From the NCBI GenBank assembly GCA_029936935.1, contig JAPYRQ010000003.1:1-62327 (forward strand): DNA of 62,327 bases. Reading direction: 5' to 3'. This document shows positions 1-62,327 of this stretch, in pieces. How positions within the stretch are numbered: position 1 is the stretch's first letter; every line of letters starts with the position of its first letter. This DNA is from Dehalococcoidia bacterium. Lineage in GTDB: Bacteria > Chloroflexota > Dehalococcoidia > Lucifugimonadales > UBA1127. Under the pieces are notes generated by a model. It saw only the letters and a program-made list of their open reading frames with translations. It was not told the DNA's origin and made no database searches. Made by a program: the position numbers and the translations under genes.

Positions 1-585
1 GGTTATCAGGATGTCCACATCCCGGACGCATTCTTCGGCGGAATTCACCGCAACCACGTCCAGTCCATGTACCTCACGCATTTCTGCAGCGAAGGCTTCC
101 CGCTTCTCAGCGGAGCGACTGTACGCCTTCACATGGGAAATCGTACGGACTTCGTTCATCGCAGTTATCTGCGCCCTGGCTTCCCAGCCTGAGCCGATGA
201 TGCCGATGGTGGAGGCGTCCTCACGAGCCATGAACTTGGTGGCTACGCCGCTGACGGCACCCGTCCGTATCTGGCCCAAGTCTCTGGCTTCAACAATGGC
301 CTCCAACCCGCCCAGTTCCAGGTCGTACAGCATGACCAGGTAGCGTGTCCTGGTAGGCGCGTTCGGCCTGCGATCGCTGCCGTAAGTCTTCATACCATAG
401 ACGCCGAACCCGTGGGCAATGCCGAACACTGTCCTATGCATGCCTTTGGGAAGCGGCAGATGTGTGCGAGGAAGATTGATTGCCTGCCCTACAGCCTCGT
501 CACGGAACACCTTCTCCGTCAACTCGATGCATTCGTTCATGGGAAGTAGGTTTCTTACATCGTCGTTACTTAGGTATATCGTCAT
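1..585 (-). CDS. ornithine cyclodeaminase / mu-crystallin family protein, truncated by window start
   Basis: Reverse-strand reading frame is open from ATG at 585 to the window edge: MTIYLSNDDVRNLLPMNECIELTEKVFRDEAVG...GAVSGVATKFMAREDASTIGIIGSGWEARAQ. It has the Rossmann GSGWEA motif. It is missing from the ORF track because its stop lies outside the window. Confidence 0.85.
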   Translation of the reverse strand, partial: MTIYLSNDDVRNLLPMNECIELTEKVFRDEAVGQAINLPRTHLPLPKGMHRTVFGIAHGFGVYGMKTYGSDRRPNAPTRTRYLVMLYDLELGGLEAIVEARDLGQIRTGAVSGVATKFMAREDASTIGIIGSGWEARAQITAMNEVRTISHVKAYSRSAEKREAFAAEMREVHGLDVVAVNSAEECVRDVDILIT

Positions 586-759
586 CGCACTCTCCTGAAA
601 CAGAATGGATTAGGGGGTTGGGATTGGCCTGCCACAGTATAGGGTCAGCGGCACAGTGTCGCAATCAGGAAGCTAGCTGCCTCGCGTAGCTGGGTATGCT
701 ATAGTGGTTTCCAGCCCGTTTTTACCTTGTGGTTACGTGGCTATGGGGAGGATAGTACC

Positions 760-2040
760 TTGCTTACACCAGAGGAAAACAAGCTTGTAACAGAGATTGG
801 TCCAGACACGCCCATGGGTGATCTCTTCCGTAGATTCTGGGTCCCTGTATTCCATGCCCGAGAGCTAGTTGATCCCGATGGTGCACCTGCTCGTACCAGG
901 TTACTGGGTGAGCACATTGTGGGGTTTCGAGACACCAGTGGGCGGCTTGGCATCCTTGAAGCGGCATGTCCGCATCGCGGCGTCGACCTCTCCTACGGCG
1001 TCAACGAGGAAAACGGCCTTCGCTGCGGCCGATGTGGCTGGAAGTTTGACGTAGAGGGCAACATCCTAGATATGCCCTACGAGCCTGATGCTGAAAGCCT
1101 GATGAAGACCATTAAGGCTGTGACATACGGCGTACAGGAGTGGGGCGGCCTCATCTGGGCTTATATGGGTCCGAAAGAGGAGTCCCCGGAACGTCCCGAG
1201 TTTGAGTGGGGTCAACTGCCGGAAGACCATCGATACATCTCCAAGTTCGTCCAGGAGTGCAACTACCTCCAGGGCCTTGAGGGTGGCATAGACAGTTCAC
1301 GCATCTCCTTCTTGTACGACATGCTCTTCGGTGACCCGCCGACGGTTGAGACTACTGCCGACCACCTGGTGCAGGGGATAGAAGGGACTCGTAAAAAAGA
1401 GAAATCCCAGTCCGTGTCAATCAAGACCACTGACTATGGCCTGATGGTCGCCGCTTCTATCGATGAAGGTCAGGAGACTAACGACTGGCAGGTCAACCAG
1501 TGGATGATGCCTTTCTACACCACTCCAAAGCCAGAAGGCGACGGATTGCTGGGCTGTCTGGCGTGGGTTCCCGTAGACGACAAGAACACGATGGTCTATG
1601 TCATTACCTACCACCCGAACAGGCCTATGACTGAAGAAGAGCTTGAGACCCGCAAGGCCGGAGGCGGTAACCACCCTGAACTCAATGAAGGCACATACAA
1701 GCGCAAACGCAACAAGGAAAACGGCTACATGATTGAGCGGAAAACCAGTGGGGCAAACCCCCTGGCCACAATCTCCAACGAGTTTGAACTGGCGTTGGTG
1801 CTAGAAGAGAGCATGGGCGCTATTGTCGATCGAACCAAAGAGCAGCTTGACCCCAACGACATTGCAATCATGGAAACGCGCAGGATACTGATGAAGTCCG
1901 CCATCGATCTGAGAGAGGGCACCGAGCCCGCTGCTGCCCACAACGGCGCTGCATACAACGTACGAGCGTCATCGCCTGTGTTGAAGCGGGATGCGTCCAT
2001 TGATCAGGTCGAGGACAAGCCCATTCCTGAACGCGAATAG
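760..2040 (+). CDS. Rieske oxygenase-family protein with degenerate metal sites (putative pseudoenzyme)
   Basis: Full-length similarity to the paralogs at 25153, 26541 and 27884. Probable TTG start at 760 (MLTPEENKLVTEIG, matching paralog N-termini) preceded by GGGGAGGA. Track ORF is 727-2040. Confidence 0.85.
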   Translation: MLTPEENKLVTEIGPDTPMGDLFRRFWVPVFHARELVDPDGAPARTRLLGEHIVGFRDTSGRLGILEAACPHRGVDLSYGVNEENGLRCGRCGWKFDVEGNILDMPYEPDAESLMKTIKAVTYGVQEWGGLIWAYMGPKEESPERPEFEWGQLPEDHRYISKFVQECNYLQGLEGGIDSSRISFLYDMLFGDPPTVETTADHLVQGIEGTRKKEKSQSVSIKTTDYGLMVAASIDEGQETNDWQVNQWMMPFYTTPKPEGDGLLGCLAWVPVDDKNTMVYVITYHPNRPMTEEELETRKAGGGNHPELNEGTYKRKRNKENGYMIERKTSGANPLATISNEFELALVLEESMGAIVDRTKEQLDPNDIAIMETRRILMKSAIDLREGTEPAAAHNGAAYNVRASSPVLKRDASIDQVEDKPIPERE

Positions 2041-2133
2041 TACGTCGCACGATCCGATATATATCCCACGATACAAGGATGTACCTGTGCCCAGCACCAG
2101 TGAGATGACTACACGGATTCATGTGATCCAACC

Positions 2134-3471
2134 ATGACCTCGGACAACAGCGTGCGGCCCAATACGCCCCACTTCTTCTACGGCTGGGTAGTCGTTGCCA
2201 CAGCATTCTTGGTCAACGTGGTTGCTGCTCCGATGAACGCTGTGGTTGTAGCCTTCTTCGTTGGCCCCTTAAGCGAGGATCTGGGTGTAAGCCGTAGTGC
2301 CATTGCGTGGGCTTTGACCTTCCGCATCGCCGTTGCAGGACTTACCGGCCCGTTCATGGGACCGCTCATAGACAAGCATGGCTCCCGGTGGTTGGGCGCC
2401 ATTGCCGGTGTGTATACGGGAGCCACTCTCATCGGCCTCTATTTTGTGGATAGTATCTGGATCCTTTACTTGATGTTCGGCCTTTCCGGACTTATGGGGT
2501 TCGGCGCCCCCGGCGGCAGCCTGCTCATCACAGTCCCTGTTGCCAAGTGGTTCGTCATTCGTAGAGGCCGCGCTATGGCGATTGCAACTGCTGGTGCGCC
2601 TTTGGGGACAGTGGCCGGGATTTTCATAGCCCAAGCCTTAATCCACAGCATCGGTTGGCGTGGAGCCTGGGTGGTGTTTGGCCTTGGCTTGTGGGCGGTC
2701 ATGGTGCCTTTATTTGCCGTCTTCATGCGAAGGACACCGGAAGACCTGGGCCTGAAGCCGGATGGAGCTGTTGAAGAGCCCTCCAGCGATAACGTATCGG
2801 TTGGAGGCCATGCGACTGTTTCTCAAGAGGTGGATTGGCCTCTGCGGACGGTATTGCGAACCCGGGTCATGTGGATGCTGGTAGTGGCCTTTGGAATCAA
2901 CCAGTTCGTGGGATCGGGCACGTTGCTGCACAGGGTTGGGTCATTTGAGGCTGACGGCCTGTCAGACGGCGTGATAAGTGTGGGTATCGCTGTTGAGCCC
3001 TTCACATTCCTTATTATGGCCCTGGTGTTCGGTATGGTCATTGAACGGGCTGTACCCCGGTTTATCGGTGCCCTGGGCCTCGCCTTCATGTCAATATCCA
3101 TCCTGCCCATGCTGTTCTTTGTGGATGGTCAGAACTACTTCATCTTCATCCATAGCATCATGTGGGGCATGGGAGCTGGGGCTGGCATGAACTTCATGAA
3201 TGTCGTTTGGCCCAGCTACTTCGGTCGGAAACACCTGGGGTCGATTCGGGGATTCATCCTGCCGATTACCATTCTGGCGGGGGGCCTTGGTGCGCCGATG
3301 TATGGCTACATCATCGATCACTGGGGCGGGTATTCCATGGCCTGGTCGATTACGCTTATTTCGATGAGTGTTTCTGGAACCCTCTACCTTTTTGCCAGTC
3401 CACCAAAACCCAAAGAGAGCGCAGCCCAGGAAGCAAGCGGTGAATCCGGGCAATCTACCCTTCTGGAGTAA
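2134..3471 (+). CDS. MFS transporter (monocarboxylate/oxalate-formate antiporter-like)
   Basis: 445 aa, about 12 hydrophobic segments, MFS-type motif GPLIDKHGSRW. Confidence 0.85.
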   Translation: MTSDNSVRPNTPHFFYGWVVVATAFLVNVVAAPMNAVVVAFFVGPLSEDLGVSRSAIAWALTFRIAVAGLTGPFMGPLIDKHGSRWLGAIAGVYTGATLIGLYFVDSIWILYLMFGLSGLMGFGAPGGSLLITVPVAKWFVIRRGRAMAIATAGAPLGTVAGIFIAQALIHSIGWRGAWVVFGLGLWAVMVPLFAVFMRRTPEDLGLKPDGAVEEPSSDNVSVGGHATVSQEVDWPLRTVLRTRVMWMLVVAFGINQFVGSGTLLHRVGSFEADGLSDGVISVGIAVEPFTFLIMALVFGMVIERAVPRFIGALGLAFMSISILPMLFFVDGQNYFIFIHSIMWGMGAGAGMNFMNVVWPSYFGRKHLGSIRGFILPITILAGGLGAPMYGYIIDHWGGYSMAWSITLISMSVSGTLYLFASPPKPKESAAQEASGESGQSTLLE

Positions 3472-4609
3472 CCGTTCCCGCCTCTATCCAGAAGGTTGCT
3501 ACAGCGTCCTGTAATTCGTCCGGTTGCCGCTCGCCATCCACCATCGTCACCAAGGCTTGCTCAGCGTTGCATGCGGCTTCCAGCACTTTAAGCTGTCGCG
3601 CTTCATCAAGCTCTGAGAGGACATCGTCCAGCAGCAGTATCGGCTCCTCGCCAAGGATTTCTGTCAGATAGCCCGCCTCGGCCAACCGTAGTGACAACGC
3701 CACCGTTCGTATTTGCCCGCGAGAGCCATACTGGCTGACGTTCACATCGCCCACGGTCGTCCGTAGCTCGTCCCTGTGCGGGCCGACCAGGGTCTGTGCC
3801 ATCTGTACCTCGCGAGTGCGTACAGAGACGAGCCGCTCTGCGATGTAGGTGGCAACCTCTTCCGGTGTGCCTTGTTGCTCTATTGAAGGTTCGTAGGTGA
3901 CGACGAGTGCTCCGTCCTCCGCTGCCATGGATTCGTATGCTTCTGACGCCATCGGCGACAAAGCCGCCATTGCTGTGCGACGTCGGTTGGTGATGCTTGC
4001 GCCGTGTTGGCTGAGTTCATCGTTCCAGAAGATGAGCTCGTCTTGCCCGGCCTGACCCTCGCGTATACGTTTGAGTAGCTGGTTTCGCTGAATCATGACC
4101 TTCTGATAGCGCTGCAGGACTTTGATGTACTCCCTGTCCACCTGAGACAGGAGCACGTCCATGTACCTACGCCGGTTCGATGGTGAGCCACTAATAAGAC
4201 TGAGGTCATCTGCAGAGAAGAGCACCGCTGCAATCGCTCCAATGGCTTGGGCTGCGGGTTTTGGTAGGCCGTTCACCCGGATTCGCTTCTGATACACCCC
4301 GTTCGGGCTGCCGGCCGGCCCCGGCGCGATGGCCATGTCTACCTGAACCTCTACCTGCTGTCCGTCCTTCCGCTGTGCCGTACCGATAAGCCGTGTGTAC
4401 GGAGTCTCCTGCGCCGCTTCAAACCTGATGACGTCACGCTCGTTCTCGGCGCGAGTGGATTTTGTGAGTGCAAGGAGGTAAATGGCTTCAAGAAGGTTGC
4501 TCTTACCCTGGGCATTGGCACCACGGAAAACAGACAACCCTGGACTGAGGTCCAGTTCCGTGTCCGCGTAGTTGCGGAAATTTTTGAGGCTTAGATGTGA
4601 TAAATACAT
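3455..4609 (-). CDS. recF: DNA replication/repair protein RecF
   Basis: MYLSHLSLKNFRNYADTELDLSPGLSVFRGANAQGKSNLLEAIYLLA (Walker A) and LLLDDVLSELDEAR. Start set at the internal Met (4609). Confidence 0.93.
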   Translation of the reverse strand: MYLSHLSLKNFRNYADTELDLSPGLSVFRGANAQGKSNLLEAIYLLALTKSTRAENERDVIRFEAAQETPYTRLIGTAQRKDGQQVEVQVDMAIAPGPAGSPNGVYQKRIRVNGLPKPAAQAIGAIAAVLFSADDLSLISGSPSNRRRYMDVLLSQVDREYIKVLQRYQKVMIQRNQLLKRIREGQAGQDELIFWNDELSQHGASITNRRRTAMAALSPMASEAYESMAAEDGALVVTYEPSIEQQGTPEEVATYIAERLVSVRTREVQMAQTLVGPHRDELRTTVGDVNVSQYGSRGQIRTVALSLRLAEAGYLTEILGEEPILLLDDVLSELDEARQLKVLEAACNAEQALVTMVDGERQPDELQDAVATFWIEAGTVTPEG

Positions 4610-4967
4610 TGCGTCCGTAGGCCTTTTAGCAGTGGCAAAAACTGACGGTATAACAGACCACGGGTATTCTAGCAGTAACGGGGCTTCCACGATTGATCTA
4701 CACTCGTGATTTGGGGCAGAAACTGCGTCGAAATTCGTAAAAACACGATAGGCATAGCTTCAAAGAGGTGTGCTATACTCCGTTTGTGCCCATGTGGCGT
4801 GGGCAGTAACTAGCATTGAATATCGGAGGTTGAGCCTCCGTGAATTCATCCCTCCAATCCAGCGTGTCTCGCTTTTTAAAAGGAGACACATAAGAGTAAA
4901 GGGGTGCAGTTTTGGGATTAACAGGGCAGGGCTACCGAGTCAGAATTTGTAAGACAAGGTGGTTGCT

Positions 4968-7706
4968 ATGACCCTTCGTGATACAACCAAACAGACCCAG
5001 TGGGTCTACTCTTTTCAATCGGCAGACGGTAGCCAGCGCAACCTCCTAGGTGGCAAAGGAGCGGGCCTGGCAGATATGACCGCTGCTGACCTTCCTGTCC
5101 CCCCTGGTTTCATTATCACCACAGAAGCCTGCCGCTCCTACTATGAATCCAGTAAGACCATGGCCGATGAGATGTGGGCCCAGACCTTGGAGGCTATGCA
5201 GGAACTGGAGCACACCACCGGGCGGTTCTTAGGAGTCCCTTCCAATCCCCTTCTGGTCTCCGTTCGTTCAGGCTCCTCGGTCTCCATGCCCGGCATGATG
5301 GACACGGTTTTGAACCTTGGCTTGAACCAGAGCGTCGCTGACGGCATCGCACGGCGTTCAGGGAACCCACGGTTCGCCCTCGACCTCTATCGACGCTTCA
5401 TCCAGATGTTCGGCAACGTCGTCCTTGGCATTGAAACCAAGCACTTCGATGTAGTTCGGGAGGCGATCGAGAAGGAGGCTGGCGTCAAACTGGCCTCGGA
5501 ACTGTCGCCGGAAGCATTGCAGCGCCTCATTAATGAATACAAAGTAGTGGTCAAAAACGAGACCGGGGAAAACTTCCCGGACACACCTAAATTCCAGTTG
5601 GAACAGGCCATCCGTGCAGTGTTCGAGAGTTGGGACACGCGCAGAGCCATAGACTATCGTAACTTCAACAATATCCCTCATAACCTGTATACCGCCGTCA
5701 ACATCGTCGCCATGGTCTTTGGCAACATGGATGACACAAGCGGCACAGGCGTACTGTTCACCAGAGACCCCTCCACCGGGGAGAAGAAGCTCTACGGAGA
5801 GTACCTGATAAACGCCCAGGGTGAAGATGTTGTGGCGGGTATTGCCACCCCTCAGAAGATAGCCCAACTCCAACAGCAAATGCCAGAGGTCTATACCCAA
5901 CTGGATCAGATGGCCATGCAACTTGAGCAGCACTATCGTGACGCCCAGGATGTCGAGTTTACAGTGGAGCAAGGTAAGCTCTACCTTCTACAGACTCGAG
6001 GGGCCAAACGCAGCGCGAAGTCTGCTATCAAGATGGCTGTAGATATGTTTGAAGAAGGTCTGATAACCAAGGAAGAAGCCCTGATGCGGGTTGAACCCGA
6101 GCAGATTTATCAACTCCTTCTGCCACGCCTTGATGAAAGCGCCAAAGAAGCGGCGAAGGACGCCGACCGACTCATAACAGTTGGCCTGGGCGCATCGCCT
6201 GGTGGAGCCACTGGAAAGGCCGTCTTCACTGCCGACGAAGCCGCAGCGCAGGGCAAACTCGGAGTTAGCGTCATCCTTATCCGACCAGAGACCAGCCCTG
6301 ACGATGTCCACGGCCTTATTGCCTCCGTCGGTGTGCTTACCGCAAGAGGAGGCGCAACCAGCCACGCCGCTGTGGTAGCTCGTGGGTTGGGCAAGCCCTG
6401 TGTCGCAGGAGCAGAGACGCTTGATGTCCGGCCGGATGAAGGCGTTCTCCGTTGCGGCGACGTCACTATCAACGCAGGCGATGAGATCAGCATCGATGGC
6501 TCGACTGGCGAAGTATTCATCGGCGGAATCGCTACCCTGGCACCGTCGGTCAACGACGATTCCGACCTTGTGACGCTTCTTGAGTGGGCCGACGAGACCA
6601 AACGTCTGGGCGTATGGGCCAACGCAGATTACCCAAGGGATGCGGAAATGGCCGTTGCCTTTGGCGCGGAGGGGATTGGCCTCTGTCGGACGGAGCACAT
6701 GTTCTTTGAGCCGGAGCGTCTCGCACTGGTGCGAGAGATGATGCTTGCTGCTCATGCAACCATTGCCATCCAAGAGGGTGAAGAGGCACAAAAGCGCTAT
6801 GAGAGTTCATTGGCCGAGTTGGAGAAGCTCCAGATTGACGACTTTGAGGGAATCCTTCGCGCTATGGCGGGGAAGCCCGTAGTCATCCGTTTGCTGGACC
6901 CGCCGATGCATGAGTTCCTTCCCCCCTATGAAGAGTTGCTTGCTGAAGTGATTGAGCTTCGCATCAAAGGCACCGATCCCGAAGAGCTTAAAGAGCGTGA
7001 GAATCTGCTTAGTGCCGTCAATGAAATGCGTGAGACCAACCCAATGATCGGGATGCGGGGTTGTCGCCTTGGCCTGGTCTACCCGGAGATCTACATCATG
7101 CAGGTTCGGGCAATCATGACCGCAGCCACACAGGTTGCATCGGAAGGGTTGCAGGTGTGCCCGGAAATCATGATTCCATTGGTGAGCCATACCAATGAAT
7201 TCCAGTCACTGAGAGATACTTTAGAGGCCACCATACAAACTTACAGGGATGCCACAGGAAGCACACAGACGTACAGCATTGGCACGATGATTGAACTGCC
7301 TAGAGCTGCGCTGACTGCCGACCAGATAGCCAAGTCCGCTGAGTTCTTTAGCTTTGGCACCAATGACCTGACACAGAACACGTTCGGGTTTAGCCGCGAC
7401 GACGTTGAGACGAAGTTCCTCATGCGCTATCAGGAAGCAGGGATTCTGAAAGAGAACCCGTTCCAGGTTGTGGATGAAGAGGGTGTCGGCCAACTTATCC
7501 GAATGGCGTGTGCGTTGGGTCGTGGGGCACGCAGCGATATCTCGTTGGGCGTTTGTGGTGAGCACGGTGGTGACCCCAAGAGCATTGAGTTCTTCAACAC
7601 CCTGCCGCTGGATTACGTTAGCTGCTCTCCCTACCGGGTGCCGGTAGCACGGTTGGCAGCTGCCAGAGCAGAGTTGAAGCAGAACGCGGCTAAGGGTGGC
7701 GAATAG
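4968..7706 (+). CDS. ppdK: pyruvate, phosphate dikinase
   Basis: ~912 aa with LLGGKGAGLADM, GGATSHAAVVARGLGKPCVAG and the PEP-utilizer C-terminal domain GMRGCRLG. Confidence 0.97.
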   Translation: MTLRDTTKQTQWVYSFQSADGSQRNLLGGKGAGLADMTAADLPVPPGFIITTEACRSYYESSKTMADEMWAQTLEAMQELEHTTGRFLGVPSNPLLVSVRSGSSVSMPGMMDTVLNLGLNQSVADGIARRSGNPRFALDLYRRFIQMFGNVVLGIETKHFDVVREAIEKEAGVKLASELSPEALQRLINEYKVVVKNETGENFPDTPKFQLEQAIRAVFESWDTRRAIDYRNFNNIPHNLYTAVNIVAMVFGNMDDTSGTGVLFTRDPSTGEKKLYGEYLINAQGEDVVAGIATPQKIAQLQQQMPEVYTQLDQMAMQLEQHYRDAQDVEFTVEQGKLYLLQTRGAKRSAKSAIKMAVDMFEEGLITKEEALMRVEPEQIYQLLLPRLDESAKEAAKDADRLITVGLGASPGGATGKAVFTADEAAAQGKLGVSVILIRPETSPDDVHGLIASVGVLTARGGATSHAAVVARGLGKPCVAGAETLDVRPDEGVLRCGDVTINAGDEISIDGSTGEVFIGGIATLAPSVNDDSDLVTLLEWADETKRLGVWANADYPRDAEMAVAFGAEGIGLCRTEHMFFEPERLALVREMMLAAHATIAIQEGEEAQKRYESSLAELEKLQIDDFEGILRAMAGKPVVIRLLDPPMHEFLPPYEELLAEVIELRIKGTDPEELKERENLLSAVNEMRETNPMIGMRGCRLGLVYPEIYIMQVRAIMTAATQVASEGLQVCPEIMIPLVSHTNEFQSLRDTLEATIQTYRDATGSTQTYSIGTMIELPRAALTADQIAKSAEFFSFGTNDLTQNTFGFSRDDVETKFLMRYQEAGILKENPFQVVDEEGVGQLIRMACALGRGARSDISLGVCGEHGGDPKSIEFFNTLPLDYVSCSPYRVPVARLAAARAELKQNAAKGGE

Positions 7707-7740
7707 CGGCGGGCTCCGCAAAAGAGGCTCCCGCCGCCTG
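7706..7740. terminator. hairpin between convergent genes
   Basis: gcggcggg...cccgccgc inverted repeat between the ppdK stop and the stop of the gene at 7749. Confidence 0.5.
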
Positions 7741-7748
7741 ATTCTCCA

Positions 7749-9905
7749 CTAGTTTTTCTCTTTGTCCTTGCCCTCGTCTTCTGAAGACTCAGCGTCGTCT
7801 GACGTAGCATTGCCTTCGCTGCTATCCGCAGAAGACTCGTCTTCGCCTTCGTCCGTAGGTTGGGTGGGGAACAGGGAGTCTTCCTTTTCACCCAGGTTGT
7901 CTTCAGCTTCTCTCAGCATGTCAGCTACTGACTCCGGCTCAGGTGGTAGCATGTTCTCTTTTCCGGGTGTCCTGATGTGGGACCCGCCTCCACCAATGAT
8001 CGAGAACACCACGGAGCCACCCATGACCACACCGCCTACGAGCAGCAAGATCATTGCTCGACTCTTCACACCATCGAAGAATGCATCACCTACCTGGAGG
8101 CCGGTATCGTAGGCCTTTTCTAGAACAATGGCCTCCAACTGGTCTTCAGCATCTGCAACACGTTCAATCTTTTCTTTTTCCAACTCATCTTTTGCAATAG
8201 AGTCATAGAGAGGTCCACTGGCTACAAAAACCAACAACGCTGAAACAAACAGGGAACCGGCGGCCCAACCCAGCTTGGTTATCCACTTACGGCCACCAAT
8301 GAAGCCGGTCATGCCTAACATGACTAGTGACAAGAGCGGCAATCCTAGGCTCCATGACCGGGCACGGTCAATATAGCCTCTGGTATCGTTAAAATCCTCT
8401 ATGTCCTCGCTATAGCTCAGGTCGTCAACGTCATAAACGAGTTCCAGGAGGTCGTCCTTTGTCCAGTTCCAGCCGTCCCGGATGGTCTCTCGTATGTAGT
8501 CCAGGTCATCCAGTGAGGATTGATCCATAACCTTGGGGAGATCAGTTTCATTGAATGACCAGCCGTTTTTAACAGCCATCCGTACATCATCCAGGGTTTT
8601 AGCAGACTCAGTTCCACTGATGGTTGCCAGAAGATCCTCTTTTGTGAAAGTCACGGAGGAAGGCAATTGATCTGTGATGCTCTGACCAAGGAAATCCAGA
8701 GGGTCTATGCCCAGGCCGTCTTGGAGTGCCTCAACGGTCAGGCCGTGTATCGTGCACAGGAGTGACGTGGGATCAGCGACACCCAGGGCTATCTGAATAA
8801 TCTGGGCTGAGGTACAAGCAGGTAGGCTTTCTAAAAGCGCGGTGTATTTCTGGGTCACAGTGCCGGTCAAGATATCAACTGCAGCACCTATTCTGTCTTG
8901 TACAGGCACCGTCACGATGAATCCTTCGCTTGTGCCGGTCAGATACGGGATGATGCCGTTCACTAGATTGTCAGTCTGCTGGGCTACCCATGTCGGAGTC
9001 AGGGCAGCTTCCACTGCCTGACGTATTTCCGGCCTAGTAATCACGACTCCGAGAGGTAGCTCCACCCCATCGACGAGGTATTCGTCCAAGGCTGGATCAA
9101 TGACTTCATCCAGGATGTACGGTTGGAGGTCTACATTCTCCAGAATACGGTTGAACTCCTGCTGGACTGCAACAACCTTATCCTCCAGGGGGATTGTGAA
9201 GGTGAATGTGTCGCTCTTACCTATAAAGTAGGGCCCAACATCGTTTGCGGCCTGTGTCTGTAGCGATTGGAGGAGTTCCGGAGTGATCACTCGCTCCAAG
9301 GACTCAACGGCTTGATTCGCCGTGAGGGATATGCCCAGTGCCAGGTCAATCTCTGTTCCTAATCTGTCTTCAACAGCTTGAGGGATAGTTTCGTCAAAGA
9401 GGGCGGCATGAAGGTCGATACTGTTGAGAAGCTCTTGGATGACTACCAGCGCCACATCAGCACGCTCGGCAAGGCTGACTGTAAGCGAAAGGTCATCGGT
9501 CTCGCCAGTCAAATAGGGGACAGCGTCGTCAATGGCAAGCTCAACTTCGGTCTGAATCCAATCCGGCGGAAGCGTTGCCTGGATTGCTTCGACGATCTCT
9601 TCCGTGGTCAGATTGATGTCCAGCGGTAGGCCGCCGGCTTCTTCAATCTGTTGATCGATAGCGACTGTGAGAGCGTCCGTATAGAGGAAGTTGTAGATAT
9701 CCGCCTCTACTAGCTGATCTTTAAAGAATTGCTCTTCAAGGAACGTATCGTTCACTCGCAAAGACAACAGTGTGACGATCAGCAGGGGAATCATCAGGAC
9801 GCCCAACCCGATTGCTATGAGCCTTCTTACCCAGATTATTTTGCCCCGTACTAATACGAATTTGAACGATTGCGCCATTCTATGGAGATGCTTCCGCACC
9901 GTCAA
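7749..9905 (-). CDS. large exported/membrane-anchored repeat protein of unknown function
   Basis: 718 aa. N-terminal TM (LIAIGLGVLMIPLLIVTLL), three ~95-aa internal repeats, C-terminal TMs and an acidic/Ser tail. Confidence 0.8.
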   Translation of the reverse strand: MTVRKHLHRMAQSFKFVLVRGKIIWVRRLIAIGLGVLMIPLLIVTLLSLRVNDTFLEEQFFKDQLVEADIYNFLYTDALTVAIDQQIEEAGGLPLDINLTTEEIVEAIQATLPPDWIQTEVELAIDDAVPYLTGETDDLSLTVSLAERADVALVVIQELLNSIDLHAALFDETIPQAVEDRLGTEIDLALGISLTANQAVESLERVITPELLQSLQTQAANDVGPYFIGKSDTFTFTIPLEDKVVAVQQEFNRILENVDLQPYILDEVIDPALDEYLVDGVELPLGVVITRPEIRQAVEAALTPTWVAQQTDNLVNGIIPYLTGTSEGFIVTVPVQDRIGAAVDILTGTVTQKYTALLESLPACTSAQIIQIALGVADPTSLLCTIHGLTVEALQDGLGIDPLDFLGQSITDQLPSSVTFTKEDLLATISGTESAKTLDDVRMAVKNGWSFNETDLPKVMDQSSLDDLDYIRETIRDGWNWTKDDLLELVYDVDDLSYSEDIEDFNDTRGYIDRARSWSLGLPLLSLVMLGMTGFIGGRKWITKLGWAAGSLFVSALLVFVASGPLYDSIAKDELEKEKIERVADAEDQLEAIVLEKAYDTGLQVGDAFFDGVKSRAMILLLVGGVVMGGSVVFSIIGGGGSHIRTPGKENMLPPEPESVADMLREAEDNLGEKEDSLFPTQPTDEGEDESSADSSEGNATSDDAESSEDEGKDKEKN

Positions 9906-9995
9906 GGTAACCAGACGCTCCTGGTATACAACGATATTAGGCTATCCAAGGTTGCAAAGACCCCAACAGCATCCCTCTGGCGTAGCTCGTGTAGA

Positions 9996-12545
9996 ATGAA
10001 AGTCGATAACAAACAAGAGGTATTGGTGGAAACGATAGGTTCTGATTCCACAGACGAGGCATCACCTATAGACAGTAAGCCGCAGACATTGAGCGCCCGG
10101 TCACTGGAACTGCTGGAGTTCCCGGCCGTGCTGGCCCAACTTGGCGGGCATTCGGCCTTCGCCCTTGGACGTGAAGCTGCCCTCGCGCTGACGCCATCGT
10201 CGAACCATGACGATGTTGCCCGCCGACAGCAGGAGACCTCTGAGGCAAGGCTCTTCATTGAGTCCGATGGCGTCATGGATATGGACGAGGCGGCAGACGT
10301 CCGACTTGAGGCGCATCGTGCAGCCAAAGAGGGCATCCTCACCGGGCTTGAGCTGCGTGCCATCGCAGAGACGCTACGGGCTGGGCGCATGGCTAGAGCC
10401 ACCTTTCAGCGCAGGTTGAAAGAATGTCCTGCGTTGGCGGATGTTGCAGGTAGGATTCCGGACTTGGATCTGCAGGAAACCAACATAGCACGGTCAATCA
10501 GCAAGAGCGGAGAGGTAGAGGATGCGGCTTCCCCCGCCCTGCGTGAGCATCGGTCTCAAGGGCGAATCGCGTACAACAGGTTGGAAGAGACGCTGCAACG
10601 GATGATTCGCTCAGACCGGGGACGAAATGTTCTTCAAGAACCGCTGATTACTGAACGGAATGGTCGATTGGTGGTGCCGGTCAAAGTGGAGATGCGCAAC
10701 AGGTTGCCGGGCCTGGTGCATGACGTCTCAGGCAGCGGCGAGACCATCTTTGTAGAGCCGCTTGCAGCGGTGACCCTGGGGAACCAGTGGCGGGAACTCA
10801 AACTCGCTGAAGGCCGTGAAGAAGAACGAATCCTCCGGGAACTCTCTACAAGCATTGGCGACTACGCTGATGAGGTCGAGTTGACCCTCGATTTGCTCGC
10901 AAGACTTGACCTTGCCCTGGCGAAAGGTCGCTACGCTAAGCGTTTAGGTGCCATTCCAGCAGCTACTGCGGGGGCTGATACCCAGGACATACGGCTGGTG
11001 GCGGCAAGGCATCCGTTGCTGCGAGGCGAAGTCGTCCCCCTATCCTTGGAACTCGGCTCAACCAGTAGGAGCGATGACGCTGATGACGGAGTGGCAGGAA
11101 CCCCTAGAAGGGTACTACTGATAACAGGCCCCAACGGCGGCGGAAAGACCGTGACTCTCAAGACCTTGGGACTCCTGGCACTGATGCATCAGACCGGACT
11201 GCAGGTTCCTGCGTCTGAAGGCACTGTGCTGCCTATCTTTGATCGCGTGTACGCGGACATCGGCGACCAGCAGAGCATTGAACAGTCCCTCTCTACGTTC
11301 ACTTCCCATATGGAAAGCGTGAAATCCATCCTATCGGAGGCCACATCGCGGTCGCTGGTGCTCATGGACGAACTTGGGACGAGCACTGACCCCGAGGAGG
11401 GTGCTGCCCTTGCCGAGGCCGTGCTGCACAGCTTGCTGCAGGTGGGAGTGACTACGGTGGCAACCACGCACTTACGACGTGTTGCAGCCTACGTGCAGGA
11501 GACCGCTGGAATGATCAATGCGAGCGTGGAATTGGACCCTGACACCTTTGAGCCCACTTACGGTCTGGCGGTCGGTCTGCCTGGGCGGAGTTATGCCCTG
11601 ACTATCGCTGCTAGGACGGGTTTGCCCCCGGAAGTGGTGGCGCGTGCACAGTCCATGCTCTCGCCGGAACACCAGCGCGTGGACGAGTTGCTGGCGGAAG
11701 TGGTGGAGGAGCGTCAGGCGGCGGCCAATATGCGTGCCGAGGGTGAGGCGGTTCTGGCTCAAGCCCAGGAACTTCGACGTGAAGCAGAAGCGGAGTTGGA
11801 GCGGTTACGGGCGCTGGAAGTGGAGCAACTTGAAGTCGCTCGACATGACTTGCAGACCCAGGCCCAGGAGTTGATGGGCAAGCTTCAAGCAGCGGGGAAG
11901 GTCCTTCATGCCACACCCCAGGCCCCTACCGTTGAAGTTGTGGCAGAGGTTCAGCAGGCGGTTGCGTCCGTGCAGAACGTACGTAAACAGCTACGCACAC
12001 GCTCGTGGAGGCCGAAGCGCGCCGATAGGGCAGCATGGTTGCAGAACCTTGCCGCGGGAGATTCAGTGCGCGTGCAGGGTTTCCCCGGAATAGCACAGGT
12101 CATTTCTGACCCGGATGGTAGAGGAATGGTTGAGGTGGCGGTAGGCTCCTTGCGAGCGCAAGTGCCCCTGGAACACGTTATGCATCGAGACCCCGAAGGA
12201 GCTTCTACTGCCCCGTCTCCGGTTAAACGCAAGCCCAAACCAAAAGTTGAGATACCGGAAGAATTCATGGGTAGCACCCAGCCCGGCGGCGAATTACTTC
12301 AAGTGCCATCAACAGACTTGGATATGAGAGGGATGCGCGTGGATGAAGCCTTAATCCAACTTGAGACGTTCCTGGACAAAGCTCTGCTGGATGGCGCATC
12401 ACAGGTGCGTATCATCCACGGCATGGGCACGGGCGCGTTGAGAACAGCGGTGCGAGAACGATTAGGCTCTCACGCTATGGTTACCCGCTGGGCGCCGGAA
12501 GAGGGCCGTACTGCCGATGGCGCAACAATTGCTGACCTGGCCTAA
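9996..12545 (+). CDS. mutS2: endonuclease MutS2
   Basis: Walker A ITGPNGGGKTVTLKTLGLL, LMDELGTSTDPEEGAALAEA, C-terminal Smr domain LDMRGMRVDEA...HGMGTGALR. Start probably at the internal ATG (9996). Confidence 0.95.
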   Translation: MKVDNKQEVLVETIGSDSTDEASPIDSKPQTLSARSLELLEFPAVLAQLGGHSAFALGREAALALTPSSNHDDVARRQQETSEARLFIESDGVMDMDEAADVRLEAHRAAKEGILTGLELRAIAETLRAGRMARATFQRRLKECPALADVAGRIPDLDLQETNIARSISKSGEVEDAASPALREHRSQGRIAYNRLEETLQRMIRSDRGRNVLQEPLITERNGRLVVPVKVEMRNRLPGLVHDVSGSGETIFVEPLAAVTLGNQWRELKLAEGREEERILRELSTSIGDYADEVELTLDLLARLDLALAKGRYAKRLGAIPAATAGADTQDIRLVAARHPLLRGEVVPLSLELGSTSRSDDADDGVAGTPRRVLLITGPNGGGKTVTLKTLGLLALMHQTGLQVPASEGTVLPIFDRVYADIGDQQSIEQSLSTFTSHMESVKSILSEATSRSLVLMDELGTSTDPEEGAALAEAVLHSLLQVGVTTVATTHLRRVAAYVQETAGMINASVELDPDTFEPTYGLAVGLPGRSYALTIAARTGLPPEVVARAQSMLSPEHQRVDELLAEVVEERQAAANMRAEGEAVLAQAQELRREAEAELERLRALEVEQLEVARHDLQTQAQELMGKLQAAGKVLHATPQAPTVEVVAEVQQAVASVQNVRKQLRTRSWRPKRADRAAWLQNLAAGDSVRVQGFPGIAQVISDPDGRGMVEVAVGSLRAQVPLEHVMHRDPEGASTAPSPVKRKPKPKVEIPEEFMGSTQPGGELLQVPSTDLDMRGMRVDEALIQLETFLDKALLDGASQVRIIHGMGTGALRTAVRERLGSHAMVTRWAPEEGRTADGATIADLA

Positions 12546-13289
12546 CGCGATAGGGCAGCGCTTGGTGTAGATGTGTCTGTACTAGAGGGTTTCGGCAGTT
12601 GATCCACGATGAAACGATACCCTACGCCCGTCTCTGTACGAATGTACCGAGGGTTGCTTGAATTATCCTTCAGCTTGTGGCGCAACCGGTTCACGAACAC
12701 ACGCAGGTAATCCACTTCCTCGCCGTATTCAATAACCAGACCTGTTGCAACAGCATCTTGTGTGTCATGACCTTGCCCTTATGGGTAACCAACTCTGTCA
12801 GCAAGCTGTACTCAGTGGGCGTCAACTTCACTTCGCTCCCTTCCACCGTGACGAAACGGAGGGCGAAGTTGATCTGAAGGTCTCCGCTCTCGTACGTTGG
12901 CTCAGGGAGCAGGGTCTCGGCCTGGTTGGTGCGACGTAATACCGCCTCTATGCGCGCAACCAGTTCTTCGATCACAATGGCTTCACCAGATAATCGTCTG
13001 CGCCTAATCGCAGAGACTTGACCTTCTCCTGCTCTTCCAGCACGGCGCTGAGCATGATAATGGGCACAGAAGACCACTCACGCACACGACGACATACCTC
13101 AAACCCGTTCATCCCCGGCATAGTCACGTCCAACACCAGAAGGTCAGCCATGGTCTCTTCCATCAACGTTAGCGCATGTAGGCCATCGCTGGCCGTCACT
13201 ACTTCGTATTCCTGCCTGCGGAGGTTCGCGGACACTGACCTCAAGATGCTCTGATCATCGCCCACCAGAAGTATTGTTGCCTTTCTCAT
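12542..13289 (-). pseudogene. OmpR/PhoB-type response regulator, interrupted by two apparent 1-nt deletions
   Basis: Receiver MRKATILLVGDDQSILRSVSANLRR...GADDYLVKP, then frame change, then IEELVARIEAVLRR...LTPTEYSLLTELVTHKGKVMTHKMLLQQVW, then a second frame change, then EYGEEVDYLRVFVNRLRHKLKDNSSNPRYIRTETGVGYRFI. Confidence 0.85.
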
Positions 13290-13650
13290 TACATCACAAC
13301 CCCTTGGGTTGTCGCAGTTGTGTGTTGGTCTGCTCTCTTCTATCCATTGAGTCTAGGCGGAATAGGCCGTTATCAACAGAGGGAGGCCATCTAATTTTGA
13401 GGGGGAAGAACTATAATTTTGCTCTACAAGTTGTCTGGAAGATTTCCCAAACACTGGGGGGTTCCGGCACTCTCACGATTCGTGGATTCCCCCAATTCCC
13501 TTGATATTTAGATATGTTTTTGGTGTTAACCCTATCATCGCTCAGAGGCGATGGGGAATGTCCCTCTATTCCACTTCAGACATTGAGGCCGCAGCAATTG
13601 CAGCGATTGAGAGTCAACAAGCGGAGACGGCAACTGCTAGCCACTAGGCT

Positions 13651-14433
13651 TCAATCGTCGCAGGCCTGAAGGGAAACGCCCATGTCCGTGTATTTTGCTG
13701 CGAACACGACTTTGAGCCGTTCCTGGAGAACGGCAAAGTCGTCACACCAACCCTCTGCAATGCAATCCTCTGTCAGCGCCCAATCAAAGTACTCGATGAG
13801 GTCATCTACCTGATCGGAGTCGTTCTTTAACCCTATCGAGAGGCTACGATCGGGCGCCTCAGCAGCCAACCACATGTTGTATCGGAGTTGGTCGCCATAG
13901 GTGAGTGGAAAGCCCGTGTCGTTGGTGTAGCCATCGATGTTGTCAGGCTCAACGGCGTCGAACCCTTTGGCGGCACAGAGGTCGAGACGCGCGCCCATGA
14001 TAGGCGCAAGAGCATCGATGTTCCGGATGTCCAACCAGCGCTCGCCTTCCCAGCCATCGTAGTCGTCGCCAAGGACTTCGGACGGAAACGCATCGGCGTC
14101 AGACCTCCACTCCTCCCAACTCCCAGCGCTCATGTGGCAGATGACATCTCGACCTTGAGCGTGGAGGCTGGAAACGAGCTCAGCGGACACATCGAACAAG
14201 TCGACATCGTAGACATCCACATCGAACGATGTATCAACGTCGCCGGTGTTTATCTGCCATTGCCAGGAGTTTCCCACTGTGGGTAGCCATGAGTCTTCGT
14301 TCAGCGGTGCCGGAGTCAAAACAGAAATAGAAGGCAGAGACTCTACCTCTTCCGAACCGCTGGAGCAGGCCGATATGAAGAGCCCTGTAACCAGGATCGC
14401 TATCAGGGCGCTCCAAGCTTGGGTGGGCATCAA
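13651..14433 (-). CDS. GH114-like (endo-alpha-1,4-polygalactosaminidase family) lipoprotein
   Basis: Signal peptide with lipobox (GLFISAC), WQWQINTGDVDTSFDVDVYDVDLFDV, VICHMSAGSWEEWR, GFDAVEPDNIDGY, GLKND. Confidence 0.8.
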   Translation of the reverse strand: MMPTQAWSALIAILVTGLFISACSSGSEEVESLPSISVLTPAPLNEDSWLPTVGNSWQWQINTGDVDTSFDVDVYDVDLFDVSAELVSSLHAQGRDVICHMSAGSWEEWRSDADAFPSEVLGDDYDGWEGERWLDIRNIDALAPIMGARLDLCAAKGFDAVEPDNIDGYTNDTGFPLTYGDQLRYNMWLAAEAPDRSLSIGLKNDSDQVDDLIEYFDWALTEDCIAEGWCDDFAVLQERLKVVFAAKYTDMGVSLQACDD

Positions 14434-14813
14434 CCGATGTACGCTATTGCTTCAACTTCCATCAAGAACTCGGGCCTGGCCAGTCGGGAAATGACCAGCA
14501 ATGTGGAGGTTGGCGGGTTCTCGTTCAAGTAGCGCAGCCGAGATGCTCGTACAGCGTAAATGTCGTCTGGGTTCAAGATGTAGGTGGTTGTCTTCACAAT
14601 ATCGCTGAGCTTTGCGCCAACGGAGGCCAGCGCGTTCTGCAGGTTCTGGTATATCTGTTCGGCCTGGGCTGCAGCGTTGCCTTCCCCCACTACGGACCCA
14701 TCCGGCGCTATGGGCACCTGACCGGCGACGTAAATGGTGTCACCAGCTTTGACCACGTGTGAATACCCTGTGGGTGTGTGCATACCGCTTGGGTTCAAGT
14801 GCTCTTTAGGCAT
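14430..14813 (-). CDS. RidA family protein
   Basis: GYSHVVKAGDTIYVAGQVPIAPDGSVVG...LSDIVKTTTYI. Confidence 0.92.
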   Translation of the reverse strand: MPKEHLNPSGMHTPTGYSHVVKAGDTIYVAGQVPIAPDGSVVGEGNAAAQAEQIYQNLQNALASVGAKLSDIVKTTTYILNPDDIYAVRASRLRYLNENPPTSTLLVISRLARPEFLMEVEAIAYIG

Positions 14814-15048
14814 AATGCTCCTTTTGAAAACAGTGTTTCTTCGATGGCCCTGGTATTATAGCCCCAACCGGCTCGCCGGTATTGATACGGAGACGAGGGC
14901 AAGCTCCCGCCTGACTTGCTGGCTCAACTATCAAGGGGAACCGGTAAGCCGGACTGGTAGTTAGAGCCGCAAGCTGAACCCGTATAAATCTGCTTTTGAA
15001 TCACTAGTACAACTACTGAGCAAGGCCGGCGAGCCAGCGGAGGGACCA

Positions 15049-16059
15049 TTGGACATTGGCAAGCTGCCAGCAGACCTGCTGGGAAAGCTGTTGAATACAG
15101 CGAACACCACGGATCCTCGAGTGTTGCTTGGCCCTCGCGTGGGCGCTGACGCAGCGGTCATCGATATGGGCGATACGGTGCTGGTTGCTAAGTCAGACCC
15201 TGTGACCTTCGCCGCTGAGCGCATCGGCTGGTACACCGTGCAGGTCAACGCCAACGACATCGCCTGCCTTGGCGCGACACCGAAGTGGTTCCTTGCCACC
15301 GTGCTGTTGCCAGAGGGAGCTGAGCCTGAGTTGGCCGAGGAGATATTCAACCAGATCACTGAGGCGTGCGATGGGTTGGGCGTTGCTCTGGTGGGAGGCC
15401 ACACAGAGATAACCTACGGCCTGACAAGAGCTATCGTGTCTGGTCATATGCTTGGCGAGGCGAAGAAGTCAGATGTCGTTTGGCCCGGAGGCGCACTGCC
15501 CGGCGATGTCCTGCTGCTCACAAGTGGGATCGCTATCGAGGGCACAGCGTTGTTGGCGCGTGAAGCCGCGGATGCGCTTCGCGCTGGTGGTATGAGCGAT
15601 GCTGAGATTGATGCAGCAGCGGCATTGTTGGAATCCCCTAGCATTAGTGTGGTCCGTGCGGCGCAGATTGCCTGTTCTGCCGGCGGCATCCATGCGATGC
15701 ACGATCCAACTGAAGGCGGCCTTGCTACCGGTTTGGCTGAGCTTGCTTCCGCTGCCAGCGTTGGCGTTGAACTGGACGCCGATGCGATTCATGTATTTCC
15801 TGAGACCCGGGCGGTGTGTACGGCGTTGCAGCTGGAACCGCTTGGATTGCTCGCTTCCGGCGCGCTTCTGATGGCTGTCGAGCCGGGGGGTGTGGCAAAC
15901 GTCCAGGCATCACTGGATCAAGAGGGTATCGATTCCCACCTCATTGGTAAGGTGACGGAAGCCACCGCCGGACTCAAGCTAGCATTTTCAAGTGGACTTT
16001 CCCCCTTGCCGATATTCCCCCGAGACGAACTTGCTCGTTACATGAGTCAACCGAACTAA
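15049..16059 (+). CDS. AIR synthase-related / HypE-like protein
   Basis: GPRVGADAAVIDMGDTVLVAKSDPVTF...VNANDIACLGATPKWFLATVLLP...GGHTE; C-terminal DPTEGGLATGLAELA. Confidence 0.85.
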   Translation: MDIGKLPADLLGKLLNTANTTDPRVLLGPRVGADAAVIDMGDTVLVAKSDPVTFAAERIGWYTVQVNANDIACLGATPKWFLATVLLPEGAEPELAEEIFNQITEACDGLGVALVGGHTEITYGLTRAIVSGHMLGEAKKSDVVWPGGALPGDVLLLTSGIAIEGTALLAREAADALRAGGMSDAEIDAAAALLESPSISVVRAAQIACSAGGIHAMHDPTEGGLATGLAELASAASVGVELDADAIHVFPETRAVCTALQLEPLGLLASGALLMAVEPGGVANVQASLDQEGIDSHLIGKVTEATAGLKLAFSSGLSPLPIFPRDELARYMSQPN

Positions 16060-16949
16060 TGCGATTACTTACTCAAACCAAAAAGCGGCCAACAGCCCTC
16101 ATGGTCTACGCCGGGCTGGCGTTGGGCGTCTCCGCCGTTTCTTCAGCTGCTGTCCTCATTCGATTGGCCGATGCCCCTGCGCTGACCATCGCCGCCTACA
16201 GGCTGGTGCTAGCGTCAATCGTCGTGGTGCCAATAGGCCTCGCCACGGACTGGAGTGCCCTTTGCTCGTTGACGTTGAAACAGTGGGGATTGGCTGCCGT
16301 CTCTGCGGCATGTCTGGCAGCGCACTTTGCTTTCTGGATAACGTCGCTGGAGCATACGTCCGTTGCCAGCTCAGTCATCATCGTGACCTCCAACCCGATA
16401 CTTGTGGCTATCGGCTCAAGGCTGATCCTGCGAGAGCGTTCATCGCCGGCGGTTGTGCTTGGCATCGGCATGGCGTTGTTTGGTGGACTTGTCATAACGG
16501 TGGGCGACTGGGATCTGGGAGACCGCAGGCTTTACGGTGATTTCCTGGCGTTTCTGGGAGCTGCTGCGGTGGCGGGATACTACATTGCTGGGCGCAGCCT
16601 GCGTGAACGATTGAGCCTCTTCGGTTACATAACCCCGGTCTACGGCGGTGCGGCGATAATCCTGCTGGTGGTCGTATTTGTGACAGACACATCAATGACC
16701 GGGTTTAGCCTGGAGACGTACGGGTATCTGGCGTTCATTGGTTTGGTTCCCCAATTGGTGGGTCACTCGTCCTTAAACTGGTCGCTGGGCTACCTGCCCG
16801 CAACGTTGGTGTCTACGGCCGTTATGGCGGAGCCGATCGGCGCAACGCTGTTGGCTTGGGCTATTCTGGACGAAACCCCACCCGTGGCCACGGTGGCTGG
16901 CGGCGCTTTGGTGTTGCTGGGAGTGTACATAGCACTGCGAAAGCGCTAG
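16059..16949 (+). CDS. EamA/DMT family transporter
   Basis: 296 aa, about 10 TM segments; overlaps the upstream stop by 1 nt. Confidence 0.88.
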   Translation: MRLLTQTKKRPTALMVYAGLALGVSAVSSAAVLIRLADAPALTIAAYRLVLASIVVVPIGLATDWSALCSLTLKQWGLAAVSAACLAAHFAFWITSLEHTSVASSVIIVTSNPILVAIGSRLILRERSSPAVVLGIGMALFGGLVITVGDWDLGDRRLYGDFLAFLGAAAVAGYYIAGRSLRERLSLFGYITPVYGGAAIILLVVVFVTDTSMTGFSLETYGYLAFIGLVPQLVGHSSLNWSLGYLPATLVSTAVMAEPIGATLLAWAILDETPPVATVAGGALVLLGVYIALRKR

Positions 16950-17022
16950 CTTCACCTTGTATTGGGCGTCCTGGCGATGCTAGAATAACCGTGCAGGTCA
17001 CGCCAGTGGCCTCGTGGTTCGT

Positions 17023-17097
17023 TCCCCGGTAGCTCAGCGGTAGAGCAATCGACTGTTAATCGATTTGTCGTAGGTTCGATCCCTACCCGGGGAGCCA
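17023..17097 (+). tRNA. tRNA-Asn (anticodon GTT), CCA encoded
   Basis: TCCCCGG acceptor, D-arm TAGCTCAGCGGTAGAGCA, anticodon loop ACTGTTAA, T-arm GTAGGTTCGATCCCTAC, CCGGGGA + G + CCA. Confidence 0.95.
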
Positions 17098-17176
17098 TTT
17101 CCCACTTTCTTGAAACCGCCGCAGTTGTGTGTTCCTAATCCTGCCGAATTTCCGTAGCTGCGCTTATACTGGAGCC

Positions 17177-17452
17177 ATGTTCTTCACCGTAACCGAAGCT
17201 GCTTTGGAAGACCTTCTTAAGGGTCGCAGGCGTGAGCAACACCCGGAAGACCGGGTCATGCGCGTGATCTGGTTTGACGACGACTACGCTTTCAAGCTGG
17301 ACACCCCTGAGTTCGACGACCTGATATTCACGCAGGACGGAGTGCAGGTGCTGTTGATCAGCCTGGATATGAATCAGAAACTCAGTGAGATGAAGATGGA
17401 CGTGGTGTATCGGAACGAGAAGAACCACTTTGTCATGCATCACCAGGACTGA
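17177..17452 (+). CDS. small HesB/IscA-fold-like protein lacking cysteines
   Basis: MFFTVTEAALEDLLKGRR...KLDTPEFDDLIFTQDGVQVLLISLDMNQKLSEMKMDVVYRNEKNHFVMHHQD; resembles the HesB pattern but has no Cys. Confidence 0.6.
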   Translation: MFFTVTEAALEDLLKGRRREQHPEDRVMRVIWFDDDYAFKLDTPEFDDLIFTQDGVQVLLISLDMNQKLSEMKMDVVYRNEKNHFVMHHQD

Positions 17453-17499
17453 AATGACCGATAACCTTGATGCCCACATTCTCCTAAAGGTGCCGTGTT

Positions 17500-18237
17500 A
17501 TGCCTGATGACCCTCTAATCCTCATAGCCCTGTTGGCCGCCGTTTTCTTTGCGGGGCTGACTCAGGGCACCACCGGCTTTGGCTTCGCCCTTGTGGCCGT
17601 CCCTCCGATGACCATCCTGGTGGACCCCCAGATCATAGTCCCGGCGTTGTTGATGCAGACCTTGATGACCGGCACGCTTATCCTCATCCATGCTCGCAAG
17701 CACCTACGCATTAACCGGATGTGGTTGCTGCCGTTGTCGGGCGTGACGGGTATCCCTGCGGGCACGCTGATCCTAGTGGTACTGGACCCCGGACCTTTGC
17801 GAGTGCTCATAGGCATTGTTGTGGTAGTGGCGGCTCTGGCAATGATGGCCGGATTCAGACGGCCCATACGGAATGAGCGGGTTGCTTCTGTGCCTGTTGG
17901 GTTTGTCAGCGGAACCCTCAGCGCAAGCACGGGGTTGTCCGGCCCGCCCGTCATCTTCTTCTACACCAACCAGAGTGTGGACATCCAGGAATTCCGGGCG
18001 AACATCGTGGCCCACTTCATCATCATGAACATCGCCACTATTCCCATATACATCATCTCAGGCCTATTTACCGGCGAGAATTTGCTGCTCAGCGCACAGC
18101 TGTTGCCTGCCACGTTGGTGGGGGTCACCAGCGGCATCGTCATCAACCGGTGGGTTCAAGAGGCGCTGTTCCGTCGGATTGCACTGGGTCTGATTCTGGC
18201 CTCGGGGACCATCGCCGTAGTATCCGGAGCCCTCTAG
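17500..18237 (+). CDS. TauE/SafE family sulfite/anion exporter
   Basis: GTTGFGFALVAVPPMTILVDPQIIVPALLM...VGFVSGTLSASTGLSGPPVIFFYT. Confidence 0.92.
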   Translation: MPDDPLILIALLAAVFFAGLTQGTTGFGFALVAVPPMTILVDPQIIVPALLMQTLMTGTLILIHARKHLRINRMWLLPLSGVTGIPAGTLILVVLDPGPLRVLIGIVVVVAALAMMAGFRRPIRNERVASVPVGFVSGTLSASTGLSGPPVIFFYTNQSVDIQEFRANIVAHFIIMNIATIPIYIISGLFTGENLLLSAQLLPATLVGVTSGIVINRWVQEALFRRIALGLILASGTIAVVSGAL

Positions 18238-18314
18238 CGCAAGGCAAACGAAAGCCCCGCAACGATGAAGGGGCATCGTGCAGGGCTATTGCTAGCTGAT
18301 TGACGCGGTGGTTG

Positions 18315-18569
18315 TTAGGCCAACGCGGGTGCGTGGAGCTTGTTCAAGGGACTGATGATCTTACCAGCCTCTTCCCAGGAAACCTGGTACCTCGGCGTCA
18401 CATCCAGGCCAACCGGGTTTGTCAGCCATTCCATCGGATTAACGTCGCCAATGGCTGGGGTGTTCAAGGTCGGAGTGCCAACTGCAACAACCTTGGATGT
18501 CCGGCTCCCCGTGTAGGAAAATTTTGTCCTTACCAGGTCGTCTATGCTGAACGTTTGGTGGTTTTCCAT
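18315..18569 (-). CDS. small hypothetical protein
   Basis: 84 aa ORF preceded by GGAGGGGAATC(ATG); no family recognised. Confidence 0.5.
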   Translation of the reverse strand: MENHQTFSIDDLVRTKFSYTGSRTSKVVAVGTPTLNTPAIGDVNPMEWLTNPVGLDVTPRYQVSWEEAGKIISPLNKLHAPALA

Positions 18570-18641
18570 GATTCCCCTCCGTGTCCTCGTTACAAGTACA
18601 CATTAGCTTTTGGGGAGAGGTGGAACATCGTCCTAGGGGAT

Positions 18642-18682
18642 GAGCGAGGGATGATTTACGAGTCATCAAAAAGGATTAATCC
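18642..18682. promoter_or_regulatory. upstream repeat element, copy A
   Basis: gagcgagggatgatttacgagtcatcaaaaaggattaatcc; 31/41 identical by eye to 19897-19937; ~70 nt upstream of the 84-aa ORF. Confidence 0.5.
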
Positions 18683-18721
18683 TTTTCTCCAATGGCCACG
18701 AATCAGGGCATCCATAGCCCA

Positions 18722-19144
18722 CTAAGCTCCGCCAGACAACGGTCGCGGACGCAGGTAACCATCCGCTCTTGTTTTTGGCCGAAGCCTTGATGGAACTCCG
18801 GGCCTGGAAGAAAGCTCCTCTGTGGTTTCGTTCATTCTCATTTGCATCAGTCGCGCCAACAGCGCTTGATCGATTCCGTCAGGGGCTGTGTATTTACCGG
18901 TCACTTGACTCGTGGCCTGGCCAATGGGGTCATGTTGTTGCGTTGATTGAGCCTCAGACATGAGCCCCCACCAGGACTCCACAAGCCAGTCCGTCAGTTC
19001 TTCACTCATGGCATCGTTTTTGCGGAGAGCAACCTTCAGGAAAGACACGAAGCCAAAATCCGGGTTTGCCCGGAGGGAGGTCATATAGGAATCCATGATG
19101 GGGGTGAGATCGGTGATTCCGTGGGCACTGTTGTCTGCGGTCAT
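18722..19144 (-). CDS. hypothetical protein
   Basis: 140 aa ORF on the same strand as flanking small ORFs; no family recognised. Confidence 0.5.
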   Translation of the reverse strand: MTADNSAHGITDLTPIMDSYMTSLRANPDFGFVSFLKVALRKNDAMSEELTDWLVESWWGLMSEAQSTQQHDPIGQATSQVTGKYTAPDGIDQALLARLMQMRMNETTEELSSRPGVPSRLRPKTRADGYLRPRPLSGGA

Positions 19145-19360
19145 CGGTGGTCACTCCCAGTAAATTACTGCTTCTTCGAAACAGAATGCCACAGCATGTT
19201 TAGCGTCACATCGACTTGATGGATGATTGAGGTATCACCCGACTGGGCGATGCCTCATTGGGCCGGCCACTGGGGTTTGGGATGAGCGTTTATTGGCTGC
19301 CATTGAAAAAGCGCGACGATAGTTCATCACACTTTTTATCATGAGCTTTTAGGTCACTAG

Positions 19361-19555
19361 TTATTTGTCAGACGCGGCGGAGGAACCATTAAAGCGACTG
19401 ATGTACTGGCGCCAGTCGTTTCGCTCTCTATCAAGCTTCAACCGGAAGATGTCTGAGAGTCGTACACCCTGCCAGCACTTGGTTGCGTAGGTGTGTAGGG
19501 CCAATGGCTCTTCAACAACCATGACCTTTGTTTTAGGCATCGTTATTGTTGTCAT
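19361..19555 (-). CDS. small hypothetical protein
   Basis: 64 aa, 21 nt downstream of the HTH gene; probable operon partner. Confidence 0.45.
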   Translation of the reverse strand: MTTITMPKTKVMVVEEPLALHTYATKCWQGVRLSDIFRLKLDRERNDWRQYISRFNGSSAASDK

Positions 19556-19576
19556 TTCGTTTCTCTCTTTTCCTAC

Positions 19577-19786
19577 TTACCAATTACCGGTTTTGGCTGT
19601 GGTGTGCTGCCAGGATTCCATTAACCGCGCCAGGTCTTCTCGATGGAACCGTCGATCTCCCCGAAGTCCTAGCCTGAAATACGGGAGGAGGCCGATCTCT
19701 GCCCATCGTCGAACTGAGTTCGGGTGAGCATTCAGCATCATTGCTGCCTCTGAAACCGTGAGGACTTGCTTCTCTGCTGTGACCAT
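19577..19786 (-). CDS. excisionase/MerR-like helix-turn-helix DNA-binding protein
   Basis: VLTVSEAAMMLNAHPNSVRRWAEIGLLPYFRLGLRGDRRFHREDLARLM. Confidence 0.8.
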   Translation of the reverse strand: MVTAEKQVLTVSEAAMMLNAHPNSVRRWAEIGLLPYFRLGLRGDRRFHREDLARLMESWQHTTAKTGNW

Positions 19787-19896
19787 GTGACCTCCTTGTG
19801 TTACCTGAAGTTCTCTGGAACCCCTTTAACCTACCGGAGTTCCCTAACATCACCATAATTCCATTTCTCCGTAGCTCGGGCATCCTCCCTTTGATT

Positions 19897-19937
19897 GAGC
19901 GAAGGATGAAATCCGGTTCATACAAAAGAATTAATCC
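19897..19937. promoter_or_regulatory. upstream repeat element, copy B
   Basis: gagcgaaggatgaaatccggttcatacaaaagaattaatcc; upstream of the HTH gene; matches copy A at 18642-18682. Confidence 0.5.
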
Positions 19938-20029
19938 CCGGTCTTTTGAGTAGTTCCCACGGGCGGATGGAACCAAAATCAGAGCGAAATTGTCATATAC
20001 TTCGGATACGAACTTTATTGGAGGCAGGA

Positions 20030-20752
20030 ATGGACTGGGGAGCCGTTGCATGGATAGTCTTAGGAATCTTGGGAGCCGGGCTGATATTCGGTGGAATTGT
20101 GGCCTACCTGAGGCACACGAACCCAACTGTGCGGGCGCTGTCGGCTGCTGGGATAGCGTCAGGTCTGGCAATGTGGGCCGTCATTGGGTTCACCGTCCCC
20201 GCATCAACATCATCGGACAATGGAGAATCTCCTTCGCCGGTGGTCGCAACCGGAGTCATAGCGTCAGGGACATATGAGCCGTTCACCCAGGAAAGAGTTG
20301 CTGCCCTCCTGACCGCGGAAGATGTAGACAACGCGGCAAATAGCGCCGGTTCCCTGGCCGTGGAATACCGGGATGGAAAGGCAATGGCCGGAGGCGTGGA
20401 TCCTTCCCAGGTGACAGAGATTGAGACGTGGTATACAGCGGGATTTCAATCTGAGAACCCCATACAGGGTATGACGTTCAGCGTGATGGATTTCGTATCC
20501 GCCGATGCTGCGCAGGCCCACTTCGATAAGGTCCTCGGTGAGACGCCGGGCTTGGTGTTCATGGATCCGCCCATCGGCGATATTTCCGTATTTGTGGTGT
20601 TCAACGGGCAGGGCCTGGGGAGCATTGTGATGTATCGCTTCGGGGACCTCTACGTGTCCCTCCACACGGCTCAACCCTCCGATATCGAGCCGATGATGCC
20701 GGTCAGTACGCTGCAAGAGTTGGCACAGTTGGCGCTGTCCAGGATGAGTTAG
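20030..20752 (+). CDS. hypothetical membrane-anchored protein
   Basis: Two N-terminal TM segments, then a soluble domain; GGAGGCAGGA RBS before ATG 20030. Confidence 0.7.
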   Translation: MDWGAVAWIVLGILGAGLIFGGIVAYLRHTNPTVRALSAAGIASGLAMWAVIGFTVPASTSSDNGESPSPVVATGVIASGTYEPFTQERVAALLTAEDVDNAANSAGSLAVEYRDGKAMAGGVDPSQVTEIETWYTAGFQSENPIQGMTFSVMDFVSADAAQAHFDKVLGETPGLVFMDPPIGDISVFVVFNGQGLGSIVMYRFGDLYVSLHTAQPSDIEPMMPVSTLQELAQLALSRMS

Positions 20753-20832
20753 CACCCGCCTCCTCACCTTGACACCCCGTCTCCACTGATGTTCAATCGC
20801 CTCAACGCACGTTGTTGAAGAGGAGGCCTGTT

Positions 20833-21645
20833 ATGCCACTCGCCCAGGTGAACGGTTTTGAGATGTATTACGAGACGATGGGTGAAGGCCCGCCGTTGGT
20901 CCTTGCCCACGGCGTCGGCGGCAACCACGCTATCTGGTGGCAACAGGTGAAGTACTTTGCCCAGTGGTACCAGGTCATCACCTTTGACCATCGAGGGTTC
21001 GCTTTGTCCAAGGACGTGGAGGAAGGACCGGGTAGGTCCGCTTTTGTCGACGACCTTGAGGGGCTGCTGGACTTCTTGAAGCTGGATAAAATTACGCTTA
21101 TCGCGCAGTCGATGGGCGGACGAACCTGCCTCGGTTTCGCTGTGCATGCCCCGGGGCGGGTGAACGCCCTGGTCATGGCTGCGACTACCGGATTCTTTGA
21201 GGCCACAGGCGCACTGGCTGCTCAGCAGGAAGTGACGCGCAAGGCAACGGACGGCCTCGCGCAGGCGGAACGCGTACTCTCTCAAAGCTACCGTGAGCGC
21301 GACCCTGTTGGCACAGAGCTTTACCTGAAGATCAGCGGCTTCAACGCCTCAACCCAGGCGAGGCTTGGCGGCGCCACCATGGCGGCGGTGTCCGCCCCCA
21401 GCACGGCAGCATTGAAGGAATCAGACCTCGCACGCGTGACCATGCCCGTACGCTTCATTGGTGGAGAGGACGATGTCCTTCAGCCTCCGGCGATTCTGGA
21501 GTTGGCATGCAAGCTATTCCCCAACGCGTCGTTGATTGAAGTGCCCCAGTGTGGCCACTCCATGTACTTTGAGAAGCCGGACGTCTTCAACTTCCTGGTG
21601 CATCGATTTCTCAAGGACTGTGGTATCGGAGGGTCGGCGGACTAG
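20833..21645 (+). CDS. alpha/beta hydrolase
   Basis: LVLAHGVGGNHAIWW, nucleophile elbow AQSMGG, C-terminal CGHSMYFEKPDVF. Confidence 0.93.
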   Translation: MPLAQVNGFEMYYETMGEGPPLVLAHGVGGNHAIWWQQVKYFAQWYQVITFDHRGFALSKDVEEGPGRSAFVDDLEGLLDFLKLDKITLIAQSMGGRTCLGFAVHAPGRVNALVMAATTGFFEATGALAAQQEVTRKATDGLAQAERVLSQSYRERDPVGTELYLKISGFNASTQARLGGATMAAVSAPSTAALKESDLARVTMPVRFIGGEDDVLQPPAILELACKLFPNASLIEVPQCGHSMYFEKPDVFNFLVHRFLKDCGIGGSAD

Positions 21646-21655
21646 TTCGCTTTGA

Positions 21656-23254
21656 ATGAAGAATGTTGATTTAATCGCACAGACGTTGGAGAAAGCTGGA
21701 GTCAAATGGGTCTTCGGCGTTCCCAGCGGCCCTGTCCTTCCCCTTATCAATGCTCTAGAGAAAACGTCGATTGCTTACGTGCTCACCGCCAATGAGACCT
21801 CGGCTGGCTTCATGGCCACTGCCGTTGGGAGTCTCACGGGTATTCCCGGTGTTTGCCTCTCCACCCTTGGCCCCGGCGCTACCAACATGGCTACGGGCGT
21901 AGGATGCGCCTGGCTGGACGGCGCGCCGGTCATCGCCATCACGTGCAACGTGCCCACACCCTGGCTTGATCGACGTATCCAGATGCGCATTGATCACCAT
22001 GCCCTCTACGCGCCGATAACCAAGGCATCACTGCCCCTGCGTGCCGATAACGTAGCAGCGACCCTTGCAGAAGCATTGAGCATCGCCTGCGCTGAGACGC
22101 CTGGCTCCGTGCACCTTGACCTCCCGGAGGATGTGGGAGAAGCGGAGGCCGTTCCTTCCACCTACACTGCCCCGACTTTAGCAAATGTGATAGAGACTAA
22201 AGCCGGCGACGATGTCGTAGCAGTAGTAAAAACCGCGTTGGCGATAAGCAGTAGGCCTCTGCTGATGACGGGGTTGGGGTTCACGCGGACCAACGCCGCC
22301 GCCGCGCTCCTGTCTTTTGTGGAACGCCAGAACATCCCGTTCATCTCCACCATGCATGCCAAGGGTTGGTTGCCGGAGAGTCACCCTAACTGGACAGGCG
22401 TGCTGGGTCGCGCGCGACGCACCAACGTGCAGCGGTTCATCAATGAAGCCGATCTGATCATTGCTGTTGGCTACGACCCTATCGAGATCAACTACGAGGA
22501 ATGGGTTGGCGACATCCCTGTCATCCATATCGCTACGGGAAAGGCCGATGTCGCTGGCGTCCAGATGCTCTTCAACGATGTCTGTGACATGGACGCGGCA
22601 ATTCAAGGCATGGCTGAGTTGCCGCCTATGCCTAACGGGTGGTCGATGGAAGCGTGGGCTACCCATCGTGCAGAACTCGACAGCGCTCTGAGGCCGGAGA
22701 CAGCAATGCTGAGCGCGCACCGGGTACTGGACGCGCTACGCGAGAGGCTCCCCGCAGATGGTGTGTTGGCCTACGATGTTGGAGCGCACACACACCAGAT
22801 TGCCAGTCAGTGGCGGACAGACGTGCCGCGCACATGCGTCTCTACCAACGGTTGGTCGTCCATGGGCTTCGGCATCCCTGGGGCTATTGCCGCCAAGCTC
22901 GCTCATCCCGATAAACAAGTAGTCGGCGTCGTTGGCGATGGCTGCTTCCAGATGACGGTCGGTGAGCTGAATGTAGCGCGCCGCTTGAACCTGCCCTTGC
23001 CCATCATTGCCCTGAACGATGGCTGGCTGGGGCTCATAAAGCTCAAGCAACAGGGCAAGGGGTTCGGGCTTGTTGGATCGCGCTTGGGAGACCCACCGAC
23101 ATCGCCGCCCGACTACTTTGGAGTGCCATGCCGCGCCGTCACTGATGAAGCATCGCTCCAAGACGCTTTGGCTTGGGGCATGAACCTTGACGGCCCCAGC
23201 GTCATTGAGGTCTTCATAGACCCTGAATCTTATGCCAGCACCGTCTATGACTAG
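21656..23254 (+). CDS. thiamine pyrophosphate-dependent enzyme (acetolactate synthase / benzoylformate decarboxylase-like)
   Basis: ANETSAGFMATA catalytic Glu region, GPGATNMATGVGCAWLDGAPVIAIT, TPP motif GDGCFQM...LNDGWLGLIK. Confidence 0.92.
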   Translation: MKNVDLIAQTLEKAGVKWVFGVPSGPVLPLINALEKTSIAYVLTANETSAGFMATAVGSLTGIPGVCLSTLGPGATNMATGVGCAWLDGAPVIAITCNVPTPWLDRRIQMRIDHHALYAPITKASLPLRADNVAATLAEALSIACAETPGSVHLDLPEDVGEAEAVPSTYTAPTLANVIETKAGDDVVAVVKTALAISSRPLLMTGLGFTRTNAAAALLSFVERQNIPFISTMHAKGWLPESHPNWTGVLGRARRTNVQRFINEADLIIAVGYDPIEINYEEWVGDIPVIHIATGKADVAGVQMLFNDVCDMDAAIQGMAELPPMPNGWSMEAWATHRAELDSALRPETAMLSAHRVLDALRERLPADGVLAYDVGAHTHQIASQWRTDVPRTCVSTNGWSSMGFGIPGAIAAKLAHPDKQVVGVVGDGCFQMTVGELNVARRLNLPLPIIALNDGWLGLIKLKQQGKGFGLVGSRLGDPPTSPPDYFGVPCRAVTDEASLQDALAWGMNLDGPSVIEVFIDPESYASTVYD

Positions 23255-23306
23255 CGGGCATTGCTCTCGCGATGTAGAAGGGCTAAGAATGAACGGACTG
23301 TCCAAT

Positions 23307-23345
23307 GGTAGCCAACAGATAGCCTGGGTCCAGGGCGAGCCCTGG
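23307..23345 (+). repeat. REP-like hairpin repeat copy
   Basis: ggtagccaacagatagcctgggtccagggcgagccctgg; aligns over 39 nt with 62206-62244. Confidence 0.6.
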
Positions 23346-23347
23346 TC

Positions 23348-23832
23348 ATGAAGGTCTTATCCGTCAACGTCTCCAAACCTGGGGTCGTCGAAATCGACGG
23401 CAAGATGGTATCCACTGGCATCTTCAAACGGTCCGTAGACGGCCCCATCATGTTACGGGCGTTGGATTTCGATGGCGATGGGCAAGCTGACCTGCGGGCG
23501 CACGGGGGGCCACACCGGGCTGTATACGTGTACCCAAGTGAGCACTATGGCTACTGGCCCACGTCATAGGTCTACCGGAGTTCCCCAAGCAGTTCTTGGC
23601 AAGCGGTCGCATTGGCTTCTATCTCCGGGTGGTGGAGGAAGGCGCTGTGAGCGCTGGAGACGCAGTGGAGTTTACCAAGGCTTGCCCTGAAGCCATGAGT
23701 GTCCGTGAAGTCTGCAACCTACTGTACTTTGACCAGAAGAATATGGATGACGCGCGACGTGCCCTCAAAATACCGGCACTCTCTCCCGGCTGGCGGGGCT
23801 CCTTTGAAGCTCGTTTGGCCAAATCCGGTTAA
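23348..23832 (+). pseudogene. MOSC domain protein remnant (core deleted, frame changed)
   Basis: N-terminal MKVLSVNVSKPGVVEIDG...RAHGGPHRAVYVYPSEHYGYWPT-stop; C-terminal GLPEFPKQFLASGRIGFYLRVVEEGAVSAGDAVEF in another frame; the MOSC core with its conserved Cys region is absent. Confidence 0.8.
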
Positions 23833-24074
23833 CGTGTCTGCTCCCTAGCGGATACGGCAAGTGAGCTAGTGACCTGCCTAATGGCCACCTACAGACCCAC
23901 CAAATATTGTTCATATAGGGGCCACATGGCCCCGCACCTCTGGGCCTAATTACCCTGTTGGCTTTGCCATCCCTCATCTAATCTCCTCATAGGTCGACTC
24001 GTAAGAGCTAACGCCCCAACTGTTGAAGGTGCTATATAGGGCACCTGGAGAGTACTCGACTGAAGGAGAAGGAC

Positions 24075-25058
24075 ATGGCGAAGATTGTTTTAGGGATAGG
24101 GACATCGCACAGCCCACAGCTGAGCGTCCCCGGAGATTTGTGGGACACTTATGCGGAGCGCGACAAGCGTAACCCGGGCCTCTATCGCATTCCTGATGGG
24201 AAGCACGTCACCTATGAGGAGCTCTTGGATGAGCCCCATCCAGGCATTGAAAAGCAACTGACTTCTGAGGTCTTCCAGGCACGGCATGAGGCCAACCAGG
24301 CAGGCATCAGCAAACTGGCAGAAGTGATGGAGAAGGCAAACCCTGACGTGATTGTCATGTTTGGCGATGACCAGTCAGAGGTGTTCTCAGCGGACTTCAT
24401 GCCCGCCATGTGCGTCTTCTGGGGCGACACGGTGCCCTTCTCCCGACGCAGCTTTGGCAACCGCGATGCAGCCATGGAGGCCATTGACGGCTACTACAGC
24501 AGGCCTGAAAAGGAATATCCGGTGCACGCGAAACTCGGCAAGCACATCATCGAGTCTCTGAGCACGGACGATTTTGACATAATGCATGCCCGAACCATTG
24601 GCGAGGGCAAGTCCATCAGCCACGCGTTCGGTTTTGTTTGGAACAGGCTCATGGGCGACAAGATCACCCAGACGGTTCCCATTCACATCAACACGTACTT
24701 CTCGCCCAACCAGCCCACGCCACTCCGTAGCTGGGAGCTGGGTCAATCTGTCCGTAAGGCCGTTGAGTCCTGGGACAATGATTTGAGGGTCGCTGTCCTT
24801 GGTTCCGGTGGCTTCAGCCACTTCGTCGTCGACGAAGAAATCGACCAGAATTGCATCAAGGCTCTGGAGGGCAAGAACACCAAGGCCATCGGAGCGCTTC
24901 CGTTGGAGCGTTTGCAGTCCGGAACGTCAGAAGTCCGCAACTGGTTCGCCGCCGCAGGTGCAGCTGAAGAGCTGGATATGCACATGGTTGACTACGTTCC
25001 CTGCTACCGATCCGTTGCAGGTACCGGCTGCGCCATGGGCTTTGCGTACTGGTCTTAA
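24075..25058 (+). CDS. LigB-type extradiol ring-cleavage dioxygenase
   Basis: MAKIVLGIGTSHSPQLSVPGDLW...PDVIVMFGDDQSE; VAVLGSGGFSHFVVDEEID. Confidence 0.9.
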   Translation: MAKIVLGIGTSHSPQLSVPGDLWDTYAERDKRNPGLYRIPDGKHVTYEELLDEPHPGIEKQLTSEVFQARHEANQAGISKLAEVMEKANPDVIVMFGDDQSEVFSADFMPAMCVFWGDTVPFSRRSFGNRDAAMEAIDGYYSRPEKEYPVHAKLGKHIIESLSTDDFDIMHARTIGEGKSISHAFGFVWNRLMGDKITQTVPIHINTYFSPNQPTPLRSWELGQSVRKAVESWDNDLRVAVLGSGGFSHFVVDEEIDQNCIKALEGKNTKAIGALPLERLQSGTSEVRNWFAAAGAAEELDMHMVDYVPCYRSVAGTGCAMGFAYWS

Positions 25059-25075
25059 ATCAAGTTGTGATTAGT

Positions 25076-25109
25076 GGAGCAGCTACCCTGGAAACGGGGT
25101 AGCTGCTCC
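25076..25109 (+). terminator. hairpin between the LigB and Rieske genes
   Basis: ggagcagctaccc tggaaacg gggtagctgctcc, 13-bp perfect arms. Confidence 0.6.
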
Positions 25110-25152
25110 TGTGCAGGATTCAAACCAAAACACCTAGGGGAAGGAAGAAGAA

Positions 25153-26466
25153 ATGCTGACACAAACTGACAATGAATTACTAACCAAGACAGGACCCGGA
25201 ACTCCCATGGGGGAAGTGTTCCGGCGGTTTTGGCAGCCCGCACTCCTATCATCGGAGTTGCCCGCGCCTGACTGCGATCCCATTCGCCTTCGATTGCTTG
25301 GCGAGAACCTTGTGGCCTATCGCGACACCAACGGAGACGTTGGCGTGATGGACTTCTACTGCCCGCATCGCCGCGCGGGTATGTTCTTCGGTCGAAACGA
25401 AGAGTGCGGACTTCGCTGCGTATACCACGGCTGGAAGTTCGACAAGGACGGCAACTGCACGGACATGCCGTCAGAGCCGGCAGAGAGCAATTTCAAGGAC
25501 AAGGTGAAAATCACGGCGTATCCGGCCGAAGAGGCTGGCGACGTCGTCTGGATTTACATGGGGCCTGCTGAGAGCAAGCCTGCTTTGCCCGATTTTGAAT
25601 GGACCAAGGTGCCTTCTGAGAACCGTGTGGTGACTCGCTGGATTCAGCAGTCCAACTGCATGCAGGCTGCGGAAGGCGAGATCGACACGTCTCACGTGTC
25701 CTTCAACCACCGTTGGTTCAACATGAAGAACGCACCGGATTCCGTTAAGTCCCTCCCACGTCGTGAGAACAAAGACGGTAAGCAACTGAACCTCATGGAC
25801 GGCGCGCCACACCTGACCGTGAATGAGACCAACTACGGTTTCACCTATGGCTCACGTCGCGCAGTTGAGGATGAGGGGTACTACTGGCGCATAACCCAGT
25901 TCCTTCTGCCCATGTACAGCCTGATTCCCAGCCCTGACTGGCCCCGTGGCGGCCGAGGTTGGGTGCCGATTGATGATGAGAATATCTCCGTCATTCAGTA
26001 CTCCTACAATGCCGAACGACCTTTCACCAAGCTAGAGCGTGAGCACAGGAGATCCAGCCCCGAAGGACTGAAGTATGGCAAGTTCACCCTTGATGACGGC
26101 TACATCATTGACACCTTCATTCCGGCCCGACTGCCGGAGAACGACTACCTCATTGACCGCGAAATGCAGCGTAATGACAACTACACAGGCATCGCTAGCG
26201 GACGCGAGCAGGATATGGCTATGACGGATACCATGGGCGCCGTCGCCGACCGCACCAAGGAGCACCTTGGCACAAGCGACACCGCGATCATCGCAGCCCG
26301 CAGAATTCTTCTTAAGCTGGCTCGAGACCTCCAGGAAGGCACGGAGCCATACGCACCACAGCACCCGGAAGTCTTTGCGGTGCGCGCCATCGACGTAGTC
26401 GACCATGAGGGCGACTTCGACAAGCTCATGGTAGAGCACTCAGCACTCTCGAAGACTACGTTTTAG
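25153..26466 (+). CDS. Rieske (2Fe-2S) aromatic ring-hydroxylating oxygenase alpha subunit
   Basis: CPHRRAGMFFGRNEECGLRCVYHGWKFD Rieske motif; EGEIDTSHVSFNH (HX4H) and REQDMAMTDTMG (Asp ligand). Confidence 0.95.
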   Translation: MLTQTDNELLTKTGPGTPMGEVFRRFWQPALLSSELPAPDCDPIRLRLLGENLVAYRDTNGDVGVMDFYCPHRRAGMFFGRNEECGLRCVYHGWKFDKDGNCTDMPSEPAESNFKDKVKITAYPAEEAGDVVWIYMGPAESKPALPDFEWTKVPSENRVVTRWIQQSNCMQAAEGEIDTSHVSFNHRWFNMKNAPDSVKSLPRRENKDGKQLNLMDGAPHLTVNETNYGFTYGSRRAVEDEGYYWRITQFLLPMYSLIPSPDWPRGGRGWVPIDDENISVIQYSYNAERPFTKLEREHRRSSPEGLKYGKFTLDDGYIIDTFIPARLPENDYLIDREMQRNDNYTGIASGREQDMAMTDTMGAVADRTKEHLGTSDTAIIAARRILLKLARDLQEGTEPYAPQHPEVFAVRAIDVVDHEGDFDKLMVEHSALSKTTF

Positions 26467-26540
26467 GTTCGACAAACTTCGAAGCCAATAATGCCCTACC
26501 CAAAGAGGTACGGCGGGAGAACAAGGAAAGAAGGGAAAAC

Positions 26541-27827
26541 ATGCTGACACAAGCAGACAACGAGATAGTCACGCGAACCGGTCCCGGCACGCCCATGGGT
26601 GAGCTGTTCCGGCGGTTCTGGCAACCAGTGTTGCTATCGTCAGACCTGCCTGATAACGATGGTGACCCACAGCGAATAAAGGTGTTGGGTGAGAACCTTG
26701 TCGCCTATCGCGACACCAACGGCGACGTTGGCGTGATGAACTTCTACTGCCCGCATCGCCGCGCGGGTATGTTCTTCGGTCGAAACGAAGAGTGCGGACT
26801 CCGCTGTGTGTACCACGGCTGGAAGTTTGATAAGGACGGCAACTGCACGGATATGCCGTCAGAGCCCGCCGAGAGCAACTTCAAGGGCAAGGTGAAAATC
26901 ACCGCATATCCAGCCAAAGAGGCTGGCACGGTGGTCTGGATCTACATGGGGCCCAAGGAGCTTCAGCCGGAGTTACCGCAGTTTGAGTGGTGCACGGTTC
27001 CCGAGGGTCACGTGGTAGTGACTCGCTGGCTCCAGCAGTCCAACTACCTTCAGGCCATGGAAGGCGAGATTGATACGTCCCACGTCTCCTTCAACCATCG
27101 CTGGTTTGACCTGGACCCCGCACCTGCCACCATTGCCATTCTCAACAGGATGGCAGGGGACGGTTCCCCTCGCCTCACGGTGCGGGAGAACGATTCAGGC
27201 TTCATCTACGGTTCACGCCGGGACTATGACAACCAGTACTACTGGCGCTGCACCCAGTTGATGGTGCCCATGTACAGCCTTATCCCTGGCAACCAGTGGC
27301 CCCGTGGCGGACGCGGGTGGGTTCCTGTGGACGACGAGACCAACATGGTCTTCCAGTACGCCTCTAACCCGGACCGACCTCTCACAGAGGAAGAGATACA
27401 CCTGCGCAAGACCCAGAGCCCGCAGAATCTTCACAAGGTGAAGCATACGTTGTCTGACGGCTACGTCATCGATACCTGGATCCCTGAACGGACACCGCAG
27501 AACGACTACAACATCGATCGCGAGATGCAGCGCACGACGAACTACGTTGGCATCCCAAGCACTCGTGAACAGGACATGGCTATGACGGACAGCATGGGCG
27601 CCATTGCCGACCGCACCAAGGAGCACCTGGGCACCAGTGATACGGCCATCATTGCCGGCCGTCAGTTGTTGCTCAAGCTGGCTCGTGACCTTCAAGAAGG
27701 CCAGGAGCCTTACGCGGCACAGCACCCGGAGGTCTTTGCCGTCAGAGCCATCAACATTGTGGACCCGGAGCCTGACTTCGATAACCTTCTTAAGAAGCAC
27801 GGAGATATGGGCAAGGTCAACGCATAA
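26541..27827 (+). CDS. Rieske (2Fe-2S) ring-hydroxylating oxygenase alpha subunit
   Basis: Same Rieske motif; EGEIDTSHVSFNHRWF; REQDMAMTDSMG. Confidence 0.95.
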   Translation: MLTQADNEIVTRTGPGTPMGELFRRFWQPVLLSSDLPDNDGDPQRIKVLGENLVAYRDTNGDVGVMNFYCPHRRAGMFFGRNEECGLRCVYHGWKFDKDGNCTDMPSEPAESNFKGKVKITAYPAKEAGTVVWIYMGPKELQPELPQFEWCTVPEGHVVVTRWLQQSNYLQAMEGEIDTSHVSFNHRWFDLDPAPATIAILNRMAGDGSPRLTVRENDSGFIYGSRRDYDNQYYWRCTQLMVPMYSLIPGNQWPRGGRGWVPVDDETNMVFQYASNPDRPLTEEEIHLRKTQSPQNLHKVKHTLSDGYVIDTWIPERTPQNDYNIDREMQRTTNYVGIPSTREQDMAMTDSMGAIADRTKEHLGTSDTAIIAGRQLLLKLARDLQEGQEPYAAQHPEVFAVRAINIVDPEPDFDNLLKKHGDMGKVNA

Positions 27828-27883
27828 ACCGTATTTGGATCAAGTTTCCCAGGGGAGGGAAAACTTAACCAAAGGAGAGAACA

Positions 27884-29191
27884 ATGCTGACACCAGAAGA
27901 GAATGATCTGATTTGTAGGACTGATAAGGGCACCCCCATGGGAGAGGTCATGCGCCGATACTGGCAGCCTTTCCTGATCTCTGATGAGCTTCCAGATCCG
28001 GACTGTGACGCCATACGTGTTCGGTTGTTGGGCGAGCAGCTTGTCGCGTTCCGTGACACCAATGGGGTCGTAGGCCTCGTCGCTGACGCTTGCCCACATC
28101 GGGGCGCGTCAATGTTCTTCGGCATCAACCAGGAATGTGGCCTGATGTGTATCTACCACGGATGGAAGTTTGATGTGAACGGTGAATGCACAGACATGCC
28201 TTCAGACCTGCCCGGAAGCGGTTTCAAGGACAAGGTAAGAATTGAGGCCTATCCCTGCATTGAGTCGGCAGGCGTCATCTGGACCTACATGGGGCCCAAA
28301 GAGAAGGAGCCCCCGCACCCCAACTTCATCTTCAACAACCTCCCCCAAGAGAACGTGCATGCATTCCGTGTCCCCATCTACTGCAACTGGTTGCAGAGCA
28401 TGGAAGGGAACATTGACTCCACCCACCTGGGCACGCTCCACGTGGACTACCAGGATATGCACCCGGTGGACCTGGAGTATGACAAGCCGGACACTTACCC
28501 TTCCGGGGCATTTGTCCGATACAACCTAGCCAAGTACCGTTACGCCCGCATCGATGTGCAGGATACCTCCTATGGGTATCGACTCATCGCGTCACGGCCA
28601 ACGGACAACGGCAACCAGCACGTCCGCACTAACTGCCACGTGCTGCCCTACAGCACCTTCATTGCATCCCCGGGCAAGGGTGGCTCCGTTTTGATTCACC
28701 CGCCCACGGACGATGAGAACTGCTACCGCATCGGCATCCAGTTCCGGACGGACAGGCCAATCACCGGACAGGAGCGCCGAACCATCACCATGGCTGGGAC
28801 ATACATGGAGAGTGATGGCAAGACTCGCAAGAACCGTGAAGAGAATGACTTCAACGTGGACCGCTGGGCACAGAAGAACACCATCCTGTCCGGCATCTGG
28901 CCTTTCGCAGACCAGGACTACGCCATCATTGAGACGATGGGCAAGATCTTTGACCGGACCAAAGAGCACCTCTATCAGGGTGACCAGGCCATCATTAGGA
29001 ACAGGCAACAACTGTTGAAGATGGCCATGGACATCCAGGAGGGCATAGACCCGCCAGGAACGGGGAACAACAACGACATTCCTCACCACCTGATCCACTC
29101 CGTGGAGAAGATCATTGGGCCTGACGACGATCCGTGGTTCTTGGAAGCGGACGCAGGAGAAACGACTGAAAAGGGTCAACGTACCCGCTAG
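27884..29191 (+). CDS. Rieske (2Fe-2S) ring-hydroxylating oxygenase alpha subunit
   Basis: CPHRGASMFFGINQECGLMCIYHGWKFD; EGNIDSTHLGTLH; ADQDYAIIETMG. Confidence 0.95.
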   Translation: MLTPEENDLICRTDKGTPMGEVMRRYWQPFLISDELPDPDCDAIRVRLLGEQLVAFRDTNGVVGLVADACPHRGASMFFGINQECGLMCIYHGWKFDVNGECTDMPSDLPGSGFKDKVRIEAYPCIESAGVIWTYMGPKEKEPPHPNFIFNNLPQENVHAFRVPIYCNWLQSMEGNIDSTHLGTLHVDYQDMHPVDLEYDKPDTYPSGAFVRYNLAKYRYARIDVQDTSYGYRLIASRPTDNGNQHVRTNCHVLPYSTFIASPGKGGSVLIHPPTDDENCYRIGIQFRTDRPITGQERRTITMAGTYMESDGKTRKNREENDFNVDRWAQKNTILSGIWPFADQDYAIIETMGKIFDRTKEHLYQGDQAIIRNRQQLLKMAMDIQEGIDPPGTGNNNDIPHHLIHSVEKIIGPDDDPWFLEADAGETTEKGQRTR

Positions 29192-29192
29192 T

Positions 29193-29242
29193 AAAGAATC
29201 CAAGGGTGCCCTGGCCTGGGCCAGGGCACCCTTGGATTCTTT
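29193..29242 (+). terminator. long perfect hairpin downstream of the Rieske cluster
   Basis: aaagaatccaagggtgccctggcc tg ggccagggcacccttggattcttt: 24-bp perfect arms, 2-nt centre. Confidence 0.65.
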
Positions 29243-29289
29243 GGGGGGGTTGAAAGATTGCCCGTGTATCGGGTGCTGGGAGCAACACC

Positions 29290-29751
29290 ATGGCAGTACA
29301 GGCCTTTGCTCAAGAGCAACATATGAAGATTAGTGAGTATCTGAGGGCCGAGCACAAGACCATTAGTGAGGATGTCTGGCGTCTTGAACAACAACTTGAG
29401 ATTGGCAGCCTCTCCATTACTGATGTGAAACTTACAGTCCGCACCATTGCCGCCGCATTGGAAAACCACGCCAAGCTGGAAGAGAAGGTTCTGTTCCCTG
29501 CGTTGGAGCATGCCCTGGGCCGTGATGATGGCCCGTTGGCCGTCATGGAAGCCGAGCACAGTCGAATCGCCGCACTGTTCAGTCGTATCGATGGCGCTCG
29601 TGATGAGGACAACGTGCCCATGCTTACTAAAGAACTCACAGGGATGCTACTGAACCATTTTTCCAAGGAAGAAAGTGACCTGTTCCCGAAGGCAGACGAG
29701 CTTCTAGGCACGGTGGAGATTGATGAGTCGGGTTCAGTTCAGCTTGTGTAG
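29290..29751 (+). CDS. hemerythrin-like HHE domain protein
   Basis: RAEHKTISEDVWRLEQQ...ALENHAKLEEKVLFPALEHAL...MEAEHSRIAALFSR...LNHFSKEESDLFPKADE. Start may be the ATG at 29323. Confidence 0.85.
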   Translation: MAVQAFAQEQHMKISEYLRAEHKTISEDVWRLEQQLEIGSLSITDVKLTVRTIAAALENHAKLEEKVLFPALEHALGRDDGPLAVMEAEHSRIAALFSRIDGARDEDNVPMLTKELTGMLLNHFSKEESDLFPKADELLGTVEIDESGSVQLV

Positions 29752-29968
29752 TGAGAGGTTACCTAGCAAGGAAGGGGCCATTTGGCCCTTCAGGTGTACA
29801 CCGTTTTACCCTATTGGACCCATAGTACAAACCCTAGAATGTGAATTGTTGAACGAACGGTTCCGGAGAGACTCTTAAGAAGAACATTAACCACCCTCGC
29901 GTAGAGAAGGCCCTCCCCTGGGTTGCGGGTCTGTGATGCTTCTGCATTGCAGGCCCGTACTTTTTGTC

Positions 29969-30610
29969 CTACACGTCGTTGGGGCCGTAGTGTCGAACAA
30001 AGTAGGCTGCGGCTTCGGCTCTCCGGCTGAGGTTAAGCTTCACCAGAATGCCGCTGACATAGTTCTTGACTGTCTTCTCGCTGAGGAAGAGCGTACTAGC
30101 GATCTGCTTGTTGGTCATTCCGTCTGCAATGAGCTTCAATACCTTGATCTCCTGTTCACTGGGGGCATTGCTGGGGATGGATTTCTGGTCACTGATGGTG
30201 CGAATCCTGTCCATCACACCCTGGGTGACAGCGGGATCCAACAGCGATTCTCCACGGCCTACCCTTCGGATAGCATCGACTAGATCGTTACTGCGAGCCT
30301 GCTTCAACAAGTAGCCGCTTGCTCCAGCCATGATTGAGCCCATGACCGCGCTATCGTCGGGGAACGCCGTCAGCATGATTACTTTGGTGTCAGGGTTTTC
30401 ATCCCGGATCGCCCTGCACGCCTCGACTCCACTGCCGTCTGCAAGCCGCACATCCATGATGACGACATCCGGATGGTGGGCCTTGGCTGCGTCAACGCTC
30501 TCTTGAACGGTGCCGGCCTCTGCTACAACCTCAATGTCACCGAGATGCTGAAGCAAAGTGCGTAGGCCTTCCCGTACAACTTCATGGTCGTCTGCAATTA
30601 GGACGCGCAT
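29969..30610 (-). CDS. NarL/FixJ-family response regulator
   Basis: MRVLIADDHEVVREGLRTLLQ...DVVIMDVRL...LLKQA; LuxR HTH LKLIADGMTNKQIASTLFLSEKTVKNYVSGILVKL. Confidence 0.95.
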   Translation of the reverse strand: MRVLIADDHEVVREGLRTLLQHLGDIEVVAEAGTVQESVDAAKAHHPDVVIMDVRLADGSGVEACRAIRDENPDTKVIMLTAFPDDSAVMGSIMAGASGYLLKQARSNDLVDAIRRVGRGESLLDPAVTQGVMDRIRTISDQKSIPSNAPSEQEIKVLKLIADGMTNKQIASTLFLSEKTVKNYVSGILVKLNLSRRAEAAAYFVRHYGPNDV

Positions 30611-30619
30611 GGTTTCCTC

Positions 30620-32002
30620 CTAGCCCTGAGCCGTCGCCTCTGTTATTGGAATGTTCACTGATATCGATGTTCCCGTGCCCAATGCGCTTTCCACTTCCAG
30701 CCATCCGCCTACGCGTTGGACACGAATATCCATGTTTCTGAGCCCTTGCCGTTCTTCGCTTCTCGGCTGGAGCGGGTCAAACCCCTTGCCATCGTCCTTG
30801 ACCGTAAGTTTGAGGAGATCGTTGATGTTGCTGCCTTCCACACTGACGTTCTGTGCTTGGGCATGTTTCAGGATGTTGGTCATGGCCTCCCGCATCACCT
30901 GGAGCAGCTCCATCCGATGTGCCGAAGAGAGTGGTTCATCCAGGTTTTCGGTAATCGCCAAGTTCACGTTCAGCAGGGCATTCAGCTGAAGTTCTGTGAG
31001 AAGATCCTCAATGCCCTGATTCAACCGCTTCCCATAGTATACCTGAGGATTCAAGCCAAGGATGTTGTTTCTAAGGTCTCGGATGACCTCATCCAGTTTG
31101 TCCACAGAATACGATAGTTGGTCTGCAACCTGATGGGGGATGTCGGTTGTTGTTCTGACCACGTTTTCTAGACGCAATCCCAGGGCGTAGAGAGACTGGA
31201 TCACGCTGTCATGAAGGTCTCTGGCGATGCGTTCACGCTCCTCCAACATCGCTAGTGTCTGTACCTGTCGGTAGAGTCGTGCGTTCTCGATGGCCACAGC
31301 GGCCTGACGTGCGAACAGCACCATGATCTCCTCGTCCTCCGGAGAGAACTCTGGTTCAGACGCTTCATTGGTGAGGTAGAGCTGGCCGATCGTCCTGCCC
31401 TTTGAGACGACAGGAACACCCAGAAACCGCTCCATGGGAGGGTGTCCTTCGGGAAAACCAACGGAGCGTGAGTGTTCGCCGATACTCGGAACCCGTAGGA
31501 GATTGCCTGTCTGCATCGGTACGGCTAGCAACCCACGTTTCATGGAGGGAGGATGGCCAAGTCGCGCGCGCTCTTCTGTGGTGATGCCGGAGGTCAGGAA
31601 CGCCTCTACCTGGCCGTTCTCGTCCAACACTGCCAGTGCACTGTATCTGGCAGTGGCGACCTCCCTCGCCAGGTCGATGACCTGTTGGAACACCGCTTCA
31701 GAGGAGAGCTCAGAGGTCATTGCAAACGAGGCATCGAATAGCGCGGCAAACTGTGTGTTTCTTCGCTCCGCTCCAACATGGAGGTCAACCAACTCTCGCG
31801 TTTCGCTCTGTGATCTATTCATAACTTCAAACATACCCAGACTGAAGAGCAGAAGTGCCCCACCAACGCTGCCCCCAGCGATGCCATGGGTTACTCCAGC
31901 TGGAAGCCCATCGTCAAAAAAGAGGTAGCGCAGCAACTCCAACGCCCCTGCAAAGAGCGTGGTGAGGGTAAACCCTGCCCAAACAATACGGTTATTACGC
32001 AT
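30620..32002 (-). CDS. GAF-domain sensor histidine kinase (HisKA_3)
   Basis: RERIARDLHDSVIQSLYALGLRLENV; ATPase motif VKDDGKGFDP; adjacent to the response regulator. Confidence 0.95.
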   Translation of the reverse strand: MRNNRIVWAGFTLTTLFAGALELLRYLFFDDGLPAGVTHGIAGGSVGGALLLFSLGMFEVMNRSQSETRELVDLHVGAERRNTQFAALFDASFAMTSELSSEAVFQQVIDLAREVATARYSALAVLDENGQVEAFLTSGITTEERARLGHPPSMKRGLLAVPMQTGNLLRVPSIGEHSRSVGFPEGHPPMERFLGVPVVSKGRTIGQLYLTNEASEPEFSPEDEEIMVLFARQAAVAIENARLYRQVQTLAMLEERERIARDLHDSVIQSLYALGLRLENVVRTTTDIPHQVADQLSYSVDKLDEVIRDLRNNILGLNPQVYYGKRLNQGIEDLLTELQLNALLNVNLAITENLDEPLSSAHRMELLQVMREAMTNILKHAQAQNVSVEGSNINDLLKLTVKDDGKGFDPLQPRSEERQGLRNMDIRVQRVGGWLEVESALGTGTSISVNIPITEATAQG

Positions 32003-32192
32003 GATAGTAGTGTGCGCATGCTAGCATATTTGTACGTGGGAAGGTTCATTTCACTGGCATACGTTGACCGTTTGTGTTATTGTTGCTGCGTGGTGGTCCG
32101 ATCCCAATGAAGATGTGCGCTATGAAATCAAACGTACCTCAATACATCGGAGACCGGTCCCGTGGTTATTCTTTTAGGAAAGGAGGTCACCG

Positions 32193-32492
32193 ATGGCTTT
32201 TGAGGATAAGACACTTACTTGTGTAGAGTGTGGAGCAGATTTCACATTCGAAGCAGGCGAGCAAGAGTATTTCGCGCAGAAGGGATTCACTAACGAACCC
32301 CGCCGCTGCCCCACCTGCCGCTCGGCTCGACGTGCTGCCAGTGGTGGTGGTTACGATCGCGGCCCGCGACAGATGTATCCCGCGGTTTGCGCCCAGTGCG
32401 GTCAGGACACCCAAGTCCCGTTCCTGCCGCGCGGCGACCGTCCTGTCTACTGTAGCGATTGCTTCAGTCAGCAGGCCGGCGGACGACGGTAA
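32193..32492 (+). CDS. zinc-ribbon protein (zf-trcl-like)
   Basis: KTLTCVECGADFTFEAGEQEYFAQKGFTNEPRRCPTCRSARR...CAQCGQDTQVPFLPRGDRPVYCSDCF; AAAGGAGG RBS. Confidence 0.85.
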   Translation: MAFEDKTLTCVECGADFTFEAGEQEYFAQKGFTNEPRRCPTCRSARRAASGGGYDRGPRQMYPAVCAQCGQDTQVPFLPRGDRPVYCSDCFSQQAGGRR

Positions 32493-32517
32493 GGTAAACA
32501 TCTAACCGCGCCAAAAG

Positions 32518-32556
32518 AAAAAGAGGCGACTGCCTATAAAGCAGTCGCCTCTTTTT
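32518..32556 (+). terminator. rho-independent terminator
   Basis: aaaaagaggcgactgc ctataaa gcagtcgcctcttttt. Confidence 0.85.
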
Positions 32557-32576
32557 GTTGTTCTCTTTAGAACCCT

Positions 32577-33767
32577 TTAAGAGACAGGAACTGTCTTGAC
32601 CTCATGGGCTTGGAGTGCCGGGAGGACGTCCTTACCAAACCTCCGAAGCTGCTCCATGAACATATCACCTGGCATCGCCCCTCTGTTGAAGCTAATGAGC
32701 AACGTATTCGCGCCCACCTCGTCAGCCGTTGCTATGAGCCTGTCCCTGACTTCGCTTGCCGGTCCCCATGCCAGATCCTCGCTACGTTCCACGTCTTCAA
32801 TGGTCATGTTCCTGTAGCTCTCTCGGTTGCCTGCCATGAACTTTCGGTTCTCAGGTTGTACGTAGTCGTAGGCGTCTGAGTTGATGTAGCCCTGCGCTTG
32901 CTGTAAAGACGCCTCCGTGATGTTGCCGTGGCTGAATAACGTCTGACTGAAGTACAGCGAGTACGGGCCGGCCTGCTTCACGGCTTCGGCTCTGCTATCA
33001 GCAACAAAGGCATTGACGGGAAGAATCAGATGATCGGGCGTAATCTGATGCCCGTTCTCACCGAGGCATTTGGCGTAGTAGTTCACAATATCGTGTCGTA
33101 CGCCCATGTGTGGCACTAGCCCCGGTGTTATGGGGAAATTCTCCCTACCCGCGAACTGGATGGTCTCTTTGCTACCGGTTACCGGCAACCATACGGGCGG
33201 TCGAGGCTGCTGGTACGGCCGAGGCCATATTGCAACATCTTTGTATGTCCAGAAATTGCCTTCGTAAGAGAAGACCTCCTCTGTCCATGCCCTTTTAATG
33301 ATTTCCCAAGACTCCTCAAAGCGTGCTCGAGAGTCCTTCATCGACACCTGGAAAACGTTGTGCTCACGCGGAATGCCTCGAGCGAAACCGGAGATGAGCC
33401 GCCCCTCTGAAAGGCAGTCCACCATCGACAGCTCTTCTGCGAGTCGCAGCGGGTCATGGATGGGGAGCAGGTTGCCATACACCAGCAGCTTCAGGTTCTT
33501 GGTGCGCTGTGCCGCCGCCGCCACCATGATGTTGGGAGAATTCATCAGTCCATAGGGCGATGTGTGGTGCTCGTTAAAGCCGATGCCGTCATAACCCAAC
33601 TCGTCCATCAACGTCCACGCCTGCAGGTGCTCTTCGTATGTCTGCGCGGCTACCGTGGGGTCGAAGTGCTTCTTGGGTAGCGGCCACGGCAATTCGGTAC
33701 CCTCTCGCAAGTGGCCGAGGTGTTCTCCGTACGGAAGCAGATCAAAGGCAAAGACCTTCATGGGCAA
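32577..33767 (-). CDS. LLM-class flavin-dependent (luciferase-like) oxidoreductase
   Basis: LDELGYDGIGFNEHHTSPYGLMNSPNIMVAAAAQRTKNLKLLVYGNLLPIHDPLRLAEELSMVDCLSEGRLISGFARG. Confidence 0.93.
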   Translation of the reverse strand: MPMKVFAFDLLPYGEHLGHLREGTELPWPLPKKHFDPTVAAQTYEEHLQAWTLMDELGYDGIGFNEHHTSPYGLMNSPNIMVAAAAQRTKNLKLLVYGNLLPIHDPLRLAEELSMVDCLSEGRLISGFARGIPREHNVFQVSMKDSRARFEESWEIIKRAWTEEVFSYEGNFWTYKDVAIWPRPYQQPRPPVWLPVTGSKETIQFAGRENFPITPGLVPHMGVRHDIVNYYAKCLGENGHQITPDHLILPVNAFVADSRAEAVKQAGPYSLYFSQTLFSHGNITEASLQQAQGYINSDAYDYVQPENRKFMAGNRESYRNMTIEDVERSEDLAWGPASEVRDRLIATADEVGANTLLISFNRGAMPGDMFMEQLRRFGKDVLPALQAHEVKTVPVS

Positions 33768-33835
33768 TGCTCCTTTGGAGTGTTGATTGCTACGGGTAGA
33801 CTAGGGAGACGGCCAACCAACGTCAAGAGGCGGAT

Positions 33836-33883
33836 TGTATATAACAAGGAGGCCCGCCCCAACGAATCGGGACGGGCCTCCTC
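33836..33883. terminator. terminator-like hairpin
   Basis: aaggaggcccgccccaacgaatcgggacgggcctcctc. Confidence 0.6.
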
Positions 33884-33908
33884 CCCTGACAATATTACTG
33901 TGCGATGG

Positions 33909-34262
33909 TTAGAGTGCTGCCTCGCCTCGCTCGTTGGTGCGTACTCGTGCAAGGTCCAGCATGGCGGTGATAAAGATCTTGCCGTCACCGATGGCACCCT
34001 CGCCCGGGCTCTTGGACGCTTCAATGATGGCGGTAATGACCTTGTCCTTCATCCCATCCTCTACTACCGTCCGGATGCAGGTCTTCTGTACTGCAGACCG
34101 GGTGGCTGTCTGTCCTGCGCGGCCTACGAAGACCTCTACGCCGGCCTGACGACCCTGTCCTGTCACGTTGTAGTAGTAGAACCCCGGGACGCCTACATCT
34201 TCAAGGGCAGTGGTGACGGCGCCAATACGTTCCGGCCGAACAACTGCTTCTATGCAAATCAT
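33909..34262 (-). CDS. P-II family nitrogen regulator, T-loop without Tyr
   Basis: MICIEAVVRPERIGAVTTALEDVGVPGFYYYNVTGQGRQ...GAIGDGKIFITAMLDLARVRTNERGEAAL; adjacent to amt. Confidence 0.9.
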   Translation of the reverse strand: MICIEAVVRPERIGAVTTALEDVGVPGFYYYNVTGQGRQAGVEVFVGRAGQTATRSAVQKTCIRTVVEDGMKDKVITAIIEASKSPGEGAIGDGKIFITAMLDLARVRTNERGEAAL

Positions 34263-34321
34263 CTGCTTAACTCCTTCTTGGAATTTCCCGTTTTTACTAT
34301 ATCAGGATGAATTGTTGAATA

Positions 34322-35524
34322 TTAATCCGCGCCGTCGCTCACATATGCGCGTTCACCGTGGGCTGTCAGGTCAAGGCCCTGGTCTTCATCATTCTCAGAG
34401 ACTCTCAGACCCAGGCCAGGAATGATGTCCAGTACCTTCAGGATAACCGCTGTCGCAACGAGGGAGTAACCGAGGGTTGCTCCGATGGCAATGAACTGTG
34501 TTCCCATAATCCCGCGGTTGCCCTCGATAAGTCCATCCGTGCCGCCAATGACCCCGACTGCAAAGATGCCTGTTGCGATTGCGCCCCAGAGGCCTCCGAC
34601 TCCGTGGACTGCGACGACTTCCAAAGCATCGTCAAACTTGAGCTTGGCACGGAGGAGGACTGCGCCATAGCAGAGCGCTCCTGCGCCGAAGCCGATTGCT
34701 ATTGCGCCCATGACCCCTACAAAACCGGAAGCCGGGGTTATTGCTACCAAGCCAGCTACCGCACCGGAGGCCACACCAATTGCGCTCATGCGTCCGGTCT
34801 GAATCTGGGAAATGATTCCCCATGTCAGCGCTGCTGTAGCAGCAGAAATATTGGTGACCAGGAATGCGTTCACTGCAATCTCGTTGGCCGCCAAACCCGA
34901 TCCTGCGTTGAATCCGAACCAACCGAACCACAGGATGGCTGCGCCAAGGACGACATAGGGAACGTTGTGTGGTTCAGACGCTGCGTTCTTGCGCCTGCCC
35001 ACCATGACTGCCGCAACAAGTGCTGCAATACCAGCGTTGATGTGGACTACTGTGCCGCCGGCAAAGTCCAGGGCACCCTTCTCAAAGAGCCAACCATCGC
35101 CAGCCCATACCCAGTGTGCTATCGGTACGTACACAAGGGTGACCCACAGGACCAGGAAGACCAGGTATGTGGTGAACTTGAACCGTTCCACGATTGCGCC
35201 GGTAATCAGCGCGGGGGTGATGATGGCGAACATCATCTGGAATACCACAAAGAGCAACTCATCGCCGTCATTCATCACATCTAAGCCACTCAGGCCGAGG
35301 TGACTGAAGTCGCCAATGAACTTCCCGCCTTCGCCAAATGCCAGACTGTACCCCCAAAGCACCCATACAAGGCTCACAACCGCCATGGCTATGAAGCTGT
35401 ACATGATGGTGCTGACCACGTTCCGTGATCGAACCAGACCACCATAGAAAAACGCCAATCCCGGCGTCATGAACAAGACCAGGGCTGATGCTGCGAGCAT
35501 CCAGGCTGTATTGCCGCTATCCAT
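34322..35524 (-). CDS. amt: ammonium transporter
   Basis: MDSGNTAWMLAASALVLFMTPGLAFFYGGLVRSRNVVSTIMYSF...AGGTVVHINAGIAALVAA...GVGGLWGAIATG. Confidence 0.96.
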   Translation of the reverse strand: MDSGNTAWMLAASALVLFMTPGLAFFYGGLVRSRNVVSTIMYSFIAMAVVSLVWVLWGYSLAFGEGGKFIGDFSHLGLSGLDVMNDGDELLFVVFQMMFAIITPALITGAIVERFKFTTYLVFLVLWVTLVYVPIAHWVWAGDGWLFEKGALDFAGGTVVHINAGIAALVAAVMVGRRKNAASEPHNVPYVVLGAAILWFGWFGFNAGSGLAANEIAVNAFLVTNISAATAALTWGIISQIQTGRMSAIGVASGAVAGLVAITPASGFVGVMGAIAIGFGAGALCYGAVLLRAKLKFDDALEVVAVHGVGGLWGAIATGIFAVGVIGGTDGLIEGNRGIMGTQFIAIGATLGYSLVATAVILKVLDIIPGLGLRVSENDEDQGLDLTAHGERAYVSDGAD

Positions 35525-35691
35525 GAACTCCTCCGTTCTGTGCTGGGGGCATCCCAGCGAGTTTCGATTAAAGTCCATATTGCGGCACAGATGTTTCGTG
35601 GAGATTACGCAGATGTTACGAAGTTGTTACATGAATACCCGAGGGGTAAAAGAGGAGAGCCTGAGCGAGTCATATTCGAAGTCGCAGTCCG

Positions 35692-35892
35692 TCAATCAGC
35701 GAAGGAAAGCTTGGGGCCAACGGAGATCAACAGGTAAGAAACGAAGCCTACCGCTACCACCACGGCGATTAAAAGAGGGATGACCCACCAATCCATTTTC
35801 GTCCCTGACGGGTTTCCCTTGGGGTGAGCCGACGACAGGTGGGCTACCAGCGTGCCTTCAAAATCCTTATTACATATACCGCAGTGCTCCAT
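35692..35892 (-). CDS. small C2H2 zinc-finger-like protein with one TM
   Basis: MEHCGICNKDFEGTLVAHLSSAHP (CX2C-X10-H-X4-H), then hydrophobic WWVIPLLIAVVVAVGFVSYLLI. Confidence 0.6.
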   Translation of the reverse strand: MEHCGICNKDFEGTLVAHLSSAHPKGNPSGTKMDWWVIPLLIAVVVAVGFVSYLLISVGPKLSFAD

Positions 35893-35923
35893 GGCGTCAC
35901 TCCTAGACGGATGCGTTGCCTTT

Positions 35924-36136
35924 TTAGTCGGAACCAGGCAGGTTAATGGCCCACTTGGCGCCGAGTTTGAACGTCAGGAATATGAGCGGCGGTGCCCCCA
36001 CCAACAAAAACGGCAATCCCCACCACTCGCCGTAGCTGAATCCATAGATCAGCGGCACTACTAGGCACGCCACACCGCCAATCATGACCGCAAACCACGC
36101 TATGTACTGTGCAATACGTTTGAACACGAGATTCAT
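35924..36136 (-). CDS. small membrane protein
   Basis: 70 aa, two hydrophobic segments. Confidence 0.5.
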   Translation of the reverse strand: MNLVFKRIAQYIAWFAVMIGGVACLVVPLIYGFSYGEWWGLPFLLVGAPPLIFLTFKLGAKWAINLPGSD

Positions 36137-36150
36137 GGGGGGATGGTATC

Positions 36151-36190
36151 ACGCCAGGGCTTAGCCCTGGACCCATTCTGCCAGGCCCTG
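36151..36190 (-). repeat. REP-like hairpin repeat copy (inverted)
   Basis: Reverse complement reads cctggcagaatgggtccagggctaagccctggcg. Confidence 0.55.
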
Positions 36191-36191
36191 G

Positions 36192-36299
36192 CTAATCTTG
36201 CGAAGCGAACCAGAAGAGCCAGCTAAGCGCGGCCAGACCAATGAGGCCGAACACCAGCTTGTTGGAGAATTTTGCTCGTTTGGGTTGCTTTGATGACAT
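36192..36299 (-). CDS. 35-aa single-TM small protein
   Basis: MSSKQPKRAKFSNKLVFGLIGLAALSWLFWFASQD; basic N-terminus followed by one TM; below the ORF-track size cutoff. Confidence 0.4.
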   Translation of the reverse strand: MSSKQPKRAKFSNKLVFGLIGLAALSWLFWFASQD

Positions 36300-36375
36300 G
36301 GTATCAACCTAACGTTTTGAACCGGATGGTTCATGCTGATTAACGATAATAAACCGTCAGGGAGCAGGCTTCCCG

Positions 36376-36570
36376 CTAAGCGGGACCCAGGCGAAGATCT
36401 GCTGAGTACTGGACGCGCACAATGTGGCTGGGATTGGATTCCTTCATGTGTCGTTTCCCAACCTCCACCTGAAAGGTTTCAGCTGCTTCTTCCAGTTCTT
36501 TGCCTCTCAGGTCAACTTCTTTGTCCAATTCAAAGGTGCATTGGGTACACCAGGCTTGTAACGTCCGCAT
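36376..36570 (-). CDS. small hypothetical protein (CX2C at N-terminus)
   Basis: MRTLQAWCTQCTFELDKEVDLRGKELEEAAETFQVEVGKRHMKESNPSH. Confidence 0.45.
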   Translation of the reverse strand: MRTLQAWCTQCTFELDKEVDLRGKELEEAAETFQVEVGKRHMKESNPSHIVRVQYSADLRLGPA

Positions 36571-36633
36571 GGGGCTCCTAAAAAATCGCCTTGTATGAAG
36601 GATAGCACGGCCCGAAGAATGGAAGGTCGTTGG

Positions 36634-36861
36634 TTACGCCAGGGCCTCGCTCCGGGTACGTTGGATAAACCGCTGGAGTGCGACGAGTGCCCAGATAGCC
36701 TCTATGACAGTGATGGGATACACCTCCGATAGGCCGCTGTAGACGGATGTGCCCGCAGATGCCAGCGCGAAGGCCAGGATATACCATCGAGAGCGTGGCT
36801 CAAGCCAGTACGCCAGCATCATGATTGCAACCACGACCGAGCCAAATACCGTCAGCATCAC
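36634..36861 (-). CDS. small membrane protein
   Basis: 75 aa, two to three hydrophobic segments; GGAGGACGTG upstream. Confidence 0.5.
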   Translation of the reverse strand: MMLTVFGSVVVAIMMLAYWLEPRSRWYILAFALASAGTSVYSGLSEVYPITVIEAIWALVALQRFIQRTRSEALA

Positions 36862-36964
36862 GTCCTCCTTCGCAGAGTAGTTTACGGCATTGTTGGCGTT
36901 GACTGACGCAACCCACTGTGTAAGCCTGTTGGCTCTGCCACAAACTTCATCAGGACGTGTATGT

Positions 36965-37717
36965 ATGACTCAATCAATGCAAGGAAAAACCGCTGTTGTC
37001 ACCGGCGCCACATCTGGGATCGGATGGGCGAGCGTTCTCAATTTTGCTAGGCATGGCGTAAACGTTGTCGCATCAGGTCGACGTGAGGATCGAGGCTCGG
37101 CACTTCTCGCAGAGACTGAAGCGCTGCCGGGAAAGGTCATCTTCGTTCGGACCGATGTAACAGTTCCGGCCGATGTCGAGAACCTGATGGCAAAGGCAAT
37201 CGCAGAGTTCGGGCAAATCGATTACGCCTTCAACAACGCCGGTGGTTCTATAAATGCCGCTAGGATACATGAGATGTCGGAGGAGGATTGGGACCACTAC
37301 TCGGATACGTATTTGAAGAGTGTCTGGCGATGTATGAAGCATGAGATTGTCCACATGCTCCCTAATGAGTCTGGCGTAATCATCAATAATGCATCGACAT
37401 CAGGATTGTCCAGCTCCGACAACGCCGCATATGCAGCGGTGAAGCACGGCGTAGTGGGTCTGACCAAATCGACCTCACGACAGTACAAGGGCGAGGGATT
37501 GAGGTTCAACGCGGTTTGCCCTGGTTGGGTTGAGACGGAGATGACTGCTGGGTGGCAGGACAACCCGGCCAAAAGGGAAGAGGTTGTGTCTCAGCAACAC
37601 ATCCAGCGGATAGGCGAGCCTGAAGAGGTAGCTAACCTGGTGCGGTGGATGTGCTCAGATGAGGCGGCCTACATCACCGGAGTTGCCTGGCTGATTGATG
37701 GTGGGATTAGCGCCTGA
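36965..37717 (+). CDS. SDR family oxidoreductase
   Basis: KTAVVTGATSGIGWASVLNFARHG; NNAGG; YAAVKHGVVGLTKS. Confidence 0.95.
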   Translation: MTQSMQGKTAVVTGATSGIGWASVLNFARHGVNVVASGRREDRGSALLAETEALPGKVIFVRTDVTVPADVENLMAKAIAEFGQIDYAFNNAGGSINAARIHEMSEEDWDHYSDTYLKSVWRCMKHEIVHMLPNESGVIINNASTSGLSSSDNAAYAAVKHGVVGLTKSTSRQYKGEGLRFNAVCPGWVETEMTAGWQDNPAKREEVVSQQHIQRIGEPEEVANLVRWMCSDEAAYITGVAWLIDGGISA

Positions 37718-37748
37718 ATACCCGATTCTGATAATTTTGACGAGGTTT

Positions 37749-37786
37749 GGTAACCGCAGGCATATAGGTCCAGGACTGGTCCTGGC
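37749..37786 (+). repeat. REP-like hairpin repeat copy
   Basis: ggtaaccgcaggcatataggtccaggactggtcctggc. Confidence 0.55.
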
Positions 37787-37953
37787 TGGTTGACACAGGT
37801 ACGGCCACATAGGTACCATGCCACCTAACGAATTCCCTCGCAGGCGCGTATAGCCCTTACTAATCAATTCCTGTGACTGATGATGGACATTCGTAAGTGG
37901 AATAAGAGCCATGCTCCATTTCCGGAAACTATTTGAATCAAGGGAGGATGCCA

Positions 37954-38823
37954 TTGCGCCCAATTGAGTATGTAGCGGCCAAGACCGTACAAGAAGCCGT
38001 AACGTCCCTGGCGGAGAAAGGTGATGCAGCGCGGCCCCTCGCGGGTGGTACTGACATCATCGTTCAACTGCGAGGCGGCAGACGGCAGCTAGACCGGCTG
38101 GTTGATATGAAGGCCATCCCAGAGCTGAATGAGCTCACATACAACGCTAGTTCAGGATTGCGCATCGGAGCGGCAGTCCCTTGCTACCGCGTGTACGGCA
38201 ATGCCGAAGTCGCCGGTGCCTACCCCGGCCTTATCGATGCTGCATCACTGGTTGGTGGCATCCAGATTCAAGGTCGAGGCTCCATTGGCGGAAACCTCTG
38301 CAACGCGGCACCCAGCGGTGACACCATCCCGGCCCTCATCGCCCACAGCGCCGTTGCTGAGATCACTGGTCCTGGTGGCAGTCGCGAAGTGCCCGTTGAA
38401 GACTTCTGTACTGCACCGGGTCGCACGGTGATTCAATCTGGCGAAATCCTGGTTGCGATTCGCATCCCTGCGCCTGCGGCCCATTTTGGGGCATGCTACA
38501 TGCGCTTCATCCCCCGGAATGAAATGGACATCGCCGTTGTTGGCGTCGGGGCCTCCGTGGTCATGGACGGCAACAAGGTCACTGCCTGCCGGATAGCCTT
38601 GGCCTCTGTAGCACCTACACCGGTGTATGCAGCAGCAGCAGGCGCCGTCCTCGCCGGCAAAGAGGCAACGGAAGAGAACATCAACGCGGTAGCTGAAGTA
38701 GCACAGTCCGCAGCCACCCCAATCTCAGATATGCGCGGCACGGCAGAGTACCGCACGCACCTCATTGGTGTGCTGACTCGCCGAGCATTGCAGAGCGCTA
38801 TCCAGCGCGCGAAGGGAGCATAA
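37954..38823 (+). CDS. xanthine dehydrogenase/CO dehydrogenase-family FAD-binding subunit
   Basis: RPLAGGTDIIVQLRGG...IQIQGRGSIGGNLCNAAPSGDT. Start is ambiguous: TTG 37954 has better RBS spacing than ATG 37948. Confidence 0.93.
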   Translation: MRPIEYVAAKTVQEAVTSLAEKGDAARPLAGGTDIIVQLRGGRRQLDRLVDMKAIPELNELTYNASSGLRIGAAVPCYRVYGNAEVAGAYPGLIDAASLVGGIQIQGRGSIGGNLCNAAPSGDTIPALIAHSAVAEITGPGGSREVPVEDFCTAPGRTVIQSGEILVAIRIPAPAAHFGACYMRFIPRNEMDIAVVGVGASVVMDGNKVTACRIALASVAPTPVYAAAAGAVLAGKEATEENINAVAEVAQSAATPISDMRGTAEYRTHLIGVLTRRALQSAIQRAKGA

Positions 38824-38825
38824 CC

Positions 38826-39311
38826 ATGGCATCAGAGAAGACCCACGTACGAACGACACTTAACGGTGAGGCCACAGAGTATCTCTGTGAGACCAACCAG
38901 AGCTTGTTGGAAGTCCTGCGGGACGTCCTGCTCCTGACCGGCACCAAAGAGGGCTGCAACGATGGCAACTGCGGCGCGTGTACCGTCAACATGGACGGGC
39001 GCATCGTAGATTCTTGTCTGGTCCTTGGCGTAGAGGCGGAAGGCGCTGAAATCCTGACAATCGAGGGTGTAGCCACTCCCGAGGGTCTGCACCCCATCCA
39101 GCAGGCGTTCCTGGAGAACGCTGCCCTACAGTGCGGTATCTGCACGCCGGGATTTATCATTGCTTCTAAAGCTCTTCTTGAGAAAGAGCCTAACCCGTCC
39201 GAGGCGAGGATTCGCCACTGGCTGGCCGGAAACCTCTGCCGATGCACGGGCTATGACAAGATCGTCAAGGCGGTTGTGGCTGCGGCCAACACCATAGGGG
39301 GGAAGAAGTAA
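38826..39311 (+). CDS. xanthine/CO dehydrogenase-family (2Fe-2S) subunit
   Basis: GCNDGNCGACTVNMDG...ALQCGICTPGFIIASKALL...NLCRCTGYDKIVKAV. Confidence 0.96.
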   Translation: MASEKTHVRTTLNGEATEYLCETNQSLLEVLRDVLLLTGTKEGCNDGNCGACTVNMDGRIVDSCLVLGVEAEGAEILTIEGVATPEGLHPIQQAFLENAALQCGICTPGFIIASKALLEKEPNPSEARIRHWLAGNLCRCTGYDKIVKAVVAAANTIGGKK

Positions 39312-41605
39312 TGACGACGTCAGATAAGAAGAAGTATAAGGTCATTGGCACCACACCCATTCGCCACGATGGTGCGGACAAGGTAACTGGCAGAGCCGTC
39401 TACGGAATTGACTTTCACACGACAGGCATGCTGTGGGGCAAGATTCTTCGAAGCCCCCACGCCCACGCCAAGATCAAAAGCATCGATGCCACCAAAGCGC
39501 TTGCGCTCCCCGGCGTCCATGCGGTGGTTACAGGCAAGGACATGGCCGTTGCTCGGGACATAGAGGTTGAGGCAGGCGAGACTTCCCTGAACTACATGCA
39601 TCTCAGCGACAACGTGATGGCCAGGGACAAGGCACTTTATAAGGGCCACGCCGTTGCTGCAGTAGCTGCCGATACCCAACACATCGCTGAAGAGGCTCTG
39701 GGCCTCATCGAAGTGGACTATGAAGTACTGACTCCGGTGTTGAACGGCCGGGAGGGCATGAAGTCGGATGCGCCGCTGATCCACCCTGACCAAACCACCA
39801 AGATTATGGCATTTCGCTTTGACCCCGGCACAGACTCCGGCGAGAAGAGCAACATTGCCGGTAAGTCGCAGCTCAAGCTCGGCGACATCGATGCCGGGTT
39901 CAAGGAAGCCGATTTCATCGTCGAACGTGAGTACACCACCTCCTGGGTCCACCAGGGCTATATTGAAGCTCAGAATGCTACAGCTCACTGGAACAACGAC
40001 GACAACATCACGGTCTGGAACAGCAGCCAGGGTACTTTCAACCAACGCCAGTTGATGGCTGAGATTTTGAAGCACCCTGTCTCTCAGATAAAAATGGTCC
40101 CCATGGAGATCGGCGGCGGGTTTGGCGGCAAGATACCGGTGTATCTGGAAATTCCTGCTGCCATGCTTTCTAAGAAGACAGGCCACCCGGTCAAGATGAC
40201 GATGACTCGCACAGAGGTTTTTGAAGGCACTGGACCGGCTTCTGCAGCGCAAATGAAGGCCAAGGTTGGCGCAACAAAGGACGGTCGCATCACTGCCGCT
40301 TACGCAGAGTTGGTTTTTGAAGCAGGTGCATTCCCAGGTTCAGCCGTGGGCGCAGGTGCCCAGGGCATGTTCACCACGTACAACATTGAAAACGTGTTGA
40401 TCGATGGCTACGACGTCGTCGTCAACAAACCGAAGTCGGCGGCCTATCGCTCGCCCGGCACACCCCAGGCCTGCTTCCCTGCAGAAGCCGTCATCGACGA
40501 ACTGGCAGAACTGGTGGGCATGGATCCCCTCGATTTCCGTATGAAGAATGCGGCAAAAGAGGGCGATCGACGCGCAGACGGCGTCCAGCACCCTGAGATG
40601 GGCAACCTGGAGTGCATGGAAGCGCTGAAGGCCAGTGATCACTACAAGTCTGACCTTGGTGGCCCCAACCGTGGCCGTGGCGTCGCTTCTGGCTACTGGG
40701 GCAACGCGGGCATGCCTGCAAGCTGCTCCATTGCCATCAACGCCGACGGCACAGTGAGCCTCGCCGAGGGTTCACCGGACATCGGTGGCTCACGGACTTC
40801 CATCGCAATGATGTGTGCCGAGGCTTTCGGCATCGCCGCAGAGGACGTCCACCCAAGCATCAAGGACACTGACTCCATCGGCTACCAGGGCCTCACCGCC
40901 GGTAGCAGCACCACCCTGCGTAACGGCTGGGCGGTCTTTGAAGTCACCAACCAGGCCATCGAACTAATAAAGGCTCGGGCTGCCCGACTGTGGGAGACGG
41001 AACCCGAGAACGTGGACTTTGCCGATGGCGTCTTCTTCTCCAAGGCGGAGAAGGAACTGAAACTGACATTCAAGGAGATGACCGGCAAGTTGATGGAGAC
41101 CGGTGGTCCCATCTCTGTGGCCGCATCGGTAGCACCCAGAGGCGCAGGCCCCTCCTTTACGACACACATGGTCGACGTGGAAGTTGACCCAGAGACAGGC
41201 AAGGTAGAAATCCTCCGTTACACAGCGGCCCAGGACGTGGGCACCATGATCCACCCCGACTATGTTGAGGGTCAGGTTCAGGGCGGCGCAGTCCAGGGGA
41301 TCGGTTGGGCGTTGAATGAGGAATATTTCTTTAGCGACAAGGGTGCAATGCTGAACGCCAGCTACTTGGACTACCGCGTACCAACAATGCTTGATCTTCC
41401 TATGATTGACACCATTCTGGTGGAACACGCTAACCCGGATCATCCCTTTGGCGTCCGCGGAGTTGCTGAGATTTCTGTGGTGCCGCCGCTGGGCGCACTG
41501 GCCAACGCAATCTATGCAGCTGTGGGCGTCCGCATGCGTGACCTGCCTATGGCACCGCACAAGATTGTAAAGGCGCTTCAGGAAAAGAACGGAAAGACCA
41601 AGTAG
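39311..41605 (+). CDS. xanthine dehydrogenase-family molybdopterin-binding subunit
   Basis: GRAVYGIDFHTTGMLWGKILRSPHAHAKI; GGGFGGKIPVYLE; AAYRSPGTPQACFPAEAVIDELA (not the form-I CODH AYxCSFR loop); GVRGVAEISVVPPLGALANAI. Confidence 0.96.
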   Translation: MTTSDKKKYKVIGTTPIRHDGADKVTGRAVYGIDFHTTGMLWGKILRSPHAHAKIKSIDATKALALPGVHAVVTGKDMAVARDIEVEAGETSLNYMHLSDNVMARDKALYKGHAVAAVAADTQHIAEEALGLIEVDYEVLTPVLNGREGMKSDAPLIHPDQTTKIMAFRFDPGTDSGEKSNIAGKSQLKLGDIDAGFKEADFIVEREYTTSWVHQGYIEAQNATAHWNNDDNITVWNSSQGTFNQRQLMAEILKHPVSQIKMVPMEIGGGFGGKIPVYLEIPAAMLSKKTGHPVKMTMTRTEVFEGTGPASAAQMKAKVGATKDGRITAAYAELVFEAGAFPGSAVGAGAQGMFTTYNIENVLIDGYDVVVNKPKSAAYRSPGTPQACFPAEAVIDELAELVGMDPLDFRMKNAAKEGDRRADGVQHPEMGNLECMEALKASDHYKSDLGGPNRGRGVASGYWGNAGMPASCSIAINADGTVSLAEGSPDIGGSRTSIAMMCAEAFGIAAEDVHPSIKDTDSIGYQGLTAGSSTTLRNGWAVFEVTNQAIELIKARAARLWETEPENVDFADGVFFSKAEKELKLTFKEMTGKLMETGGPISVAASVAPRGAGPSFTTHMVDVEVDPETGKVEILRYTAAQDVGTMIHPDYVEGQVQGGAVQGIGWALNEEYFFSDKGAMLNASYLDYRVPTMLDLPMIDTILVEHANPDHPFGVRGVAEISVVPPLGALANAIYAAVGVRMRDLPMAPHKIVKALQEKNGKTK

Positions 41606-41608
41606 CCT

Positions 41609-41884
41609 GTGGCAACTGTTTGGATACCAACTCCGTACCGTGACCTTGTCGGCGGCGCAGAAACGGTCACCGTCGCAGGGTCAACGGTGCGGCAGATTAC
41701 ACGGAACTTGGACACAGTCTACCCCGGGTTCTGGGAACGGTTGGTGGATGACGAGACCGACCGCATCCGGGCTGGGGTATCCGTGATTATCAACGGCGTT
41801 GTAGTGGGTACCGCTCTCCATGAGCCCGTTGGAGAGAACGACGAAGTCCACTACCTCCCCGCCATCGCAGGCGGCCATCCTTAG
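41609..41884 (+). CDS. MoaD/ThiS-like ubiquitin-fold protein ending in GGHP
   Basis: MATVWIPTPYRDLVGGAETVTVAGSTVRQITRNLDTVYPGFWERLVDDETDRIRAGVSVIINGVVV...GENDEVHYLPAIAGGHP; GTG start, 3 nt after the Mo subunit. Confidence 0.85.
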   Translation: MATVWIPTPYRDLVGGAETVTVAGSTVRQITRNLDTVYPGFWERLVDDETDRIRAGVSVIINGVVVGTALHEPVGENDEVHYLPAIAGGHP

Positions 41885-41943
41885 GCTGTTTTGATCCTGG
41901 CGGTTACCCAAGGGTGTAGCTAGAAATCTGATAGGTAGGTGCT

Positions 41944-43119
41944 ATGAGTAGGTGGTCGCCAGCCTCCCGTATCAATAATGTGCAACCCCCCGTAATCCGC
42001 ATGGGTGGCCAGCGCGCTCGCGATCTGGCTCTAGAGGGCATCGATGTAATTGACCTTGGCCCCTCAAGCCCGCATTACGTGACTCCCAAACACATCATTG
42101 ATGCCGGTGTGCAAGCCCTCCATGACGGTCATACCAATCATGCTCCATCACTAGGTATTCCAGAGTTCAGGACTGCAATAGCTGAAAAGCTCTCTTCGAT
42201 AAACCACATTCAAGCCGATCCCGGTAGAGACGTCATGGTGGTGCCAGGCAGCCAACAGGGCCTCTACTACGCGGTGAATGCCTACGTTGGCCAAGGTGAT
42301 GAGGTGCTGCTGGTGGAGCCCGTTTGGGGCAGCTTTCGTCAGCAGATTGAGTTGGCAGAGGCCACGCCGATATCCGTCTCCCTTAGTGCGGAAGAGGAAT
42401 ATCACCTCTCTTACGAGGCTTTGGATGCGTGCGCCACAGAGCGTACCAAGCTACTGATCTTCAACAACCCTCAAAACCCTACAGGTCGAGTGTACACACG
42501 CGCAGAACTTGAGAATGTGGCTCGAGTCGCTCAAGAGCGAGACTTACTGGTGCTTTGCGACGAGACGTATGAGTACTTTGTCTATGACTCCAACGAGCAC
42601 ATTTCTCTGGCTACACTCCCCGGTATGAAAGAACGCACGATAACGAGCTTCACCTTCAACAAGTCATACGGCATGTCTGGTTGGCGACTTGGTTGCATGG
42701 TGGCTCCTGGCGAGCTTCTCGACCCGATGTCGAGGGTACAGGAGTACACAGCCAGCTTTGTGCCGCCCTTCACTCAGATTGCAGGAGTGGCTGCGCTGCG
42801 AGGGCCGCAGGACCATATTCAACAATGGCGTGACGAGTGCCGAGACTTGCGATTGCAGGTCGCAGCGATGTTCAACGCTTTGCCTGGAGTCCACTGCCCT
42901 ATAACGGAGGGGACGACGTTCCTCTTCCCTCGATTCCCTGGCGGGGAAGCATCCACGGAGCTGGCGGAGCGATTGCTGAACGAAGCGTTGGTGACCGTCA
43001 CTCCCGGTTCAGGCTTCGGCGATTCAGGTGAGGGTCACTTGCGTGTCTCGTTGATGCGATCTCCAGTTGATCGGGTTCTGGAGGGCGTTGAGCGGATTAC
43101 AAAGGTGCTTAGGGGTTAA
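41944..43119 (+). CDS. PLP-dependent class I/II aminotransferase
   Basis: VVPGSQQGLYYAVNAYVGQGDEVLLVEPVWGSF; NNPQNPTGRVY; SFTFNKSYGMSGWRLGCMVAP. Confidence 0.95.
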   Translation: MSRWSPASRINNVQPPVIRMGGQRARDLALEGIDVIDLGPSSPHYVTPKHIIDAGVQALHDGHTNHAPSLGIPEFRTAIAEKLSSINHIQADPGRDVMVVPGSQQGLYYAVNAYVGQGDEVLLVEPVWGSFRQQIELAEATPISVSLSAEEEYHLSYEALDACATERTKLLIFNNPQNPTGRVYTRAELENVARVAQERDLLVLCDETYEYFVYDSNEHISLATLPGMKERTITSFTFNKSYGMSGWRLGCMVAPGELLDPMSRVQEYTASFVPPFTQIAGVAALRGPQDHIQQWRDECRDLRLQVAAMFNALPGVHCPITEGTTFLFPRFPGGEASTELAERLLNEALVTVTPGSGFGDSGEGHLRVSLMRSPVDRVLEGVERITKVLRG

Positions 43120-43146
43120 GTACTACCATGCCTATCCAAGTGAAAC

Positions 43147-43178
43147 GAAAAGGCCCCTGAATTTCAGGGGCCTTTTGA
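43147..43178. terminator. bidirectional terminator
   Basis: aaaaggcccctgaatttcaggggcctttt between convergent genes. Confidence 0.8.
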
Positions 43179-43201
43179 TTATCTTATTCTGTCTTAGCTA
43201 T

Positions 43202-43283
43202 CCGTCAGGTAGTCTGGGTCCAGGCCGAGCCCTGAGGGTAACCGCAGGCTCTCAGGTGCAGGACTCGTCCTGCCCTGGCTAGA
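43202..43283 (+). repeat. REP-like hairpin repeat, two tandem units
   Basis: ccgtcaggtagtctgggtccaggccgagccctg + gggtaaccgcaggctctcaggtgcaggactcgtcctgccctggctag. Confidence 0.55.
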
Positions 43284-43800
43284 CACCCATCCAGCGCTTG
43301 CCTTGTGCCAGGCCCTTAATGTACGCGGCTTGGCCAGCGTGCTGGGTGTTGTCACTGATAATGCTGGCGAGCCGAACGCCGACAGTCGGTAGCGGGCTGT
43401 ACTGCGGCTCATCAAGTTCACGGTCCATATCCGCCGCTGTCATGCCACTCAAGACCTCTTTGGTGCGCTCGTATACTGCGTCGTGGTAGGCCTGCAGTAG
43501 ATCTGCGGCTGGGCGGACTTTGGCTACGTCTTCCGGCGTGTGGCCTGTGCCCGTGTTCTTGACGTCTGGTTCCATATTAAACTTGGCATGCCAGCCGTCC
43601 GCCGTCCACAGCTGCTCTTTGCCTGCCATGCCAGACATGTGGTGGTCCTGCACTCTGCTGAGGTGCCAGATGACCCACGCGGTGGAGTTGGCGTTCTCGT
43701 CAGGGCGATAGTACAACTGATCCGGCGTCATGCCACCCAGCACTCGCCGAATGGTGTTCTGGATACGACCTAGAGCATCTGCAACGATTTCGCTGCCTTC
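43279..43800 (-). CDS. DinB family protein
   Basis: MEGSEIVADALGRIQNTIRRVLGGMTPDQLYYRPDENANSTAWVIWHLSRVQDHHMS; SDNTQHAGQAAYIKGLAQG. Confidence 0.9.
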   Translation of the reverse strand, partial: EGSEIVADALGRIQNTIRRVLGGMTPDQLYYRPDENANSTAWVIWHLSRVQDHHMSGMAGKEQLWTADGWHAKFNMEPDVKNTGTGHTPEDVAKVRPAADLLQAYHDAVYERTKEVLSGMTAADMDRELDEPQYSPLPTVGVRLASIISDNTQHAGQAAYIKGLAQGKRWMGV

Positions 43801-43916
43801 CATGAAAAGCCTCCGCAAAAAGATAGGCCACTAGAGCCTTTATTGGGCAACGAGCCCGCGAGAGCAACGGAAGTGTAGTTGGGTGCGAAGTCGACTGTCA
43901 AACGAAGGGGGTGAGG

Positions 43917-44897
43917 TTAGGCCGTAGTCAAAGATAGGGCTTTCGCCTGGATAACTTCCTGAATCAGATCATTCCATAGGGATTGCTCTGTGGCGGGGCT
44001 CACCAGTGTTGATAGATCCGTGCACCATTGTTTCAACTCTTGGAGAAACGCGGGTTCGTTCTCAATGCGAGTAAGCACGCGGGCAAGGTCGTGTTCGTTC
44101 TCTACCTCATAGTAGCCGGGGTAGTCTTCACCCAGCATGCCTACGGAGCCGGCGATGCGCGATGCGATGACGGGAATCGAGTCCGCCAGCGCTTCAGAAA
44201 CCACGTTGGCACCGCCCTCGGCCAGCGACGTTAGTACCATGGCCTGGCTCTTGGCCATCACGCGACGTGCTTTCCACCTCGGCATTTCCCCCAACCATCG
44301 ATAGCGCGGATTGTTCGCCGTCTCATCCATGGCAGTTTGTTCAAGTTCGGCGTTCATGGCCCCACCTACGTGCAGAACCTGTAGCTGCGACGATTCCGGC
44401 AGCAACCGAGCGGCCAGGGCTGTGCGCATGGGGTCCTTTACGGGGCGAAGGTGGCCGATCACAGAAACGTTGAACGTCTTGCCCGATGGCTGGTGCCCGC
44501 CTGGTGTCTGACGTGCTGATTGGAAGATGGTTCGTGCTTTGTCGCGCACGTGGGTTGGCAGCTGCTCCATGCCCAGTGGCTGTAGCATCATCATCCGTGT
44601 GGCCAGTTCCAGAGAACGCTGGGCCTCAGGCTTCTCATGAATGTCCTGGTAGATGTCTGTGCCCGTAAGCGCCAAGACAATGGGCAACTCAGGGTGGAGC
44701 TGGCTGAACAGCTCTATCGAGTCGGCACTTCGCCATGCGTGAAGAGCAAGCAGCAAATCGCAGTTTGCACCTTTGTACGTCTCTTCAATCACAACGCGGT
44801 GGCCAAGCGCCTTCAGTATGCGCGACCATCGCAATGCGGAAGTCATGTTACCGTGGCGAGATGCCCGCGGTACGGGACAGATAAGCCGGATATGCAT
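43917..44897 (-). CDS. senB: selenosugar synthase SenB-like glycosyltransferase
   Basis: MHIRLICPVPRASRHGNMTSALRWSRILKALGHRVVIEETYKGANCDLLLALHAWRSADSIELF...LPIVLALTGTDIYQDI...EGGANVVSEALADSIPVIAS; lies directly after a senA-like gene. Confidence 0.75.
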   Translation of the reverse strand: MHIRLICPVPRASRHGNMTSALRWSRILKALGHRVVIEETYKGANCDLLLALHAWRSADSIELFSQLHPELPIVLALTGTDIYQDIHEKPEAQRSLELATRMMMLQPLGMEQLPTHVRDKARTIFQSARQTPGGHQPSGKTFNVSVIGHLRPVKDPMRTALAARLLPESSQLQVLHVGGAMNAELEQTAMDETANNPRYRWLGEMPRWKARRVMAKSQAMVLTSLAEGGANVVSEALADSIPVIASRIAGSVGMLGEDYPGYYEVENEHDLARVLTRIENEPAFLQELKQWCTDLSTLVSPATEQSLWNDLIQEVIQAKALSLTTA

Positions 44898-44940
44898 GAT
44901 TGTTTGAGTGCCTACCCCTGTTTGCTTTGTGCCTCTCCCC

Positions 44941-46284
44941 CTAGAGAGCGCAGGTCCGGAATCCTGCCAGGACATCTCTGCGGTCTGGCGGGAAGAAATT
45001 CCTCCAAGTGTTGCGTATCAGTCGTGAACGCGTGGCCCATGCCCCGCCGCGGAGCACCTTGCGTGTCCAGAACCAGGGCGCTGAGTACTCTTTGTACGGG
45101 TCAATGATGAACCCTGGGTAGGGTCCAAAAGCATCGCTGCACCACTCCCACACGTTGCCCATCATCTGACGCATCCCCAAAGCACTGTCGCCTGCACCAA
45201 GGGCCCGGACATCAATGCAGCCCAGGGCCATGGAGTCCATGTTGGCGTGCTCTGCGGTGGGCGCCTCATCCCCCCACGGGTAGATGCGTTTTTCACCCGT
45301 GATTGATTTCCCATCGGCTGACGGCACGATGCTTGCTGCCATCTCCCACTCAGCCTCTGTGGGAAGTCGACGGCCTGCCCAAGCGCAGTAGGCGGTGGCT
45401 TCATACCAGGTGATGTGGATGATGGGGTGATGCGGTTCCAGCGGCACTACCGTATCGAAGTAATGATACTGCCAGGTGCCGTTAGGCCCGGAGACCCAGT
45501 ACCACGGGTGTTGGGCACCCTCCCGTTCCTTCCACAGCCAGCCTTCCTTCGACCACAGGTTCTGCCGGGCGTATCCGCCGCCATCGACGAACTTCTGGTA
45601 CTGCTCGTTGGTAACGGGCGTGTTGGCCATCTTGAACGGGGCGATCTCTACAACATGGCCCCATTTCTCATTATCGAAGACGAAGGGCACCTTGTCCGAT
45701 ATTTGGCCGCCAAGGATGAACGAACCTCCCGGGACGGACACGTCGCCATACGCGAAGTTGTGGTCGGGAGCTGGCGGCGAATTAGGTCGGATGCCTGTGA
45801 TAGTGGGAGGTGTATAGCCCAATGTTTGGCGTGTGTAGGTCAGCGCCTCTCCGTGCATGTCCTCGTGAAGGGTGGCTAGCCGGTAGAAGTAGGCGTCGTC
45901 CTCCGTGGGCTCGGCGCCGTTCAGTCGCTTCAGTCGTGCAAGAGCCTTGTCCATGACGGACTGCATGTACTCAAGTGAACCCTCCCGTGAGGGTAGAGGA
46001 AGCTCCCATCGAGAGTCGTGTGACACCTCGAAGGAGTTGTACAACTCATCGGCGTTAGCGATAAGGGAGTTTTCATTATCCAGGTTGCGGGAGACCCAGC
46101 GTTCCTGGAACCAGCCCACGTGGCCTATTTCCCACAGTGGAGGGTTAACAATATCCAAACTTGGGCCGAACATCTGCTCAGCGTCAAAGTCTGCGATGAT
46201 TTCCAGCAATCGTTGGCGGGAGTCCAGGGCATCGGACGCCAGTTCTGATGTCAGGTTGTGGTCGCCCTTATCAGTAGTAGTCAT
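44941..46284 (-). CDS. senA: selenoneine synthase SenA-like (EgtB-family) protein
   Basis: WEIGHVGWFQERWVSRN, LHEDMHGEALTYTRQ (putative metal His), FGE-sulfatase domain ending ...VLRGGAWATRSRLIRNTWRNFFPPDRRDVLAGFRTCAL. Confidence 0.78.
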   Translation of the reverse strand: MTTTDKGDHNLTSELASDALDSRQRLLEIIADFDAEQMFGPSLDIVNPPLWEIGHVGWFQERWVSRNLDNENSLIANADELYNSFEVSHDSRWELPLPSREGSLEYMQSVMDKALARLKRLNGAEPTEDDAYFYRLATLHEDMHGEALTYTRQTLGYTPPTITGIRPNSPPAPDHNFAYGDVSVPGGSFILGGQISDKVPFVFDNEKWGHVVEIAPFKMANTPVTNEQYQKFVDGGGYARQNLWSKEGWLWKEREGAQHPWYWVSGPNGTWQYHYFDTVVPLEPHHPIIHITWYEATAYCAWAGRRLPTEAEWEMAASIVPSADGKSITGEKRIYPWGDEAPTAEHANMDSMALGCIDVRALGAGDSALGMRQMMGNVWEWCSDAFGPYPGFIIDPYKEYSAPWFWTRKVLRGGAWATRSRLIRNTWRNFFPPDRRDVLAGFRTCAL

Positions 46285-46450
46285 GAGACCTACCCCTTGC
46301 AGTGTGCGTACTAGGGTACCTGTATTTTTCGCGCAGGACTAGCCCGCGCATGAACAGTTAGGTGTAATCTCGCCCGTGGAGATTCTTGTACGAGAGCGAC
46401 GTGCTCTGCTATCATCACGGCCCAGACTTTGCTTTGGATTGGGGGGCGCT

Positions 46451-46990
46451 ATGGCGGTGGATTTAGCACTGGTGGAGATAGTTAGGAAAGGCGTGGACGC
46501 TAGAGCTAACGTTCCGTCTCCGGACCCATTCCCCCGTGTTCTTCGAGTGGAGATTGAGCCTATTGAACACCTGACGTATCGCGCCAAGCCGACCGCTGAG
46601 CCACATTTTGAGCTTTACGTGGATGAGCCACAGGATCGCGGAGGCAACGATAAAGGCCCGTCCCCAATCACCTATTTCCTCACGGGCGTGGCAACATGCC
46701 TGCTGAACCAGTTCGTTCGACTGGCAATCACGCGAGAGATACCGATCTCCGTGTCCTCTATGACGGTGAAGGGTGTATTTGAGCGCACAGTAGGTGGTGG
46801 GTTCAAGGAAATCGTGAATGAGATTCATATCGAAGGCGATATCTCGCTTGAAGGACTTGAGGAGCTTGCCGTAGGCGCAGAAGGCTATTGTTATATCCAT
46901 AATACGCTAAGCAAAGCGGTGCTCATGACCACTGAGTTATATCTGAATGGAGACCATGTCGTTACCAGAGCGGCAGGGCCAGAAGCATAA
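46451..46990 (+). CDS. OsmC family protein
   Basis: DEPQDRGGNDKGPSPITYFLTGVATCLLNQFVRLAI. Confidence 0.85.
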   Translation: MAVDLALVEIVRKGVDARANVPSPDPFPRVLRVEIEPIEHLTYRAKPTAEPHFELYVDEPQDRGGNDKGPSPITYFLTGVATCLLNQFVRLAITREIPISVSSMTVKGVFERTVGGGFKEIVNEIHIEGDISLEGLEELAVGAEGYCYIHNTLSKAVLMTTELYLNGDHVVTRAAGPEA

Positions 46991-47015
46991 AAGCCATAAA
47001 GAAAAGGAGAATCAC

Positions 47016-47402
47016 ATGCCAAAGAAAGAGATCATCATTCCAGCAGCATTAGGTCAATCCAACGCCAACCTATCCCCCGCAACCAGATTCGGAAACCTGG
47101 TGTTCGTCGCTGGCCAAACGGGTCGCGACCCAGTGACCAACGAGGTGGGCAAGGATATCCGTGAGCAGACCCGCAACGTCCTGGAGCGCATCAAGATCAT
47201 CCTGGAAGAAGCTGGCAGCTCACTCGACAATGTCCTGACGGCAAATTGCTGGCTCACAGACGTTGCTAACGGGCCTGCATTCAATGAGGAGTACGCCAAG
47301 TATTTCACAGGAAACAAGCCCGCCAGGGCCACCGTCCAGGCCACCCTCATGGGACCGGACCTGTTGGTGGAGATCATGGTCACCGCCTGCATCCCTGACT
47401 AG
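47016..47402 (+). CDS. RidA family protein
   Basis: LSPATRFGNLVFVAGQTGRDPVTNEVGKDIREQTRNVLERIKIILEEAGSSLDNVL; AAGGAG RBS before ATG 47016. Confidence 0.93.
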   Translation: MPKKEIIIPAALGQSNANLSPATRFGNLVFVAGQTGRDPVTNEVGKDIREQTRNVLERIKIILEEAGSSLDNVLTANCWLTDVANGPAFNEEYAKYFTGNKPARATVQATLMGPDLLVEIMVTACIPD

Positions 47403-47454
47403 CATCGGTGGGTCTTTGAATATCATGGCAGGATTCCGGCGAGGGTAGGCGACT

Positions 47455-47904
47455 ATGGGCGTTCATGAACACCTGATGGATGGAGAGCGGATTGTGCTTC
47501 AACACCCTCCGTTCTATCTGACTAGCCATAGGTTGCTCCGCTGTGAAAACGATGAGGGCAGCGAGTCCTTCAGGGAAATACCGCTTCTTGGCATGACCGA
47601 GGTTGAGCAACTCCGCGTGACCGATCATAAGATCATGTCCATAGGAGCGGGTCTGGTGGTGTCTGGCGTCATCCTGATGGCCACCTGGGGGTTGTTCACG
47701 GCGTTCCTCGGTGTTATCGCCGGGATTGTTGCACTGGTACTCGGCTCCAAGGGCAAGGTCACCGGCCATCAGGTGAAATCACCACGGATACCTGATCGGG
47801 AGTCGGAGATGTGGCTGCTGCCCACCTGGGGGGCTGACAACTTTGTCAACAAACTCAAGGACATCACTACCGAAAACCAGGACCCCAACCCTCCGCGATA
47901 CTAA
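47455..47904 (+). CDS. hypothetical membrane protein
   Basis: 149 aa; soluble PH-like start then two TM segments. Confidence 0.65.
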   Translation: MGVHEHLMDGERIVLQHPPFYLTSHRLLRCENDEGSESFREIPLLGMTEVEQLRVTDHKIMSIGAGLVVSGVILMATWGLFTAFLGVIAGIVALVLGSKGKVTGHQVKSPRIPDRESEMWLLPTWGADNFVNKLKDITTENQDPNPPRY

Positions 47905-48000
47905 GTATTCGCAAACGCGGCTTGTACGTGCCGTGCTACGGGTATACGTTCTCAGGGCTTCAGACACCGGTGGCGACAGACTTGATATTAGGAAACAAAA

Positions 48001-49155
48001 ATGATTCGAAGTACAGATAGAATCCGTACGATGCACGCCGGCACCTTACCCCGGTCCAACGAACTGCGAGAAATGGTCGTCGCCAAGGAGACCGGACAGG
48101 CTTATGACGAGGCCAAGTTCACCCAAATGGCTCAGGCCACCATCAAAGAGAACGTCAAGCTGCAGATCGCATCGGGCATCGACAGTGTCAACGACGGCGA
48201 GGTTAGCAAGCTGAGCTTCACCAGCTACATCAGCGAGCGCATGGGAGGCATTGAGAAGCGCAAGCCTGCGGATGGCCCGGCTCCCTACGGCATCAACGGT
48301 CGTGACACCCAGGAGTTTGGTGAGTACTTCGCCAACAAGACAGGCTTCACAGGCCTTGGGGCAAACCCGTCCTACTTCGTGACCGGCCCGGTCACCTACA
48401 CAGGGCAGACCTCCATCCAGGCGGACATCGATAACTTCAAAGCAGGACTTCAGGGCTCAAACCCGGAGGAGACCTTCCTCCCCGCCGTCACTCCCGGCAC
48501 GATGGAACACTGGCTCAAGAACGAGTACTACAAGTCTGACGAAGAGTACCTTGGTGCTCTGGCGGACGCCCTGCATGTGGAGTACAAGGCCATTGTGGAT
48601 GCGGGGTTCCTGCTCCAGATCGACGACCCTGACCTGCCGGACGCCTGGCAAATGTACCCGGATATGAGCGTCAAGGAGTATCAGAAGTTCGCTGGCCTAC
48701 GCGTGGACGCATTGAACCAGGCCATCGGCGATATCCCGGAGGAGAAGGTGCGCTTCCACACGTGCTGGGGTAGCTACAAGGGCCCCCACAAGTACGATGT
48801 GCCGCTGAAGGACATGGTTGACTTGATTCTGAGTGTCAACGCCATCGGTTACTCCATTGAGGCGTCCAACCCAATGCACGAGCATGAATGGACTGTTTGG
48901 AAGGACGTGAAGCTGCCCGATGGCAAGGTGCTCATCCCCGGCGTCATCGGCCACGCCAGCGACTTCATCGAGCACCCCGAGTTGGTTGCACAGCGACTGG
49001 TTCGCTACGCCAACATCGTGGGCAAAGAGAACATCATGGCTGGAACGGACTGCGGCATCGGCTCCCGCGTAGGGCACGCCAAGATATGCTGGGCCAAGTT
49101 TGAGGCCTTGTCGGAGGGCGCCCGCATCGCTACCAAAGAGCTTTGGGGTAAGTAG
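48001..49155 (+). CDS. cobalamin-independent methionine synthase (MetE C-terminal-like) family protein
   Basis: GFLLQIDDPDLPDAW...VRFHTCWGSYKGPHKYDVPL...LIPGVIGHASDFIEHPELVAQRLVRYANIVGKENIMAGTDCGIGSR. Confidence 0.9.
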   Translation: MIRSTDRIRTMHAGTLPRSNELREMVVAKETGQAYDEAKFTQMAQATIKENVKLQIASGIDSVNDGEVSKLSFTSYISERMGGIEKRKPADGPAPYGINGRDTQEFGEYFANKTGFTGLGANPSYFVTGPVTYTGQTSIQADIDNFKAGLQGSNPEETFLPAVTPGTMEHWLKNEYYKSDEEYLGALADALHVEYKAIVDAGFLLQIDDPDLPDAWQMYPDMSVKEYQKFAGLRVDALNQAIGDIPEEKVRFHTCWGSYKGPHKYDVPLKDMVDLILSVNAIGYSIEASNPMHEHEWTVWKDVKLPDGKVLIPGVIGHASDFIEHPELVAQRLVRYANIVGKENIMAGTDCGIGSRVGHAKICWAKFEALSEGARIATKELWGK

Positions 49156-49270
49156 CTCTCTGTAGTGTGATATAGCTGACGAACGGCTCCTCATTTGAGG
49201 GGTCGCTTTTGTTTATAATTGGTACCCTGGTACTACTTAACAAAAAAGGATTGGACTGAAGGAAAACACC

Positions 49271-49624
49271 ATGGAGACAGTCGTAGGCATCGTAGCCATT
49301 GTTTTAGCCATTCCGGCTTTCCTCATGGTTAAAGCAGTATTAGGAATGCGCTATTGGAATAAGTGTGAAAAGCAGTATAGCGCTTCAATGTCTTCAGGCC
49401 TTTCCCACGAGGAAGCATTGGTCGAGATATGCAAGGAGCGCCATCCGGCACTGTCTTTGGACGTTCATTACTCGATTATCAATAAATTCAACGATGTAGA
49501 TTCGTTAGTACTGTTTCTCACGATTGCACTTCCCAAGAGTGGTGTGGATGACACCCTGGCTTCTAAGCTTGCGAACGATACAACAATTCAGAACCGAAAA
49601 GTTCACATAGAAACGAGTGGCTAA
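49271..49624 (+). CDS. hypothetical protein with N-terminal TM
   Basis: 117 aa; VVGIVAIVLAIPAFLMVKAVLG. Confidence 0.55.
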   Translation: METVVGIVAIVLAIPAFLMVKAVLGMRYWNKCEKQYSASMSSGLSHEEALVEICKERHPALSLDVHYSIINKFNDVDSLVLFLTIALPKSGVDDTLASKLANDTTIQNRKVHIETSG

Positions 49625-49718
49625 TTTCGTGAACTGATAAGCAATTCGAACTCAGGGCTGCAAGCGCGGTCCTGTATAGTGGACTCCCGACACCTTATGC
49701 CAAGGAAGTATTGAATAC

Positions 49719-50228
49719 ATGTTGCCTACCACCGGGGTCATTGCTGTCTTTCTGATTTTCCTGGCAGGGCCTTACTACACCTTTCAGGGGAAGTGGCCAA
49801 AACGATGGGGGCATCGACTCTCCGTCGAGGCTCACTCCAATGTCAGCATCCTTGTTGCTATAGCCGTCTTTGTTCACGTTGCGCTCAAGTTCAACCAGTT
49901 GGGACCGATAGTTGGTTGGGTTGCTACAGGCTTCTTCATCCTGACCGTGGTCAGTGGCTTCTACGGCATGCACATCGCCAAAGAACCTGCTGCCAGAGCG
50001 AGATGGATGAAACGCCAGGGAATATTTGCGTGTGTGTTCTACGCCAGCCTGGTACCTCACCTGATTCTTGAAGCCATAGGGTTGCCTCTGGTGTTTGCCG
50101 TAGGTATCGGATGGGCTACGTGGCGATGGCGATCAAGGGTCCGCGAGAAGGTCAGCCTGCTGAAGTGGCTGTATTCCCACTTGAGTCAGCGATGTATAGT
50201 TGCATCAATATCACGGGATAACGCGTGA
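49719..50228 (+). CDS. hypothetical multi-TM membrane protein
   Basis: 169 aa, about 4 hydrophobic segments. Confidence 0.55.
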   Translation: MLPTTGVIAVFLIFLAGPYYTFQGKWPKRWGHRLSVEAHSNVSILVAIAVFVHVALKFNQLGPIVGWVATGFFILTVVSGFYGMHIAKEPAARARWMKRQGIFACVFYASLVPHLILEAIGLPLVFAVGIGWATWRWRSRVREKVSLLKWLYSHLSQRCIVASISRDNA

Positions 50229-50264
50229 TTCAAACCGCTAAAAGTACCAGAAAAGGATTAAATC

Positions 50265-51155
50265 ATGAGTACGAGCAACGGGTCTGATGAAGAGGCGTTA
50301 CTTTTCACGTTTAAGTACAACCCGCCCATGGATCTAGTCGCGGGTGAAAAGGCGCTGAAGGAAGCCAAGAAAATCCTGGATAAGCTAGGGATAGTCTTTC
50401 TGCTTGCTTCTGGAACATGTCTGGGTGCAATTCGGGACAACGCGTTTATTCCGTGGGACGATGATATTGACCTCGTCGCCGTGATTGGCACCAACGGCCT
50501 CACCTCGGAAGGGGTGGATGCTGCAATAGCGACTTTCAAAGAAAACGGGTATTTCGTGTATGAGAACAAAGGCATTAAGAGCAGGTCTTTTTCGATGATG
50601 AAGGACCATGTTAGGACTGGCTGGGATTGCTACTACATCGTAGACGAAAACGTATGGGTGTATCCAAGGACGCAGATCCCAGCCAAGTTATTCACTAACC
50701 CAAAAGAGATCGAATTTGTGAATGAGAAATTCCTGGTGCCCAATCCACCGGAAGAGTACCTCCAACGTAAATACGGCGAGGAATGGAGGACACCCAAGAG
50801 GGCAGGGGAGTACGAAAAGGACGTGGTAAGCCAGATGCCTTCTGCGATGTTAGGGGGGCAACCGGCCAGACTTAAAGTCCTTGACGACGAAGGTAACCCC
50901 GTAGCGGGAGCCGAGGTTGTGTTGGCCGGCGGTGGCATCTCCCAAACCGACGAATCCGGTTACGCCGATGTGGTATTGGCGGGCGCCGATTGGTATGCGC
51001 TGGTCATCCGCTACCCGGAGCACGAGAAGGTGCTGTACACGGAAGAACTGGAGCCTGGTAAGACGTATGTGTACAGAGCCGGATTTGAGGCCACCGTGAC
51101 CCGGGACGTGACAGGCCAAACCGGAACGCTGGGTAACGTCTTAACGCAGGAATGA
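50265..51155 (+). CDS. LicD-like nucleotidyltransferase fused to a carboxypeptidase-regulatory-like beta domain
   Basis: LGIVFLLASGTCLGAIRDNAFIPWDDDIDLVAV...EEYLQRKYGEEWRTPKR, then ARLKVLDDEGNPVAGAEVVLAGGGISQTDESGYADVVL. Confidence 0.82.
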   Translation: MSTSNGSDEEALLFTFKYNPPMDLVAGEKALKEAKKILDKLGIVFLLASGTCLGAIRDNAFIPWDDDIDLVAVIGTNGLTSEGVDAAIATFKENGYFVYENKGIKSRSFSMMKDHVRTGWDCYYIVDENVWVYPRTQIPAKLFTNPKEIEFVNEKFLVPNPPEEYLQRKYGEEWRTPKRAGEYEKDVVSQMPSAMLGGQPARLKVLDDEGNPVAGAEVVLAGGGISQTDESGYADVVLAGADWYALVIRYPEHEKVLYTEELEPGKTYVYRAGFEATVTRDVTGQTGTLGNVLTQE

Positions 51156-51163
51156 GCCTTTGG

Positions 51164-52150
51164 TTAAAGCGTAACGATCTTGCCGGTTCTAGCAGCTTCG
51201 TAGAGTGCCACAGTAGTTCGCACGTGGTTGCGGCTTTCCTCCAGAGTCAGGAAGCTGGGTGTTCCATCAAGGATTGCGGCGTTCATGTCCTCAACCTCGC
51301 CAAGATACAGTCGGGTTTCCGGGACATCGATTTCCTGCGATGTCCCATCGGCGGCGTGGAAGAACATCTGACGGTCAGCATCCATCCTGACGAAGGGTCG
51401 GTTCAGCGATAGTCGACCCTCCGTGCCGAACACCTCTGCAAGCGTGTGCGATGGGTTGATAAAGCTGGATGATATCTGGGCGAGCTTCCCATCGGCGTAA
51501 AAGAGCTGCCCCGTGAACACCTCGTCCACACCGGTGGCACTGACGAACTGCTCGGCTGAAACGCGCTCAGGCGGCCCGCCCATGATCAGTTGGACAAAGC
51601 TGAGCGGGTACACTCCTACATCCCACATTGAACCACCACCAAACTCAGGTGTGAGGCGTATGTTTCCGTCACGGAGAAGCATCTTGTAGGTGTGGACGGC
51701 CCTGACAAAGGAAACATCACCCAGGCGGCCATCCATGATCCACTGGGTTGCCAGCTTCGTCTGAGGGTGGTGTCTGTACATGAATGCTTCTGCTAACACC
51801 AGCCCTGACTTGTTCTTTGCGGCAATCATCGAGTCGACTTCATCTGTGGTCAACGCGACGGGTTTCTCGCAGAGAACGTGCTTCCCGCTTTGCAATGCTT
51901 TGATCGTCCACTCTGCATGGAGGTGGTTGGGAAGGCCGATGTATACGGCGTCGATTTGGTCGGAACCCAGCATGGCCTCGTAGCTACCGAAGGCCGTGGG
52001 TATTTCCCACTTCCTGGCGTAGGCGTCTGCCGTTTCCTGAGTGCGACTGGCTACAGCCACCAGCGTCCCTCGCTCGGATGCACGGATGGCGGGGATAAGA
52101 TCTTTGTTGATGTCTGCTGTGGAAAGTAGGCCCCATCGAACGTCTGCCAC
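51164..52150 (-). CDS. Gfo/Idh/MocA family oxidoreductase
   Basis: MADVRWGLLSTADINKDLIPAIRASERGTLVAVASR...HVLCEKPVALTTDEVDSM. Confidence 0.95.
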   Translation of the reverse strand: MADVRWGLLSTADINKDLIPAIRASERGTLVAVASRTQETADAYARKWEIPTAFGSYEAMLGSDQIDAVYIGLPNHLHAEWTIKALQSGKHVLCEKPVALTTDEVDSMIAAKNKSGLVLAEAFMYRHHPQTKLATQWIMDGRLGDVSFVRAVHTYKMLLRDGNIRLTPEFGGGSMWDVGVYPLSFVQLIMGGPPERVSAEQFVSATGVDEVFTGQLFYADGKLAQISSSFINPSHTLAEVFGTEGRLSLNRPFVRMDADRQMFFHAADGTSQEIDVPETRLYLGEVEDMNAAILDGTPSFLTLEESRNHVRTTVALYEAARTGKIVTL

Positions 52151-52198
52151 GTAATCCTCCAGTGTTGTTTCCTACTGCCCACCGTCTCACACTAGGAC

Positions 52199-52241
52199 AA
52201 AAGACGACAGCCGCTTGAAAGAGGGGCTGTTTCTGTGGTGG
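52199..52241 (+). repeat. degenerate copy of the tRNA-Met 3'-flanking hairpin
   Basis: aaagacgacagccgcttgaaagaggggctgtttctgtggtgg; last 21 nt identical to 54145-54165. Confidence 0.55.
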
Positions 52242-52430
52242 ACACTTTCCAGTCCGTCAATGGGGATTCATTTATTTCTTTTATCATTGATTGGAGTTGG
52301 CCTGTTCCGGCAAGGATATTACCGATTCTTCATAGCTGAACTTAAGCTAAATGACGTTCAGAACCCCCCCCCACCTGTGAGTACATTTTAGTTACAGGGA
52401 CATACTGCTACGGAAGACAGTAACTCTCTA

Positions 52431-52523
52431 CAAATGGAACCCCTTCCGAGAGAAGCAGATCATTGCGGCATCAATGACGTGCTTGCGCCGCTCGTCAAAA
52501 CTGGCTTTTGGAATCCTAGGCAT
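52431..52523 (-). pseudogene. TetR-family regulator N-terminal fragment
   Basis: MPRIPKASFDERRKHVIDAAMICFSRKGFHL-stop; only the first part of the HTH remains. Confidence 0.65.
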
Positions 52524-52753
52524 TTGATGATCCTCATATAAAGTATTGCAAGGCTTGCATGCAATTTTAGCATGGCAGATAAATCTATTACTGTCAGAGT
52601 CAACCAACAAGAACCATGACGGTGTGCTTGTGGAGAAATTCCCTCCTCTGTTCTTTCAAAATGGGATTGACAAACACCTGGCGCATATATTAAATACCTA
52701 TTTAGAAAAATGACATTTCGTCCATAAAAGGTAGAGCCAAAAATAGAGGAGGT

Positions 52754-53887
52754 ATGTTCATGGTCACGGAAATCAGCGTCAAGAAGATTGATGCGGACAC
52801 GCATATAGCCCTCCCCGTAGACTACAACGACTTGCGAGACCTGTTGCCCCGGACTCAAGCTGCTCAGGCAAAAGAGATGATGTGGCGTGAGGCCCAGCGG
52901 TTCATGGATCCCAACGGCGTCCGGAAATCCGTAGGGGCTGAGAGCAAAGGCCCGGCACGCGGCTCAGGCGGCGATAGCCCGGACAACATTGAGTTCCGTC
53001 TCAAGGAGATGGCGCGACTTGGATTTGACATGCAGGTGCTGGTAGCCCAGACGGCACTGCCTACCACTCTTCAATCCGCATCCATATTCGGAGTTGCCAA
53101 ACCTCTGTGGCTTCGCACTGCCCTGGCGCAGTTGTACAACGATTCTGCCGCTAAGTTGCAGAGTGAGCATCCAGAGGAGTTCATTGGACTGATGACGGTC
53201 CCCTGGGACGACATTGACGCTTCCATCAAAGAGATGGAACGGGGCGCAGCCAAGGGTCTCCGCGCAGTCACTCTGCAGGGTAGCTGGGCGGATCAGAACC
53301 TGGATGCACCGGAGCTCTACCCCTTCTGGGAAGCGGTGAACTCTCTGGATATAGCCTGTGTCATGCATGACACGCCACAGCCCTGTGGCGGCAACTTGAT
53401 TGATCACAACACTCCGTACCCCATGGTGGGGCATGAACGCTATCACCGCCTGCACATCGGCACATACCTAGGCTTCGGCTTGGATTACGTTGTAGCCTGT
53501 GCTGCTCTTACCCTGGGGGGCGTGTTGGATGACTTCCCCAACCTCCGGTTCCTTTGGTTTGAAGCCGGCGCAGGGTGGATGAATTATGCCATGCTGGGCG
53601 CTGATCGCTCCTTCTATATAGAGCCCGCGTGCTCCCGGACGCAGAATCTGCCCAGCGATTTGATCAAGAAGCACTGCTTCACTGCCGTGGAGAACTTGGA
53701 GCCCTTGGATCAGATGGTGGAAGCCTACGGCGCGGATAACTACATCATAGGTACTGACTACCCCCACCCTGAGTTCCAGCGGCTCCCCAACGCCCCGGGC
53801 GATGTGACCAATAGCACGCGTATCTCGGACGAGGACAAGGCCAAGATCCTTGGAGGGAATATGGCCCGCGCGTTGAAGCTGAACTAG
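52754..53887 (+). CDS. amidohydrolase family protein (ACMSD-like)
   Basis: KIDADTHIALP; ACVMHDTPQP; LRFLWFEAGAGWMNYAM; NYIIGTDYPHPEFQRLPNAP. Confidence 0.92.
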   Translation: MFMVTEISVKKIDADTHIALPVDYNDLRDLLPRTQAAQAKEMMWREAQRFMDPNGVRKSVGAESKGPARGSGGDSPDNIEFRLKEMARLGFDMQVLVAQTALPTTLQSASIFGVAKPLWLRTALAQLYNDSAAKLQSEHPEEFIGLMTVPWDDIDASIKEMERGAAKGLRAVTLQGSWADQNLDAPELYPFWEAVNSLDIACVMHDTPQPCGGNLIDHNTPYPMVGHERYHRLHIGTYLGFGLDYVVACAALTLGGVLDDFPNLRFLWFEAGAGWMNYAMLGADRSFYIEPACSRTQNLPSDLIKKHCFTAVENLEPLDQMVEAYGADNYIIGTDYPHPEFQRLPNAPGDVTNSTRISDEDKAKILGGNMARALKLN

Positions 53888-53907
53888 TTCTCCCCAGGTG
53901 ATACATG

Positions 53908-53949
53908 CGTAATACGGAGGGGCGCTATTCAGTGTCCCTCCGTATTACG
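53908..53949 (+). terminator. terminator-like inverted repeat
   Basis: cgtaatacggaggg...ccctccgtattacg, 14-bp perfect arms just after the amidohydrolase. Confidence 0.55.
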
Positions 53950-54128
53950 GCCATTTGTTAGGTAATACAGATTCAATCTCATCACCGTTTTAACTAAATG
54001 TAAATTCACTAAAGGTTGACAATTAAAGCTGATAGGTATATTAAATAAACGTCATTTTGAACCACGTCCAAATGCTTAATAGTAGCTTTGATAGAGAACT
54101 AAATTAGCATTTCATTAGCAAACAAAGA

Positions 54129-54156
54129 CAACAGCCCCTCGAGTGAGGGGCTGTTT
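54129..54156 (-). terminator. terminator hairpin downstream of tRNA-Met
   Basis: aacagcccctcgagtgaggggctgtt. Confidence 0.6.
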
Positions 54157-54170
54157 CTGTGGTGGCTGTG

Positions 54171-54245
54171 TGGTAGCGGGGGGAGGATTCGAACCTCCGA
54201 CCTTTGGGTTATGAGCCCAACGAGCTGCCGCTGCTCCACCCCGCG
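54171..54245 (-). tRNA. tRNA-Met (anticodon CAT), initiator-like, CCA encoded
   Basis: CGCGGGGTGGAGCAGC...TTGGGCTCATAACCCAA...GGAGGTTCGAATCCTCC CCCCGCT A CCA; three consecutive G:C pairs in the anticodon stem and an unpaired 1-72 position. Confidence 0.93.
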
Positions 54246-54361
54246 TCGGCTCGCCCTTCAGGGAAGGACGTATCCTCTACTCTACACTGATAGCTGGCGA
54301 CCGTCTAGTCCGAAATTCGTCGCGCTTGCCCGGAAACCCCTATTATCGCTATCCTGCTCCT

Positions 54362-55510
54362 ATGAACCATCCAACCAACAACGCTGCGTTTGTGTACCAT
54401 GACCGACTGACCCGCCACGTCCTCAGTGATAGCCACGTCTTTATTCCTGCCAGACTTCGCTACACGTACGACTTGCTGAACGCCTACGGTGCGTTTGAAC
54501 TCGATAACGCCAGGCTTACCGACCCTCGCCAGGCCTCTATCGATGAACTCCGCTCCTTCCATTCGGCGCACTACATCGAGGCTGTGAAGGCTATTGCGCA
54601 GGGACAACGACTGTCCGACGCTGCCACCTACGGCTTCACCCCCGGTGGTGATAATCCAATCTACGCCAGCATGTACGATTCCGCCCTCTGGACCACCGGC
54701 GCATCGTTGGCCGCCACCGAGGAAATTCTGAGCGGTCGATGCTCGGTAGCCGTTAACTTCTCCGGCGGGCTTCACCATGCGATGCCGAACCACGCTTCTG
54801 GCTTCTGCATCTTCGATGACCCGGTGGTCGCCATCAAGCAGATGACTGCTGCAGGTGCGCGCGTGGCGTATGTGGACATCGACTGCCACCACGGCGATGG
54901 GGTTCAGGCTGGCTTCTACGAGACCGACCAGGTGCTGACTATATCGCTGCATGAATCGGGCGAGTTCCTCTTCCCCGGCACGGGCTTCGTTCAGGAAGAG
55001 GGCGTTGGGGCCGGGCGCGGATATGCCGTCAACGTGCCCCTCTACCCGCACACGGGCGACGATACGTACCTCTGGGCTTTCCGGGAGGTTGTGCCACCCC
55101 TGGTCACGGCTTTCAAGCCTGATGTGTTGGTCACCCAGCTTGGCATAGACACCCACGTGCTTGACCCTATCACCCACCTGCGCCTGACCGTGCAGGGCTA
55201 CGCCCGCGTTGTGCAGGAGCTAGCGCAGCTGTCGCCTGGCAAGTGGCTGGCTCTTGGCGGTGGCGGGTACAACATCGAAGCTGTGATGCGCGCGTGGACG
55301 AAGGCCTACGGAGTGATGCTTGACCACGAGTGGCCGCAAGAGCTTCCCGAGTCGTTGAGAGCCGAACACGACCTCGACCAACTAGATGACCCGGAGCAGG
55401 AACCACTGCCCCCTGACGTCGCAGCGCAGGTGCGTGCGTATGCCGAGAACAGCGTTTCCGAGGTTAAGCGCACCATCTTCCCTGCCCACGGCCTATCGGG
55501 TCTGGCGTAG
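54362..55510 (+). CDS. histone deacetylase-family / AcuC-like deacetylase
   Basis: FVYHDRLTRHVLSDSHVFIPARLRYTYDLL...GGLHHAMPNHASGFCIFDDPVVAI...YVDIDCHHGDGVQAGFY...LALGGGGYN. Confidence 0.94.
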   Translation: MNHPTNNAAFVYHDRLTRHVLSDSHVFIPARLRYTYDLLNAYGAFELDNARLTDPRQASIDELRSFHSAHYIEAVKAIAQGQRLSDAATYGFTPGGDNPIYASMYDSALWTTGASLAATEEILSGRCSVAVNFSGGLHHAMPNHASGFCIFDDPVVAIKQMTAAGARVAYVDIDCHHGDGVQAGFYETDQVLTISLHESGEFLFPGTGFVQEEGVGAGRGYAVNVPLYPHTGDDTYLWAFREVVPPLVTAFKPDVLVTQLGIDTHVLDPITHLRLTVQGYARVVQELAQLSPGKWLALGGGGYNIEAVMRAWTKAYGVMLDHEWPQELPESLRAEHDLDQLDDPEQEPLPPDVAAQVRAYAENSVSEVKRTIFPAHGLSGLA

Positions 55511-55541
55511 GGTAGGGTAACACCTGTGATAGATCTCTTTC

Positions 55542-56242
55542 TTAGGCCATCTCATAGACGGACACGTGTAGACGACTCTGTGAGGTAAATGGAGCTTTTT
55601 CCCAATCACCCCATCGCTCCCGTAGGTGCATCCCCGCTAATTGGGCCATTAAGTCGAGTTCCGATGGCCATACATAGCGAATTTGCACTGGCAAGAACTT
55701 GGTGCCTTGGTTGGAGATAGTCATGCTTTGGCTTGAGACCAACTGAGTTACTGAATTGTGGTGATTTACTTCCAGCGTCACTTGCTCTTCTTCTACTCGT
55801 CTAGCTTCTACCGATTGGCCGCGGTTGAACTTGGACATATCCGGCACGAAAGCACTTACAACGAAAATACCACCATCTGTCAGGCGACTCGCCACGTTAG
55901 TGTTAAAAACCACGAACACCAATGGATACTGACCAGCTACAGGCACATCAGCAAAGTCGCCTTGTGTTACCGGGATTGCGCCAGCGCCTTTCTTGTCCAT
56001 CATTTTGGCTATCATGGCGGGCGATGCCTCAATGCCATGTACCTCTACGCCTGCCGCCGCAAGAGGCAAAGCGACTAGGCCAGTACCAATGCCAAGTTCC
56101 AAAGCCGGGCCGTTTTGGGCAAGACCCGCCAGGGTAGTTACCATAGGTCCCACTTGGGCATTGCCCGAGAATCAGCGTAATACTCGTCGTATACTTCAGC
56201 CCACGTTTCGCCATACGCCTCTGGCTTATAGTTATTCACCAT
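55542..56242 (-). pseudogene. class I SAM-dependent methyltransferase with frameshift and apparent internal deletion
   Basis: MVNNYKPEAYGETWAEVYDEYYADSRA (one frame) then QVGPMVTTLAGLAQNGPALELGIGTGLVALPLAAAGVEVHGIEAS (other frame); FNT joined directly to NVASRLTDGGIFVV. Confidence 0.75.
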
Positions 56243-56404
56243 CCCCTCCTCACAAGCGATTAGGCGGAATAACGACGCTCGTGGCTCCTGTGTTCCCTTT
56301 TCTGCAATATTGAACTTCTCCCTCCACACCCCCGTTTCATAAACCGAGTCAAACATTGAAACGACTATTTTGCATTCGCTGAATGGGCCGAAGGAGAGAC
56401 GGTA

Positions 56405-57334
56405 ATGGACCACCTGATTGTGGATGAAGTCCCGGAGCTGAGATCACCGATTATGGTGGTGTCATTCTCCGGTTGGCCAGACGCCCAGGAAGCTGCGACT
56501 GGCGCCATCAAACACCTGGCGAAACAACTGAACACTCGGAAGTTTGCGTCGATAGATGCCGAGGAGTTCTACGTGTTCACGCGAACACGCCCGCACGTTG
56601 GAAACAACGACTTCGGCGAGCGTGAGGTGATCTGGCCAACCAACGACTTCTCGTACTGGCAGGACGATACCGGCGGTCGAGACATTTTGCTTTTCACCGG
56701 CGTGGAGCCTCAGCTCAAATGGAAGACCTACGCGTCAACTATCGTAGACGTAGCAATCCAGCACAACGTAGAGATGGTCATCGTGTTGGGAAGCCTCCTG
56801 GACGGGATACCACATACACGGGCCCCACGAATCACCGGCTCTGCTAACGTGAGCGATGTTGAAGAACTCATGGAGCAGGACGCACTTCAGCCTTCCGGCT
56901 ACCAGGGCCCTACCGGCATTACCAGCGCCCTCATGGAGGAATGCGCCAAGAGCGGCATCAAGTATTCATCTCTGTGGGGACATGCGCCTCACTACCTTCA
57001 GACTTCACCCAACCCAAGGGTTTCCATGGCTCTGGTTAAACAGATTGCCAGGGTTTTGGGCCTTGATATCAGCTTGGCTGACCTGGAGGAGAGCTGCGGC
57101 CCGTACGACCGTCGAGTGCTAAGAACGATGGCCACTGATGTAGAGGCTGTTACCTATATCCAGGGGCTGGAAGACAAGTACGATCAAGCCCTGGGTACGC
57201 AAACGGAGGTGACGCATGACGAACTGCCGAACCCGGACGCCGTCATCGAGGAATTGGAGGCGTTCTTCCGACAGAACACCCCTGGCGAAGACGGCGATTC
57301 CTACGATCTAGGAGACATAGGGCTCAGAGGATAA
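56405..57334 (+). CDS. PAC2 family protein
   Basis: RSPIMVVSFSGWPDAQEAATGAIKHLA...ALLEECAKSG-type region ALMEECAKSGIKYSSLWGHAPHYLQTSPNPR. Confidence 0.9.
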   Translation: MDHLIVDEVPELRSPIMVVSFSGWPDAQEAATGAIKHLAKQLNTRKFASIDAEEFYVFTRTRPHVGNNDFGEREVIWPTNDFSYWQDDTGGRDILLFTGVEPQLKWKTYASTIVDVAIQHNVEMVIVLGSLLDGIPHTRAPRITGSANVSDVEELMEQDALQPSGYQGPTGITSALMEECAKSGIKYSSLWGHAPHYLQTSPNPRVSMALVKQIARVLGLDISLADLEESCGPYDRRVLRTMATDVEAVTYIQGLEDKYDQALGTQTEVTHDELPNPDAVIEELEAFFRQNTPGEDGDSYDLGDIGLRG

Positions 57335-57358
57335 CACTACACGCACAACGCAAAAGAG

Positions 57359-57388
57359 AAGAGAGCCCCTGAATTCAGGGGCTCTCTT
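57359..57388. terminator. bidirectional terminator
   Basis: aagagagcccctgaa ttcaggggctctctt, perfect palindrome between convergent genes. Confidence 0.8.
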
Positions 57389-57404
57389 TGTGTCTAACTG
57401 CCTT

Positions 57405-57450
57405 GGGTAACCGTCAGGTTATATGGGTAAAGGGCTTCGCCCTTTATACT
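57405..57450 (+). repeat. REP-like hairpin repeat copy at the 3' end of dnaK
   Basis: gggtaaccgtcaggttatatgggtaaagggcttcgccctttatact; overlaps the dnaK stop codon. Confidence 0.55.
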
Positions 57451-59357
57451 TCGCGGAACTCGCCCTCAACAGTGTCGTCGGGCTTGTCCTCGTCAGCAGC
57501 ACCCTCACCTGGAGCGCCCTCTGCGCCGGGTTCGCCTTCACCGGGGCCGCCAGCCTGCTGGTAGACAGCCTCGCCCACCTTCTGCATGACGGCATTCAGT
57601 TCTTCCATCATTGTGCGGAGGGTTGCAACATCCTCGGTCTGTGCTCCTGCTGAAAGGGCTTCTCCCTTGGTCTGTATCTCCGTCTTCAGCTCTTCAGGAA
57701 TGTGTTCAGCCTGCTCCTCCAGTAACTTCTTGGCGCTGAAGCCCAACTGGCTGGCCGCGTTTCGGAGGTCTACCTCTTCCTTGCGTTCCTGGTCCTCAGA
57801 CGCGTGCTGTTCAGCGTCCGTCACCATCTGCTCGATTTCCTCCTTGGAAAGGCCGGAACTCGATTCGATGATGATCTTCTGCTCTTTTCCTGTCGCCTGG
57901 TCCTTCGCGGATACGCTGAGGATGCCGTTAGCGTCGATGTCGAACGTAACTTCAATCTTCGGTGTGCCCCGTTGTGCAGGCAGAATGCCATCCAGAGTGA
58001 ACTTGCCCACGGAGCGGTTGTCCGCTGCCATTGGCCGTTCCCCTTGGAGCACGTGAATCTCAACGCTCGGCTGGTTCTCTGACGCGGTGGTGAACACTTC
58101 TGACTTGGATGTTGGGATAGTGGTGTTCCTGGTGATGAGGGCATGGGACACCCCACCCTCAGTCTCCAGTCCCATGGTCAATGGCGTCACGTCCAGCAGC
58201 AGGATGTCCTGCACATCGCCTTTCAGAACGGCAGCTTGGAGGGCCGCACCTGCAGCAACTGCTTCGTCAGGGTTGACCGAGTGGTTGGGATCCTGTTGGA
58301 ACTTAGCCTTCACTCGCTCTATCACCGCTGGCATACGGGTCATCCCGCCGACCATGATGACTTCGTTGATATCGCTGACAGAGATACCGGCGTCTTTGAT
58401 CGCCTGGGTGCATGGGCCGTCCACGCGGGTCAGCAGGCCTTCCGTCATCTCCTCAAGCTGCGCACGGGTCAGGGTGCGGACAAGGTGCTTGGGGCCAGCG
58501 GAGTCTGCCGATACGAATGGAAGGTTTATCTCCGTCTGTGTTACCGAGGATAGTTCGACTTTGGCCTTCTCGGCTGCCTCCTTGAGGCGTTGCAGGGCCA
58601 TGCGGTCTGTGCTCAGGTCAATCGCAGTCTCCTGCTTGAACTCCTGCACCAGCCACTCCATCGCCTTCTGGTCGAAGTCGTCGCCGCCAAGATGGGTATC
58701 GCCAGCGGTTGAAAGCACCTCAAAGACGCCATCGCCTAGCCGTAGAACTGTGATGTCGAAGGTACCGCCACCAAGGTCGAACACCGCGATAGTCGCCTCA
58801 CTATGCTTGTCCATGCCGTAGGCCAACGCCGCCGCCGTGGGCTCGTTGATGATACGGAGCACGTCCAGTCCAGCAACCTTGCCGGCGTCTTTGGTGGCCT
58901 GTCGCTGCGCATCGTTGAAGTATGCGGGAACGGTGACCACAGCCTCGGTGATCGTCTCACCCAGCTTCGCTTCAGCGTCTGTCTTCATCTTCTGCAGGAT
59001 CATTGAAGAGATCTCCGGCGGGGAATAGGTCTTATCGCCCATGAACACGTGGGCATCGCCGTTGTCCGCCTTCTCGATCTTGTACGGGAGGCGTTTGATG
59101 TCTTCAACCACCACCGGATCGTCGATCTTGCGACCCATCAGTCGCTTTGCGGAGAAGACCGTGTGCTCCGGGTTCACGATGCCCTGGCGTTTTGCTGCCA
59201 GCCCCACGTATCGTTCACTGGTCTTTGGGTTGATTGCCACCACGGAGGGCGTCAGGCGTGAACCTTCAGCGTTCTCCAGAATGACGGGCACCCCGCCCTC
59301 CACATAGGACATCACCGAGTTGGTGGTGCCCAGGTCAATTCCTAATACTTTTGCCAT
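57444..59357 (-). CDS. dnaK: molecular chaperone DnaK
   Basis: [35 protein letters not shown]. Confidence 0.98.
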
Positions 59358-59387
59358 GTGTTGCCTCTCCTTGTCCTACGTTCTACG

Positions 59388-59987
59388 TTAGTTGTTTTCT
59401 GCTTTTGATGGTTCTTCCGTGCTCTCGGCCTCTGTGGCCTTTATAACCACTACCTGGGAGGGCCGAAGCACCTTCCCGTTCATCTTGTAACCCTGTCGAG
59501 TGACCTCAAGGACTTCGCCCTCTTTGCGACCCGGTACGTCCAGGTAGGATACGATCTCATGTTCCCAGGGGTTGAATGCGAGGCCTTCAGCTTCGATGCG
59601 CTGTAGCCCTTCGCCCTCAAGGATGTTGCTCAGCTTCCGCTCGATGAGTCTGAAGCCTTCCAGCCATCCATTGGCTGCTTCTGAACCTGCTGCCGTGGTC
59701 TGGCCCAGCGCACGTTCAATGTCGTCCAGAGCAGGGAGTATGCGAAGAATGACCTGTGACTTGGCACTGCCAAGTAGCTCCAGCTTCTCCTCGTCAGTTC
59801 GCTTTCGGAAGTTGGCGAAGTCCGCCTGCCCACGCTGGGCAAAGGCTTTGAACTGCACCTTCTCACGCTCTGCCTCTTCAAGCCGCTCTTGCATCAGTTC
59901 CATCTCTGTGGCTTCAGGGCCTGGGAGAAGGCTGCCGCTAGGGGCTTCTTCTTCGCCCTCGGTTGGTTCTTCGCTGAACTCTTTCAA
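59388..59987 (-). CDS. grpE: nucleotide exchange factor GrpE
   Basis: ADFANFRKRTDEEK...LLPALDDIERAL-type ILPALDDIERALGQ; EVTRQGYKMNGKVLRPSQVVV. Confidence 0.95.
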   Translation of the reverse strand: MKEFSEEPTEGEEEAPSGSLLPGPEATEMELMQERLEEAEREKVQFKAFAQRGQADFANFRKRTDEEKLELLGSAKSQVILRILPALDDIERALGQTTAAGSEAANGWLEGFRLIERKLSNILEGEGLQRIEAEGLAFNPWEHEIVSYLDVPGRKEGEVLEVTRQGYKMNGKVLRPSQVVVIKATEAESTEEPSKAENN

Positions 59988-59997
59988 TCCGGCCTCC

Positions 59998-60519
59998 TTA
60001 TACTTGCGTGGGCGGCTCCATCAGCCGTGAATCCTGATCGTTGTAGTGGAGCAGCTCCAGCACGGACGACATAAGATGCTGCATGGCTTCCTGGCCGTTT
60101 GCGTCCAACTGTGTGCCCATCACCTTTTGCATGAGCTGGAGGCGGTTCACCATCTCCAGTGCAAGCTCTACACCCGCCAGGTTCATACCCCGGTCTTCAA
60201 CGAGGTGCTTGATCATGCGCAGGCGGCTGATATCCAAATCTGAGTAGTAACGGATCTGTCCACCGCTGCGGGAGGGGTTAACCAACCCCAAGCGCTCATA
60301 CTTTCGTAGCGTCTGAGGATGCATGTGCAGGATACGGGCCGTCACGCTGATGACGTAGACACCCTGAGAGGCTTCATCCTCTTCTGGTGTGGCCTGAGGC
60401 GGTGGGTCTGTTGGCTCAGGTAGCTGTGCGGGTTCATGCTGTGCTGCTGATTGCATACCGATATCCAGAGGGAATGATATCCCCGGGATGATGCGGATGC
60501 GACGGACTTTTGGAGCCAT
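59998..60519 (-). CDS. hspR: HspR-like MerR-family heat-shock regulator
   Basis: GVYVISVTARILHMHPQTLRKYERLGLVNPSRSGGQIRYYSDLDISRLRMIKHLVEDRGMNLAGVELAL; upstream of grpE-dnaK. Confidence 0.88.
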   Translation of the reverse strand: MAPKVRRIRIIPGISFPLDIGMQSAAQHEPAQLPEPTDPPPQATPEEDEASQGVYVISVTARILHMHPQTLRKYERLGLVNPSRSGGQIRYYSDLDISRLRMIKHLVEDRGMNLAGVELALEMVNRLQLMQKVMGTQLDANGQEAMQHLMSSVLELLHYNDQDSRLMEPPTQV

Positions 60520-60743
60520 AGAGCTAACCTATTCCTTGCCAGTGCGTTATTAATAGAGTAATAGTTGATACGCGGCGTGTCAAGAGTTATACTGCTTGAT
60601 GCCGCAAGGATGTTGACCAGAAAATCGCGACGGAATCCGAAACGGATTTCATGCATCCAACCTGGCAGATGGAACGTTATACAAGGTAACAGCGTTCATA
60701 TACATGCAAGGCCCTTAGGGCCAAAAGGTAAAGGAGTTCCAGG

Positions 60744-60905
60744 ATGATCTATTTTAAGGCGTGTCCCAAGTGCAGGGGTGATATCCGTTTGCAAAACGAT
60801 GGTACCGGCGACGCTCTCCACTGCTTGCAGTGCGGATTTGAGCGAGCCGTTGCTCCCCATCTATTAGCAAAAGCTCGAGAGATGCGGAAGGTTCAAGCAG
60901 CCTAG
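60744..60905 (+). CDS. 53-aa zinc-ribbon protein
   Basis: MIYFKACPKCRGDIRLQNDGTGDALHCLQCGFERAVAPHLLAKAREMRKVQAA; AAAGGAG RBS; below the ORF-track cutoff. Confidence 0.75.
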   Translation: MIYFKACPKCRGDIRLQNDGTGDALHCLQCGFERAVAPHLLAKAREMRKVQAA

Positions 60906-60951
60906 CGTATTCACACTGACTCAGACGCCCTGCGTCTGCCTGCCTGATATA

Positions 60952-60981
60952 AAAGAAGGCCCCGTGATCGGGGCCTTCTTT
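60952..60981. terminator. bidirectional terminator
   Basis: aaagaaggcccc gtgatc ggggccttcttt. Confidence 0.8.
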
Positions 60982-60998
60982 CATTTTGTGCACAACCC

Positions 60999-61470
60999 CT
61001 ACAGCGTTATGAACGACACTCTTGGAAGGGCTCCCATCATTTGCCAACTCACATCTTTGTCGCGCTGGAGCAAATCCAACCTGTCTTTGAGCTGCAGGTT
61101 GAGCGAGTTTGTCTGTACTCCCATGAACGTTGGTGTCAACGGCGCAAGGTGGGCGGAGCGCAGCCGTCAACTGCGTCTTTGCTGCAGTGGCGTTGTGACG
61201 CTCGATTTGGAGCAGCCCGACAGCCGTCTTGATGAGGGCGTAGTAGAACAGCTTCATGGGGTAGGGGGCTTCTAACCAGATCGCTTCCAATGATTCATGG
61301 GCTTCAAAGTACAACCCGTCGTTCAGTTGCTGAAGGCATTGAGAGAATGAGGGAGAAGGAGTCGGAGTGCCTGCGATAAGGGCGTTCACTCCCTCACTTT
61401 CGAGGCGAGCTAGCCAAAAAGCATCGTGAGCAGGCCGCGATGCAGGGATGTCGGCTGGTTTTGGGGTCAT
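60999..61470 (-). pseudogene. DUF309-like protein with apparent 1-nt frameshift
   Basis: FSQCLQQLNDGLYFEAHESLEAIWLEAPYPMKLFYYALIKTAVGLLQIERHN; the plausible C-terminus (LRSAHLAPLTPTFMGVQTNSLNLQLKDRLDLLQRDKDVSWQMMGALPRVSFITL-stop) lies in another frame than the tracked ORF. Confidence 0.7.
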
Positions 61471-61476
61471 GCGACC

Positions 61477-62121
61477 TTAACCGTACCGTTGTTCCTTCCA
61501 AGGGTCGCCGACCATGTGGTACCCGCGTTGTTCCCAGAAGCCGGGCTTATCCTGAGCCATGAACTCTATGCCGTTGACCCACTTTGCGCTTTTCCACGCG
61601 TAAAGCTTGGGAACGATGAGTCGCAGCGGGCCGCCGTGGTCAACGCCCAGGTCTTCGCCCTCCTGCTTGTAGGCGAATATGACGTCGTCCTGCTGGAGGT
61701 CTAACAGCGATAAATTGGTGGTGTAGCCGCCGTAGCAGTGGAGCATGACATGGCTGGCCTCCGAGAGTGGCTTGATGAGTTTCATAATGTCCTGGATAGT
61801 GACGCCTTCCCACGCGTTGTCCAGTTGGCTCCATTGGGTCACACAGTGGAAGTCACTGGTCATGGCTGTTGCGGGTAACGCCTTGAACTCATCCCAGGAC
61901 CAGGTCAGCTCTTCTTCAACAAGGCCGAAGACCTTGAACTGCCAGGTCGCCATATCAACCTTGGGAGTGGAACCGAAGGTGAGGACAGGGAACTTATCGG
62001 TCAAGTACTGGCCTGCGGGGACTCGTGGGTCGCCTGTGTTCGCCATATCCTCATCAACTCCGTTAGGGTTTTGAACGGCACCTGCGCCGACAGAGAACAT
62101 CCGTGACGGCCACTGAAACAT
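61477..62121 (-). CDS. sulfite oxidase-fold molybdopterin-dependent oxidoreductase
   Basis: TPKVDMATWQFKVFGLVEEELTWSWDEFKALPATAMTSDFHCVTQWSQLDNAWEGV (Mo-coordinating Cys); DLGVDHGGPLRLIVPKLYAWKSAKWVNGIEF. Confidence 0.92.
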   Translation of the reverse strand: MFQWPSRMFSVGAGAVQNPNGVDEDMANTGDPRVPAGQYLTDKFPVLTFGSTPKVDMATWQFKVFGLVEEELTWSWDEFKALPATAMTSDFHCVTQWSQLDNAWEGVTIQDIMKLIKPLSEASHVMLHCYGGYTTNLSLLDLQQDDVIFAYKQEGEDLGVDHGGPLRLIVPKLYAWKSAKWVNGIEFMAQDKPGFWEQRGYHMVGDPWKEQRYG

Positions 62122-62205
62122 TCTTGCCTACTTCATAATCGCTGTTTGCGCCATCGTACCCACACAAATCAGGCCTGTCAAAACAATCTCTCAACATCCT
62201 GCTTA

Positions 62206-62251
62206 GGTAGCCGCCAGGAATATGGATCCAGGGCCTTGCTCTGGCTTCTAG
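62206..62251 (+). repeat. REP-like hairpin repeat copy
   Basis: ggtagccgccaggaatatggatccagggccttgctctggcttctag; contains the stop codon of the adjacent gene. Confidence 0.6.
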
Positions 62252-62327
62252 ATGTCGCCGGTCAGGAGATTCATCACCAATCCCGTCGGCAGCTTGGGCA
62301 TGAAGAAGGTGCTCTTTGGTGGCAGCC
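62248..62327 (-). CDS. C-terminus of a DUF1015-like protein, truncated by window end
   Basis: Reverse frame reads LPPKSTFFMPKLPTGLVMNLLTGDI-stop. Confidence 0.6.
   Translation of the reverse strand, partial: LPPKSTFFMPKLPTGLVMNLLTGDI

Follow-up and report, generated by a model that had tools for sequence, protein, structure and literature searches.

A Rieske-oxygenase-like protein conserved in marine Chloroflexota lacks the iron-site ligands and carries a cysteine at a Rieske histidine position

As seen in aligned sequences, a clade of Rieske-oxygenase-like proteins from two families of marine Chloroflexota has kept both domains of its family, while all three ligands of the mononuclear iron are gone and the second histidine of the Rieske site is a cysteine, changes that are fixed throughout the clade. 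The defining mark of Rieske proteins is the 2Cys:2His ligation of their cluster, and that of Rieske oxygenases an iron in a 2-His-1-carboxylate site. To judge from the substitution patterns, the change is one of remodelling rather than decay, and since the altered form is intact and present in one copy per genome in both families, it probably still functions, in a new role other than that of an oxygenase. A conserved non-oxygenase offshoot of phthalate-dioxygenase-type Rieske oxygenases, in which both the cluster and a ligand may have a role, would explain these features best, a reading that we hold with a confidence just short of evenly balanced.

The gene is located in a window of 62,327 nucleotides, which is the whole stretch of DNA that was analysed and corresponds to contig C97 of genome G000 (2.05 Mb, 94.6% complete):

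745..751, + strand: ribosome-binding site GGGGAGG, 8 nt upstream of the TTG start (from the sequence)
760..2040, + strand: Rieske-oxygenase-like protein without iron-site ligands, 426 aa, with M1 encoded by TTG at 760

Orthologs from genus g1, that of G000, have a Met start at the place of TTG 760. The initial annotation had described frame, motifs and coordinates correctly, except for a length of 427 residues, which includes the stop codon. Rieske (PF00355) and LigXa_C (PF19301) domains both exceed the Pfam cut-off in the 426-residue protein. The structure modelling that had been proposed yielded, with AlphaFold2 and an input of 79 of the protein's own relatives, a monomer with a confident oxygenase fold (pLDDT 90.9, pTM 0.90), whose top match in Foldseek is isophthalate dioxygenase (IPDO; 9ina, TM 0.86), with phthalate dioxygenase also among the best. 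The Rieske domain and the oxygenase catalytic domain of alpha subunits are thus both present according to Pfam, model and Foldseek, and by these measures the gene encodes a relative of the alpha subunits of phthalate/isophthalate-dioxygenase-type Rieske oxygenases.

In IPDO, the Rieske cluster is coordinated by C69, H71, C88 and H91, the bridging aspartate is D174 and the iron is bound by H177, H182 and D337 (PMC12445078). A pairwise HMMER alignment to 9ina, in which chain and paper numbering differ by a constant offset, maps these residues in the same order onto C70, H72, C89, C92, D178, R181, Y186 and A345 of the gene product. The mapping bears out what had been proposed at the outset, namely a CX2C in the second Rieske motif and the replacement of the mononuclear iron ligands by Arg, Tyr and Ala, and it supports the reading as a non-oxygenase. 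The positions are encoded as follows:

967..975, + strand: Rieske loop 1, Cys70-Pro-His72, kept (alignment, pattern)
1024..1035, + strand: Rieske loop 2, Cys89-Gly-Arg-Cys92, where CxxC replaces CxxH (alignment, pattern, IPDO mapping)
1291..1293, + strand: Asp178, equivalent to the bridging Asp D174 of IPDO, kept (alignment, IPDO mapping)
1300..1302, + strand: Arg181 in place of the first His ligand of the iron (IPDO H177), the same in all clade members (alignment, IPDO mapping)
1315..1317, + strand: Tyr186 in place of the second His ligand of the iron (IPDO H182), a residue that varies among clade members but is never His (alignment, IPDO mapping)
1792..1794, + strand: Ala345 at the iron-Asp (IPDO D337), invariant in the clade (alignment, IPDO mapping)

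In an alignment of 79 sequences (15 from the clade and 64 others), residue 92 is C in 15/15 clade members and H in 63/64 of the others, residue 181 is R in 15/15 and H in 64/64, and residue 345 is A in 15/15 and D in 63/64. Residue 186 is H in 64/64 of the others and in no clade member, where Y, F, A, K, Q, E or R are found; such free drift, which is expected once a residue no longer binds iron, implies that not every residue of the pocket is constrained. Throughout the clade, CxH...CxxC takes the place of the 2Cys:2His signature CxH...CxxH, with the ligand spacing in the Rieske fold found in the H64C variant of the ferredoxin ARF, and at the iron site R181/Y186/A345 are found instead of a 2-His-1-carboxylate set. 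Asp178, the bridging Asp typical of alpha subunits, is invariant, as is Glu343, two residues from the lost Asp position. In the second sphere of the clade, Tyr91 (100% of paralogs) has shifted to Arg/Gln and the Cys at 102 (100%) to Ile. The pattern CPHR-x15-CxxC-x-W matches once in the window and in 0/100 shuffles.

Three further genes in the window served as controls:

25153..26466, + strand: canonical Rieske oxygenase paralog (control)
26541..27827, + strand: canonical Rieske oxygenase paralog (control)
27884..29191, + strand: canonical Rieske oxygenase paralog (control)

Their second Rieske motifs read CVYH, CVYH and CIYH, matching the CX2H reported for them in the initial annotation, and their iron sites H/H/D. 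Of the 68 Rieske domains encoded by genome G000, 63 lie in frames of oxygenase size, and beside these there are only five short Rieske proteins (frames of 107-135 aa). The paralogs, which were compared as excised stretches in an aligned subset, all contain CxH/CxxH and H/H/D with one sporadic exception outside the clade (G000:C21:4427-5716, L111), where the Rieske His is replaced by Asp (CVYD) and the iron Asp by Asn (QNQ). We rejected this second altered paralog as a parallel case because its 93% ortholog in G003 (L112) is fully canonical, so that the change is either sporadic or a (sequencing) error. A plant-type-ferredoxin oxygenase reductase was considered as dedicated electron donor and dropped, since the genome contains only four Fer2 matches, among which no oxygenase reductase was recognised; one Fer2 ORF adjoins a gene for a succinate-dehydrogenase/fumarate-reductase-like flavoprotein, and one match lies in the window between xanthine/CO-dehydrogenase-like genes. 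Positions 37933-41605 of the window hold a three-gene xanthine/CO dehydrogenase-like cluster with FAD, 2Fe-2S and molybdenum subunits.

In a tree of the aligned proteins, from which the four trait columns had been dropped beforehand, the altered residues are confined to one clade of 15 rows, corresponding to a single change (SH-aLRT 100), and the homologs with shared substitutions thus form the monophyletic group that the initial annotation had proposed to look for. Scanning the genomes of the order for the same pattern at the DNA level gave matches in 24/247 (the set size varies between 247 and 250 across analyses), 18 of which are this gene, the other 6 not being Rieske-like in appearance. 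Despite tens of canonical paralogs per genome, the gene is found as a single copy in 18/247 genomes of the order, all of them either in genus g1 (5/5) or in f18, a second family of the order (13/16). Among 400 scanned Chloroflexota genomes, true matches are found only in G000, G022 and G056, and a scan of genome contigs with the single protein retrieved close relatives only. Identities are 73-89% for orthologs within genus g1 and about 46% for those of f18, and the mean column identity is 69% in the clade versus 42% in the mixed set. Among the genomes with at least 30 oxygenase candidates at first look, 17/19 have the gene, which is absent from all those with a smaller number.

The gene is flanked in genus g1 by a divergent ornithine-cyclodeaminase-like gene, accompanied by a DUF1330 gene in three genomes, and on the other side by a recF-like gene. 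The recF-like gene follows directly in G001, G002 and G004, and a transporter gene follows in G000 and G003 only:

2134..3471, + strand: MFS transporter downstream, an adjacency common only to G000 and G003

No MFS gene adjoins the gene in any orthologous f18 locus. The conserved MFS linkage that had been anticipated from the window does therefore not hold and a partnership with the transporter was rejected; being shared only with G003, the MFS gene is probably outside the conserved system. In f18, the F420 genes cofG, cofH, cofD and cofC are found at most 10 kb from the gene in about 8/10 informative loci. F420 was nevertheless rejected as general partner, since cofH is absent from all five g1 genomes. 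F420 genes together with an F420-type luciferase-like oxidoreductase are found at a distance of up to about 10 kb from the ortholog in the f18 loci L070, L072-L076, L078 and L079. In five f18 genomes, a protein of about 140 residues starts a few bases past the ortholog (L071:10245-10664, L072, L073, L074, L077), for which no Pfam or NCBIfam match was found. No neighbour is consistently common to both g1 and f18.

Electron transfer in Rieske oxygenases crosses from one subunit's cluster to the iron of its neighbour via an Asp that is hydrogen-bonded to a ligand His of both centres (PMC12445004). In carbazole dioxygenase, the bridging Asp180 touches His183, the first His ligand of the iron, and His93, which belongs to the CX2H motif (PMC5033481). 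In the gene product, exactly these two histidines on either side of the bridging Asp are replaced, by Arg181 and Cys92, so that neither end of the relay to an active-site iron is left, which would make a normal oxygenase cycle impossible and argues that the protein no longer passes electrons to its own or a neighbour's iron. In the Sulfolobus Rieske ferredoxin ARF, the mutant H64C, affecting the His of CX2H, assembles a low-potential 3Cys:1His [2Fe-2S] cluster, and cluster assembly fails in H44C, which affects the His of CXH (PMC2946596). Since the clade carries the swap that ARF tolerates, a 3Cys:1His [2Fe-2S] cluster would be expected, and by this analogy we lean towards a low-potential cluster of that kind in the CxH/CxxC site. 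The 3Cys:1His set suggested in the initial annotation is thus plausible, but a likeness to mitoNEET does not extend beyond the ligand count, as Pfam finds no CDGSH/NEET domain in the gene product.

That the altered residues stem from pseudogene decay or from faulty assembly is very improbable. Although the copy in G003 is divided between two contigs and gives way to foreign sequence at both junctions, all other complete loci are intact, the gene in G022 being merely truncated by the contig end, and the same residues recur across genomes of different assemblies. Decay or error is further contradicted by pairwise dN/dS values (NG86) of 0.04-0.30, for pairs with usable dS, and by synonymous codon changes at the invariant C70, H72, C89, C92, D178, R181, E343 and A345. 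These values are well below 1, as anticipated for purifying selection, and together with intact copies in two families they uphold the earlier view that the gene is not simply decaying. The halves of the G003 ortholog are found at L068:9490-9974 and L067:1-3357, either as an insertion/broken copy or as a chimeric assembly. Just as hard to credit is a working oxygenase with its iron ligands elsewhere, for which the proximity of the invariant Glu343 to the lost Asp could be held in favour: the IPDO alignment is consistent at all three ligand positions, and no alternative iron site is visible in the clade, where H305 is the only invariant His beyond the cluster loop, so that no conserved 2-His site is possible. 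Intact ligands elsewhere, which the initial annotation had named as evidence against its reading, do not appear in the alignment to the solved structure.

Zinc is the main rival to [2Fe-2S] at the cluster site. The CxH/CxxC motif would then hold structural zinc or mononuclear iron, and the protein would be either a binding protein without redox activity or an enzyme that needs no metal and employs Arg181, Glu343 and Asp178, a reading that we regard as unlikely. The genus motif CPRCGW, which we take to resemble a rubredoxin or zinc knuckle, counts in favour of zinc, as does the invariance of Glu343 and Arg181 in the clade. Rieske cluster loops also resemble those of rubredoxin and zinc ribbons, and the ARF triple mutant H44I/K45C/H64C binds a single iron as Fe(Cys)4 (PMC2946596). 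However, loop 1 keeps the Rieske CPH and the pattern is that of ARF H64C, which assembles [2Fe-2S]; sequence alone cannot separate Zn from Fe-S. Distinctly unlikely, in our view, is a role as heteromeric partner, in which the protein would join one or several canonical alpha paralogs in a mixed complex and modulate either their activity or their supply of electrons. Such an arrangement has precedent in the mixed alpha3alpha'3 assembly of NdmA/NdmB (PMC12445004), in NdmC, which has no Rieske cluster, the latter sitting on NdmD (NdmCDE; PMC4408171), and in the two chains of Micromonas CAO (PMC9615114), and it would agree with the retained Asp178 and the occurrence in oxygenase-rich genomes. Yet a Rieske donor subunit should retain the His touching the neighbour's bridging Asp, which is replaced here, and the dismantled relay makes this role less likely, so that the partner subunit suggested initially is conceivable but weakened. 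In addition, no paralog is consistently adjacent, and the co-occurrence is confounded by phylogeny, with the oxygenase-rich G008 and G011 lacking the gene.

Returning to the conserved non-oxygenase offshoot, the protein might assemble as its own (homo)trimer, with the old catalytic pocket binding one conserved small ligand, where Arg181, Asp178 and Glu343 would replace the iron ligands and the retained Asp178 possibly pairs with Arg181. Cluster redox state and ligand binding would then jointly convey a signal to the many oxygenases of the cell or regulate them, an arrangement that appears conceivable to us while falling short of probable. Pfam finds no fused signalling or DNA-binding domain in the protein, and a sensor would therefore need an unseen partner. 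We likewise propose, with some reservation, that a Rieske-fold protein without mononuclear iron, in which a 3Cys:1His [2Fe-2S] cluster has become fixed in nature, arose a single time within an oxygenase expansion of marine Chloroflexota and might serve that oxygenase set as a redox- or ligand-responsive non-enzyme.

Nothing relevant on a ligand-less Rieske oxygenase was found in the open-access literature. The setting of the gene, in a genome that presumably belongs to SAR202, is the same kind of paralog expansion as that of the SAR202 ring-hydroxylating dioxygenases (COG4638; PMC6946804), which are described as oxygenases, with no ligand-less member mentioned in the sections of that work on which we draw. 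Our analysis cautions against taking every one of the tens of 'ring-hydroxylating dioxygenases' reported from marine genomes of this kind for an oxygenase. A conserved lineage breaking both rules of ligation together, at the very positions linking the cluster to the iron, would constitute a natural experiment on the role of the relay. IPDO (9ina/9ioy) and phthalate dioxygenase (7fjl/7v25) from Comamonas testosteroni KF1 share with the gene product the two-domain fold (TM about 0.86 and 0.80), the Rieske loop positions, the bridging Asp and the length, whereas compared to IPDO it has Cys for His91 and Arg, Tyr and Ala for His177, His182 and Asp337. Micromonas CAO, NdmCDE and NdmA/NdmB provide precedent for subunits without one metal centre or for mixed assemblies, but such split or mixed oxygenases keep working centres across the complex, whereas in the gene product even the cluster site that is left has changed. 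MitoNEET and CDGSH proteins have the 3Cys:1His count in common and differ in motif and domain. A closer analogue is ARF H64C, with the same CxH...CxxC pattern resulting from the change of the CX2H His to Cys. Unlike this small man-made ferredoxin, the gene product is natural, fixed and oxygenase-sized, with a cluster that is predicted; if the prediction is true, nature makes use of the one His-to-Cys replacement that proved tolerable in the engineered ferredoxin.
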